Virus record (IMG/VR): IMGVR_UViG_3300045120_000347 | Location: 1 to 36,232 of that record | Source of the DNA: a virus | Length of the DNA stretch: 36,232 bases | Strand: one strand, 5' to 3' | Shown here: positions 1 to 36,232 of the stretch, one piece after another | Position numbering within the stretch: position 1 is the first letter of the stretch | Layout: each line of letters opens with the position of its first letter | Program-made: the position numbers and the translations under genes | The notes under the pieces: generated by a model | What the model saw: the letters and a program-made list of their open reading frames with translations, nothing else | Told to the model about the DNA's origin: nothing | The model's database searches: none

Positions 1-127
1 TGGTCGCCGGGACACATGGCGACGGTCTGCGCATAGGCCGAGACACAGGCCTCCACCATGGCCGACTGGGCGCCGAGGCTGACCGGCGTATAGCCCTGCT
101 GCCACCAGTTGTCGGCGACACCGGCGG
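1..127. repeat. Terminal direct repeat, left copy (circularity signature)
   Basis: Bases 1-127 are identical to 36106-36232. The repeat lies inside the portal gene, so it is not a packaging terminal repeat between genes. The portal reading frame closes perfectly when the two copies are merged. A length of exactly 127 is what a de Bruijn assembler with k=127 leaves on a circular contig. The simplest reading is an artefactual overlap on a circular or circularly permuted genome of about 36,105 bp. Confidence 0.95.
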
Positions 128-236
128 GCAACCACCCGCCGGTGACCGGCAAATAATACGGGCCGGGCCGATATTGGCCTTCGCCCTTACCGACAAGCTG
201 GGCGGCGACTCGTGTCAGAAACCCGCGGACGGTCAT
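1..236 (-). CDS. Phage portal protein, HK97 type, N-terminal part (continues at right end of window)
   Basis: This is the first 78 codons of the portal protein, which forms the dodecameric ring at the capsid vertex through which DNA is packaged. The ATG at 234-236 is fixed by an ATGA overlap with the stop of the upstream 89-residue gene. The N-terminus reads MTVRGFLTRVAAQLVGKG, followed by a Gly/Pro/Trp-rich stretch. The frame is open through position 1 and joins the frame at 34911-36232 once the 127-bp duplicate is merged. The full protein would be 476 residues, normal for HK97-family portals. Family assignment rests mainly on the C-terminal part. Confidence 0.9.
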   Translation of the reverse strand, partial: MTVRGFLTRVAAQLVGKGEGQYRPGPYYLPVTGGWLPAGVADNWWQQGYTPVSLGAQSAMVEACVSAYAQTVAMCPGD

Positions 237-502
237 GTTGACGGCGTCGCGGTCCTGGTCTGGTAGCTGCCACGTTTGCCGGCCTCGGCCTGCTTTGTCT
301 GCGGCTCATTCGGGTCGGCGCTGCCGTCGTGCTCGTGCTCCATGACGTGGACGCCCGAGGCGGCAAGATCGTTTTCCTCTTGCGTCGGCGTCGGCTTGGT
401 TCCGGTCGCCGTTTTGGCCTGCTGCTCGTTGGCCTTGTCGCGGACCGCGCGCTCGTCGGCGAGCCGCTTTTTCGCGGCTGTCGTCTGTTCGTTGTCGGTC
501 AT
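233..502 (-). CDS. Hypothetical hydrophilic 89-residue phage protein
   Basis: Small charged protein rich in Ala, Lys, Glu, Asp and Thr, with a short His/Glu patch (HVMEHEHD, about residue 52). No membrane segment or enzyme motif is visible and it is probably largely disordered. It is coupled at both ends: its ATG overlaps the TGA of the 57-residue gene upstream, and its TGA overlaps the portal ATG. A GGAGG Shine-Dalgarno lies just ahead of its start, inside the upstream gene. The position between capsid and portal suggests a head-assembly accessory, but I do not recognise a family and assign no function. Confidence 0.75.
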   Translation of the reverse strand: MTDNEQTTAAKKRLADERAVRDKANEQQAKTATGTKPTPTQEENDLAASGVHVMEHEHDGSADPNEPQTKQAEAGKRGSYQTRTATPST

Positions 503-672
503 TTTTGACCTCCCTCTGTTGGCTTGTCCGTTACCTCATTGCCCTTGACGGTCTTCTCGCTACCGTCCTCGAGCGTGACAACGACCTGGCCGGTGTCCTT
601 GACAAAACCATCGTCGCCTTCGCGCGCAGGGCGCGAATTGCGAACGGGCTTACCTTGATATTGCTTAGCCAT
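499..672 (-). CDS. Hypothetical 57-residue protein between capsid and portal
   Basis: Short protein starting MAKQYQGKPVRNSRPARE, with a middle segment (GQVVVTLEDGSEKTVKGNEV) that looks like two beta strands around a turn. It begins 22 bp after the capsid fusion gene and ends in an ATGA overlap with the next gene. Its last codons supply that gene's ribosome-binding site. The tight spacing supports real translation. Function unknown; a small head accessory or decoration protein is possible but unproven. Confidence 0.7.
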   Translation of the reverse strand: MAKQYQGKPVRNSRPAREGDDGFVKDTGQVVVTLEDGSEKTVKGNEVTDKPTEGGQK

Positions 673-694
673 CACTGACTCCTTCTGTTGCGGA

Positions 695-2839
695 TCACCA
701 AGTAACGCCGGCCACCCATGCCACGGTTCCGGTGCGGCGGATTCCCCATGTCATTGGCATGATCATCCGCAGGGCCAGCATGTCGGTTTGGAACATCGAT
801 TTCACCGGAGCCGCAACGACGTTCGGCGAGCCGGCCGTGCTGATGTCGAGCGGAGTCGTGTCGTCGAAATGTAGGGTCGCCTGATCGCTGATCTCAAACC
901 GCGGCCCGTCGCCGGTGACGCTGACGAAGTCGGCGGCATCGATGACGATGACCGTCCCCGCCGGCACCGTGCCCGATTGGATGATCGGCCAGCCGCCGAG
1001 GCGGCCCTGGCTGATCTCGTCGCGGAACGGGAACACGCCCGCGCCGGTGGCGATAGCAAAGCCCGCACTGTTGACCTGTTGCGGGTTCATCAGCCAGGTC
1101 GGCTTGCGTACGTTTCCGAGCGTGCCGGTCAGCAACGCGCCCGACAATTGCTTGATGTCGCCGGTGAGCGCGGCAAAGCCGCCGCCGGCGGTCGGAGTCA
1201 GGCCGGACACGCCGTTGAGGATGCCGGCGGGCCGGATCGTCGTCGCCGCGTTGGCGTCGAGCAGGACGGAGTCGATCGCAACCGAGGTGTCATAGACGAT
1301 GGCATCACGCAACAACCCCTCGATCGCCGGGATCGAATGCTCGTCGAGTTCCCGCGTCCAGGTCGTGATGACTGCCATTTTCATGGGCGTCAGTGGGAGC
1401 GACGTGAACGCGCCCTGCCGAACGGGAATCGGCAACCCTTCCCCGACGAACGACCCGGCGATGGTCGGCGTCCTTGACCGTGTCGGGATGATGATTTTGG
1501 CGTTGCGGCCAAACCCGAGTGCCAGGCCCATGCCCGACAGCGGTCCGAAAATTGAAGCCGCCTTCAGGATTTCCATGAACTCGACGACGGTCTGTTGCGC
1601 CAGTTCCTTCGCCCACCCGGTGACCGTGGTCATGGCCGCGGCCGAGGCCGCCCTGGTCTGCCAATCGACCACCGCCGCGAGCGGCTCGTCGTTGCCATAG
1701 AGGGCGCGGGTGAGGTCCATCACCGGCTTGCGCTCGTGATGTGCCAGCAGGCGCAAGGCCGCCGAGCGGCAAAGCAGATCGAGCGGATCGAGCTTTTTGC
1801 GTTCGACACCGAACGGCCTCGACAGTTGCGGCGCGCTATAGCTGCCGTTGCCTTGTTTGATCACCGCAGGCATTCGGCCGCCATCGTCACTGTTCACGGC
1901 GAGATTGCGCTCGCTGTCGCGCAACGTCGCCAGGATTTCCCGCTCGTGCGCGATCTCGGCGTTTGCCTTTTTCACTGTCTCGAGCAAGTCGTTCGGATAG
2001 TCACCGTCGCCGACAGCGTCGTGCAGCGCATCGAGCTTGCCGGTTTTGTCGAGGATCGAGGTTTCCCTCTCTTTGATCTTTTGAGCGAGCGACATGGTCG
2101 CGCCCTTTCCAATTATTCGCGATGGCGTGTCGGCTTGCCCGCCGGTGAACCCGCGTCGTCTGATCCCGCGTTCCTTGCCTTTCCCGGCGAAAACGAGATC
2201 GATGGTCACGGGTGAAATCTTGAGCGACTTGGCGATGGCCAGCGCATTCGGGTTGGCTGGCACCGAGACCAGGCTGGTCTCGACCAATTCGGCCTTCGTA
2301 AAGAACATGCCGTAATCGGATTCCGGCCGCGGCTTGGATTCCTTCGGGCGGAAACCGACGCTGACGGCGCGCAGAATGCCGGCCTCGATCAGCTTGCGGA
2401 TCTCGTCGATGCGATCGCTGGTGCCGGCCGGCGCGAGCTCGAGGTGGCCGCGCAACTGCTTGTCGACGACGCGGACGTTCGTCCACTTGCCGATCGGCGC
2501 GTTGCTGTTGTGGTTGAACAGCGCGATCGGATTTTTTGTGAACGACGCCAGATCCCAAGCATCCGCCATGATCACGTCGTCCATGCGGTCGGGCGTCTCG
2601 TCCGAGAGCACGAACTCCTGGCCGTTGACCTTGGCGGCGTGCGTCTTATAGACGACGCCCTTGGCTGATGCCTGGTGGCCGCCGCCATAGGAATCTTTGT
2701 CCCAGGCGTCGTCCCAAATCAGTTGGCAGACGTCCTGGTCGCCGATCTCATCGCCGCAGCGACTCATGAAATCGATGTAGGACTCGTCGAGCGCGGGATA
2801 GAGGTCCGCCTGACGCTGGCGCTTGGGCTGCATTGGCAT
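695..2839 (-). CDS. Fusion of HK97 prohead protease (peptidase S78) and major capsid protein
   Basis: One uninterrupted 714-codon frame. Residues about 55-210 match the prohead protease: catalytic His in FNHN (His110), catalytic Ser in AVSVGFRP (Ser160), then the family's ELVETSLVSVPANPNA segment (about 184-199). From Met249 the sequence starts again like a capsid protein. It has a coiled delta-domain-like region (about 249-340), then the HK97 fold with WLMNPQQV, FPFRDEI, GRLGGWPII and a C-terminal beta stretch ending GVTW. The protease matures the prohead by removing the delta domain; the capsid part forms the shell. Protease-capsid fusions are known in some HK97-type phages. Both ATGs (2839 and 2833) are plausible starts. 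The gene precedes the portal, the reverse of HK97. Confidence 0.93.
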   Translation of the reverse strand: MPMQPKRQRQADLYPALDESYIDFMSRCGDEIGDQDVCQLIWDDAWDKDSYGGGHQASAKGVVYKTHAAKVNGQEFVLSDETPDRMDDVIMADAWDLASFTKNPIALFNHNSNAPIGKWTNVRVVDKQLRGHLELAPAGTSDRIDEIRKLIEAGILRAVSVGFRPKESKPRPESDYGMFFTKAELVETSLVSVPANPNALAIAKSLKISPVTIDLVFAGKGKERGIRRRGFTGGQADTPSRIIGKGATMSLAQKIKERETSILDKTGKLDALHDAVGDGDYPNDLLETVKKANAEIAHEREILATLRDSERNLAVNSDDGGRMPAVIKQGNGSYSAPQLSRPFGVERKKLDPLDLLCRSAALRLLAHHERKPVMDLTRALYGNDEPLAAVVDWQTRAASAAAMTTVTGWAKELAQQTVVEFMEILKAASIFGPLSGMGLALGFGRNAKIIIPTRSRTPTIAGSFVGEGLPIPVRQGAFTSLPLTPMKMAVITTWTRELDEHSIPAIEGLLRDAIVYDTSVAIDSVLLDANAATTIRPAGILNGVSGLTPTAGGGFAALTGDIKQLSGALLTGTLGNVRKPTWLMNPQQVNSAGFAIATGAGVFPFRDEISQGRLGGWPIIQSGTVPAGTVIVIDAADFVSVTGDGPRFEISDQATLHFDDTTPLDISTAGSPNVVAAPVKSMFQTDMLALRMIMPMTWGIRRTGTVAWVAGVTW
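2093..2110 (-). promoter_or_regulatory. Internal ribosome-binding site and start for capsid-only product
   Basis: On the - strand a GGAAAGG (2110-2104) lies 8 nt before an in-frame ATG (2095-2093). That ATG is codon 249, exactly at the protease/capsid boundary. The product would start MSLAQKIKERETSILDK, a typical delta-domain N-terminus, and be 466 residues long. Internal initiation would give free capsid protein in excess over protease-capsid fusion. This is inference from the sequence. Confidence 0.55.
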
Positions 2840-2854
2840 GACTGTTGACCTTTT

Positions 2855-2947
2855 TCAGAACGTGAACATCAGCGCGACGAACACGATCGCGAGCGCCGCC
2901 GTGAGCGCGATGAGCCACACGGCCTTCACCACGTCGCGGTCGGTCAT
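2855..2947 (-). CDS. 30-residue single-pass membrane peptide
   Basis: Tiny frame beginning MTDRDVVKAVWLIALT and running into a continuous hydrophobic helix to the end (FVALMFTF). It has one predicted membrane span and a short charged N-terminus. It ends 15 bp before the start of the protease-capsid gene. No strong Shine-Dalgarno is visible. The same style of 30-34-residue membrane peptide recurs at 22019-22117 and 18230-18334, which slightly raises confidence that such frames are real. Function unknown. Confidence 0.4.
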   Translation of the reverse strand: MTDRDVVKAVWLIALTAALAIVFVALMFTF

Positions 2948-3059
2948 TTGCTTGCTTGACTTGCCTTTACTGTATTGTCCAAATAATAGCGCGCGAATAC
3001 TATTGACTGCTTGGGTAAATACTATATTTTACTTTCATCAGAACAGAGGACATAGACAA
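2948..3059. promoter_or_regulatory. AT-rich intergenic island with a + strand promoter
   Basis: This 112-bp stretch is clearly richer in A/T than its surroundings. On the + strand TTGACT (3003-3008) is followed after 16 nt by TATTTT (3025-3030), with AT-rich flanks. The + strand gene starts at 3060 behind a GAGG ribosome-binding site. No convincing - strand promoter was seen. Confidence 0.5.
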
Positions 3060-3230
3060 ATGACCAAGACCTTCGCCAATACCTGCAGCCACCGAGACCT
3101 GATCGACCTCGCCGTCGAATACGCGATGATCCGCTCGACGGTTCACTTCAACGACCTCAATGCGAAGCAGCGGGCCGCAGTGATCCGCCAGATCAGCAAG
3201 ATCGCCGAGCAGCTCCCTCCCCTCGCCTGA
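3060..3230 (+). CDS. Moron-like 56-residue hypothetical protein
   Basis: Small soluble protein (MTKTFANTCSHRDLIDLA...) with two amphipathic helical stretches and no membrane span. It lies on the opposite strand to all neighbouring head genes, has its own promoter-like sequence upstream, a GAGG ribosome-binding site, and a strong hairpin over its stop codon. This self-contained layout inside a late operon is the classic moron pattern, meaning genes often expressed from the prophage. No recognisable family. A role in lysogenic conversion or superinfection exclusion is speculation. Confidence 0.65.
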   Translation: MTKTFANTCSHRDLIDLAVEYAMIRSTVHFNDLNAKQRAAVIRQISKIAEQLPPLA

Positions 3231-3236
3231 GGGGAG
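3217..3236. terminator. Hairpin between convergent genes (8-bp perfect stem)
   Basis: CTCCCCTC (3217-3224) and GAGGGGAG (3229-3236) form a perfect GC-rich 8-bp stem with loop GCCT. It covers the TGA stop (3228-3230) of the + strand gene and lies just past the stop of the - strand gene at 3242. There is no T-tract on either side, so it may be a weak intrinsic terminator or a bidirectional block. Confidence 0.55.
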
Positions 3237-3241
3237 CCGGT

Positions 3242-3586
3242 TTACTGCGCGGCCTCGACCGCGATCGCGAACTTGCAATCAACCTTCTGGGCAATCGGAT
3301 GAGTGCGAGAGCCCGACCGAAACTTGATGAAGTTGATCGACTTTGTCCAAGCCTCGCCCACCACGATGCCGGTGCTTCCTCTGGCCACAACGGTGATCTC
3401 GGCGCCGCTTGCAGTAAATAGGTCGTTGTAGAAGTTGCCGTCTGTGCTCACCTGGAACGTCAAATTAGCCGGCGTGAATTCCTGCGGCACCGTGATGCGG
3501 ACAATGGTGCCCGCAGAGCAATCGACCCCATCGGAGAGCGACTCGCCTGCAGCAATGGTTGGTCCGTCAACAATGCTCAAGGTCAT
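3242..3586 (-). CDS. Beta-rich virion-associated protein, paralog of the next gene's N-terminus
   Basis: A 114-residue protein of alternating hydrophobic/polar beta pattern. Segments VPQEFTPANLTFQVSTDG and FIKFRSGSRTHPIAQ align with MPAEWTPATVTVLGSADG and ALKLRSGTHDIPVVQ in the N-terminal about 110 residues of the adjacent gene (3601-4491). The two are therefore duplicates. No enzyme motif. Its position between terminase and capsid, with a lectin-like partner, suggests a capsid decoration or surface component. It ends 6 bp from the convergent hairpin. Confidence 0.7.
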   Translation of the reverse strand: MTLSIVDGPTIAAGESLSDGVDCSAGTIVRITVPQEFTPANLTFQVSTDGNFYNDLFTASGAEITVVARGSTGIVVGEAWTKSINFIKFRSGSRTHPIAQKVDCKFAIAVEAAQ

Positions 3587-3600
3587 GGGATGTCCTCCTG

Positions 3601-4491
3601 TTACGGATTGGCCGGCAGTATGTCGTCAGGAAAATTTTGCACCGTGGCCCCTAACGGCTCCCAGGCAACGGCGGTCAGGTCATCCGGGCTGATCAGGATA
3701 TTGGCGCCGCCATCCATCGAAATCTGCGGCTGGTAGACCTGAATGAAACTGATGCCGTCGCCCGTATATGCCAGGCCGCCGGACTTGCCCTTGTCTATTC
3801 CGATCCGCAGCCTCTGGGTGGGACTGATCGGAGTCAGGTCGATCGATGCGGAGCAGGTCCACCAGCCGTTCGGGCCGGGTCCCTCGATAGCCATGTCGAA
3901 GATATGAAGCCCGGAACCGTAGACGGTATTGGCATAGACATCGTTGGCAGCGAGATCGAAATAGACCTTCGCGCCGCCATCGCCGTTGTATATCTCGAAG
4001 CCGGCCTCCCGGTCGCTCGACTTCAGCCACGCAGTGACCGTGCATCGCATTGGCCCCGGCGCCTGGAACGGCTGTTCGATGCCGTGGAAATCGTTGCTGC
4101 TATCCTCGATGACATGGGCGCTGGTGCCTATGATCGGAATTTGTGCTGCTATATTCCCTTCGACCACGATGCCAAACTGGCGCAATTCTTCCTGCACGAC
4201 CGGAATGTCGTGGGTGCCGGAACGCAGTTTGAGCGCGGCGCAAGATCGCATCCTGTTCGGATTCAGCATCACCAGCGAATCTGCCCGAGGGTTGAAGGCA
4301 AGCTCGCTCCCGGCCACGCCGTCGTGCAGATCGTGGAACGAAACCCCATCCGCGGAGCCGAGCACGGTCACGGTTGCGGGCGTCCATTCCGCCGGCATGA
4401 TAATGCCGACAGTCGCAGTCGTGTCCGTCAGGTAGACCACGCTGGACGTTGTCTCTCCGGCAGGAATGGTGGCGGTCAGCACGGTTGGCAT
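3601..4491 (-). CDS. Two-domain surface protein with carbohydrate-binding-like C-terminus
   Basis: 296 residues from ATG 4489-4491, chosen because GAGGG, overlapping the upstream stop, lies 8 nt ahead; a longer frame would intrude into the upstream gene. Residues 1 to about 110 are paralogous to the 114-residue neighbour. Residues about 120-270 resemble the jelly-roll module common in phage tail and decoration proteins: TVTAWLKSSDREAGFEIY, GWWTCSASIDLTP, then AYTGDGISFIQVYQPQI. The tail (ISPDDLTAVAWEPLGATV) matches the adhesive strand often found with that module. Likely exposed on the virion and able to bind glycans. Domain assignment is from pattern, not search. Confidence 0.65.
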   Translation of the reverse strand: MPTVLTATIPAGETTSSVVYLTDTTATVGIIMPAEWTPATVTVLGSADGVSFHDLHDGVAGSELAFNPRADSLVMLNPNRMRSCAALKLRSGTHDIPVVQEELRQFGIVVEGNIAAQIPIIGTSAHVIEDSSNDFHGIEQPFQAPGPMRCTVTAWLKSSDREAGFEIYNGDGGAKVYFDLAANDVYANTVYGSGLHIFDMAIEGPGPNGWWTCSASIDLTPISPTQRLRIGIDKGKSGGLAYTGDGISFIQVYQPQISMDGGANILISPDDLTAVAWEPLGATVQNFPDDILPANP

Positions 4492-4502
4492 GTTACCGAC
4501 CC

Positions 4503-4898
4503 TCAGAACTGGGCATAGAAAATCATCCCGCCGAGCTTGGCGTTGCTGCCGATGGTCTGGATGCACAACGCAAAGCCCGGCTCGGTGTAAGGCCCTACGG
4601 TCTCGGTGCGGCTCGACAAGGCAAAATCGTTCGGCAGTTCCATCTGTGGCGTGAACTGCACCGTGTTCATGCCGCAGTTCGTGCCCTGGCCGACCGTGAT
4701 GATCAGGTCAAGCGTGTTGCCCTTTTGCAGGATCGTGAACCCGCAGTAGTAGACCCGCTGCCCAGGCACCGCCGGCACCAGCTCGATCGGCCCCGTCGCG
4801 TTGATGTGTTTGAAGGGCGCAATGCGGTCGCACGCGCGCTGCGCATGTGCGATCGCCGGCCATAACAGCAACGCCAAAACCATCCAGATCAATTTCAT
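4503..4898 (-). CDS. Secreted hypothetical protein, 131 residues
   Basis: Start ATG 4896-4898 is fixed by an ATGA overlap with the terminase stop. It begins MKLIWMVLALLLWPAIAHAQ, a textbook Sec signal peptide with an AHA cleavage site (mature N-terminus at QRACDR). The mature part has four cysteines (C33-type position, then in YYCGF, NCGMN and ALCIQ), which suits disulfides in the periplasm. An exported protein coupled directly to terL is unusual. It might act in the periplasm late in infection or on the surface of lysogens. No family recognised. Confidence 0.7.
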   Translation of the reverse strand: MKLIWMVLALLLWPAIAHAQRACDRIAPFKHINATGPIELVPAVPGQRVYYCGFTILQKGNTLDLIITVGQGTNCGMNTVQFTPQMELPNDFALSSRTETVGPYTEPGFALCIQTIGSNAKLGGMIFYAQF

Positions 4899-6571
4899 GC
4901 TATAAGCGCCGCGATGTCGACCTTCCACTGCGGCTGTGGATCGCGCACCATCACCGTCACCGCATCGAACAATGCCATCGCCGGGTCGATCTTGGCATCG
5001 CCCGCGTTAGCCTTTGTCGCTCTGATCGACGTAGCCGTGGCCTCGATCTTGATGTTGCCCACGCACCAGTCGGTCAATTTGTTCGGCGCATGTTTCATAG
5101 ACCCGTTCTCTAATTTTCGCTCGGCCGTCTTGATGCTGTTCATGAGCTGATAACCCTGCGGCACACCAACGACGCGATCGCCTTCCTGCGTGATCTCGAT
5201 CTCACGAAGACCTTCCACAAACTCGCCGAGGCCAGCCGGATCGACCGCCACGCAGGCCAACAGCTTGCGCTGGTCGATGTCGGCAATCAGCGCCACGATC
5301 TCATCGAGATCCTCGGCCGCATGCTCGACGATCGTGAGCTCGCCCGCGCCTTGCGCCTGCTCGAGCCGCGACGCGATCGACTTGCGCCGCTCCAACACGC
5401 TGCGATGGCACCACGCGTGCGTCCAGACGAGCCAGTCGAGCGTCTCGCGACAACGCCCAACGACCGCCACGCCGAACAGATCATCGAGTCCGCCGCCGTC
5501 GATCCCGACCACCACGACCTCGGAACGAATCAGGATTTCCTCGAGCGTCAGCGCCGCGTCCTCGGCCGCTTCCCAATACTCGGCGCCAGGCCAGCCGTTC
5601 TCGCGCAGGCTCAGCCCAACTTGCACGTTGAAGTGCTGCGACGCGATCAGCGCCACCGCGCCCGGCCCGTCCGCCTCGGCCCGCATCACCTCGCGCGCGA
5701 GAAAGTCCTCGGAGGTCGAGCGCCCGAGATTCGGATTGACCAGCGGCCAATACTTGCGCTCCTTCCAGCCATTGTCGCGCGCGAGCCGGTCCGGCAGCTC
5801 GTACAGCACCGGCAGCAGCGGCATCTTCGCCTGACCGTCGCGCACCGCGCGCGCCATCGCCAGCTCGGACGCAAACACGCCGGACGGCGATTGTTTGCTC
5901 TGCGTCGTGGTCTGAAACAAAAACCCGTCCGGCCGTTTCGTTAGCGCGCCGCGTAACTCGATGAAGATGTCGGCCGCATTCGACTTCTTCGCAAACTGGT
6001 GCGTTTCATCGATCATCGTCCCGACAGCCTTGCTGCCGGTAATGACGTCAGTGTCCGAGGCCTTGATCTGCAACGTCGCGCCGCTGACCCTGTGCGTGAT
6101 CTTCTTCAGGTTGTCCTGAACCTGAAACAGCTTTGTCAGCTCGGGGTCGAGTTTGATCGTGCCCTTCGCCTGCTTGTAGGCAATCGCCGCGATCTCGATC
6201 GTCGGCGCGATGAACAGATATTCCGCTTCCGGGCGACGGTTGGTTATCATCGCCGTGAGCATCACCGCACCCCCGTTCGAGCTCTTGCTGTTCCCTTTCG
6301 GGATGAGCTGGAACACCTCGCTGATGTGCCGCGTATTGGTTGCGGGATCGTAGGAACCAAACAACGCCTCGACGATCGGGAAAAACCACGGCCCGCACAC
6401 CTCCCCCATCGTCGGCGTACCGATCACGTCCGGCAGCCGCAGCCGCTTGAACACCCGCAGCGCCTTCGCCGCCTCGGCCCGGAACAGCGGCAGCTCGGGC
6501 ACCAGCGAACGGCCAGCCAACAACCGGTCTTCCCAGTCCGGCACCGCCGTGTCCCAGGACCGCGTCAGCAT
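4895..6571 (-). CDS. terL: Terminase large subunit (TerL)
   Basis: 558 residues; the packaging motor that translocates DNA into the prohead and cuts concatemers. N-terminal ATPase: Walker A variant QLIPKGNSKS (89-97), Walker B TMIDET with Asp188/Glu189, then FLFQTTTQS (about 217-225) as coupling motif. C-terminal RNase H-like nuclease: VVVVGIDGGG (Asp358), AVDPAG (Asp444) and KIDPAMALFDAV (Asp529/536) supply the metal-binding acids. Length and order fit the HK97-like Terminase_1 group. Its upstream leader carries a perfect 12-bp palindrome. TerS is 600 bp upstream, separated by a + strand gene. Confidence 0.95.
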   Translation of the reverse strand: MLTRSWDTAVPDWEDRLLAGRSLVPELPLFRAEAAKALRVFKRLRLPDVIGTPTMGEVCGPWFFPIVEALFGSYDPATNTRHISEVFQLIPKGNSKSSNGGAVMLTAMITNRRPEAEYLFIAPTIEIAAIAYKQAKGTIKLDPELTKLFQVQDNLKKITHRVSGATLQIKASDTDVITGSKAVGTMIDETHQFAKKSNAADIFIELRGALTKRPDGFLFQTTTQSKQSPSGVFASELAMARAVRDGQAKMPLLPVLYELPDRLARDNGWKERKYWPLVNPNLGRSTSEDFLAREVMRAEADGPGAVALIASQHFNVQVGLSLRENGWPGAEYWEAAEDAALTLEEILIRSEVVVVGIDGGGLDDLFGVAVVGRCRETLDWLVWTHAWCHRSVLERRKSIASRLEQAQGAGELTIVEHAAEDLDEIVALIADIDQRKLLACVAVDPAGLGEFVEGLREIEITQEGDRVVGVPQGYQLMNSIKTAERKLENGSMKHAPNKLTDWCVGNIKIEATATSIRATKANAGDAKIDPAMALFDAVTVMVRDPQPQWKVDIAALIA

Positions 6572-6770
6572 ACGTCACCACCGCGGTGGAGCGCGCCCGT
6601 GAGACTCGCGCGGGCGCATAACGGCGCGCATATTTCGATGCCGTTTAGGGCAAACTGATCACAACCCATTGAGGCACAGACGGTTTCATGGGCCAGTTTT
6701 TGGCCTACTTGCGCAAATCCATGGCGCGATCCGTCAATACACACGCGCCACACCCGGCCAATGAACGCAT
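6572..6770. other. Intergenic region upstream of TerL with palindromes
   Basis: Holds a perfect 12-bp palindrome, CCACCGCGGTGG (6578-6589), 7 bp ahead of the TerL start on the - strand, and a second GC-rich inverted repeat just beyond it (GCGCCCG / CGGGCGC, about 6593-6619). The palindrome could be a protein-binding dyad or a leader hairpin near the TerL ribosome-binding site. No clear promoter or gene was seen in the rest. Confidence 0.5.
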
Positions 6771-7178
6771 ATGAGAAAGCTCACAAACATCCTCGTCGCC
6801 ATCTTCGGGACCATCTGGGCGGTCATCATCCTGGCGGTCATCTTCAGCCCAAACCCGCCGAAGGCACCGCCCGAATCGGCGTCCGTGGTTTCAAACCCAG
6901 CTCGAGACCTCCGAATTCGTAAGGCCGGGGAAATGATCAAAATGTTCGAAGAGATAAAAGAGAGGGTAATCAAGCAATGCAAACGAGAAAGCTTGGCGCA
7001 CTCCGACTGCGAGGACAAATTCCGCGTCGCTGAACTTAGAATATTGACATCGCTCAACACAATTGTTGAGGACGAGGTGCAGTTTGCGAAGGCTGTTGAC
7101 CTCTTGGACCAATACGAAAGAAAACAACTCCTGCTTCTACGCAAACTGGAAACCACAAGGTTGCCGCACGAATTCTGA
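6771..7178 (+). CDS. Membrane-anchored coiled-coil protein, opposite strand (moron-like)
   Basis: 135 residues: one N-terminal transmembrane helix (about residues 7-26, ILVAIFGTIWAVIILAVIF), a Pro-rich linker (SPNPPKAPPE), then a long charged helical region rich in Lys/Glu/Leu (about 45-128). The C-terminal part should lie in the periplasm or cytoplasm depending on topology. It sits on the + strand between terS and terL, both on the - strand. Its TGA abuts the TerS TGA in the shared palindrome TGATCA (7176-7181). Base composition is more A-rich than its neighbours. Likely an accessory gene; function unknown. Confidence 0.7.
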   Translation: MRKLTNILVAIFGTIWAVIILAVIFSPNPPKAPPESASVVSNPARDLRIRKAGEMIKMFEEIKERVIKQCKRESLAHSDCEDKFRVAELRILTSLNTIVEDEVQFAKAVDLLDQYERKQLLLLRKLETTRLPHEF

Positions 7179-7499
7179 TCAGTTAGCCCGGCCGTCGAAC
7201 TCCAGGTCGCTGGCCCACTCGGTGGCCGCACCCGCCGTCGCCGCGGCCTCGGCCTGCGCATCCTTCTTGCCCCAAGACTTGTCCGCAACCCGCGGGTGAC
7301 AGTACGGCGCCGCCGCCATCGCCATTCGGTCCCGCCTGACCTCGTCGGCGGCTGGGTTATTCATCACCGCCAGCATGTACTCCAGCGGCTGCATGTTGGC
7401 CGCCTGGGCATCCGCCACGATGTCCTTCGGAACCGGCTTCGCAGCCTTCGACTTGCGCGGCGGCATCCCAGCAGCCGCACGGTATCCTCCCTTGGGCAC
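7179..7499 (-). CDS. terS: Probable terminase small subunit (TerS)
   Basis: 106 residues. The start is GTG (7497-7499) behind an AGGGAGAG ribosome-binding site. It has a basic N-terminus (KSKAAKPVPK) and the segment PLEYMLAVMNNPAADEVRRDRMAMAAAPYCHPR (in pieces: PLEYMLAVMN, RRDRMAMAAAPYCHP), typical of small terminase proteins in alphaproteobacterial phages. TerS oligomers recognise the packaging site and recruit TerL. The 250-bp AT-rich region just upstream contains two similar dyads that may be its binding sites. Product call is from remembered family resemblance plus position. Confidence 0.75.
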   Translation of the reverse strand: MPKGGYRAAAGMPPRKSKAAKPVPKDIVADAQAANMQPLEYMLAVMNNPAADEVRRDRMAMAAAPYCHPRVADKSWGKKDAQAEAAATAGAATEWASDLEFDGRAN

Positions 7500-7749
7500 C
7501 TAACTCTCCCTATCCTGGGTTGCAACCACCGCGCTCATTTTTCCCCTCATCTGAGACCCCAATGGCGGGCCAGTCAGCAGCAGGTCTGGCGTAGAAGAAT
7601 TTTCTTCGCCAGGGCGTGCCTGGGGGGTCTCCACTAGATCAGTTCGCAGAAAAAACACGGGGCTGAGTAAAAGGGGCGGATATCATTTTTGGGCCTATTT
7701 ATTTGAATCCTCCCCCCCTGGGTTGAGTGAGAAGAATAATCTTCTCCAT
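7500..7749. promoter_or_regulatory. Non-coding region upstream of terS; candidate cos/pac site with paired dyads
   Basis: No credible gene here. Two near-identical dyads occur: GAAGAATTTTCTTC (7594-7607) and GAAGAATAATCTTC (7731-7744). Their starts are 137 bp apart, about 13 helical turns. The second extends to a 7-bp stem, GAGAAGA/TCTTCTC (7729-7746). Between them are runs of G (about 7621-7627) and C (about 7711-7718) and an AT-rich stretch (about 7681-7708). In cos phages the TerS-binding repeats and nick site lie next to terS, so this is the best candidate packaging region. Confidence 0.45.
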
Positions 7750-7875
7750 CTAGCCGAACCCGTGCATCATCCATTGATCGACCCATTGCAACTGCAAGTC
7801 GCATATCCGTTTGCGTTCAGGGTCGCCCATGATCCTGCGCTGTAGCTCCGCCATGGGTGGCACCAGCAGGACCAT
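7750..7875 (-). pseudogene. C-terminal remnant of a P-loop kinase, out of frame with the HNH gene
   Basis: Overlapping the end of the HNH gene in another frame is MVLLVPPMAELQRRIMGDPE, continuing to QWVDQWMMHGFG and a TAG at 7750-7752. It looks like the C-terminal part of the small P-loop kinase whose Walker A motif ends the HNH gene. The middle is missing and the frames no longer match, so it reads as an internal deletion remnant. The last 34 codons (from ATG 7852-7854) could still be translated alone. Confidence 0.45.
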
Positions 7876-8317
7876 AGGTGGACTTGCCTGATGCGGGTGG
7901 GCCACAGACCAGCACAACCCTACACCCAGGTATTGGCAGGGATGGTTGCGTGTAGCTGCCAGACCAAGCCGCCTCAGTCCTTAACTGCCTAGCCTTCCAG
8001 GTCTTCTTCTCGTGGTGTACCGCACACAGGCACTGCCCGTTCCACACATCGAACGGGTGCCCACCATCCCGTAATTCGATGATGTGGTCGGCGTACATGC
8101 GGTGCCCGGGGTGTGCCTTCCGGCACCTTTCCCCATCCTCGATATGCTCGCACCGATTCCCTGCCCTGAACACGACCTGGGCGCGCCATGACCGGAACTC
8201 GGGCGAATTGTAGAACGCCTCGTGCCGCTTTTGCGGTGCGTGGATAGTCCGCGTGCTCAAGGTCCGCATCAGCGGGGCCAAACGCCGGACCTTGGCTGGC
8301 CGTAGACCCATGATCAT
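7817..8317 (-). CDS. HNH endonuclease with truncated P-loop tail
   Basis: 166 residues. Residues about 30-108 form an HNH domain: zinc-type cysteines (CEHIEDGERC), then ADHIIELRDGG, WNGQCLCAVHHEKKT. The DH, N and H of the betabeta-alpha-metal fold are all present. An HNH beside terS is common in cos phages, where it assists specific end cleavage by TerL. After about residue 130 a Walker A motif begins (VVLVCGPPASGKSTY), but the frame then runs into unrelated GPAGATHGG and stops, indicating loss of a kinase domain. Start uncertain: ATG 8317 or 8311, no clear Shine-Dalgarno. Confidence 0.8.
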   Translation of the reverse strand: MIMGLRPAKVRRLAPLMRTLSTRTIHAPQKRHEAFYNSPEFRSWRAQVVFRAGNRCEHIEDGERCRKAHPGHRMYADHIIELRDGGHPFDVWNGQCLCAVHHEKKTWKARQLRTEAAWSGSYTQPSLPIPGCRVVLVCGPPASGKSTYGPAGATHGGATAQDHGRP

Positions 8318-8494
8318 CCGGCTTAGGAGGGCGACTGGTGCGTTATTTTAAGTTTTAGATGGTGGGGTAGCGGGGACGGTCATCAGCCGTCCCAGCGCCA
8401 CCGGACAGCCTGCGCCACACTATCGGCTGGAATGGCGAATTTGGTACCAATGTTTCAACCGTAAATCAATATCTTGCGGATAACCCATTGATGG
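8318..8494. other. Intergenic region with 7-bp GC hairpin
   Basis: Between the DUF6362-like gene and the HNH gene. It contains GGGACGG (8373-8379) and CCGTCCC (8387-8393) around a 7-nt loop, which may end transcription of the early operon, though no T-tract follows. An AT-rich run (CTTAAAATAACG on the - strand, about 8340-8352) might supply a -10 element for a late promoter, but no matching -35 is evident. No gene seen. Confidence 0.4.
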
Positions 8495-8980
8495 TCACGC
8501 CACGGGTAGCCCTTGGCGGGTGAGTTCCAAGGCAATGACATGAGCGCCTGCGGTAACGAGCCGATAGAAAGTTGACCGCGACCAGCCGCGCTTTTCCAGC
8601 ATTTTTCGCAATGACCGCCGATAGGCGATCGCGGCTGCCCACTGGGCGAGGCAAAGCCGCTCTTCGGGGTACGGGAACAGGATAATCCGCAGCCAGTCGT
8701 GCGCTTCCTCGAGCCGCGTTATGTCGGCTGCGGAGACGCCGAGCTTGGTGTGTTCCCAAGCCGCAAACCGTTCCTTGCGATCGTCGTCGGCGCGCCCGAC
8801 GATGTCGGAAAACTCTACCGACATGACAGGCCAGGCACTGCCTACCATGCGGCGCTTGGCCACCGGCAGCCGGTGTTCGACGCTATAGGCCTCGATCAGG
8901 CGCCGCTGCACCCACTCGGCGGACCACTGCGGCGGCGCCAGACCCTGGCTATCGGCTGCGATCGTGCTCAGGCGTGGCAT
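8495..8980 (-). CDS. DUF6362-like phage protein (putative DNA-binding)
   Basis: 161 residues from ATG 8978-8980, chosen by a TGATG overlap with the upstream gene. Contains WSAEWVQRRLIEAYSVE, then VSAADITRLEEAHDWLR and a C-terminal HTH-like segment (KMLEKRGWSRSTFYRLVTAG). This arrangement fits the DUF6362 family of alphaproteobacterial phages and GTA-like regions. The C-terminal HTH resembles that of sigma-like or transposase-type regulators. As the last early-module gene before cos/terS, a role in switching on late genes is plausible but unproven. Confidence 0.7.
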   Translation of the reverse strand: MPRLSTIAADSQGLAPPQWSAEWVQRRLIEAYSVEHRLPVAKRRMVGSAWPVMSVEFSDIVGRADDDRKERFAAWEHTKLGVSAADITRLEEAHDWLRIILFPYPEERLCLAQWAAAIAYRRSLRKMLEKRGWSRSTFYRLVTAGAHVIALELTRQGLPVA

Positions 8981-9312
8981 CAGGGTATGTGCTGGTTTTC
9001 GGCTGGGTTGGTTTCTTTGCACCAGGCATCCCATTCCTCACGAACCCAGGCCATGAACTGTTCGTAGATGTTGTCTTGGTCTTGGCTGAGTCCATCGACT
9101 GTAAAACGCACCAAACGGCGCTCGAACAATTCGCGCAAATAGAGTAGGTCCACAATATCGTACGCACTGTAAGGCTCTATGGCACGAGCCCGCAGTATGT
9201 GATGCATTCCATGGGTGCATTTCTCGATCCGGTCCACCAACTCCGGCCATTGGGCGCGGCCAGCGGCAACCGCCTCGTCATCAGTGAGAGCGCTAGTCTG
9301 TTTCATCGCCAC
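8980..9312 (-). CDS. Hypothetical 110-residue acidic protein
   Basis: Mostly alpha-helical, acidic protein (WPELVDRIEKCTHGMHHIL, YSAYDIVDLLYLRELFERR, YEQFMAWVREEWDAWC). No membrane segment and no recognised motif. Its stop overlaps the next ATG as TGATG and its start overlaps the previous gene by 20 bp, so it is part of a translationally coupled early operon. Codon 3 is also ATG (9306). Function unknown. Confidence 0.7.
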   Translation of the reverse strand: MAMKQTSALTDDEAVAAGRAQWPELVDRIEKCTHGMHHILRARAIEPYSAYDIVDLLYLRELFERRLVRFTVDGLSQDQDNIYEQFMAWVREEWDAWCKETNPAENQHIP

Positions 9313-9478
9313 ACCGTGGTTCGATGGGTTGGCATTGGCAAATCCACGACATCAGGACAGAATACTGGCCGTGCGGTGTACCGTCGAGCGCAGGGCTCGG
9401 GCACCAGCCGAGCCGCAGGTAGTCGCCGGCACGGTCATGCAGGACGAAGCGGTGCCAGGTCGTCATAGGCGTGATCAT
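9293..9478 (-). CDS. Hypothetical 61-residue Trp-rich protein
   Basis: Starts at ATG 9476-9478, which overlaps the upstream TGA (ATGA). The sequence MITPMTTWHRFVLHDRAG, LRLGWCPSP, LDGTPHGQYSVLMSWICQC resembles small conserved proteins of rhizobial phages with the pattern GW-P-L-GT-HG-YSVLM. Two closely spaced cysteines near the C-terminus (CQC) could bind metal. No function known. Confidence 0.65.
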   Translation of the reverse strand: MITPMTTWHRFVLHDRAGDYLRLGWCPSPALDGTPHGQYSVLMSWICQCQPIEPRCGDETD

Positions 9479-9576
9479 GGGCCGGCCTCGCGCGTCGTGG
9501 CTTTGCGCCATGTGGAGTCCGGCGGCGTATCGGGAATTGCCGCCCATTGTTCGTCGGTGAGGCCGTATTTCGCCAT
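9475..9576 (-). CDS. 33-residue small protein, TGATG-coupled
   Basis: MAKYGLTDEQWAAIPDTPPD continues to TWRKATTREAGP. Start ATG 9574-9576 shares its A with the TGA of the DUF1376 gene. A longer in-frame start at 9618 (MATRISTLKT) is possible but would overlap that gene by 43 bp. Its stop overlaps the next ATG. The coupling on both sides is the main evidence that it is real. Function unknown. Confidence 0.5.
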   Translation of the reverse strand: MAKYGLTDEQWAAIPDTPPDSTWRKATTREAGP

Positions 9577-10268
9577 CACTTTGCTGGGCGTTTTGAGGGT
9601 TGATATCCGGGTGGCCATTCGGTCGGAAAGTACCAGCCGCCCTGTTTGTCGTAGGGCGAGCCCTTGCCTTTGTGCGCCTTTAAGTGTGCCTGCCAAGCGT
9701 CCCACTGCGGCGTATCCATTTTAACTCGCGCACGTTTTTCCTTCCGCGCTTCGCTTTCTTCCTTCAAAACCGAAGGTCCTCCGCTTTCTCGCGCGCGCGC
9801 GCGCGTCTTAATAATACGTGAAGGTGGTTGTAGTCGTTCGCATTCTGTTGGCCTTCCGTTCGCGTGTTGCTTGGGACGGCCCTGCGCAAGTGATTGATGT
9901 TGTTGTTTGATCATAGATGAACGGCCGTTCGTTTTCGGCTGCCATTTTGCTGTTCTGCGCGCCTGCCCTGACGCCTTTCCCGCGGCCTTAGTCTGCGCCA
10001 AAATTCTAGCGGCCTCAGTCAACTCAAACTCGATCCGGCCGTGCTTCCAGCCATCGGTGAAAAATGCTTGGATTGTCGGGCGGACCACGCGCCATTCGTC
10101 TAGTGTCATTTTGGCCACGCGGGCAAGCGCGCCATCGTCGGCGGGCAGGCTGCCGCGCCGCCAATAGTGCATGATCAAATGCAGATAGGCCCCACTCTCG
10201 GCCGCACGCAGGTGCGCCGTATCAGCGAGGTAGTCGGCGATGTAGAGCGGCATCCACGGGCGGCTCAT
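9576..10268 (-). CDS. DUF1376 replication-module protein
   Basis: 230 residues from ATG 10266-10268, set by an ATGA overlap with the HNH gene upstream. The N-terminal about 90 residues (RPWMPLYIADYLADTAHL, AAESGAYLHLIMHYWRRG, LPADDGALARVAKM) are the DUF1376 domain found in phage replication-initiation proteins, with winged-helix character. A low-complexity basic linker follows, containing the RARARE segment encoded by (CG)8. A C-terminal motif, QWDAWQAHLKAHKGKG...YFPTEWPP, is common in this family. It probably binds the phage origin or helps load helicase; inferred from family context. Confidence 0.8.
   Translation of the reverse strand: MSRPWMPLYIADYLADTAHLRAAESGAYLHLIMHYWRRGSLPADDGALARVAKMTLDEWRVVRPTIQAFFTDGWKHGRIEFELTEAARILAQTKAAGKASGQARRTAKWQPKTNGRSSMIKQQHQSLAQGRPKQHANGRPTECERLQPPSRIIKTRARARESGGPSVLKEESEARKEKRARVKMDTPQWDAWQAHLKAHKGKGSPYDKQGGWYFPTEWPPGYQPSKRPAK
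9790..9805. repeat. (CG)8 dinucleotide repeat inside DUF1376 gene
   Basis: Sixteen bases of perfect CG alternation within the coding linker (Arg-Ala repeats). Such a tract can slip during replication and could also adopt Z-DNA. A one-unit change would shift the frame of the C-terminal half of the DUF1376 protein. Confidence 0.85.
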
Positions 10269-10807
10269 GACGTTGCCCCCTTGATCTTGCGCCAGCAAAC
10301 GCCGCAGAAATATCGAAAGGCGGGACCGCGGCTGTACATTTTCCGCGTCGCAATTTCCATCGCTTCAAGCACTTCAAAATAATCGAGGCGGTCTAGAAAT
10401 GTGCGGATACTTGCAAGGCGCGAACGTAGAATGCTGTCGTCGCCAAAACGCTCCATGTAGACATCGGCAATCGACCATAGCTCATCGTCTCTGCGGTGCT
10501 TCTTCGCCTGGAGGATTTCATAATAGGCGCGCAATTGCGCTTCGCGCTCAAGAGTCTCCGCCGCCTTATCGGAAAGCGACTGAGGCATGTTCGAAAGAAG
10601 CCCGTCGCTTTTGCCACGGTTGCATTCGAAGCAGGCCGTTACGAGGTTGTCCGCGTCGTTCTCGCCACCCTCAGCGACGGGATGGACGTGATCCACCTCC
10701 AGTAGTGCGTCCGGCGGGTGTGCGCCGCAATAGACGCACTGAAACTCATCGCGTTTGAAGGTGTTGAAGCGCAGCCGCTTGCTGATCGGCGTCCGGGGTA
10801 GGCTCAT
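10265..10807 (-). CDS. HNH nuclease of the replication module
   Basis: 180 residues from ATG 10805-10807 (ATGA overlap with the VRR-NUC gene). A complete HNH domain with zinc knuckles occupies residues about 15-65: CVYCGAHPPDALLEVDHVHP, EGGENDADNLVTACFECNRG. The CxxC pairs and the DH/N/H catalytic set are intact. The remaining helical region ends in FRYFCGVCWRKIKG, another CxxC. Likely a DNA-nicking or structure-specific nuclease in replication or recombination. It could equally be a free-standing mobile HNH, but its tight coupling favours a housekeeping phage role. Confidence 0.85.
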   Translation of the reverse strand: MSLPRTPISKRLRFNTFKRDEFQCVYCGAHPPDALLEVDHVHPVAEGGENDADNLVTACFECNRGKSDGLLSNMPQSLSDKAAETLEREAQLRAYYEILQAKKHRRDDELWSIADVYMERFGDDSILRSRLASIRTFLDRLDYFEVLEAMEIATRKMYSRGPAFRYFCGVCWRKIKGATS

Positions 10808-11235
10808 TGCACCCTCACCCTGTGCATCAGCGCACCCCATCTCTGCAGGATCTTCACCGCCGCCTCGTAGCTGTCGGCAACCTCGTGCGGGCAATCGTTG
10901 AGCTTGCACCACAGCGCGAAGCCGGCCTGGTGCTCGGTGAGTTTGCCGCCGCGGCGCTTGAGCTCGAGGAAATGCGGGCGCTGGATTGGATGGCCACGCG
11001 GGGCCAGCATGATCAGATCGGCCCATCCGGGCGCGGTGCCCATGCGCTTCAAGCGTGCGCCTGCGGCGGCAGTCCGTTCCTCGCCGAGCGGGATATGGCT
11101 GAAGATCCACCCTGGTGTGCCCCACCGGCGCAGTGTATCGGCCACGGCACAATGCAGCTCAAATTCCAGCGGCGGTGGCGCTGCCACGCCCCGCTGGTTG
11201 CGCGCACGGAACAGATGCAATTGGCGTCCGCTCAT
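10804..11235 (-). CDS. VRR-NUC domain nuclease
   Basis: 143 residues, start ATG 11233-11235 by ATGA overlap. After a short basic N-terminus it shows the VRR-NUC/PD-(D/E)XK layout: PLEFELHCAVADTLRRWG (helix with Glu), GAPGW-type loop GTAPGWADLIML (Asp), FLELKRRGGKLTEHQAGFAL (E-x-K then Q). These residues form the metal site. VRR-NUC proteins in phages act on branched DNA, such as Holliday junctions or flaps. It lies between two other DNA-processing genes. Motifs are clear; the exact substrate is unknown. Confidence 0.88.
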   Translation of the reverse strand: MSGRQLHLFRARNQRGVAAPPPLEFELHCAVADTLRRWGTPGWIFSHIPLGEERTAAAGARLKRMGTAPGWADLIMLAPRGHPIQRPHFLELKRRGGKLTEHQAGFALWCKLNDCPHEVADSYEAAVKILQRWGALMHRVRVQ

Positions 11236-11522
11236 CGTGGCGCGGCCCGATGCTTGCGCAGAAACCAACTGCGCCGGTCGGACACGATGCAATAGCCGGT
11301 GTCGACCAACAGCTCGTTGATCTGCCAGACGTGAGCTTTGATGGTGTACTTGATCACCGGCCGCCGCTCGCCGTAGAGCTCGCGCGTGATCTCCGCGCTG
11401 GTGATGCCGAGGTCACCGGCGCGCTTGATCAGGTCGAAGATCGCGGCCTTGTGCGCCGGCAGCCGGATCCCGCAGCGCAGGAAGCGGACGGGCTGGCCGC
11501 ACGACTGGCAAATGTCGGTCAT
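11232..11522 (-). CDS. Zinc-knuckle winged-helix DNA-binding protein
   Basis: 96 residues beginning MTDICQSCGQPVRFLRCG: a CxxC plus third cysteine, suggesting zinc. A winged-helix-like region follows: AAIFDLIKRAGDLGITSAEITRELYG, then KAHVWQINELLVDTGYCI (residues about 25-85). Both ends use ATGA overlaps. The same small family is common in early operons of rhizobial phages. It probably regulates or organises DNA in the replication module. Confidence 0.7.
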   Translation of the reverse strand: MTDICQSCGQPVRFLRCGIRLPAHKAAIFDLIKRAGDLGITSAEITRELYGERRPVIKYTIKAHVWQINELLVDTGYCIVSDRRSWFLRKHRAAPR

Positions 11523-12070
11523 ATCTCATCCACATCACGAAACGGCCGTGTCGGTGGAACCGGAAGATCCTTGAAGAGCGGCAAGTCGCACGCCGGGCCT
11601 TGATGAAAACAGAAAAACTCATCGCGTGGGAAAAACACCATTCCGCTAGCACCCATCTTGCTGCCTCGGTAGAAGCGTGGCGTGAGATGCTCGAGCTTGC
11701 GCGCTAGAAACTCACCCGTTCGCTGCTCGAGCATCACGATGATAAGGCGATGCCCGGTTACTTTTTCATATTTCAAATAGTGCTCGTAGAGGCGAAGACT
11801 AAACCCGGACTCATACCTTTGTGTTAAGTATGTCCAGTTGAACGAGGTCTTGCTTTTCAGCTCGAATGGAAAGCATTTTGCGTCCCGATATGCTTCGACA
11901 TCGGGCAGCACGACCGCAGTCCCGTTTGGACCGAGCAGGCGCGGTGCGCCACCATTGGCGATGTCTCCTGTTGGGGTCACGAAGAAACTCCGCCGACGCA
12001 GAATCAAAACCAGCTCAGGTTCATGGCTGCGGCCCTGTGCGAGCCGCTGTAAAAACTGCTCATCACGCAT
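11519..12070 (-). CDS. PD-(D/E)XK-like nuclease candidate
   Basis: 183 residues. The central part reads VVLPDVEAYRDAKCFPFELK with SKTSF following: an Asp after a strand and a Glu-x-Lys about 15 residues on, the PD-(D/E)XK signature. A conserved-looking helix region (YLTQRYESGFSLRLYEHYLKY) and strand (HRLIIVMLEQ) follow as in Holliday-junction resolvase/restriction-type folds. It is the second PD-(D/E)XK-like gene in this operon. It could resolve branched intermediates before packaging or degrade host DNA. Domain call is by motif only. Confidence 0.6.
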   Translation of the reverse strand: MRDEQFLQRLAQGRSHEPELVLILRRRSFFVTPTGDIANGGAPRLLGPNGTAVVLPDVEAYRDAKCFPFELKSKTSFNWTYLTQRYESGFSLRLYEHYLKYEKVTGHRLIIVMLEQRTGEFLARKLEHLTPRFYRGSKMGASGMVFFPRDEFFCFHQGPACDLPLFKDLPVPPTRPFRDVDEI

Positions 12071-12095
12071 TTACACACACTCACGCACGCGACGT

Positions 12096-13022
12096 TTACG
12101 CTTGGTTCCTCCATGGCAGAGCAACGAAACCGATATCCGCGAACACACTCGCGAACCGGGCAGTCTTGGAACCAAAATAGAAAAATGCCTGCCCTTGTGT
12201 CGGCGCAGCTATCTCGCCATCGGGCTCATAGAATTTTATCCGGCCGCGCGTAAAACAAATCGAATCGGCAATCGCTGCTGCTTCGTGAAACCAAGACGTA
12301 TCGGTGTAATTGTGGGTAAGCATGACGCCGGCAGTAACGCGCCCAGCCTTGCGCTCGCTCACCATCTTAGAGACGAAGTCGGCGATCAGCGGCTGCGCAT
12401 AAGGCGGATTGAGCCATACGCGCCCACGCCATTCCTGCTTCAAGCCGTCGTCGGCCTTGGTGAAGTAGCGATCCGCGTCGATGATCTCTTGCGCTTTGTC
12501 GCTGCTGGCCGGATCAAGGTCGATCCCGCCGAGCACGCTGCGCGCCAGCGCCACATATTCGGCCGGCGTGAACCACTCATTTTCGCCAGTACCGGTCGTG
12601 CCGCGAATCTTATCCTTGAGAGCCCACATCGGTGCATGGGCGGACTCGTGAAGTATTTCTCGATAGGCCGGCTCATCTTCGAGCCGCGTGAGCCATCGGT
12701 TGACCTGTTGTTTGCTGATGCCGGTTTGCTTCGTGGCCGCGGCGGCAGAAATCACGGTCGCCGAATTGGGACCGTGATTCTTGGATTTCCGATCACCCCC
12801 TTTGCCCCCTGGGGTGACATTGCCATTCCAAAACGCGATGAACTTGCGCTGCTCGGCAATGACCTCGTCAATGGCTCTGTCGAGAGCTTCCCAATCCTTG
12901 ATTTTGCGGGCATGCCCAACCGCACCTTTGAGCGCGCCGAGCTTCATGCGCGTCTGCGTCGGGTTGAATTCCGCGACGGCCTTCGATTTTTCCAGCTCTG
13001 GCTTCGCTACGGCTGTACCCAT
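12096..13022 (-). CDS. dam: DNA N6-adenine methyltransferase (Dam-type phage family)
   Basis: 308 residues. N-terminal half (about 20-140): helical, with a region like ParB/methyltransferase-associated HTHs (TKQTGISKQQVNRWLTRLED, about 97-116). C-terminal half: ENEWFTPAEYVALARSV, then GGIDLDPASS (about 166-174) as SAM-binding motif and VWLNPPYAQP with catalytic NPPY (205-208). This order is the phage N-6-adenine-methyltransferase family. It would methylate adenine in phage or host DNA, protecting against restriction or marking DNA for replication or packaging. The start at 13022 follows a GGGGGCGG ribosome-binding site. Confidence 0.9.
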   Translation of the reverse strand: MGTAVAKPELEKSKAVAEFNPTQTRMKLGALKGAVGHARKIKDWEALDRAIDEVIAEQRKFIAFWNGNVTPGGKGGDRKSKNHGPNSATVISAAAATKQTGISKQQVNRWLTRLEDEPAYREILHESAHAPMWALKDKIRGTTGTGENEWFTPAEYVALARSVLGGIDLDPASSDKAQEIIDADRYFTKADDGLKQEWRGRVWLNPPYAQPLIADFVSKMVSERKAGRVTAGVMLTHNYTDTSWFHEAAAIADSICFTRGRIKFYEPDGEIAAPTQGQAFFYFGSKTARFASVFADIGFVALPWRNQA

Positions 13023-13034
13023 CAGCCGCCCCCA

Positions 13035-13547
13035 TCATCGTTTTCGAGCCAAGGGGCGATGCATATTGCGGCGGATCGCGCCCAGCGCATCAGTCTGAGG
13101 GCGATGAAAGTCCTCATCGCAAACGCCCAGGGCAGTTTCCGCTCGGGCCAGCGTGTCCCCCAACCGCTCGGCTTCATTGATGGCCTCTTGCAGTTGCTGC
13201 CGGTGGCGGCGCATGGCGCCGAGCTTGAATGCGGATCGGACCTGCACCCACCATCGCGGGCTGACGTCGGCCATGATGGCGGCGAGGAAGTCGAGGCCAT
13301 GCTCGGAGCGCAGAAGCGTGGCTAATTCGCTGGCGCTGAAATCACGTTCTCCGCTCATGCGATACTTGGCGGTGCGCTCAGAAAGGCCGGTCAACTCAAT
13401 CAATCGTAGCCACGTCTTGCGCGGGAAAATGGCACGCAAACATTGGGCTATCGTGGAATTCAGGTGCCGCGATGTGCCCAGAACGGTGCACGTTTCGCCA
13501 CTCCCCTGATTTGCTGGAACGGCAGCGGTCCGCAATGTTGCGCGCAT
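13035..13547 (-). CDS. HTH early regulator, 170 residues
   Basis: Start ATG 13545-13547 preferred: GGCGGAG lies 7 nt ahead and it clears the Cro-like gene by 20 bp. The longer frame would overlap that gene. Residues about 38-82 hold an HTH: AIFPRKTWLRLIELTGLSER, then TAKYRMSGERDFSASELATL, where the second helix is unusually followed by a short linker. The rest is helical and basic. As the second gene of the leftward early operon it occupies the place of lambda cII/O. An activator or replication regulator is plausible; no family assigned. Confidence 0.65.
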   Translation of the reverse strand: MRATLRTAAVPANQGSGETCTVLGTSRHLNSTIAQCLRAIFPRKTWLRLIELTGLSERTAKYRMSGERDFSASELATLLRSEHGLDFLAAIMADVSPRWWVQVRSAFKLGAMRRHRQQLQEAINEAERLGDTLARAETALGVCDEDFHRPQTDALGAIRRNMHRPLARKR

Positions 13548-13567
13548 GGAGATTCTCCGCCCCGCGC

Positions 13568-13807
13568 TTAGGATGTTGCCGCTACGCAAGCGCGCATCAA
13601 CCGCGCAAGATCGGGTCGCAACTCGGCCGCCGGAATGCCAGTCTTTGCAACAATCAACGGCAAAACGTCCTCGTCCGGCTTGCGCTCACCCGCCTCCCAT
13701 CGAGACACGGCGGCGGTAGACACGCCCAGCAAGTCAGCGAGTTGACGGCGATTTATCGGCGGATCTTGCCGTTCCCGGTAAGCCCGCAAAGGATGAACAT
13801 ATGCCAT
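13568..13807 (-). CDS. Cro-like XRE-family repressor
   Basis: 79 residues, a single HTH_XRE domain: NRRQLADLLGVSTAAVSRWE (about 19-38) with the canonical AGERKP turn after it and a short C-terminal helix. It is divergent from the CI-like gene and is the first gene of the - strand early operon, the lambda cro position. Its promoter-like -10 (TTATTA in forward orientation, 13813-13818) ends only 5 bp before the ATG, and no Shine-Dalgarno is present, so the mRNA may be leaderless. Which of the two XRE proteins maintains lysogeny is inferred from layout. Confidence 0.8.
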   Translation of the reverse strand: MAYVHPLRAYRERQDPPINRRQLADLLGVSTAAVSRWEAGERKPDEDVLPLIVAKTGIPAAELRPDLARLMRACVAATS

Positions 13808-13901
13808 GCAGCTTATTACCGATTTGGCAATATGGTCGTCAACGAATTTCTTGCCAACTTGGTAGGGGTCTCAGAAGGGTTCGCTGGCCATAATTACCGC
13901 T
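13808..13901. promoter_or_regulatory. OR-like operator/promoter region with three dyads
   Basis: Three 15-bp sites of form TTRCC-N5-GGYAA: 13816-13830 (TTACCGATTTGGCAA), 13851-13865 (TTGCCAACTTGGTAG) and 13894-13908 (TTACCGCTATGGCAA, reaching into the CI-like gene). The first overlaps a - strand promoter: -35 TTGACG (13842-13837), 18 nt, -10 TAATAA (13818-13813). The third overlaps the start of the CI-like gene and the -10 CATAAT (13889-13894). The second is centred about 43 bp upstream of the expected + strand start, where an activator would touch RNA polymerase. This reproduces lambda pR/pRM with OR1-OR3. Confidence 0.75.
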
Positions 13902-14195
13902 ATGGCAAAGAAGCCCCGTCCCAAGCCAGCAGCGCGCCGGGCCGGACCCCTGTTCCTCACCGAATGGATGGAGGAACAAAAGGTCAGTGATATTGAGTTG
14001 GCCAAGCGTCTCGGAGTTTCTCCCGTCACTGTCTGGCGTTGGCAAAAGTCTTCGACCCGTCTCAATCCATTGAAACAGGCGCAAGTGGGCCTGGCATTAG
14101 GAATTTGGCCAGGCGCGCTATGGATGCATCCGGCCTCAAAGGCGATGCGGATGATTCGGCTAGTTCTTGAAGATGAAACCTCGTCTGATAAATAA
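13902..14195 (+). CDS. CI-like small XRE repressor
   Basis: 97 residues: a basic N-terminus (AKKPRPKPAARRAG), then an HTH_XRE domain in residues about 22-65 (SDIELAKRLGVSPVTVWRWQ) and a short C-terminal helix. There is no LexA/CI peptidase domain, so RecA-stimulated autocleavage is not expected. Induction would need another route, such as an antirepressor. No Shine-Dalgarno precedes the ATG. The -10-like CATAAT lies 7 bp upstream, so transcription probably starts at or within the codon, as for lambda cI from pRM. Flanked by operators on both sides, it is the best lysogenic repressor candidate. Confidence 0.75.
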   Translation: MAKKPRPKPAARRAGPLFLTEWMEEQKVSDIELAKRLGVSPVTVWRWQKSSTRLNPLKQAQVGLALGIWPGALWMHPASKAMRMIRLVLEDETSSDK

Positions 14196-14279
14196 TCTTA
14201 CCGATTTGGCAATTTAATTCTTGACGGCTTATTACCGATTTGGCAATAAGACTCCCTGTTTTGCTCGGAGCCGCCGCCC
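14196..14279 (+). promoter_or_regulatory. OL-like region: two operators over a rightward early promoter
   Basis: Two exact copies of TTACCGATTTGGCAA, at 14198-14212 and 14232-14246, identical to the first OR-like site. The second overlaps a promoter: -35 TTGACG (14221-14226) and -10 AATAAG (14245-14250) 18 nt later. The same TTGACG hexamer serves the divergent promoter. It drives the gene at 14280 and probably the recombination/integration operon, like lambda pL. A CGGAG ribosome-binding site lies 10-11 nt before the ATG at 14280. Confidence 0.75.
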
Positions 14280-14537
14280 ATGCCTGCCGCCGCCGCCAAG
14301 CCGCGATATCTCGACGGCTTCTCGATGCGTCTACTGATCGTGCACGAACTCACGCGCGCCGGCGCCCCGCTCACGTCGCGGCAACTGGCCGATCGGCTCG
14401 ACGCCAAACTGAGCACCGTCACGTCGATCTGCTCAAAGCTCGCCAGCTATGGCCGGCTCGGCAAGGAGATCCGATCTGCGGCCTGCCGTACCTGCGGCAG
14501 CCCTCACACGTTCTATCTGTGGAGTCTGCCGACATGA
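14280..14537 (+). CDS. Winged-helix DNA-binding protein, first gene after the pL-like promoter
   Basis: 85 residues. Residues about 15-75 form a winged helix: MRLLIVHELTRAGAPLTSRQ, LADRLDAKLSTVTSICSKLA, followed by SYGRLGKEI as wing. A possible zinc pair (ACRTCGSPH) sits near the C-terminus. Its stop overlaps the next ATG (ATGA). As the first gene of the OL-controlled operon it occupies the place of lambda N, so it could regulate downstream transcription. Function not demonstrated. Confidence 0.65.
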   Translation: MPAAAAKPRYLDGFSMRLLIVHELTRAGAPLTSRQLADRLDAKLSTVTSICSKLASYGRLGKEIRSAACRTCGSPHTFYLWSLPT

Positions 14538-14719
14538 TCGTCGATGCCCAGCCTATGACCGAGCGTGAGATCGAGGTCCAGGTCGAGCGGATGCTGACGC
14601 ATCTCAACCGACTGCTGCTCAACGGCGACATGAGCGCGGAGGACAACCACGCAGCACTGCGCGACCTGGCCGAGTGGGAAGAAGCGGCCATGCTGAAGGC
14701 CAAGGGCGAGGCCGAGTGA
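14534..14719 (+). CDS. Hypothetical 61-residue helical protein
   Basis: MIVDAQPMTEREIEVQVERM, then LLLNGDMSAEDNHAALRDLA and EWEEAAMLKAKGEAE: an acidic, all-helical small protein. Coupled at both ends (ATGA with the winged-helix gene, TGATG with the exonuclease gene). Adjacent to the recombination pair, it could be a nuclease inhibitor or accessory factor, but no family is recognised. Confidence 0.65.
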   Translation: MIVDAQPMTEREIEVQVERMLTHLNRLLLNGDMSAEDNHAALRDLAEWEEAAMLKAKGEAE

Positions 14720-15501
14720 TGTTGAGCCCCAGCCAGATCGAGGCGCGCAAGGGCAAGCTGACGGGATCGCGCGTGGCCGCCTTGATGACCGGCGATGCCG
14801 AGAAGATTCTGCGGCTGTATCGCGAAATGATCGGTGAGGCGCCGGAAGTCGACCTCTCCGACGTTTGGCCAGTGCGGCTCGGCGAGGCCACCGAGCAGCT
14901 CAATCTCGATTGGTACGAGATGCGGCGCAATCCGCTGTCGCGGCGCGGCGAGGTCGTCATACACCCGCACTACGATTGGGCGGCGTGTACGCTCGACGCC
15001 TGGGACGACACGTTGTGCTGCCCGGTCGAAGCCAAGCACGTCGGCGGGCGCGAGCCGCTCGAAACCGTCATCGACCGTTACGCCGCACAACTGCAATGGG
15101 AGATGGAAGTCACCACCGCCGACCAATGCGCCATCTCGATCATCGTGGCGGCCGCCCCGCCAGTGGTCGAGTATGTCCCGCGCGATCCCGACTATGCCGC
15201 CGAGATGATTCATCGCGGCGCGCAATTCATGGAATGCGTGGCGCGGCGGATCATGCCAGTGCATCTCGCCCCCGTCGCCGCGCCAGTCGTCGTTTCGAAG
15301 ACCTACGACATGTCCGGCGACAATCGATGGGCAGCGGCGGCAGCCGCTTGGCTCACGACCAAGGTCGCCGCGCGCGATCACGCCGAGGCCGAAGCAGATT
15401 TGAAAGCGATCATGCCAGACGATGCGCGACGATGCGTTGGCTACGGCGTCGTCATAAATCGCGACCGCGCCGGCCGGTTATCGTTACGGGAAATGAAATG
15501 A
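14719..15501 (+). CDS. YqaJ-family (lambda-exonuclease-like) viral recombinase
   Basis: 260 residues from ATG 14719-14721 (TGATG overlap). Layout matches the YqaJ/lambda-Exo PD-(D/E)XK fold: GKLTGSRVAALMTGD (about 12-26), GEATEQLNLDWYEM with metal-site Glu, the segment ending AACTLDAW (Asp), PVEAKHVGG (Glu-x-Lys), then YAAQLQWEMEVT (Gln-rich helix). It would resect dsDNA 5' ends to give 3' single strands for the annealing protein encoded just downstream. Transcription is probably from the OL-type promoter. A pentamer repeat array begins at its stop codon. Confidence 0.9.
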   Translation: MLSPSQIEARKGKLTGSRVAALMTGDAEKILRLYREMIGEAPEVDLSDVWPVRLGEATEQLNLDWYEMRRNPLSRRGEVVIHPHYDWAACTLDAWDDTLCCPVEAKHVGGREPLETVIDRYAAQLQWEMEVTTADQCAISIIVAAAPPVVEYVPRDPDYAAEMIHRGAQFMECVARRIMPVHLAPVAAPVVVSKTYDMSGDNRWAAAAAAWLTTKVAARDHAEAEADLKAIMPDDARRCVGYGVVINRDRAGRLSLREMK

Positions 15502-15611
15502 AGCAATGCAAAGCAAGATATGGCGTGGTCCGGCCCGGCGAGGCGCGGCAAGGTAAGGCTGGGCACGGCGGGGCTAGGCGGGGCGTGGCACGGGCCCGGC
15601 TTGGCGAGGCG
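15501..15611 (+). repeat. Degenerate NGGCN pentanucleotide tandem array (about 22 units)
   Basis: From the exonuclease stop codon the sequence falls into 5-base units of consensus NGGCN: AAGCA ATGCA AAGCA, then TGGCG, TGGTC, CGGCC, CGGCG, AGGCG and so on. The GG dinucleotide recurs every 5 bases without slip from 15522 to 15592 (15 units). After one inserted base the phase resumes at 15598, 15603 and 15608. The variable outer bases show this is not a simple microsatellite expansion. It fills most of the gap between exonuclease and annealing-protein genes. Confidence 0.85.
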
Positions 15612-15617
15612 CCTAAT

Positions 15618-15643
15618 GGGCAGGGGTGGAAACACTCCTGCCC
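15618..15643 (+). promoter_or_regulatory. GAAA-tetraloop RNA hairpin upstream of the annealing-protein gene
   Basis: GGGCAGGGGTG (15618-15628), loop GAAA (15629-15632), CACTCCTGCCC (15633-15643): an 11-bp stem with one G-U wobble, closed by a GNRA tetraloop. No T-tract follows, so it is not a standard terminator. It ends 22 nt before the ATG at 15666 and about 10 nt before the GAGGAAA ribosome-binding site. It may stabilise the mRNA 5' of the downstream gene or be a protein-binding site. Confidence 0.65.
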
Positions 15644-15665
15644 AACAAACCACGAGGAAATTGAC

Positions 15666-16415
15666 ATGAACATCCCAGTCCAAAGCGACATCATGGAGTC
15701 GGTTATCGTCAAGGGCGATTTGTCGAAACTCACGCCGGATGAACGAGTCAGATATTATAATGAAACATGCCGCAGTCTCGGCCTTAACCCGCTCACGCGC
15801 CCATTTGACTACGTGAATCTCGGCGGCAAGACGGTGCTTTATGCGCGGCGCGATTGCGCCGACCAGTTGCGCAAGATAAACAATGTCTCGGTTGAAATAA
15901 TCTCGCAAAAAGTCGCCGGCGATATCCTCACGGTGCACGCCCGCGCCAAGCTGCCCGATGGCCGCACCGACGAGGATTTCGGCTCGGTCTACTACCCCGA
16001 GACGCTCAAGGGCGAGGCCCGCGCCAACGCGGAGATGAAGGCCGTAACTAAAAGCAAGAGGCGCGTCACGCTGTCAATCTGCGGGCTCGGCTGGCTCGAC
16101 GAGCTTGAAGTTGCCGACATCCCGGTGATGGCGCACCGCCGCCCACCACCGCCGGCGCCGAACGCGATGCTGCAGCACGATCCCGAGACTGGAGAAGTAC
16201 CGCCACCCGCGCCGAACAACGCGATGGCGGAACAGGCCGCCTCGCCCGACACCGAAACCGACGCGGGCGGGGCGGCTCTGTCGTTCGAGGACATGGCGCG
16301 CGAGGCCGCCATGCGCGGCGAGGCCGTGTTCAAGACTTTCTACAAGAGCCGCAACGCCAAGGAACGCGAAAAGCTCAACGCGATGGGCGACGAATTGCGA
16401 GGGCTGATGACGTGA
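15666..16415 (+). CDS. Single-strand annealing recombination protein (RecT/Erf-type candidate)
   Basis: 249 residues behind a good GAGGAAA site. The N-terminal domain includes CRSLGLNPLTRPFDYVNLGG, TVLYARRDCADQLRK, YYPETLKGEARANAEMKAVT and KSKRRVTLSICGLGWLDE. The 'KSKRRVTLSICGLG' helix resembles the TKAxKRxxLxxxG signature of Rad52/Erf-like annealing proteins. A Pro-rich linker (about 150-190) and an acidic helical tail follow, often used to recruit SSB. It sits directly downstream of the exonuclease, the usual Exo-plus-annealase pair. The exact superfamily (RecT or Erf/Rad52) cannot be settled by eye. Confidence 0.65.
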   Translation: MNIPVQSDIMESVIVKGDLSKLTPDERVRYYNETCRSLGLNPLTRPFDYVNLGGKTVLYARRDCADQLRKINNVSVEIISQKVAGDILTVHARAKLPDGRTDEDFGSVYYPETLKGEARANAEMKAVTKSKRRVTLSICGLGWLDELEVADIPVMAHRRPPPPAPNAMLQHDPETGEVPPPAPNNAMAEQAASPDTETDAGGAALSFEDMAREAAMRGEAVFKTFYKSRNAKEREKLNAMGDELRGLMT

Positions 16416-16455
16416 TCACCGAAACTACCCACCACCAGAGAAGGACTTGATACCC

Positions 16456-17217
16456 ATGAGAAAACTACTCGCTACCACCGCCCTGGTACTCGCCATGGCG
16501 GCCCCTGCGCAGGCCGATGTCATCCTCGGCGGCCAGAACTGGACTTTCTCCGGCGCCGACAATCTGACATTCCAATCAGTGGTTCCAGGCGGCAACCAGC
16601 CGCAGAACATCCAGTGCATCATCTGCGGCGAGAACCAGCCGCAGCAGCAAGCGAACTTCGGTTACACCGACTTTAAGAACAGCGGAAGCCTCACCGGCAT
16701 CAACATGTTCTCGACCAACGTGTCAGGCGGCGCCAACCCCGGCGACAATGTCATCGGGCTTGGCTACGACGGCGCGTTCCTGCGGGCCTATTTGGTTGCC
16801 AAGGGCGATACCAACTTGCAGTTTTCCGTTGGCATCGACATCAATGACAGCAATCAAACCCAGACGCTGAACTCGTTCTTCATGTTGAACTTGACGCAGC
16901 ACACGGTGTTGGCGGCATTCCGCCCCGCAGGCGGGCAATTGGTGCCGGACGTCAACAACGGCACGGGCTTCCCCGACTACACATTGAGTGGATTCAACAT
17001 CAACATCGGTACTGATATTCAGGCTGGCGACCAGATCATCTTCTTCGCCCGCATGAGCAACATGAACGACGGCCCGGACTCGTTCTTTATCGAGCCGATC
17101 GTGACGGCTGTCCCCGGCCCGGTGGTCGGTGCCGGCTTCCCCGGAATCGTCGCGGGCTGCATCGGCCTCTGGGGTCTCGCCATGAAGCGGCGGCGCCGTC
17201 AGGGGTTGATAGCCTAA
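16456..17217 (+). CDS. Secreted surface protein with PEP-CTERM-like sorting signal
   Basis: 253 residues. ATG 16456 has an AGAAGGA site 11 nt upstream; the TTG at 16447 is less likely. N-terminal signal peptide MRKLLATTALVLAMAAPAQA. Middle (about 25-215): beta-rich, including QCIICGENQPQQQANFGYTD and FFARMSNMNDGPDSFF. C-terminus: VPGPVVGAGFPGIVAGCIG, a hydrophobic helix, then KRRRRQG, the tripartite PEP-CTERM layout (motif, membrane helix, Arg cluster) in the variant common in Bradyrhizobium. Such proteins are exported and processed by exosortase at the envelope. In a phage this looks like a lysogenic-conversion gene. Hairpins follow. Confidence 0.8.
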   Translation: MRKLLATTALVLAMAAPAQADVILGGQNWTFSGADNLTFQSVVPGGNQPQNIQCIICGENQPQQQANFGYTDFKNSGSLTGINMFSTNVSGGANPGDNVIGLGYDGAFLRAYLVAKGDTNLQFSVGIDINDSNQTQTLNSFFMLNLTQHTVLAAFRPAGGQLVPDVNNGTGFPDYTLSGFNINIGTDIQAGDQIIFFARMSNMNDGPDSFFIEPIVTAVPGPVVGAGFPGIVAGCIGLWGLAMKRRRRQGLIA

Positions 17218-17230
17218 ACAAAGCTCAAGC

Positions 17231-17316
17231 CTGACGGGCCTGAAAACCCTCTGCCCAAAAGCCCGTCAGCATGAGGGCGCGTGCGGGTTCTTATGGTGCC
17301 GCGTTCCCGCACGCGC
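17231..17316 (+). terminator. Two stem-loops downstream of the PEP-CTERM gene
   Basis: First: CTGACGGGC (17231-17239) with GCCCGTCAG (17261-17269), 9 bp, 21-nt loop. Second: GCGCGTGCGGG (17277-17287) with CCCGCACGCGC (17306-17316), 11 bp perfect, 18-nt loop. Neither is followed by T-runs. They occupy most of the gap before the next gene and probably mark a transcript end or protect the mRNA 3' end. Confidence 0.5.
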
Positions 17317-17344
17317 ACCCAGCCAAGGCCGAGGTCAGAACCAA

Positions 17345-17572
17345 ATGAAGATCCCGCTGCCCCGCATGCCGGTACGCCTCTCGCGGACACTCGATTACTA
17401 CAGCGATTGGGCCGAGCAGCCGGTGCTGCACCGTGACCTGGTGTCGATCGGCGTCATCGCCGGCGTCTGCTTCGTCTATTCGTTCTGGGTCGGTGCACAA
17501 GCCGCCATGATGCTCGGCATACCGAGCGGCATTCTGGCCTGGATCGCCATCGAAAATTGGTACGCAACATGA
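17345..17572 (+). CDS. Small membrane protein, 75 residues
   Basis: MKIPLPRMPVRLSRTLDYYS, then two hydrophobic stretches: LVSIGVIAGVCFVYSFWVGA (about 33-52) and AAMMLGIPSGILAWIAIE (about 53-70). These form either two short spans or a hairpin. It begins after the stem-loops and is followed by further membrane or secreted small proteins. This block of small envelope proteins in the lysogeny arm suggests accessory, conversion-type functions. No family recognised. Confidence 0.65.
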   Translation: MKIPLPRMPVRLSRTLDYYSDWAEQPVLHRDLVSIGVIAGVCFVYSFWVGAQAAMMLGIPSGILAWIAIENWYAT

Positions 17573-17615
17573 TCGTGGACGAGCACTCGTGGGCGCTGCC
17601 CTCCGAAGGTTCATC

Positions 17616-17978
17616 GTGCGCCAGGCAATCCTGATTACGCTGATGCTTCTGGCTTTGGTGCTATCGCCAACACCGAGCGCGCCGACGCCAAAGCCAACGC
17701 CTGCGTCGGTCAAGACCGAAAAGGCCGTCGCGCTCAAGCCGTTCACGATGCCTCTGCCGACACCCGTGCGTGTGATCACCGAGAGCTACCAGGCGTTCCC
17801 ATCGGAGCCCGTCTTCACGCTGCCGGTCCAGGCGATGCGGGTCGACCCGCCGGCGGAACAACCAAAGCCGGTCGTTGCCGCCGCTGCTCCCAAGCCTGCG
17901 AAACGCGAGTCCGACATCTGCCGCGGCAAAGGCCGGAGCTATTACAACAACGGCCGCTCGTGGCGCTGCAATCGGTGA
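17616..17978 (+). CDS. Signal-anchored Pro-rich protein with C-terminal YYNNGRSWRC motif
   Basis: Start GTG 17616 preferred because GAAGG lies 6 nt ahead; GTG 17589 is an alternative adding nine residues. N-terminal membrane anchor or signal (QAILITLMLLALVLSP), a Pro/Thr/Lys-rich extended middle, and a C-terminal cassette DICRGKGRSYYNNGRSWRC. That cassette has two cysteines and resembles the short C-terminal motif found in many small exported Bradyrhizobium proteins. Likely periplasmic. Function unknown. Confidence 0.6.
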   Translation: MRQAILITLMLLALVLSPTPSAPTPKPTPASVKTEKAVALKPFTMPLPTPVRVITESYQAFPSEPVFTLPVQAMRVDPPAEQPKPVVAAAAPKPAKRESDICRGKGRSYYNNGRSWRCNR

Positions 17979-17990
17979 CGGAGGTTGACT

Positions 17991-18233
17991 ATGAACTGGC
18001 GAGATAAACGATCGTTTGGCCCTATCGCAAGGCATGAGGACGATGGGTCTTTCCGCGCCATGTGTACATGGTGTGTATTCCGCGTCGGCAACGCATGCAC
18101 CTATGTAAGCCCGCTGCGTCGAATACCCGACCCGGAGAATACTCCTGAGTGGTGCGAGTTGCGCGAAGACATGATCCGAGATGCCAAGGAGATGGCGCGT
18201 GGCGCTGCAATCGCTGACGGAGGCCGCCAATGA
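17991..18233 (+). CDS. Hypothetical Cys-rich 80-residue protein
   Basis: ATG 17991 has GGAGG 6 nt upstream. The protein contains CTWCVFRVGNACTYVSP and a later WCELRED: four cysteines with CxxC spacing, suggesting a small zinc-binding fold. Basic N-terminus and acidic/helical C-terminus. Its TGA overlaps the next ATG. No recognised family. Confidence 0.6.
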   Translation: MNWRDKRSFGPIARHEDDGSFRAMCTWCVFRVGNACTYVSPLRRIPDPENTPEWCELREDMIRDAKEMARGAAIADGGRQ

Positions 18234-18334
18234 ACATCTACGATCTGTCTGCCACCCAGATCATGAGCCTGACCGTCGCCGCCGTCGTGGCGATGTCAAC
18301 GCTCGCGGTGCTGCTGGTGCTGATTTCTTACTGA
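18230..18334 (+). CDS. 34-residue single-pass membrane peptide
   Basis: MNIYDLSATQIMSLTVAAVV followed by AMSTLAVLLVLISY: a short polar N-terminus and one membrane helix to the C-terminus. The start is supported by the ATGA overlap with the upstream gene and a GGAGG about 8 nt ahead. Similar to the 30- and 32-residue membrane peptides elsewhere in this genome. Role unknown. Confidence 0.55.
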   Translation: MNIYDLSATQIMSLTVAAVVAMSTLAVLLVLISY

Positions 18335-18364
18335 AAGACGCGAGACTGACGTTCACGGCTAACG

Positions 18365-18571
18365 ATGGACACGGACATGACGGGCGCAGAGAAAATCGGA
18401 CAGCTTGCGATTGACCTAGCCGACGCTGCCATGGCGGCCACGGCTAAGGGCGATGACGTTCACGCCATATTCTTTGCCGTCAAGGCCCATGAATGTCTCA
18501 CCCTGGCGAAGGCGTTGGGCTGGAAGATTAACAATGACGAGAATGACGAGAATGGCGAAGCATTCAACTAA
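18365..18571 (+). CDS. Hypothetical 68-residue protein
   Basis: MDTDMTGAEKIGQLAIDLAD, then AFF-type helix HAIFFAVKAHECLTLAKALG and an Asn/Asp/Glu-rich end (NNDENDENGEAFN). Looks like a small two-helix acidic protein. There is no good Shine-Dalgarno before either ATG (18365 or 18377), so translation is less certain. No function assigned. Confidence 0.45.
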   Translation: MDTDMTGAEKIGQLAIDLADAAMAATAKGDDVHAIFFAVKAHECLTLAKALGWKINNDENDENGEAFN

Positions 18572-18621
18572 GTTCAGCCGCCGCGGTACTTGCGTGGCTT
18601 GAGCGCGCCCAATGGGCGGGA

Positions 18622-18831
18622 GTGATAGGGGTGGTATTAAGCAAAGAACAGCTCGATGCGGCCGAAGCAGCGTGGACAAGAGTATGGATGGGAGCGGCCT
18701 ATCAAGACATGGCAAGGGACGCCATCCGAGCGGCCCTTATCGCGGCAATGGATTTGGTGGAGCGGCACGATGGTGAACGAGGAAATGAGGTCACCCCGGC
18801 CGGGCTTCCCAGTCCCGGCCAAGTCGAGTAA
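18622..18831 (+). CDS. Hypothetical 69-residue protein overlapping the pre-integrase gene
   Basis: GTG start at 18622, or 18631 where GGGAG stands 8 nt upstream. The sequence LSKEQLDAAEAAWTRVW and DMARDAIRAALIAAMDLVER is helical and typical of small alphaproteobacterial phage proteins. It overlaps the next gene by 62 bp in another frame. Function unknown. Confidence 0.45.
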   Translation: MIGVVLSKEQLDAAEAAWTRVWMGAAYQDMARDAIRAALIAAMDLVERHDGERGNEVTPAGLPSPGQVE

Positions 18832-19054
18832 GGCGGAATCTGGTCCTGTGACGGTAAAAGCACCAGCAAGCCAAATGAGCATCCGGCGGTCGATCGCCGC
18901 CGCTCGCAAGGAAGGGCTGCATGTGCTGGCCATCCGGCCGGACGGCACGGTGGTGGTCGGCAAGCAGCCGATCGAAACCACGGACGTGATCCCGACCGCG
19001 CCGCCACAGACCGAGGACGAGGCCGAGCGCGAATTCTGGGAGAAGGTAAAATGA
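18770..19054 (+). CDS. Small basic protein preceding integrase (possible excisionase/DNA-binding)
   Basis: 94 residues from ATG 18770, with GGTGGAG upstream. Core: SIRRSIAAARKEGLHVLAIR and PDGTVVVGKQPIE, a pattern seen in small proteins encoded just before integrases in rhizobial prophages. Its stop overlaps the integrase ATG (ATGA), so the two are co-translated. An excisionase-like (Xis) or accessory DNA-bending role is inferred only from position; no HTH is obvious. Confidence 0.6.
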   Translation: MVNEEMRSPRPGFPVPAKSSKAESGPVTVKAPASQMSIRRSIAAARKEGLHVLAIRPDGTVVVGKQPIETTDVIPTAPPQTEDEAEREFWEKVK

Positions 19055-20127
19055 AGGTGCGGCTGAAATATCTTTCCATCGAACGTACCCGGCACGGCAA
19101 AGAAGTCGCCTACGTCATCGCCGGGGTAGGCAAGCGCCGCCGGATTCGTATTCGCGAGCCGTTCGGCGCCCCCGGCTTCATGCAGACCTACGAGGCCGCC
19201 GTCGCCGAGCTCGGGCAGCCGCTGGGCAAGTCCACCGAGATCCGCAAGGGCGCGCTGCGCTGGCTCGCGGGCCAGTATTTTGTCTCGCCCGTCTTCCGCA
19301 ATCTCGACATCAAGTCGCAGGGCGTGCGGATGTCGACGATCGAGAGTTGCCTGCGCGAGGTTGCCGTCGCCGGTAGCTCGCGGCTCATGGCCGAGTGCCC
19401 GTTGACGCTGTTCGGCCCGAACCAGGTCAGGCTGCTGCGCGATCGCCGAGCGGCGCAGCCGGGTGCCGCCAACAATCGAATGAAATATCTATCCGCCATG
19501 TTCGGATGGGGTCTCGAAAATCTGCCGGACGCGGTCGCCTCGAACCCGGTGCGCGATGTCCAAAAGCTGAAATACGAGTCGCACGGCTTCCGGCCGTGGA
19601 CCGAGACCGACCTTGTAAAATTCGAAGACGCCTATCCGATCGGAACCAAACAACGGCTGGCATTGGGATTGTTGCTATTCACCGGCGCGCGGCGATCCGA
19701 CGTCGTCGGCCTCGGCCCGGCCTGCGTGCGCGACGGCATGATCCGGTTCGTACCGCGCAAGACCAAACGCATTCGCAATCAAGCCACCCCGAAGCCGTTC
19801 CTGCCCGAGCTTGCCCGCATCGTTGCGGCGACCAAGCTGCAGGGCCGCGACACGTTCCTGGTGACCGACTACGGCAAGCCGTTCAGCGTGGCCGGGTTCG
19901 GTAGTTGGTTCGCCGACCAATGCCGCCGGATCGGCCTCGACGACTGTACCGCCCACGGCCTGCGCAAGCTCGGCGCCATGCGGGCGGCGATGGCCGGGGC
20001 CAGCCACTACCAGCTCATGGCGGTCTACGACTGGTCGACCCCAGCGCAGGCGCAGAAGTACATCGAGCTTGCCGAGCGCGGCCGTGGCGCCGCGGCGGCG
20101 ATGCCGTTCCTGGCGCAGCGGGGGTGA
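19051..20127 (+). CDS. int: Tyrosine-family site-specific integrase
   Basis: 358 residues. N-terminal arm/core-binding region (1 to about 170) and C-terminal catalytic domain. Catalytic residues visible: Arg214 in LLLFTGARRSDVVGL, Lys about 237-239 in RKTKR, His302/Arg305 in TAHGLRKLGAM, Trp328 in the usual His/Trp position, and Tyr337 in AQKYIELAERG. It would recombine attP with a host attB to form the prophage. It is co-translated with the small upstream protein and lies in the operon reading away from the OL-type promoter. Confidence 0.95.
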   Translation: MKVRLKYLSIERTRHGKEVAYVIAGVGKRRRIRIREPFGAPGFMQTYEAAVAELGQPLGKSTEIRKGALRWLAGQYFVSPVFRNLDIKSQGVRMSTIESCLREVAVAGSSRLMAECPLTLFGPNQVRLLRDRRAAQPGAANNRMKYLSAMFGWGLENLPDAVASNPVRDVQKLKYESHGFRPWTETDLVKFEDAYPIGTKQRLALGLLLFTGARRSDVVGLGPACVRDGMIRFVPRKTKRIRNQATPKPFLPELARIVAATKLQGRDTFLVTDYGKPFSVAGFGSWFADQCRRIGLDDCTAHGLRKLGAMRAAMAGASHYQLMAVYDWSTPAQAQKYIELAERGRGAAAAMPFLAQRG

Positions 20128-20130
20128 ACA

Positions 20131-20509
20131 ATGCGTGCGGTCTTGCCGGATAAGCTGCAGGCAGCGCGGATAAAGACTGGCCAATTTGCCAGCCGCCCCG
20201 AGGACGGCGGCTATGGCGCCTTCAGGCTGATGGGGCCGTGCGGGGAGGAGCTGGTGATCATAGCCTGCGCGGCAGCAGTGGACGATGCGGACGCCGAAGG
20301 GTGGGAGCATGTGAGCATTTCAACGAAGCGGCGCAATCCGAACTGGCAGGAGATGAGCTTCGTAAAAGACCTGTTTTGGGACGACGAGGAATGCGTCCGT
20401 GCAATTCCACCCGCCGAAATCTGTCTACGTGGACTGTCACCCGTATTGTCTGCATCTGTGGCGGCTGAAAACGAGTGCGTTCCCTATTCCACCGCTGCGG
20501 ACGGTGTGA
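20131..20509 (+). pseudogene. DUF7694-like gene with a one-base frameshift
   Basis: Begins 3 bp after int. The first 90 or so residues match the family pattern: ASRPEDGGYGAFRLMGPCGE, GWEHVSISTKRRNPNWQEMS and FVKDLFWDDEECV. The frame then reads RAIPPAEIC and continues 47 residues to 20553. One base off, the expected ending is intact: FHPPKSVYVDCHPYCLHLWR, then LKTSAFPIPPLRTV and a TGA at 20507-20509. Removing one G near 20400 (GTCCGT-G-CAATTC) restores ECVRQFHPP. So the gene carries a recent +1 insertion or a sequencing error; no slippery site suggests programmed shifting. Family function unknown. Confidence 0.75.
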
Positions 20510-20740
20510 TGACCCAACGAGAACAAAAGTGCGAGTCCGACGTTCGCACCTAGCGTTCGCACCTTTGCTAAGTGATTGAAAATGAAAGAGAAAACCACCC
20601 ACCTGGCAGGAGTGGAGGGACTGCAGAAAGCGGGCTATGCCAAAGCCTTAGCCGAAAGTGCGAACGTTTTCCGACCCGCATTTCATGGGCAAAACCGCAA
20701 CGACGTTCGCACCCCGCGAACTAAGAATTCGGGATCGGAA
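20510..20740. repeat. Convergent intergenic gap with GTTCGCACC repeats; candidate attP region
   Basis: CGACGTTCGCACC occurs twice exactly (20538-20550 and 20701-20713). A partial copy GCGTTCGCACC is at about 20553-20563 and an inverted relative GTGCGAACGTT at 20659-20669. GTGCGA (20529) pairs with TCGCAC (20544-20549) as a small inverted repeat. Clustered short direct and inverted repeats beside an integrase gene are typical of arm-type integrase sites around attP. The gap also separates the convergent int and lysis transcripts. A weak + strand frame (20576-20806) runs through it but lacks support. Confidence 0.45.
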
Positions 20741-21043
20741 TCAGGGCGCGTCAGCCGGCCGTCGCTGCGGCAGCGGCGGGTTGCCCAGGGCGGGCAGATC
20801 GCCTAGCTCGGTTCGTTGGTCGGCCGGCCCTTGCCGGCAGTCGCGGATGTCCCGGACCAGACTGGTTATCAACTCGAGTTGCGCCTTGTTACGCTCGCTG
20901 GCATTGCCGGCGACTTCGCCGAGCACATAGGCGGCGAACCCCAGGAATCCGACATTGACGATCAGCAGCGCGATCGCCAGCGGCTGCGATTGCATCGCCC
21001 TGACCACATCGCCTGCCACCTGCCCGGTTGCCTCGATCGGCAT
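20741..21043 (-). CDS. Single-span membrane protein of lysis cassette (holin/spanin candidate)
   Basis: 100 residues from ATG 21041-21043, 17 bp after the endolysin. Hydrophobic helix about residues 22-45 (LAIALLIVNVGFLGFAAYVL), then a charged amphipathic helix (NASERNKAQLELITSLVRDI) and a Pro-rich tail. One span plus a long helical soluble part could fit a class III-type holin or an Rz-like spanin. Position after the endolysin is the main support. No homolog identified by eye. Confidence 0.55.
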   Translation of the reverse strand: MPIEATGQVAGDVVRAMQSQPLAIALLIVNVGFLGFAAYVLGEVAGNASERNKAQLELITSLVRDIRDCRQGPADQRTELGDLPALGNPPLPQRRPADAP

Positions 21044-21059
21044 TGACGGCGCCCCTGTT

Positions 21060-22007
21060 CTACGACTCGGGCCGGCTGTACGGAAAGATGACCTCGACCT
21101 CGTCGTCGGTCTTGAGACCGAGGTCGGCCAGCAGGCCAGGGCTGAGATCGGCAACCCGGCCGGTATTCTCGTTCGGTCCCCAGTCGGCCGGGAATGCCGT
21201 CAGCTCGATGCCGCCCGCGCGCACCAGCGCAATCTCCTCGCGCATCATGGATTTCGGCGTGACGTTGTAGTCCCACCGGCAGGCGACGTAATGAATGTGC
21301 GGGTTGAGCCGCCGCGCCAGGCCGGTCGTCCCCTCTGGCTGATACGGCAGGAATAGGTGCGGTGCCTGCTCGACCTCGGAGATGAATGCCAGCCCTTCGC
21401 TCGGCGAGACGCCGGTGTCGTCCGGGCCGCCGAAGCTCGAGCACTTGCCGCTGGCCTTGAACAGCGGCGCCGGCGCCGCGGCGATGCCGTCCAACGGCTC
21501 GCCGCCGAGCTCGTCGGCAATGGCCCTGCAGATGTCGTAGACCTTCGCCTCGTAGAGCTTGGCATCAGCCTCGCTGTCGACGAAACATATCTCGAGCAGT
21601 ATCGCCGGCTTCTCGGTGTTGTTCAAAAAGAACAGATCGGTGCGCCGCTTGGCGCCGCGATTGATGAAGCCGCAGGAGGCAATGGCTGCCGACATCTCCG
21701 CGGCGAGCGCCTCTTGCGTTACGTAGAGCACCTCGGTGCCCATCGGCTTATCGACCTGCTCGTAGGCGTTGAAGTGGCAACTGATATCGACATCGCGTTC
21801 CTGCGCATTATGAAAATTCACGATCGCATTCAGGTTCTCGTTCTGGCTGCGGCTGGTGTTGTCGTGAAACACCATCACGTCAGCGCCCCGGCTCTGCAGC
21901 TCCTCCGCAACACGATTGACGACCCTGCGCGCCTCATCGACCTCGTCGAGGATACCGCAGGCTCCGCGGACGTAGAGACCGTGACCAGACGAGATCGCGA
22001 CGCGCAT
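21060..22007 (-). CDS. Endolysin: N-acetylmuramoyl-L-alanine amidase with C-terminal barrel-like domain
   Basis: 315 residues. Residues 1 to about 165: Amidase_3 fold with zinc/catalytic residues His9 (ISSGHG), Glu22 or 25 (DEVDEAR), His78 (ISCHFNA) and Glu139 (AILLEICFVDS). It cleaves the peptide stem from muramic acid. Residues about 200-315 form a second domain ending NTGRVADLSPGLLADLGLKT, which resembles double-psi beta-barrel (RlpA-like) ends; this may bind or cut peptidoglycan. No signal peptide, so a holin is required. A GAGAGG ribosome-binding site precedes the ATG. Confidence 0.88.
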   Translation of the reverse strand: MRVAISSGHGLYVRGACGILDEVDEARRVVNRVAEELQSRGADVMVFHDNTSRSQNENLNAIVNFHNAQERDVDISCHFNAYEQVDKPMGTEVLYVTQEALAAEMSAAIASCGFINRGAKRRTDLFFLNNTEKPAILLEICFVDSEADAKLYEAKVYDICRAIADELGGEPLDGIAAAPAPLFKASGKCSSFGGPDDTGVSPSEGLAFISEVEQAPHLFLPYQPEGTTGLARRLNPHIHYVACRWDYNVTPKSMMREEIALVRAGGIELTAFPADWGPNENTGRVADLSPGLLADLGLKTDDEVEVIFPYSRPES

Positions 22008-22018
22008 TTTTTTGCCTC

Positions 22019-22117
22019 TCAGCGCATGAACATCAGAAGCAGCAGCACGACCAGGATCGGAAGCGTGCTGGCGGAAACGATCTGCGCCACCAACAGACGG
22101 TCGATCGGGCTTCGCAT
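22019..22117 (-). CDS. 32-residue membrane peptide upstream of endolysin
   Basis: MRSPIDRLLVAQIVSASTLP followed by ILVVLLLLMFMR: short charged N-terminus then one membrane helix. The ATG (22115-22117) shares its A with the TGA of the tail gene (TGATG). Its end supplies the endolysin ribosome-binding site. Immediate position before the amidase makes it a possible minimal holin or a lysis regulator; unproven. Confidence 0.55.
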   Translation of the reverse strand: MRSPIDRLLVAQIVSASTLPILVVLLLLMFMR

Positions 22118-22701
22118 CAGAGACTCGTCGAATAATTCACATTGAGCGTGTCGCCATTCACCACGGCCTTATCCCCCGTGCTGAACGTGCCGGCCGACCA
22201 CAGTACGCCGTTGCTGTCGTCCTTGGTATTCACCGCGCCGGTCCCGAACACCAGGAACGCACCCTTCACCGTGCCGGTGCCGGTGATGGCGAAACTCAGC
22301 GCCGCCGACAGCGCCTTCCCGCCAGCCGTAGCCGCCGACCACACAGCTGTCTTGCGGTTGCCGGTATAGGTCGGAGCGTTGGTGCCGCCAGCCTCCAGCC
22401 AACCGGCATGCGATGCCATCGTGTCGCCGGCCGCGACCGCCGTGTAGGACACCGATGAGATCAAGCCCATGTACGGACCAGTCACGCTGTAGGCTGAGCC
22501 CGCGAGGGACGAGTCCAACATCAAGTTTTTGCCGACCGTGGCGACCACGTTCTCGATCGCCTCCCGCCACTTGAGCTTGCCGTCAGCGCCGATGCATTCG
22601 ACCTCGTAGCGGCCGTGCGCCTCGGCGTGCTCGCCGAGGCCACTGCCTCGAATTACGGATGCGTCATTGCATTCGCGCGCCTGCGCGCGTTCGTCGGTCA
22701 T
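22117..22701 (-). CDS. Virion structural protein of tail module, 194 residues
   Basis: ATG 22699-22701 is preceded by AGGAG, preferred over the longer frame. Beta-rich, Gly/Thr/Ser/Ala-rich: ENVVATVGKNLMLDSSLAGS, MASHAGWLEAGGTNAPTYTG, NRKTAVWSAATAGGKALSAA, NGDTLNVNYS. This pattern recurs in small tail/fibre-associated phage proteins (domain with WxE-GGTNAP-Y-GNRK). Last gene before lysis. Probably part of the tail tip or fibre. Confidence 0.7.
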   Translation of the reverse strand: MTDERAQARECNDASVIRGSGLGEHAEAHGRYEVECIGADGKLKWREAIENVVATVGKNLMLDSSLAGSAYSVTGPYMGLISSVSYTAVAAGDTMASHAGWLEAGGTNAPTYTGNRKTAVWSAATAGGKALSAALSFAITGTGTVKGAFLVFGTGAVNTKDDSNGVLWSAGTFSTGDKAVVNGDTLNVNYSTSL

Positions 22702-22727
22702 GCTTCTCTCCTGTTGATCAAGGTTTT

Positions 22728-23753
22728 CTATGCCAGCGCGTCGATCACCATGCCCCATGAGGCAGAGGAGCCAGGCTGCGTGGAGCTGAAGGATGCGCCG
22801 GAAAGTGGGGATGAGTAATTCTTGTAGAACGTGGATGTCCTCGCATACAGGATTCCGCCGCTGTTGATCTGCTCGGCCCTTACCGCAGTCGTGCCGGAAG
22901 GAGCGGCAATGGCTATGTTGTTATATGTGCCCGTGTTTCCGATCAGCATCGGTATGGAGCTGCTGGTGCTGACGCCGGATATTGTCAAGGATGCCGGCGT
23001 GGAATTGACGACGCTCGCAAAAGCCGCCGCAAGCGATGCGTCCGTATCCCACGGAGACGATGGGTTCGGACATCCGCTGACACCAAATGCATGATAGGCC
23101 GCATCATCGATATTGGTGGCTGGTGTAAGCGTTATCGTGATGACCTCGGATGTGAGCGGCGCAGACGCTGTCGCCCACCAGATTTCGTTGTTACTTGGGC
23201 CGCCGCCCCAACCATGCTGGCTGCGCTTGGCCCAGGTCAGATGAGCCGACGTGACGCTGGCGATCGTGTGAGCACCGGAACCGCCGTTATGGAAGTATGA
23301 GAGAATGATGACATCGTTCGGCTGTGTCGTTGTCAGTGTCACGGTGCCGGTGCTGGTGGTGCTGAACTGCCCTCCTGCCGTGCCGTCGATGGCTTTGTTG
23401 TTGATCACAGCCCCGGTGACGGTAGCCGATGGTGTATCGGCGGCGCTCGCGGCCTCGACGATTGAACCGGCATAGCCTGATCCGGCGCTGACGCTCGAGG
23501 CTGCGGCTGCTACCTCCGCAATCGTAACGGCATAGCCGAACCCTGCACTGACGGTGGACGTAGCACTCGCCGACTCGAGCATGATCTGTCCGAGGAATGC
23601 ATCGATGTGATCCCCGACCGAGGCCGGGTCGTCGACCAGCGTGGCGAAGACGACGTTCCCGGTGCCTGGCACGTCCAGCGCGAGGGCCGCCTCGGCAAGG
23701 TCAGCCGCAATTGCCGCCCGCCGCTGCAGCAGGCTGACGCTACAACCGAGCAT
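22728..23753 (-). CDS. Tail fibre-like structural protein, 341 residues
   Basis: The N-terminus SLLQRRAAIAADLAEAALAL and FATLVDDPASVGDHIDAFLG is an attachment-type helical region. Next come alternating Ala/Ser/Gly stretches with two repeats of about 16 residues (VSAGFGYAVTIAEVAAAASS and VSAGSGYAGSIVEAASAADT). A beta domain (about 120-341) has GTVTLTTTQPNDVIILSYFH. Domain repeats and composition suit a trimeric fibre or tip adhesin. Lies between the propeller-like fibre gene and the tail end of the operon. Confidence 0.65.
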   Translation of the reverse strand: MLGCSVSLLQRRAAIAADLAEAALALDVPGTGNVVFATLVDDPASVGDHIDAFLGQIMLESASATSTVSAGFGYAVTIAEVAAAASSVSAGSGYAGSIVEAASAADTPSATVTGAVINNKAIDGTAGGQFSTTSTGTVTLTTTQPNDVIILSYFHNGGSGAHTIASVTSAHLTWAKRSQHGWGGGPSNNEIWWATASAPLTSEVITITLTPATNIDDAAYHAFGVSGCPNPSSPWDTDASLAAAFASVVNSTPASLTISGVSTSSSIPMLIGNTGTYNNIAIAAPSGTTAVRAEQINSGGILYARTSTFYKNYSSPLSGASFSSTQPGSSASWGMVIDALA

Positions 23754-23758
23754 TCGGG

Positions 23759-24808
23759 CTACCCCGAAACATCTGTTGCTGGTGCCGCGACCATGGCCAC
23801 CACCGGATCTGGTGTGGTTTGAAATTTCGTCCAGGTCTCCCCATTATCTAGGGAAAATGCGACGGCCCCGGTGACGCCCTTAACAAAACCGCCAGCCATC
23901 AAAATTCCATCCGCCGCGGCGACACAGGTCACGCGATCAATACCTGGGATAAACACAGTTACAGTCGCGCCCTTCTGCTTAATCTCAACACTGTTGTTGG
24001 CGTTCACACTGTAGCCCCTAATACCAAACCAGTAGATGTACACCCACGATTCCTTCGGCCTTGCCACTATTCCGGTCCCAGCATCGTTCCCCATGTTGCC
24101 ATCGGGCACATGCTGCTCATTTTCATCCACGCAATCGTTGTGTGTGCAGTACGAAGGAAATTGTGAAACATATGAGGAGTCTCCAACAACATCCGCGCTG
24201 GAACTCAGGCCCCACGAATCGCCATTCAACGATCCGAATATGTTCTCTGTTTGCGCATATACTATCCCCGTATGCCTATCGATAGAGGAATAGAATTGAT
24301 CAAAGTAAAACCTTTTCGCAGGCGGATTCCACACCAATGCAACGCTGGTCAATCTATAAATCGTTTCGAAATCATCCCTCACTACCTCTCTTTGGTAGGA
24401 GGCAAACCACTTCAATCCATCCGGGGAAGTGTAAACAAGAGAATGATAATTAAAGGCCGTGACCATATTCCCGCTCCCATCGTCTATAAAGTGGGGAACG
24501 ACTCGATAGCCGCATACCAAAAAGGTAGGCTTCTTTTTTTCGTTCGGCTTGCCCTCGTCTTTACCAACCAGATGATATGAACACCCGATGGTCGTAAAAT
24601 AAAGTGAATTCGGCTCGTAATTCGCGGGCGGCTCGTCGGGTAAAGTCACAATTTTAAATTGCGGGGTTTTGTCGGTTTTGTCCTTAAATTTCACATAGTA
24701 TAGATTATTGCCAATTTCCGTGCCGAAAACAAACACCGTGCCCACATCCCAATGCACATTGTAGATCTGCGTCAGCACATCCTGAGTGTACGGCCCGGTG
24801 TTCGACAC
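23759..24808 (-). CDS. Beta-propeller-like fibre/receptor-binding protein of atypical base composition
   Basis: 349 residues, GTG start (24806-24808) abutting the upstream TAA. Contains sialidase/BNR-type blades: LVYTSPDGLKWFASYQREVV, AFSLDNGETWTKFQTT, with intervening strand-rich segments (FYFDQFYSSIDRHTGIVYAQ). Rich in Asn, Lys, Tyr and Asp, unlike the Ala/Gly-rich neighbours, and its DNA is visibly more AT-rich, especially 24540-24760. This suggests a recently exchanged receptor-binding module. It probably contacts the host surface. The propeller call is by pattern. Confidence 0.6.
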   Translation of the reverse strand: MSNTGPYTQDVLTQIYNVHWDVGTVFVFGTEIGNNLYYVKFKDKTDKTPQFKIVTLPDEPPANYEPNSLYFTTIGCSYHLVGKDEGKPNEKKKPTFLVCGYRVVPHFIDDGSGNMVTAFNYHSLVYTSPDGLKWFASYQREVVRDDFETIYRLTSVALVWNPPAKRFYFDQFYSSIDRHTGIVYAQTENIFGSLNGDSWGLSSSADVVGDSSYVSQFPSYCTHNDCVDENEQHVPDGNMGNDAGTGIVARPKESWVYIYWFGIRGYSVNANNSVEIKQKGATVTVFIPGIDRVTCVAAADGILMAGGFVKGVTGAVAFSLDNGETWTKFQTTPDPVVAMVAAPATDVSG

Positions 24809-25600
24809 TTAGATATCCGTGCGCAGGAACGGCAGCGTCACCGACAAACCAGACGGCGCGGTGTTGTCGGACTGCGTAACGCGGAGCGCATAGGTGTCGC
24901 CCTCGGCAAGGTCCGTCGTGGCCGGAATGTTGAACGACCCAGCCTTTCCGCCGCCGGCATCAAGGCCCCCGACCGCGAACGTGATGGTGCCGATCTCGAC
25001 CCGGTTCCGTTCGATCGACAAGATGATGTCGGTGCCTGCGGCGATGCCGACATCGAGGTAGGCGTAGCAATGGGCATTGCCGCTCACCAACTGCATCGTG
25101 CGGGTGGCAATGCCCTGGAACAACAACTCGTCAGGCTCGCGCTGAATGCTGCCGGGCATGAAGATGATGGCGTCGAAATTGATGTCATAGAGCGGCATCC
25201 AGAACGAATAGAGCGGGTTTCCCGAGCCGTCCGTTGCAGCAGGATCGAAGGGCGCCGGCAGCAGCGGTGTCGTGTGATCGACGAGCACCTGGTACATGCC
25301 GAGGCCATGCACCGATACCATCTGGCCGCGCGTATAGGGAGTGCCGTTTGTCCATTGCCCGACATAGGTGATGACAGCAATCGGCAGCGGGATGGTCTCC
25401 GACGTCCCATCGGTGAAATGGACCGTCATGCTATTGGCGTCGTAAGTGATGCTGTCGATACGCTTGCCGTCGGCAATGTCGGCGGTCAGGCCGACGATGC
25501 GCTGGTCGACGTCGTAGAAATTACCGTCGACCTGCGGCGCGCTGTTCGGCGTACCGCTGCCGGTTCCCCACGCGCCAGTCGTGACGTAGACAATCGTCAT
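24809..25600 (-). CDS. Tail tip/fibre protein with carbohydrate-binding-like module
   Basis: 263 residues, ATGA-coupled to the upstream gene. N-terminal segment VDGNFYDVDQRIVGLTADI is a common attachment motif of fibre proteins. Middle: YVGQWTNGTPYTRGQMVSVH with LGMYQVLVDHTTP resembles small CBM5/12-like modules (W-x-Y-x-G-x-V). C-terminal region (about 150-263): jelly-roll-like, HCYAYLDVGIAAGTDIILSI. Likely a baseplate or fibre component that positions the receptor-binding protein encoded next. Confidence 0.65.
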   Translation of the reverse strand: MTIVYVTTGAWGTGSGTPNSAPQVDGNFYDVDQRIVGLTADIADGKRIDSITYDANSMTVHFTDGTSETIPLPIAVITYVGQWTNGTPYTRGQMVSVHGLGMYQVLVDHTTPLLPAPFDPAATDGSGNPLYSFWMPLYDINFDAIIFMPGSIQREPDELLFQGIATRTMQLVSGNAHCYAYLDVGIAAGTDIILSIERNRVEIGTITFAVGGLDAGGGKAGSFNIPATTDLAEGDTYALRVTQSDNTAPSGLSVTLPFLRTDI

Positions 25601-25986
25601 GTTGCGTCCCGCGACTGGTTGCTTTCTAGGATTTCAACATTGTCGCGCGACGGCGGGTCCGCATAGAGTTGTTTGATCGGTCCACCCGTGGCACTCAACC
25701 TCACCTTCTTCAGGCGCTCGATGTCAACGAAAACGCTCTTGTTGATTTTGCCCTTGTCGTCCTTTTGGTAGACCCGTTCCTTGTCGAACTGCCTGGTTTC
25801 CTCTTGTTGGGGCTTCTGTTTCGTCACATTCATGGTCCAACTTTCCGAGGCGCCAATGGACGTCCGGCTGCCATTGATGACCATCAGCCCTTGTTCTGGA
25901 TTGTCCTCGGGCGGCAGCACCTGTGCCCGTGGCGGGCGGATATTGGGTAGGATGACCGGCCGGACGACGACTTCAAACCCCGACAT
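25597..25986 (-). CDS. Hypothetical tail-module protein, 129 residues
   Basis: FEVVVRPVILPNIRPPRAQV, then a beta segment (VINGSRTSIGASESWTMNVT) and a Lys/Gln/Glu-rich middle (KQKPQQEETRQFDKERVYQK). It starts in a TAATG overlap with the large tail gene and ends in ATGA with the next. In rhizobial siphophages a similar small protein sits between the tail-tip protein and fibre. No function can be assigned. Confidence 0.65.
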   Translation of the reverse strand: MSGFEVVVRPVILPNIRPPRAQVLPPEDNPEQGLMVINGSRTSIGASESWTMNVTKQKPQQEETRQFDKERVYQKDDKGKINKSVFVDIERLKKVRLSATGGPIKQLYADPPSRDNVEILESNQSRDAT

Positions 25987-27857
25987 TATGCCGCCTCCAA
26001 ATCGTAGCCGGCTGGGATCGTCAGATTGGTAACCTGTAGGTCATAATCGGTCGAGAACGACCGGGTCATGCTTTTGAGTTTGAATGCCATGCCGAGGTCG
26101 TTGCCTTTTGGATCCACCCCAAGGGAATAGAGCGGGATGGCAATCACCTCGTCTGCCTGCAGCGGCGAGAGGAAGTTAAGCCCGTCGTCGTTCGGATGCG
26201 CGAGTGGCGGCTCATACCCGACCGACGTGTCGAACAGGACGACCCGGCCGGTGAACTGCTGATAATCGGCCCCGGTATAGTCGACCTCGCAATAGGTCGG
26301 CTCACCGCCAGCCGCGACCGCCGAGCCGCCGCGGCCGATGACGCAGCCGATCTTGACCTCGCACTTGATGCGGCCGTCCGCCCCATCCAAGGCTATCGAA
26401 TAGCCGATGATCTTGCCGAGCGCCTCGCCGAGCCGCGGCTCGATCAGAAACGCATTCTTGCGCAGCGTGATTTCCGGCATGCGTTCGAGCTTGGGCGCAA
26501 ATGCAATCTCCACGACGCGCGCCCGCTTCATCAAATGCGCCCGCGCCAGTGCGAGCAGGTGCTCAAGGCTTTGGTTGCCGCGCCCGGTTGCGATGTAGGA
26601 GCGCCGCCGCGGATCGACGATCGGCACATACGCATCACTACCCACGCCGATCGGCTGGCTGAGGTTGACCGACTTGACATCGTCGATCCTCAGAGCTTCG
26701 CCGTCCTCGGGATCGGTCAGGATGTGCTGCACATCGGCATACAACGAAAACGACACCAGCTCGGTGCATTGCCGCCCAGCCGAATAGCCCGCCACCAGCG
26801 TGGGCACGATGTAGTTTTTCGGCGTGACAGTCCATGACCTTGAATAACTGCGGCTGTAACTCGATCCGTCCGTTGTCGTCGACCAACTGTCGTCGGTGAT
26901 GGTCACATGGCCCATCGCGGAGCCCGGCCCGACCTCGGGTGCGGTTATCGTTGAGCTCCACGTTGCCGTCGTGGTCGACGGCCCGAACCACGACGTGTCC
27001 GGGAATATAACCGTCGAGCCGCCGCCATCGGTCTTGGTGGAGACCTGATTGCTGAAGAGCGGATAAGCAGTTGCGTGGGCGACCGTCCAGCCCTGCTCGC
27101 CGAGCGTGGCCCCGATTTTTGGCCAATCGGTCGCCTGCAGGGAAAACGACGCGATATAGTGGAACCCTGGTCCCATCCAGTGATCGAGCAGATAGCGGGT
27201 CAGGTCGACAGTGCCTTGTGCGAGTTGGGTCCATGTGTATTCGGCTTGGACATCGACCCTGGCCAGCGGACCGCTGGTGAGGTTGAGGCCGAGTCCGTCA
27301 TAGAGCACCTTGCCGTCTTCGCTGGCGCCGTCGAACTCGACCAGTCCATCCTCGCCAGTGATCTCGTCCGACACGCTTAGGACGTGGCTCTCGCGGTCGT
27401 AACTCCATATCTTGGTGTAGCCCTCGAGCACGACCTCCGGGTCGGTGCGCCGCGCCGGGTCGATCACGACCTCGTCGTAGTGCGGCAGCACCCGCAGCGT
27501 ATCGGCGAGGGCTTCCTTTTGCGCCACGAGATCGATCGGCCGCGCGACGAATTCCAGCGTCACCAGTTCCTCGAATATCGAGGTCGGCACGCCGACCAGG
27601 CGCCCGCGGAACCGCACCAAGTCCGGCCCGCAGTCGAGCGCGAACCACGCCCAAATCTTGCGGCCGGGTCCGAGTAGCCCGATGGCATTGCCGGCATCGT
27701 TGCGCGGACGGCGCACGACCAGCGTCAAGGACGCCGGGTCGCCCTCGTCCTGCTTGAGCGTGAAGCTGAAGATGCTCTCGTCCCATCGCATGTGCTCGGG
27801 CGCGAACGCCGTCTCCGTCGGATCGATCCAGGCAAAATACGGCAGGCCGGCAGGCAT
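25986..27857 (-). CDS. Large tail protein (tail-tip/hub candidate), 623 residues
   Basis: Start ATG 27855-27857 (MPAGLPYFAWIDPTETAFAP); the longer frame from 27899 runs through a 19-codon bridging ORF and is less likely. N-terminal half: FSFTLKQDEGDPASLTLVVR, KIWAWFALDCGPDLVRFRGR and LEFVARPIDLVAQKEAL, resembling the hub/distal-tail beta-barrel domain of siphovirus tip proteins. A long Ser/Thr-rich insertion (about 280-360) follows, then a second beta domain. Position after the tape measure fits the Dit/Tal region. Confidence 0.7.
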   Translation of the reverse strand: MPAGLPYFAWIDPTETAFAPEHMRWDESIFSFTLKQDEGDPASLTLVVRRPRNDAGNAIGLLGPGRKIWAWFALDCGPDLVRFRGRLVGVPTSIFEELVTLEFVARPIDLVAQKEALADTLRVLPHYDEVVIDPARRTDPEVVLEGYTKIWSYDRESHVLSVSDEITGEDGLVEFDGASEDGKVLYDGLGLNLTSGPLARVDVQAEYTWTQLAQGTVDLTRYLLDHWMGPGFHYIASFSLQATDWPKIGATLGEQGWTVAHATAYPLFSNQVSTKTDGGGSTVIFPDTSWFGPSTTTATWSSTITAPEVGPGSAMGHVTITDDSWSTTTDGSSYSRSYSRSWTVTPKNYIVPTLVAGYSAGRQCTELVSFSLYADVQHILTDPEDGEALRIDDVKSVNLSQPIGVGSDAYVPIVDPRRRSYIATGRGNQSLEHLLALARAHLMKRARVVEIAFAPKLERMPEITLRKNAFLIEPRLGEALGKIIGYSIALDGADGRIKCEVKIGCVIGRGGSAVAAGGEPTYCEVDYTGADYQQFTGRVVLFDTSVGYEPPLAHPNDDGLNFLSPLQADEVIAIPLYSLGVDPKGNDLGMAFKLKSMTRSFSTDYDLQVTNLTIPAGYDLEAA

Positions 27858-27861
27858 GGAT

Positions 27862-27921
27862 CTATGCCGCCATTCGTGCCGCTGCCGCGCGCTTATCATC
27901 GTAGATACGAGCGTAATTCAT
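27862..27921 (-). CDS. 19-residue bridging ORF between tail genes
   Basis: MNYARIYDDKRAAAARMAA, then TAG. The ATG forms an ATGA overlap with the upstream gene's stop, and the TAG is 4 bp from the next ATG. It fills precisely the gap between two coupled genes, so it may serve mainly for translational coupling. Whether the peptide functions is unknown. Confidence 0.35.
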   Translation of the reverse strand: MNYARIYDDKRAAAARMAA

Positions 27922-28301
27922 GGCGCCACGCGTGATTCGGCCTCAAGCGTCCACGCCACTTCGGCTGCCCATTCGTCGCGCGAGGTGTTCCAGCTCGTCA
28001 CCTTGGCCAAGATGGTCAGCACGTCGCCGGCCCCGTTGGCGGCGCCGAGGCCGGGGATGCAGGCGATGGTGATGTCAGTCCCAGGCCAGATGTCGGTGAG
28101 CTCGGGCGCCTCGTGGTCCGTGCAAGTGATGGTGACCTTGTGCTGACGAAATTGCGCCAGCGAGATGTCGGCAAGCGCCCCGCGGCAATCGCGCGCCAGA
28201 GCTGCCGCCTGGTCAATCGGCGCCAACGTCATGGTGATGCCACGCACGGACCATTGCGAGAAGTCGATGTTATCGATCGCGAGCAAGGTATAAGCGGGCA
28301 T
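27918..28301 (-). CDS. Tail protein downstream of tape measure, 127 residues
   Basis: Start by TGATG overlap with the tape-measure stop. Beta-rich: LLAIDNIDFSQWSVRGITMT, FRQHKVTITCTDHEAPELTD, GDVLTILAKVTSWNTSRDEW. Size and position fit the small distal tail proteins seen in rhizobial siphophages. I cannot name a family with confidence; a Dit-associated or tail-tip protein is the best guess. Confidence 0.65.
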   Translation of the reverse strand: MPAYTLLAIDNIDFSQWSVRGITMTLAPIDQAAALARDCRGALADISLAQFRQHKVTITCTDHEAPELTDIWPGTDITIACIPGLGAANGAGDVLTILAKVTSWNTSRDEWAAEVAWTLEAESRVAP

Positions 28302-29911
28302 CAGCCATACCGGCTCGGCTTACGACCGCCCGAGCGGACCTGCGCCATCGCCGCAGCGTTGCGCAACTGATCGACCACGGCAGACGAGGCGCGCAGTCCG
28401 CTGATCTCTGGCAAGCCAGGAAAATGGATGCTGACGTGGTTCATCCCGCCGGCAAGGGCCGGGATCGACAGCCTGGGCGCGACCATGCCGCCGAGGGCGA
28501 AGTGGCCCATGCTGTTGAGCACGGCGCGCAGGTTGCCGCCCGAGAAGCGCAGCGCCTCCAGCAGCGCCAGCACGCCCGGCTGGCTCACCGCCCGCGCCGG
28601 CATGATGTGCTCGCCACGGCTCACCCAGGCGAGGTTGCTGTCGCTGGTGCCAGACCCACGACCACCGAGCAGCCCGCCGCCGGCAAAGCCGGCACTGCCG
28701 CCAATTTGCCCCCCTGCCGCCCCGGCGCCCGCTGGAGCGCCGCTGCCGGTGAAAATGCTTTTGATTGCTTGGATGAACTCCGCCCCCTTCTGGGCCATCC
28801 AGTCCAACGCGCTCTGGAAACTATCCTTGAGCCACTGCCATGCATTGCCGATCGGCGTCGTGACCCAGGCTTCAATGGTGGCCTTGACCTGTGCGACGAC
28901 CGCATCAAACGCCGCGGGGATGCTTTTGAAAGCATCAATGATCGGGTCTATTATCGCGTGCTCCAGAGCCCCCAGGCTCTGCAGGTCTTTTATAAAGTTC
29001 GTCAGGCCCGCTCCCAAATCCTCGACCGGCGCGGGCGCGAAGCTCGACGCCGCAAATGCCTTGCTGACCTTTTCCCATGATTGTGCAAGTGCATCCCATG
29101 CCTGCTTGTTTCGCTCGGCTGCGGCCTGGCTTTTCGCGAGTGCCGCCGAGCCCTTTCCGATCTCCGCGATAACGTCCGGTGCAACCTTCCCGAGCTTCAG
29201 TGCTTCGTCGAACTTCAGTTGCGCGATCGGCGCCAGCCCCTCGCGTATCTTCGCGGCGAACAGCGCCGTCTGCTGGAACGACTTACTGAGCTTGTCCTGG
29301 CCGGCCGTGATATCGTCGAACGATATGCCAACATTTTGCGCGGCGGTAACAAGCCCCTTGAGCATCGTGTCCGGCGAGGTCAGCGCGCTAATGACGCTGA
29401 AGGTGTTCTTTGCCTTTTTTGCCAGGTTCTCAAACTCATCAGCGATCAGTGCAATATTGTTTGAGGCCTCTTTCCCGCCGGCCAGTTCCGGATGCATTTC
29501 TGCACTGACCTTGGCGAACTCGGCCATGGTCGCGGTCGTGGCCTTCAACTGATCTTCCGCCTCCTTGATCTTGCTCTTAAAGAAAGAGAACGCGGCGGCT
29601 GCCGCGAACACGGCGGCGCCAAGCGTCCCCAATGTCATCCCAATCCTTGCAATCCCGACTGCGGTGCCGGCCAGCTCGCCCGCGCCAAACTCCTTCATGA
29701 TCTTGCCGAGGGAGCGCAGCTCGCGCGACGAGACGCCGGACTTCTGCGAAACATCGTCCAGCCCCTTGCCGAATTCCTGAGTGCCGCCAGCCGTGCGCGC
29801 AGCCGTGGCCTGGACTTCCTCGGTCGCCTGGCCGACCTTCTTGATCTCGGCGGCGGCCTGCTCCGCGCCATCGACCTCGATCTTAATCGTCTGAACTATC
29901 GCATCGGCCAT
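28301..29911 (-). CDS. Tape measure protein
   Basis: 536 residues. N-terminal coiled-coil (IVQTIKIEVDGAEQAAAEIK, QATEEVQATAARTAGGTQEF), a hydrophobic segment (about 77-110, GIARIGMTLGTLGAAVFAAA), then long helical repeats and a Gly-rich C-terminal region (GGGLLGGRGSGTSDSNLAWV, SRGEHIMPARAVSQPGVLAL). That last motif is typical of tape-measure C-termini in siphophages. It sets tail length; by the usual 1.5 Angstrom per residue this predicts a tail near 80 nm. It is the longest helical gene in the tail module. Confidence 0.9.
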   Translation of the reverse strand: MADAIVQTIKIEVDGAEQAAAEIKKVGQATEEVQATAARTAGGTQEFGKGLDDVSQKSGVSSRELRSLGKIMKEFGAGELAGTAVGIARIGMTLGTLGAAVFAAAAAFSFFKSKIKEAEDQLKATTATMAEFAKVSAEMHPELAGGKEASNNIALIADEFENLAKKAKNTFSVISALTSPDTMLKGLVTAAQNVGISFDDITAGQDKLSKSFQQTALFAAKIREGLAPIAQLKFDEALKLGKVAPDVIAEIGKGSAALAKSQAAAERNKQAWDALAQSWEKVSKAFAASSFAPAPVEDLGAGLTNFIKDLQSLGALEHAIIDPIIDAFKSIPAAFDAVVAQVKATIEAWVTTPIGNAWQWLKDSFQSALDWMAQKGAEFIQAIKSIFTGSGAPAGAGAAGGQIGGSAGFAGGGLLGGRGSGTSDSNLAWVSRGEHIMPARAVSQPGVLALLEALRFSGGNLRAVLNSMGHFALGGMVAPRLSIPALAGGMNHVSIHFPGLPEISGLRASSAVVDQLRNAAAMAQVRSGGRKPSRYG

Positions 29912-29915
29912 GTGC

Positions 29916-30461
29916 CTAGGATTCCTTTTTCATTCCGTCCCTGAGCTGTTGACGCATCTTGCTTGCTTCATCACGGATGATCCGCAGCAGGTGAAACTTA
30001 CGGCGAATGATGACCTTCTTGACCCCGATATATTTGACCTGCTTGTCATCGGCCGACATCAGCAGCGGTGTGTCGCGCTTCCGCAGGCGCTTGACCTGGA
30101 ACAGGCGGCCGGGAAACTTGCTGGCGGGCGGCCCGCCGGGGTCGACCGGAATCCACAGCAACGGATCGCCTTTGATGGTCGCCCCTTTCTGGAAGATGCG
30201 CCAGAGCCGCTTCGAGTGGTGGAAGACGATGGTTTGATCACCATCGGCATTGCCGGAAATATCGTAGGTGAAGCCGGATATCCACGCGCCGGTAAACCTG
30301 CCGGCAGCAGCGATGTCAGCGCGGCCCTCGCGCTGGACGTTGTCGGCAAACTGCTTGGCGGCCGCCGTCACCGTCCCCGCAAACCGCTGCTTCAGACGGT
30401 CAACGGTCTCATCGATTTGCGGCTTTATAGAATTTGATCGCAGGCGAATGCGGATTGCCAC
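29916..30461 (-). CDS. Tail-assembly protein of DUF6441 type (candidate)
   Basis: 181 residues, GTG start (30459-30461) 2 bp after the stop of the frameshifted chaperone. Basic throughout. QIDETVDRLKQRFAGTVTAA suggests a coiled N-terminus; FQKGATIKGDPLLWIPVDPG, then LLMSADDKQVKYIGVKKVII, resembles DUF6441-type minor tail proteins (GA-I-G-LWIP motif). It lies between tail chaperone and tape measure, an unusual site since this class normally precedes the tail tube gene. Call is tentative. Confidence 0.5.
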   Translation of the reverse strand: MAIRIRLRSNSIKPQIDETVDRLKQRFAGTVTAAAKQFADNVQREGRADIAAAGRFTGAWISGFTYDISGNADGDQTIVFHHSKRLWRIFQKGATIKGDPLLWIPVDPGGPPASKFPGRLFQVKRLRKRDTPLLMSADDKQVKYIGVKKVIIRRKFHLLRIIRDEASKMRQQLRDGMKKES

Positions 30462-30463
30462 GG

Positions 30464-31089
30464 CTAAGGCGTTCCCAGCTCCTTGATGGTTTTCTCGATC
30501 GTCTTGCCGTCACCCTGGGCGCCCATGGCCGCAACCCAGAGATTATTCGCCCGCTCGATCCGGTCGAGCTTCGCGCCGAATTCGAGATACGCTGCGATCT
30601 GGCGCGGCGTCAGCGTCATTGCATAGTCGGGCGGGAATCCGCGTCCGATGAGGGCTGTGATGGCGACGGCGATTTCTTCAAGCGGACCTTCACGTTCTTT
30701 GCGCCGCCCCAGACGAGTCTGGTGAACTTCTCGAAGAAGGCGGCTATCCCGTTTGGGAATGTGAGCCCAATAATTGCCGTGAAGAGTTCAAGTTGTTCTT
30801 CCAGCGACAACACGGTGCTGGCGTGGTGCTCGCGTTTTTCATCGGCCAGGTGGCCGGTCCCGGCAGCAATGATTGAGCCGATCGCATTGCCGACAAGCAA
30901 AAACAAGCGCGCAATGTTTTCAGTATTTTCATCATCTCGTGCGCCGCTGAATAGCCTTACAACATCCGGGAACCGCAGTGCGATCGATGCGATGGCGGGA
31001 GCATTCAGCCCGCGCACCACAACTCGCTCGCCACGTATCCTGACAACGCCGACCGCCGTCGACGGCGCAATATCCAACAAGTCAGCCAT
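30464..31089 (-). CDS. Tail assembly chaperone, -1 frameshift product (gpG-T type)
   Basis: Extended chaperone made when ribosomes slip -1 at CCCAAAC (30757-30751). The first 113 residues are shared with the short form. The -1 frame then reads 95 more codons (RDSRLLREVHQTRLGRRKER, PLEEIAVAITALIGRGFPPD, MTLTPRQIAAYLEF) to TAG at 30464-30466, 208 residues in all. The LEEIAVAITAL...MTLTPRQI region is the usual second-frame segment of tail chaperones. Such pairs fold the tape measure and recruit tail-tube subunits. Intact coding in both frames across the overlap is the key evidence. Confidence 0.8.
30616..31089 (-). CDS. Tail assembly chaperone, short form (gpG type)
   Basis: 157 residues. Start ATG 31087-31089 has AAGGAG 6 nt upstream; the ATG at 31095 is too close to it. 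Helical: VVVRGLNAPAIASIALRFPD, VVRLFSGARDDENTENIARL, LSLEEQLELFTAIIGLTFPN, with a Lys/Ser-rich end (RLKKSPSPSQPSSD). Lies directly after the tail tube gene, the normal site. The zero-frame product after the slip site is low-complexity, in contrast with the structured -1 product. Confidence 0.82.
   Translation of the reverse strand: MADLLDIAPSTAVGVVRIRGERVVVRGLNAPAIASIALRFPDVVRLFSGARDDENTENIARLFLLVGNAIGSIIAAGTGHLADEKREHHASTVLSLEEQLELFTAIIGLTFPNGIAAFFEKFTRLVWGGAKNVKVRLKKSPSPSQPSSDADSRPTMQ
30751..30757 (-). promoter_or_regulatory. Programmed -1 frameshift site CCCAAAC
   Basis: In the zero frame the codons are TTC CCA AAC, so the heptamer is C CCA AAC, the canonical X XXY YYZ form. P-site tRNA re-pairs CCA to CCC and A-site tRNA AAC to AAA. 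It lies in the overlap window between the last -1-frame stop upstream and the zero-frame stop at 30616. Confidence 0.78.
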
Positions 31090-31099
31090 ACTCATCTCC

Positions 31100-31633
31100 T
31101 TATGGCACCACCACCGCTTCGTGGACGGTGAACACGCCGAACGTGCCGTCCACGTCATCCTTCTGCACCTCGGCCTCGATCTCCAGTTTTGAGAAGTCAT
31201 CGGCGTCGGTAATGAAATTGAAGTCGCCGGTCGGATTGATCGAGATGCGGCCGGTGAAATCAACGTGCTGGCCGATGTCGTTGGTGCCGTCGACCTGGAT
31301 GATGCCGGAGATCTCCAGCTTTTTGAACGCCGACACCTGAACACTGCCGTCAACGTCGGGAGCCCCGGCCTCGCCCAGAGTAAAGATGGCGAGGTTTGCC
31401 GGGGTGATCTCATCGAGCGTCATCTTGATGGTCGCGCCGATTTGCGTGATGGCCGTAAAATCTTTTACCTTCACGCCTTCACGGCTGCTGAAGTGCTCCT
31501 TCTTTTCGACCTTCGGCGTCCAGACAAACGACGGCGCGTTGCCGAGGTCGACGAAGGTGCTGCCGCCGTCCTCTTTGAAAGTCACAACTCCCTTACCAAT
31601 ATGGTAATTTTGGACTGAAGGACTTGCGGGCAT
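31100..31633 (-). CDS. Major tail (tube) protein
   Basis: 177 residues, ATG behind GAGGAG 9 nt away. Beta-rich: VQNYHIGKGVVTFKEDGGST, FVWTPKVEKKEHFSSREGVK, TLDEITPANLAIFTLGEAGA, DFTGRISINPTGDFNFITD. The SSREGVK and TLDEITPANLA pieces are typical of HK97/lambda-type tail tube subunits in this phage group. They form the hexameric rings of the tail. It sits between tail terminator and tail chaperones as expected. Confidence 0.85.
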   Translation of the reverse strand: MPASPSVQNYHIGKGVVTFKEDGGSTFVDLGNAPSFVWTPKVEKKEHFSSREGVKVKDFTAITQIGATIKMTLDEITPANLAIFTLGEAGAPDVDGSVQVSAFKKLEISGIIQVDGTNDIGQHVDFTGRISINPTGDFNFITDADDFSKLEIEAEVQKDDVDGTFGVFTVHEAVVVP

Positions 31634-31636
31634 GGC

Positions 31637-32077
31637 TTATAGCTCCTCTATTTTCAGGGAATACTGGAACATGAACAGCGCCATCAGCACGCCGTGCAGC
31701 GAGCGCATCCAGCCGACGTCGGTCTGGCAACCGAGATAGCGGATGGCGCCGTTGCCGCCGACCAGCGCGATCAATTGCGTGTCGGTGAGCACCCGCCGGA
31801 TCAATTCGCGCCGCAGGACAGTCAACTCTGGCCCAACCTGGTCGGCCTGTTGAGCAACAAGGATTTCCGGCGTCATCCGCACGACGTAGGGTCGGTTGGC
31901 CGGCCGCGCCGAGCGATCGTCCGCGCCGCTGGTTTCCTCATCGCCGTCGAACACGATCGCCGCCGGCAACGCCTCTTCTGGAATGTCGACGTTGTTGCGA
32001 TATGCCGATTTGATATTCGGAATGCTAGCGATCACCTCGAGCAGCCGCGCCAGGATTTCCTCTCGGACGTCCTTCAC
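31637..32077 (-). CDS. Tail terminator (tail completion) protein
   Basis: 146 residues, GTG start overlapping the upstream TGA (GTGA). VREEILARLLEVIASIPNIK, ALPAAIVFDGDEETSG, VVRMTPEILVAQQADQVGPE and GAIRYLGCQTDVGWMRSLHG fit tail-terminator proteins: an alpha/beta domain of about 145 residues lying just before the tube gene. It caps the tail so that it can join the head. Supported by position and pattern. Confidence 0.72.
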   Translation of the reverse strand: MKDVREEILARLLEVIASIPNIKSAYRNNVDIPEEALPAAIVFDGDEETSGADDRSARPANRPYVVRMTPEILVAQQADQVGPELTVLRRELIRRVLTDTQLIALVGGNGAIRYLGCQTDVGWMRSLHGVLMALFMFQYSLKIEEL

Positions 32078-32442
32078 CCGACCGCCGCCTCTTTGAGCAG
32101 GAACCTCACCTCGCCCCAGTCCTCACCCAGTGGACTGCCGCGCAGTTCCCACGAGCGCGCGGTCCAGGTCCGGCCGTTGAAGGCGAGCACGGCATCGGCG
32201 TAGTCGGCGCGCGCGATGCCCTTGCCGGCGAGCTCGTAGATGCGGGCGAAGGCGCCGGGGCCGACACTGCGCGCCTCGGCCGGCCCCGCGGAGCCGGTCA
32301 CCGCCATCGGCAGCACCTTCGGCTTGGTATCGTCGATTACCGTGATGTCGACCGCGGCGGATGCGCCCACCGTCATTGTTGCCGGCACGCCGAGTTCCGC
32401 ATAGACCGGATCGAACAGCAATGCGCTGTAGTCGATGGGCAT
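32074..32442 (-). CDS. Head-tail joining protein, 122 residues
   Basis: MPIDYSALLFDPVYAELGVP, then beta segments (ATMTVGASAAVDITVIDDTK, FNGRTWTARSWELRGSPLGE, EVRFLLKE). Size and beta-barrel pattern match head-completion/joining proteins of the gpFII/head-closure class. The TGATG overlap with the membrane protein gene fixes the start. It acts at the neck between connector and tail terminator. Confidence 0.65.
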   Translation of the reverse strand: MPIDYSALLFDPVYAELGVPATMTVGASAAVDITVIDDTKPKVLPMAVTGSAGPAEARSVGPGAFARIYELAGKGIARADYADAVLAFNGRTWTARSWELRGSPLGEDWGEVRFLLKEAAVG

Positions 32443-32690
32443 CAGGCGATGAGCCGCAACGCCAGGTCAGCGTGGCCGATGAGCCGCAGCGTCGGTATCC
32501 CGAGCAGCAGCGCCACCAGCATGTAGAGGCCGATGAGGGCGACCACGATGATGTAGCCCTTCTGCACATTTGCAGGCACGCCGAGGATCATCCATGAGCA
32601 GAACCACAGAATGATCGCGCCAACCAACAGCAGGATCGCGATCACGATCGCGATGTTGATGACGCCTAAGACGATGCCAGTTAGCGACAT
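32442..32690 (-). CDS. Two-span membrane protein inside the connector module
   Basis: 82 residues with two long hydrophobic helices: GVINIAIVIAILLLVGAIIL (about 10-30) and GYIIVVALIGLYMLVALLLG (about 45-64), joined by a short loop, and a basic/polar C-terminus. Sequence and topology are holin-like, but it lies among head-tail connector genes, far from the endolysin. It could be a displaced holin or antiholin, or an envelope protein. TGATG coupling supports expression. Confidence 0.65.
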   Translation of the reverse strand: MSLTGIVLGVINIAIVIAILLLVGAIILWFCSWMILGVPANVQKGYIIVVALIGLYMLVALLLGIPTLRLIGHADLALRLIA

Positions 32691-32699
32691 GACAGCACC

Positions 32700-33329
32700 T
32701 CAAACATAGATACGCATGTATTTGTAGAGCATGGAGTCGATGGTATCGGTCGCGGTCTGCAACGGCGCGGCGAGGCCGGCCTTGCCGAACATCTGCACCG
32801 GATCGAAATACTGCACGCGGGTGTCGCCATGCATGACCGACCGCAAACCGCCCGTCATGCGTGCCTGCCCCCGCGCCGCCTGTATCAGCATCCCGGTCGC
32901 CGCCTTGAGTGCCTGCGGCGCGTCATCGGGCAACTGATAGCCGCCGCTATAGGTCACGGTGACCGGCTCGGACCATGCACCGTCAATGCGCAACTTGCCG
33001 GATGAGTTCTCGATCTCATAGCCCGCCGGGTCGAGGATACTGCCGCGCGGAGATTCCACTGAGACGAGATCGGCGTCGGCAACCGGATAGCGCGTCAGGA
33101 ACAGGCGCGGCGAGTCGCTGCAGCGCCAGGTCTCCTCGACGCTCTCGTAGGCAAACACGCGATTGCACATGGTCGCGATCACGTCGCTGTACTGATCGAT
33201 CAACATCTGCAACTGCGCGTCCTCGCTGGTGTCGGTCAGCGGCACGTTAAGAATGGCCTTCAGCTCGTCCAACGTCAGCAGCGCGTAGCTGTCGGCGGCC
33301 TGCAGCACCTTGACCCAGATATCAGCCAT
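32700..33329 (-). CDS. Head-tail connector (gp6/gp15-like adaptor)
   Basis: 209 residues from ATG 33327-33329 (TGATG overlap; a TTG one codon earlier is possible). LLTLDELKAILNVPLTDTSE and DAQLQMLIDQYSDVIATMCN form the helical start typical of gp6-like connectors. Beta strands follow (RYPVADADLVSVESPRG, AWSEPVTVTYSGGYQLPDDA) and a C-terminal helical region. It forms the ring below the portal. The call is well supported by pattern and location. Confidence 0.82.
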   Translation of the reverse strand: MADIWVKVLQAADSYALLTLDELKAILNVPLTDTSEDAQLQMLIDQYSDVIATMCNRVFAYESVEETWRCSDSPRLFLTRYPVADADLVSVESPRGSILDPAGYEIENSSGKLRIDGAWSEPVTVTYSGGYQLPDDAPQALKAATGMLIQAARGQARMTGGLRSVMHGDTRVQYFDPVQMFGKAGLAAPLQTATDTIDSMLYKYMRIYV

Positions 33330-34210
33330 CAACGCGCCTCGTCGTGGAACTGCTCGAACAGGCTACGCAGCTCGAGCGGCGGCGCCTCGCTCTTGTCGGA
33401 CAGGATCGGGATCGCGGCATAGGCTTTGCGGTCGATCTTCCAGCCGACGATCACCGGCGCGGCCGTGCCCGGTAGACCGCGCTCGCCTCTGGCGCCAGGG
33501 TCGCCCGCCGGCCCCTTGCTGCCCTGCCGGCCGGCGGACGCGATCAACTGCCAGCCTTCGCCTGGACACGCACCGGGCGCCTCGCGCCGCGCGATGAAGC
33601 TCGAGCCACCGAGCGCGACGATGTCGAGCGCCGCATAGGTCTCGGCTTCGGTCCAGGTGCCGCGCACCGTCGGCATGGCGGCGTCGCGGCCGGGGCTAGC
33701 GAGGCATTTCCAATCGATGTGAGCCCCCGGCGTTTGGGCAGTGTCGCGGAGTGCCTGCCAGGTGCCGCCGGCGTGGTGCATCACGGCGCCGGCGTAGTGG
33801 ATGGTGTCTGGCAGCCATTCCCGCACCGCCGGGAGCGTTCCAGGCTCGCCCGCGGGACCTTGTGGACCTTGAGGGCCGGCGGCGCCTGGGCAGCCATCGG
33901 CGCCAGCCGGCCCAGGCGGACCCTGCACTCCAGACGGTCCGGGAGGACCTTGGTCGCCGGGAGCGCCGGGCTCGCCGTCACGCACTGCCGCCAGCCTGTC
34001 GGCGACCATGCCTCGGAGCTCGGCAACACCGGCGCGCAGTTCGGCGATCGTCGCCTGCGCCTGCGCTTCGATCAGGGCGCGCTCGCGCTGCCATTGCTTG
34101 CGTTCCTGTGCAAGCGCATGACCAAGCGCGTCTCGCCATCCCTCAAGCAGGTCATCAGCATGTAGTGCGTCCGGCGCTTCCAGCAGGTTGGTACCGTTGT
34201 TGTTCATCAT
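33329..34210 (-). CDS. Collagen-like repeat protein beside the portal
   Basis: 293 residues from ATG 34208-34210. Order: helical coiled region (about 10-75, [20 protein letters not shown]), Gly-X-Y block of about 45 residues (78-124: [16 protein letters not shown]...), small beta modules ([40 protein letters not shown]) that look like carbohydrate-binding modules, a second Gly-X-Y block (about 227-248), and a C-terminal domain ([20 protein letters not shown]). Trimeric fibre on the capsid or neck is likely. This family is common in rhizobial phages. It overlaps the HNH gene by 56 bp. Confidence 0.72.
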
Positions 34211-34841
34211 AACGCCATCCGAAGCCGCCAGCGGTTTGCCGTTTACCTTTGCAGACAAGCGCGATGTTTGCCGTAGTCGTCCTGGTCGCCTGCGCGGCGT
34301 CCTTTACATAGGCGAAACGTCGTCCGTCGGAACAAATGACCGCGCGATTCTGCGGCTGATTGCGTCCCTGTTCCCTTTGCGTCGCCCATCGGCAATTGCT
34401 CGGCTCGTAGTTGCCGTCATTGTCGATGCGATCAATACTCAGATCGTCTCGATATCCGTTTGCCTCTGCCCAATCGCGAAACGCCGGGAACGAATGCCAC
34501 ACGCTACAAACCGAAATACCTCGGCCACCATAATGAGAGAAAGCTTGATTGTTGGGATTGCTGCATCGGTTGAGCATGCCGCCCCAGATTCTATAGAGCC
34601 GTGTTATTCCCGTGCGCTTAGCGCCGCCGTGTCTCGTGGACACGATGGCGCCGTTCTCAACTCGCCAGCATCCGCAAGATTTCTTGTGGCCAGATTTTAA
34701 TTGGTACGCCGTCGCTAATGTCTCGTTGCCGCAAACGCAATGGCACCGCCAGTGTGTCTTGCCATCGGTGTTGCGGCCGTCCGCGCGAATGACAGTCAGT
34801 CGATTAAACGTCTGACCCGTGATATCGGTGATTTTGGGCAC
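34155..34841 (-). CDS. HNH homing endonuclease-like protein
   Basis: 228 residues, GTG start (34839-34841) behind GGGAGG. Zinc-knuckle N-terminus ([17 protein letters not shown]), then the HNH core with AP2-like flanks: [72 protein letters not shown]-terminal DNA-binding repeat ([20 protein letters not shown]) follows. This is the common phage HNH/AP2-type mobile endonuclease. It lies between portal and collagen-like gene without a role there, so it is likely a selfish insertion. Base composition is more AT-rich than neighbours. Confidence 0.85.
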
Positions 34842-34871
34842 GGCAGCCTCCCTGAAGGTTGCTTGTCAAGT

Positions 34872-34903
34872 GACGGGGTTGATGTTTGCGCATCAACTCC
34901 GTC
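34872..34903. terminator. 13-bp stem-loop after portal stop
   Basis: GACGGGGTTGATG (34872-34884), loop TTTGCG, CATCAACTCCGTC (34891-34903), with one mismatch (G-U on the + strand). It sits between the portal stop (34911) and the HNH gene. No T-run follows on the - strand, so it may be a weak terminator or the flank of the homing-gene insertion. Confidence 0.5.
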
Positions 34904-34910
34904 GCGCATT

Positions 34911-36232
34911 TTATATTACCATTCGATCTGCGCGGGATCGAATGATATCGCTCTCCTGTCGCATAAATTCTCGTCTCATTGCGGGCGAGAACTGAATTAC
35001 CTTCTGCGAAGTATCTTGCTGGTCGACTACGGGCGACGCTGGCGCTGCTGGTGATGCAGGCGACGCGGGCGCCGAAGGGATAGCGGACGCAGCTTCTAGT
35101 GGTACTACCTGGGCCTGTACGCGAGGGGAGTCGCCGAACGGAACGGCCTCGTAGCCCTCGAGCGCACGCGCTTCGTTCGGGGCGAAGATGCCGCCTTGCA
35201 CGCCGCGCGCCAGGCTCTCGATGCGGTCCTTCATCGCCGAGCGCAGCAGCGCGGCGGTGTCGAATTCCACATACTCGTCGGGCTGGCCTTTGAGATCGAA
35301 CAGCAGGCCGAACGCTTCCTCGATGTGATTGAGCGCAAATCCCAGTCCGCTCGCGACCCAGCTCTGCATCAGCAATTCGGTCGAGCTGTACGCGGTGCCG
35401 CCGATGCCGAGGATCTGCAGTGGGATGCGGAACGCCAGCGCAATCTGCTCGTTCGACAATTTTTTCATGTCGACGGTGGAGGAATCCTTGCCGCTCTGCC
35501 CCCAGGGCTGGACTTTCAGTCCGGCGGTGAGGATCGGTGTGCCGCCCTGGTGCAGGCCCTTGGTCTGGTCGTTCCAGCGGTCGCGCAACTGCTGGACTTC
35601 TTCCTGCTTGAGCTTCAGGTCGGTCGAGAGCACCGCCGACGGCCGCGCCTCGTTGAGGTAGTACCCCGTCTGCTGGCGCGCGATCGCTTCGTTGATGCCG
35701 ATGTCGCTTTGGGCCGCGACGAGCGGGCTCTCGCCGATCAGCGGCACCGGCCAGCGATGCCGCACCGTATGCAGCCGGATGTGCAGGACGTCGCGTTGAG
35801 GTACGATCAGCGGCTCGGCGCCGAGCCGTTTCTCGATCACCTGGTTGCCGTGCAACTGATAGAAAATGTCGCCGTTGGCGGCGAGCCGTGGATGCGACTG
35901 CAGCGGATCCATCAGGTGCAGTTCGTCGATCTCGAAGCGGTCGTTGCGCAACCCGAGCGCATAGGCGTTGCCCTCGAGGTAGAGCGAGCGGGTCGCGTTC
36001 AGCAGAAAGTCCGAGATCGACTGATAGTCGTTGGGATGGCGCAGCAGACGCGAGAGCGCCGAGGTCTTGACGCGCTCGCGCCCGTCTTTGTCGTTGAGCC
36101 GCCAATGGTCGCCGGGACACATGGCGACGGTCTGCGCATAGGCCGAGACACAGGCCTCCACCATGGCCGACTGGGCGCCGAGGCTGACCGGCGTATAGCC
36201 CTGCTGCCACCAGTTGTCGGCGACACCGGCGG
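34911..36232 (-). CDS. Phage portal protein, HK97 type, main part (continues at position 1)
   Basis: The frame enters from the right edge and runs to TAA at 34911-34913; with positions 1-236 it makes 476 residues. Recognisable portal features: LSRLLRHPNDYQSISDFLLN, YLEGNAYALGLRNDRFEIDE, VLHIRLHTVRHRWPVPLIGE, RPSAVLSTDLKLKQEEVQQL, then FRIPLQILGIGGTAYSSTEL, the usual wing/stem/clip pattern. The C-terminus has an Ala/Pro/Ser-rich low-complexity stretch (SAPASPASPAAPASP) and a basic end. The last 127 bases duplicate the first 127. The next gene (HNH) is separated by a hairpin. Confidence 0.93.
   Translation of the reverse strand, partial: AGVADNWWQQGYTPVSLGAQSAMVEACVSAYAQTVAMCPGDHWRLNDKDGRERVKTSALSRLLRHPNDYQSISDFLLNATRSLYLEGNAYALGLRNDRFEIDELHLMDPLQSHPRLAANGDIFYQLHGNQVIEKRLGAEPLIVPQRDVLHIRLHTVRHRWPVPLIGESPLVAAQSDIGINEAIARQQTGYYLNEARPSAVLSTDLKLKQEEVQQLRDRWNDQTKGLHQGGTPILTAGLKVQPWGQSGKDSSTVDMKKLSNEQIALAFRIPLQILGIGGTAYSSTELLMQSWVASGLGFALNHIEEAFGLLFDLKGQPDEYVEFDTAALLRSAMKDRIESLARGVQGGIFAPNEARALEGYEAVPFGDSPRVQAQVVPLEAASAIPSAPASPASPAAPASPVVDQQDTSQKVIQFSPAMRREFMRQESDIIRSRADRMVI
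36106..36232. repeat. Terminal direct repeat, right copy (circularity signature)
   Basis: Identical to bases 1-127 and inside the same portal gene. Merging the copies restores one uninterrupted portal frame, which supports a circular molecule. Confidence 0.95.

Follow-up and report, generated by a model that had tools for sequence, protein, structure and literature searches.

A probable lambda-type immunity region with two small XRE proteins and five operator-like dyads in a viral DNA record

The IMG/VR virus record IMGVR_UViG_3300045120_000347 was analysed over a stretch of 36,232 bp, referred to here as the window. It encodes portal, terminase, capsid/protease, tail, and amidase genes, and in addition a divergent pair of genes for small XRE proteins, at 13568-13807 (minus strand, 79 aa) and 13902-14195 (plus strand, 97 aa), denoted cro and cI in the following. 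Three dyads lie between these genes and two past the second one. Leftwards, cro is followed by a gene of unassigned function, by those for a Dam methylase and a primosomal protein, and then by structural genes; rightwards, cI is followed by dyads (sites) 4 and 5 and by genes for a winged-helix-like protein, an exonuclease of the YqaJ/RecE type, and an integrase. The genes of the region are:

9576-10298, minus strand: primosomal/replication protein (DUF1376) of the leftward operon (phrog_3992, E=7.9e-27; PF07120, E=5.1e-21)
12096-13022, minus strand: DNA adenine methyltransferase (Dam) of the leftward operon (PF05869, E=2.4e-18)
13035-13589, minus strand: second gene of the leftward operon, placed like lambda cII; without family match and of uncertain start
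13568-13807, minus strand: cro-like XRE protein, 79 aa (HTH_3, E=3.6e-10), heading the leftward early operon
13902-14195, plus strand: cI-like XRE protein, 97 aa, consisting of an HTH domain and a long helix at the C-terminus (77-94), without a peptidase domain
14280-14537, plus strand: small winged-HTH-like protein, 85 aa, first behind the rightward promoter; Pfam matches weak
14674-15501, plus strand: YqaJ/RecE-like recombination exonuclease (PF09588, E=3e-10; phrog_434, E=3.7e-32)
19051-20127, plus strand: tyrosine integrase (PF00589, E=2.5e-08; phrog_1, E=1.6e-24)

At 16447-17217 (plus strand), a putative secreted protein can be read from the sequence, with a signal peptide and a PEP-CTERM-like end (VPGP...GLWGLAMKRRRRQ). 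It has no family match and would be an unusual cargo for a phage.

The dyads share the form TTRCC-N5-GGYAA and are located as follows (unstranded; L005-L011 denote related contigs described below):

13816-13830: operator site 1 (OR1-like), exact consensus, within the spacer of the cro promoter; kept in L005-L010
13851-13865: operator site 2 (OR2-like), matching except at one position in its cI-proximal half; kept in L005-L010
13894-13908: operator site 3 (OR3-like), exact consensus, includes the cI start codon
14198-14212: operator site 4 (OL-like), exact consensus; kept in L005-L011
14232-14246: operator site 5 (OL-like), exact consensus, in the spacer of the rightward promoter; kept in L005-L011

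Exact matches to TTRCCNNNNNGGYAA are found in the window at 13816, 13894, 14198, 14232, and 31593, with only 0.08 exact matches to TTRCC-N5-GGYAA expected. When up to one mismatch is allowed, the two gaps together hold five sites, whereas 20,000 dinucleotide shuffles gave 0.03 on average and never more than 2. The same five sites were recovered by a finder that detects dyads de novo and was not supplied with the motif; the score of 9 was above the best of 70 shuffles (p=0.014). An earlier note on this DNA had placed five dyads at these coordinates, had described sites 1, 4, and 5 as identical, and had given the cro-cI gap as 94 bp and both proteins as shorter than 100 residues. On re-checking, all coordinates are correct, the three sequences agree, the gap measures 13808-13901, and the proteins comprise 79 and 97 aa. 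The single consensus ascribed to all five dyads holds exactly for four of them and with one mismatch for site 2 (TTGCCAACTTGGTAG). Frequent dyads elsewhere in the genome had been named beforehand as a check on the reading; the window contains one extra exact match, and the relatives contain none. This sixth dyad (31593-31607), which the earlier note does not list, is a perfect palindrome in the first codons of a tail-tube gene (NYHIGK) that is absent from the relatives searched. It was set aside as a genuine operator because of its place in the tail-tube codons and is probably a coincidental by-product of the codons for Asn-Tyr-His-Ile-Gly-Lys.

All five sites are kept in six related contigs (L005-L010), whose cI proteins are 71-73% identical to that of the window and in which the spacings differ by at most one base. 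There, site 2 likewise carries one mismatch in its cI-nearer half, site 3 likewise lies over the cI ATG (its position relative to this ATG is identical in L005-L010 and in L057), and the cro orthologues adjoin the same sites. A seventh contig, L011, is cut inside cI and keeps sites 4 and 5. The whole contigs of these seven relatives (27-61 kb) contain no further exact dyads. No close DNA relative was detected among deposited phages by megablast, and neither a search of viral contigs with cro alone nor a first contig profile search with a narrow cI alignment returned matches.

A true but more distant relative is the Bradyrhizobium phage ppBjS10J-1 (OP596615.1), whose cI (104 aa, 40% identity over 63 aa) and cro (67 aa) are annotated merely as helix-turn-helix proteins. 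It resembles the window in its small cI and cro and in its 3+2 dyads, with ERF/YqaJ genes behind them; it differs in the operator sequence (CTACC-N5-GGTAG) and in its site 3, which lies 21 bp before the cI start. By an alignment search, about 90 loci with small cI genes (mini-cI loci) were collected. A dyad finder blind to motif and position was applied to 78 of them (cI of 80-126 aa, 70 shuffles each), corresponding to 61 clusters at 80% identity. Significant dyads (p<=0.05) were obtained in 29 of the 61 clusters, where about three are expected by chance, and the same finder yielded none in the other 32. The half-site consensus varies among loci and includes TTACC, CTACC, TTGGC, GTTCG (N7), TTGCA, GTTAC (N7), and TTTAG, among others. 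Despite related cI proteins, no significant dyads of the 15-bp type were found in the Rhizobium phages RHph_I1_23 and RHph_N2 or in the Sinorhizobium phage PBC5.

Several side observations concern the outer parts of this family. The cI-cro gaps of L115 (RHph_I1_23), L116 (PBC5), L077, L082, and L083 contain, in place of clear 15-bp dyads, TTTCAGTCA-like repeats about 16 bp apart, which possibly represent a second operator type of mini-cI loci; no OL sites were seen in these loci or in L117. Two records of 'Synechococcus' phages, L118 (OM868079.1) and PP438432.1, encode a cI of the alphaproteobacterial type (44% identity over 90% of L087), and the stated host may be wrong. One mini-cI locus (L027) lies on a 6.5-kb contig of a MAG labelled Verrucomicrobiota, a label that is likely due to a binning error.

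At the family loci with significant dyads, TTGAC peaks 18-19 bp before the site centre, on the minus strand for site 1 and on the plus strand for the downstream sites, which indicates that the operators occupy promoter spacers. In the window, the following promoter elements are predicted:

13837-13842, minus strand: -35 of the cro promoter (TTGACG), at the family-wide TTGAC position
13889-13894, plus strand: -10 of the putative cI promoter (CATAAT), 7 nt before the cI ATG; kept in L005
14221-14226, plus strand: -35 of the rightward early promoter (TTGACG), preceding site 5

A promoter proposed by a sigma-70 scanner at 13857/13829 was set aside, since the TTGACG at 13837-13842 better matches the family-wide position. 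With this element, cro transcription would start near 13807, on the first base of the cro ATG, and the cro message is probably leaderless. No recognisable -35 was found upstream of the CATAAT of the cI promoter. If transcription starts at the predicted position, the cI message would also be leaderless, as is the cI transcript from lambda PRM. These assignments are in line with the earlier view that site 1 covers the cro promoter, now placed within the spacer of a TTGAC promoter, and that a second promoter past cI feeds recombination and integration genes: site 5 lies in a TTGAC spacer, with the YqaJ exonuclease and the integrase downstream.

A conserved element of the geometry is the distance between site 2 and cI. 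In 14 of the 29 significant clusters, against 2.06 expected, the centre of a dyad lies 42-45 bp upstream of the cI start; random placement gave at most 8 in 20,000 trials and never reached 14. The preference persists when loci are restricted to those below 55% identity (10 of 21). In the window, the centre of site 2 is 44 bp from the cI start, and that of lambda OR2 42 bp. While this distance is constant across the family, the position of site 3 shifts: it lies about 16-24 bp upstream of the cI start in most loci (19 bp for lambda OR3) but overlies the start codon itself in L005, L057, and the window. The earlier statement that site 3 covers the cI start thus applies, the site being centred on the start codon. 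The placement of site 2 near an activating position likewise agrees with lambda, and the activation of the cI promoter assumed with it is a suggestion drawn from this position.

A further peculiarity of site 2 is that its cI-nearer half is the weaker one at 13 of the 16 family loci, or at 10 of the 11 that are independent, and no side preference exists between the operator halves at the other sites. One possible cause is the overlap with the cI promoter. Neighbouring site centres are 35, 43, and 34 bp apart in the window, and in the family such distances fall mainly into three groups (22-23, 32-36, and 43-46 bp) and seldom near 28 or 39 bp. These groups resemble whole helical turns added to the 23-24 bp of lambda; the phasing is suggestive only, since periods of 9-13 bp fit about equally well and 10.5 bp is not singled out.

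Which proteins read the dyads was approached through their recognition helices. Each cI was paired with its own cro, eight recognition-helix residues were compared, and the cro genes had been picked by profile, regardless of any match between the helices. The helices of own pairs are more alike than those of permuted pairs, with z=9.9 for 58 loci and z=8.4 for 34 loci below 55% identity, a likeness reached in none of 20,000 permutations. The excess is confined to this element: neither helix 2 nor the turn shows any, nor do the N-terminal part and the segment after helix 3 (z of -0.5 to 1.4, 34 loci). Matching cI and cro helices are found e.g. in L046 (AMTVSRW in both), L092 (HGAISQ/HGAVSQ), and L093 (TKATISR/TKATLSR). 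Operator similarity in turn follows helix 3, given the rest of the HTH, with partial Mantel r values of 0.53 for cI and 0.41 for cro, neither of which was reached in 5,000 permutations of a test that has known weaknesses. Loci with the same helix also have the same operator, as for KDQISR with GTTGGC (L017, L049) and GAISQ with TTTAG/GTTAG (L090, L092). The window's own cI/cro pair is average in this comparison (rank 20 of 58), and its cI helix is closest to the cro helices of L012-L014, whose operator core is ACC-N5-GGT, as in the window. As the helices match within loci and the operators track both of them, there is strong indirect evidence that cI and cro both bind the dyads.

The AlphaFold model of cro has five HTH helices and a C-terminal helix, and the model of cI (mean pLDDT 82) a five-helix HTH domain followed by the long helix 77-94. 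In a structure search, cI resembles the DNA-binding domains of the lambda and P22 repressors as well as many other XRE proteins; the fold gives no finer classification, because the HTH fold is common to many XRE proteins, and the search is silent on how subunits would touch in a dimer or tetramer. The C-terminal helix of the window's cI may aid dimerisation, by analogy with its counterpart in lambda CI, the last helix of the N-terminal domain, which does so. In lambda CI, E34 and D38 contact sigma. An ungapped reading of the HTH places I31 and K35 of the window's cI at these positions, which makes autoactivation through lambda's contact unlikely in this phage; other contacts are possible.

No S24 peptidase (PF00717) and no M78 peptidase (PF06114, the ImmA-type partner) was detected in the window or in 13 related contigs, which may be fragments. 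Self-cleavage or an ImmA-type protease was set aside as the route to induction on these grounds. The window also has no exact alphaproteobacterial LexA box (GTTC-N7-GTTC) that would point to an antirepressor driven by LexA, though an antirepressor of a new kind may exist. The lack of a self-cleavage domain in both repressors, asserted earlier, is borne out by a cI of 97 aa without S24. The corollary that cooperativity and induction must differ from lambda is fair for induction; for cooperativity it is a hypothesis.

The region, with its computed sites, their conservation and constant geometry, and the joint evolution of the operators with both recognition helices, is very probably the immunity region of a temperate tailed phage, i.e. 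a lysis/lysogeny switch of lambda layout in which both small repressors act on five dyads. The host is probably an alphaproteobacterium. During lysogeny, the five dyads would be occupied by cI (97 aa) as a dimer. At sites 1 and 2 it would shut the leftward promoter (cro, methylase, replication) and at sites 4 and 5 the rightward one (recombination, integrase). Bound to site 2, 44 bp upstream of the cI start, it may assist the polymerase at the cI promoter; binding to site 3 would keep cI synthesis in check. During lytic growth, cro (79 aa) would act on the same dyads and turn off cI. We infer binding, an order of site filling, cI autoactivation, and leaderless cI and cro messages, and cI may bind cooperatively across the helically phased spacings of 34 and 43 bp.

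The details of this mechanism are where the most serious alternative lies; the identity of the region is the same in both. Two mutual repressors may simply share the dyads, without autoactivation or cooperativity of cI, so that site 2 just strengthens the repression of cro and site 3 provides negative autoregulation. This has a good chance of being true, if a somewhat smaller one than of being wrong. It agrees with a cI that has neither a lambda-type acidic patch (I31/K35) nor an oligomerisation domain and with a -10 (CATAAT) near the consensus, whereas the fixed distance of site 2 from the cI start in a family whose site 3 moves, the consistently weaker cI-nearer half of site 2, and the cI promoter without a recognisable -35 all speak against it.

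It is improbable that cI alone binds the dyads and that the cro-like protein regulates something else. The helices of cI and cro match within loci beyond permuted pairs and the operators track both, against which a precedent can be set: a report on phage phi11 describes two divergent repressors, neither of which bound all three homologous operators (PMC3991615). Even harder to credit is an origin of the dyads as host-factor sites or chance repeats unrelated to the phage repressors. The exact match at 31593, outside the switch, would fit such an origin, but it lies in the codons of a tail-tube gene missing from the relatives; in seven relatives the sites are restricted to the switch, and the operator sequence co-varies with the recognition helices of the phage proteins.

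In the usual view, lambda owes its bistability to the C-terminal domain of CI and the cooperativity, looping, and induction that this domain provides. As repressors of about 100 residues keep the whole operator plan here, with the OR2 distance to cI, the mini-cI family lends itself to testing how much of the lambda logic depends on this domain. It is tentatively proposed, as somewhat less likely than not, that there is a large family of lambda-type switches with repressors consisting of little more than the HTH, mostly in alphaproteobacterial phages. Through joint change of the operators and the cI and cro helices it would have diversified into many immunity specificities. Even in the absence of a C-terminal domain it would have kept activation of the OR2 type and cooperativity with helical phasing, by means of the C-terminal helix or of the DNA. 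No description of a small-repressor family with 3+2 operators was found in the open-access literature, in a search that cannot show absence; what would be new here is the family-wide joint evolution and the lambda plan retained without a C-terminal domain. Since operators and both helices co-vary over dozens of independent loci, the family also provides a data set for a protein-DNA code and for the prediction of prophage immunity. In a recent study of rhizobial prophages, operators were not found via identity to those of lambda or 16-3 (PMC12429752), and the present approach of combining dyads and geometry may find them.

Among known systems, switches of the ImmR/ImmA type have an M78 partner metallopeptidase, which was not found for the window. 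The immunity repressor C of phage P2, a dimer of 99 aa without a cleavage domain, acts at one promoter, on a pair of direct repeats with a spacing of 22 bp (PMC4752584); its size is similar to that of the window's cI, and the window differs in its inverted repeats, five sites, and two early promoters. The Gifsy repressors GfoR and GtgR belong to lambda-like switches, remain uncleaved on induction, and are inactivated by LexA-controlled antirepressors (PMC3121763). The window would share the uncleaved type of repressor and has no exact GTTC-N7-GTTC LexA box or known antirepressor. The C repressor of Rhizobium phage 16-3, likewise from an alphaproteobacterial phage, has the operators oL1, oL2, oR1, and oR2 (PMC12429752), i.e. 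two named oR sites compared with three in the window; this likeness concerns the operators.

The nearest model is lambda itself. Both systems have divergent cI and cro genes around three dyads, more dyads past cI over a promoter for recombination and integration, an OR2-type site at almost the same distance from the cI start, and the same fold of the DNA-binding part. The switch region is a mirror image of the lambda immunity region, the 79-aa protein corresponding to cro and the 97-aa protein to cI. The arrangement had been called exactly that of lambda; the mirror-image 3+2 layout, kept in the relatives, upholds this in outline, whereas spacing, site 3 position, and the number of OL sites depart from it. 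The centres of the lambda sites are 24, 23, and 24 bp apart and those of the window wider (35, 43, and 34 bp), lambda OR3 lies 19 bp upstream of the cI start and site 3 on the start codon, and lambda has three OL sites, the window two. The window further differs in its operator sequence and has neither rex genes nor a C-terminal oligomerisation/self-cleavage domain. Judged by its protein sequence, the window's cI is outside the S24 CI family; by its layout the region is a lambda-type switch.

Follow-up and report, generated by a model that had tools for sequence, protein, structure and literature searches.

VIPR (Viral Interference Programmable Repeat) is a phage RNA-guided DNA-recognition system described in a 2026 bioRxiv preprint (PMC13142463). 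Its protein, Vipr, binds vrRNAs, which consist of GGY/NN repeats and a structured tail; in reading double-stranded DNA, the NN bases skip one base, usually the codon wobble base, and competing phages are thereby silenced (PMC13142463). This 1-nt-skip code is backed by experiments, and diversity among Vipr proteins is high (PMC13142463). Satellites with vrRNA genes of their own are mentioned as well; the main text is silent on whether vipr is absent from them (PMC13142463).

Here, we analyzed the viral record IMGVR_UViG_3300045120_000347 over its full length of 36,232 nucleotides (the window), in which a pentamer array lies between an exonuclease gene (exo) and an annealing-protein gene (recT). 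We consider it highly probable that this array is a solitary vrRNA gene of a temperate phage without a vipr gene of its own: a guide against the exo of rival phages, which would use Vipr supplied in trans for repression and is linked to a resistant exo allele.

Pentamer arrays in viral contigs

IMG/VR contains many degenerate NNGGY arrays. A scan with eight GGCNN units as the criterion returned at least 120 viral contigs, so the suggestion in the first-pass annotation of this DNA that the array type recurs in many phages was correct. Among the contigs listed, arrays are up to about 140 units long, their outer bases vary, and they typically start 4 to 20 nt past a stop codon, on the strand of the gene that ends there. 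A literature search for pentanucleotide repeats with exonuclease, or for GGC pentamers, found nothing.

The family that recurs beside the arrays is phrog_4652. It was found near the array in 85 of the 120 loci listed, compared to 1 of 25 comparison loci, and the sole positive comparison locus (L142) is itself array-bearing. Among the genes flanking arrays in the 120 contigs listed, phrog_4652 accounted for 36 of 106 upstream and 21 of 84 downstream, RecT was found once in 84, and exonuclease matches were scattered only. Thus, the general tie to exonuclease and annealase genes that had been suggested for such arrays was not supported, and no other exonuclease-annealase junction examined carried an array.

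phrog_4652 is a RAMP gene whose function is not annotated in PHROGs. Its profile hit a solved structure, "SUSP1 Vipr protein" (E 4e-42), and its AlphaFold model (pLDDT 90) resembles Csm3/Cas7 RAMPs. The idea that it is the mobility protein of a mobile element was dropped on the match to SUSP1 Vipr. Another family, phrog_15946, is of unknown function and made up 16 of the 106 genes upstream of the arrays listed (for example, L116 1580-2227 on the minus strand and L053 11295-11795 on the plus strand). It is a candidate vipr-accessory protein and had no match in the window.

The array and its insertion site

The strongest lag-5 signal in the whole 36-kb window is the array at 15501-15611. Its lag-5 identity is 0.62, compared to 0.32 ± 0.04 in dinucleotide shuffles (maximum 0.47 of 2000), so the autocorrelation check against shuffled controls that had been proposed came out positive. 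The first-pass annotation described about 22 five-base units of the form NGGCN beginning at the exonuclease stop. The period of 5 is real; however, the fully regular part comprises 15 units, not 22, and YNNGG is the better register. These 15 unbroken, perfect YNNGG (that is, NNGGY) units lie at 15519-15593 on the plus strand, with 12 C and 3 T at the Y position and no purines. When the window was shuffled 200 times with a first-order Markov model, no YNNGG run exceeded 4 units. We read the run as the vrRNA guide, with the NN series AT GT CC CC GA GC AA AA TG AC GG TA GG GT AC, which contains 12 different dinucleotides. The start at the exonuclease stop held only in trace form: the 5′ leader at 15502-15518 (plus strand; AGCAATGCAAAGCAAGA) shows a weak CAANN periodicity and stands outside the strict run, which starts at 15519.

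At its 3′ end, the array has a phase break of one extra base, followed by the units CCCGG CTTGG CGAGG (15594-15609, plus strand); the match of the guide to its target (see below) stops at the break and does not include these units. Beyond these, RNAfold predicted a 12-bp GAAA-capped hairpin at 15617-15644 (plus strand), a candidate vrRNA 3′ tail. The hairpin is strong, but a search of viral contigs found no related tail and no other array with the same one. Phase breaks (a 4- or 6-base unit, e.g., GGCAGGC) are often seen at array 3′ ends right before the tail, as in L106, L103, L099, L092, and the window at 15594. Strong, sometimes terminator-like hairpins also follow several arrays, with or without Vipr (L033, L115, L092, L060, L106, and L063).

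The flanking genes are those named in the first-pass annotation. Upstream, at 14719-15501 (plus strand), is a YqaJ/RecE-like exonuclease gene (PF09588, E 2.5e-10; phrog_434, E 4e-32). Downstream, at 15666-16415 (plus strand), is the gene of a 249-aa RecT-type annealing protein, which has homologues but zero Pfam or PHROG matches; its name comes from the first-pass annotation and from context. Next to recT, the window (16456-17217) and the relative L122 (3968-4612) both encode secreted proteins with a hydrophobic stretch and a basic tail at the end, PEP-CTERM-like by eye. Such proteins are unusual cargo for this place, and a Pfam search with the one from the window was negative.

In most relatives with the same exonuclease, the exo stop overlaps or adjoins the next gene (recT in several), and the junction is array-free. 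This holds for L122, whose RecT is the most similar (94% identical). Therefore, the window gained about 150 bp between exo and recT, an insert that includes the hairpin. The former junction, empty in relatives, is kept on both sides of the insert as an imperfect direct repeat of about 18 bp, which was identified by alignment: the left copy lies at 15486-15502 and the right copy, with the ribosome-binding site and start codon of recT, at 15652-15670 (both plus strand). We also considered a coding repeat, as no stop codon separates the array frame from recT; in relatives that lack the array, however, recT starts at the homologous ATG, and this candidate was rejected.

The decoded guide and its target

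Read as NNx codons, the NN series gives [IM]VPP[DE]A[NK][NK][CW]TGYGVT, and IVPPDAKKCTGYGV occurs close to the C terminus of the exonuclease in sister phages. Among the collected loci, the best matches of the guide with one base skipped were to the part of the YqaJ exonuclease gene that encodes its C-terminal end, in L124 (29/30 nt), L125 (29/30), and L123 (28/30). In these sister phages, the target lies in codon phase 0 of exo, and the skipped base is the codon wobble base. At skips of 0, 2, and 3, the guide matched at most 21/30, the array itself excepted, and shuffled guides reached no more than 23/30, compared to 29/30 for the real guide. An exact 11-unit core had 3 matches in 2.9 million viral contigs, namely, the exo genes of L123, L124, and L125. 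The exact decoded target was absent from the bacterial genome collection, and no relative of exo was found in bacterial genomes. The three phages share 7 to 15 kb with the window at about 82 to 84% nucleotide identity, which makes them plausible competitors.

The carrier's own exo scored differently. Its equivalent segment (15409-15452, plus strand) has amino acid changes and matches only 19 of the 30 guide bases, the lowest score of 13 homologues and below that of relatives whose exo is more distant outside this segment. Such a low score is as expected if the carrier must escape its own guide.

The variable bases thus form a specific message, rival exonuclease sequence, and the earlier view that the degeneracy reflects selection and not slippage stands. 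The first-pass annotation had also suggested a recombination hot spot or a protein-binding array for module exchange. The array does lie between two recombination genes, and the imperfect direct repeats flank the insert. However, arrays elsewhere follow Vipr genes and not recombination genes, those of sister phages adjoin other genes, and the NN series carries a specific message. We find this explanation scarcely credible: a recombination role is unneeded, and none is indicated. Of the roles that had been proposed, that of an RNA element best explains the array, given its vrRNA anatomy and the specific NN message.

An RNA could still serve a different end. Solitary CRISPR repeats act as anti-CRISPR RNAs, and by the same logic the array RNA could be a decoy that occupies the Vipr of competitors or of the host and protects the phage. 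A phage that has a guide-like RNA but no effector fits this idea, and the same RNA could sequester Vipr as well as redirect it. However, a decoy needs no particular NN bases, yet the guide matches three rival exo genes almost perfectly and mismatches the carrier's own. We therefore regard a decoy as highly improbable.

A carrier without detectable Vipr and its relation to known systems

The window carries genes for terminase, head, tail, and tape-measure proteins and for a tyrosine-type integrase (19051-20127), from which we conclude that the carrier is a temperate tailed phage. The record is classed as linear, but its ends (1-127 and 36106-36232) form an exact direct repeat of 127 bp, and relatives also show end overlap. 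The window is therefore a complete genome, circular and 36,105 bp long. No Vipr was detectable in it with phrog_4652 or with an 81-member Vipr profile at maximum sensitivity (hmmsearch --max); the best score to the latter was a short, unrelated-looking match with an E value of 0.16. A complete VIPR locus contains a vipr gene (a RAMP protein), and because none was detected in the window, we did not file its array as a complete VIPR system. The sequence points instead to a solitary vrRNA whose Vipr is probably borrowed, being supplied in trans.

The window is not alone in this. Vipr was likewise not found in the related array-bearing phages L122 and L138, whose arrays lie elsewhere in the genome, next to other genes and with no neighboring gene in common. 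Among 30 further array-bearing records without a nearby Vipr, 27 had no Vipr elsewhere in the record either, although many of the 30 are fragments and a few of the repeats may be simple or coding sequence. One such Vipr-less record, G045, looks complete, with a 114-bp terminal repeat.

These observations bear on two further explanations. In one, the VIPR system of the window is self-sufficient, but its Vipr has diverged beyond recognition. Vipr proteins are indeed highly diverse (PMC13142463), and several window genes have no family assignment, but the search described above was made at maximum sensitivity, and the arrays of L122 and L138 share no neighboring gene. We judge a hidden Vipr to be very unlikely. 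In the other, a full VIPR locus was formerly present in the lineage, and after the loss of vipr an array remained that is functionless today. The complete genome without Vipr agrees with this, as does L142, an exo relative with a full Vipr locus and several arrays behind exo-RecT. However, the GGY motif is intact in each of the 15 units, and sister phages that exist today are still matched at 29/30. The empty junctions of relatives indicate that the array was gained at this place, and L122 and L138, also Vipr-less, carry their arrays elsewhere. A relic is therefore unlikely.

The reading that we prefer remains a working guide that borrows Vipr. We infer its transcription, the supply of Vipr in trans, repression, and the rationale of linkage, and for expression, Vipr binding, and repression we draw on the preprint (PMC13142463). 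The array is on the strand of exo and recT and would probably be cotranscribed with them. Vipr from another prophage, a coinfecting phage, or the host would assemble on the vrRNA, whose 15 NN dinucleotides would base-pair with the rivals' exo at its 3′ end, one wobble base being skipped after each dinucleotide. The complex could then block elongation towards recT and so stop transcription of the exo-recT operon, while the carrier's own exo, changed in the target segment, would escape. The position of the array directly behind the resistant exo suggests that guide and resistance are coinherited, and in mosaic phage genomes the two would then pass on jointly.

We asked whether other solitary arrays resemble this one. 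The 18-unit array of L138 decodes to the end of a 92-aa gene directly upstream. Its guide scored 26/36 against the L139 homologue and 19/36 against the copy in L138, whereas shuffles reached up to 25 for a guide with a different first dinucleotide. We take this to be the same arrangement as in the window, a case for which the homologous position counts as much as the score. In L092, a Mu gp46-like baseplate gene lies beside a convergent array, with a partial self-match of 19/24. The target search with the L122 array among the collected loci gave nothing above shuffled guides, and the exact decoded patterns of the solitary arrays of L092, L138, and L033 had zero matches. As a group, solitary arrays show a weak excess of matches to neighboring genes. 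We hypothesize a linkage rule, by which a guide lies beside the gene whose rival alleles it targets. Beyond this, solitary vrRNAs in complete Vipr-less phages may form a class, each at the end of a gene with targeted rival alleles, with guide and resistant allele acting as a linked, toxin/antidote-like selfish cassette that borrows Vipr in trans; for this broader proposal we see the case as evenly balanced.

Starting from raw sequence, the analysis of the window provides an independent natural check of the noncontiguous 1-nt-skip code in phages other than the published models. It also indicates that vrRNAs are able to travel in the absence of Vipr, and this implies that phages share the effector or steal it from one another. 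The linkage to a resistant allele suggests why guides settle beside particular genes, and the rival and own exo alleles, which differ at guide positions, are a ready testable pair.

Compared with the vrRNAs of phage SUSP1 and the Pseudomonas fulva prophage (PMC13142463), the window has the same tandem GGY/NN (YNNGG) pentamers in a number within the range of about 9 to 16, a hairpin 3′ of the array, and a noncontiguous match to a competing phage with a 1-nt skip at the codon wobble base. It differs from them (PMC13142463) in the absence of vipr from a complete genome, in its single array, in the position of that array immediately downstream of a gene that is targeted in its rival alleles, and in a tail unlike the others found here. 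The L142 locus (IMG/VR contig 3300020020_000579, 1124-4300) is likewise a phage region with exo and RecT, followed there by VIPR: its Vipr gene lies at 2836-3435, and its arrays are long, several in number, and share a tail that ends in AATTCATTTGTTGATTTGCGG. The window, by contrast, is without Vipr and has a single array with a different tail. No named phages with an L142-type Vipr were found. Class 1 CRISPR-Cas effectors share with VIPR the RNA-guided recognition with periodic unpaired bases (PMC13142463). The modeled fold of the Vipr family also resembles Csm3, but VIPR has no CRISPR repeats, spacers, or cas genes, and its code is noncontiguous. Solitary CRISPR repeats and mini-arrays in phages are like the window in being effector-less arrays that exploit another's protein. 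They differ in that their spacers are contiguous, in contrast to the noncontiguous code of the window, and in their unrelated repeat chemistry.
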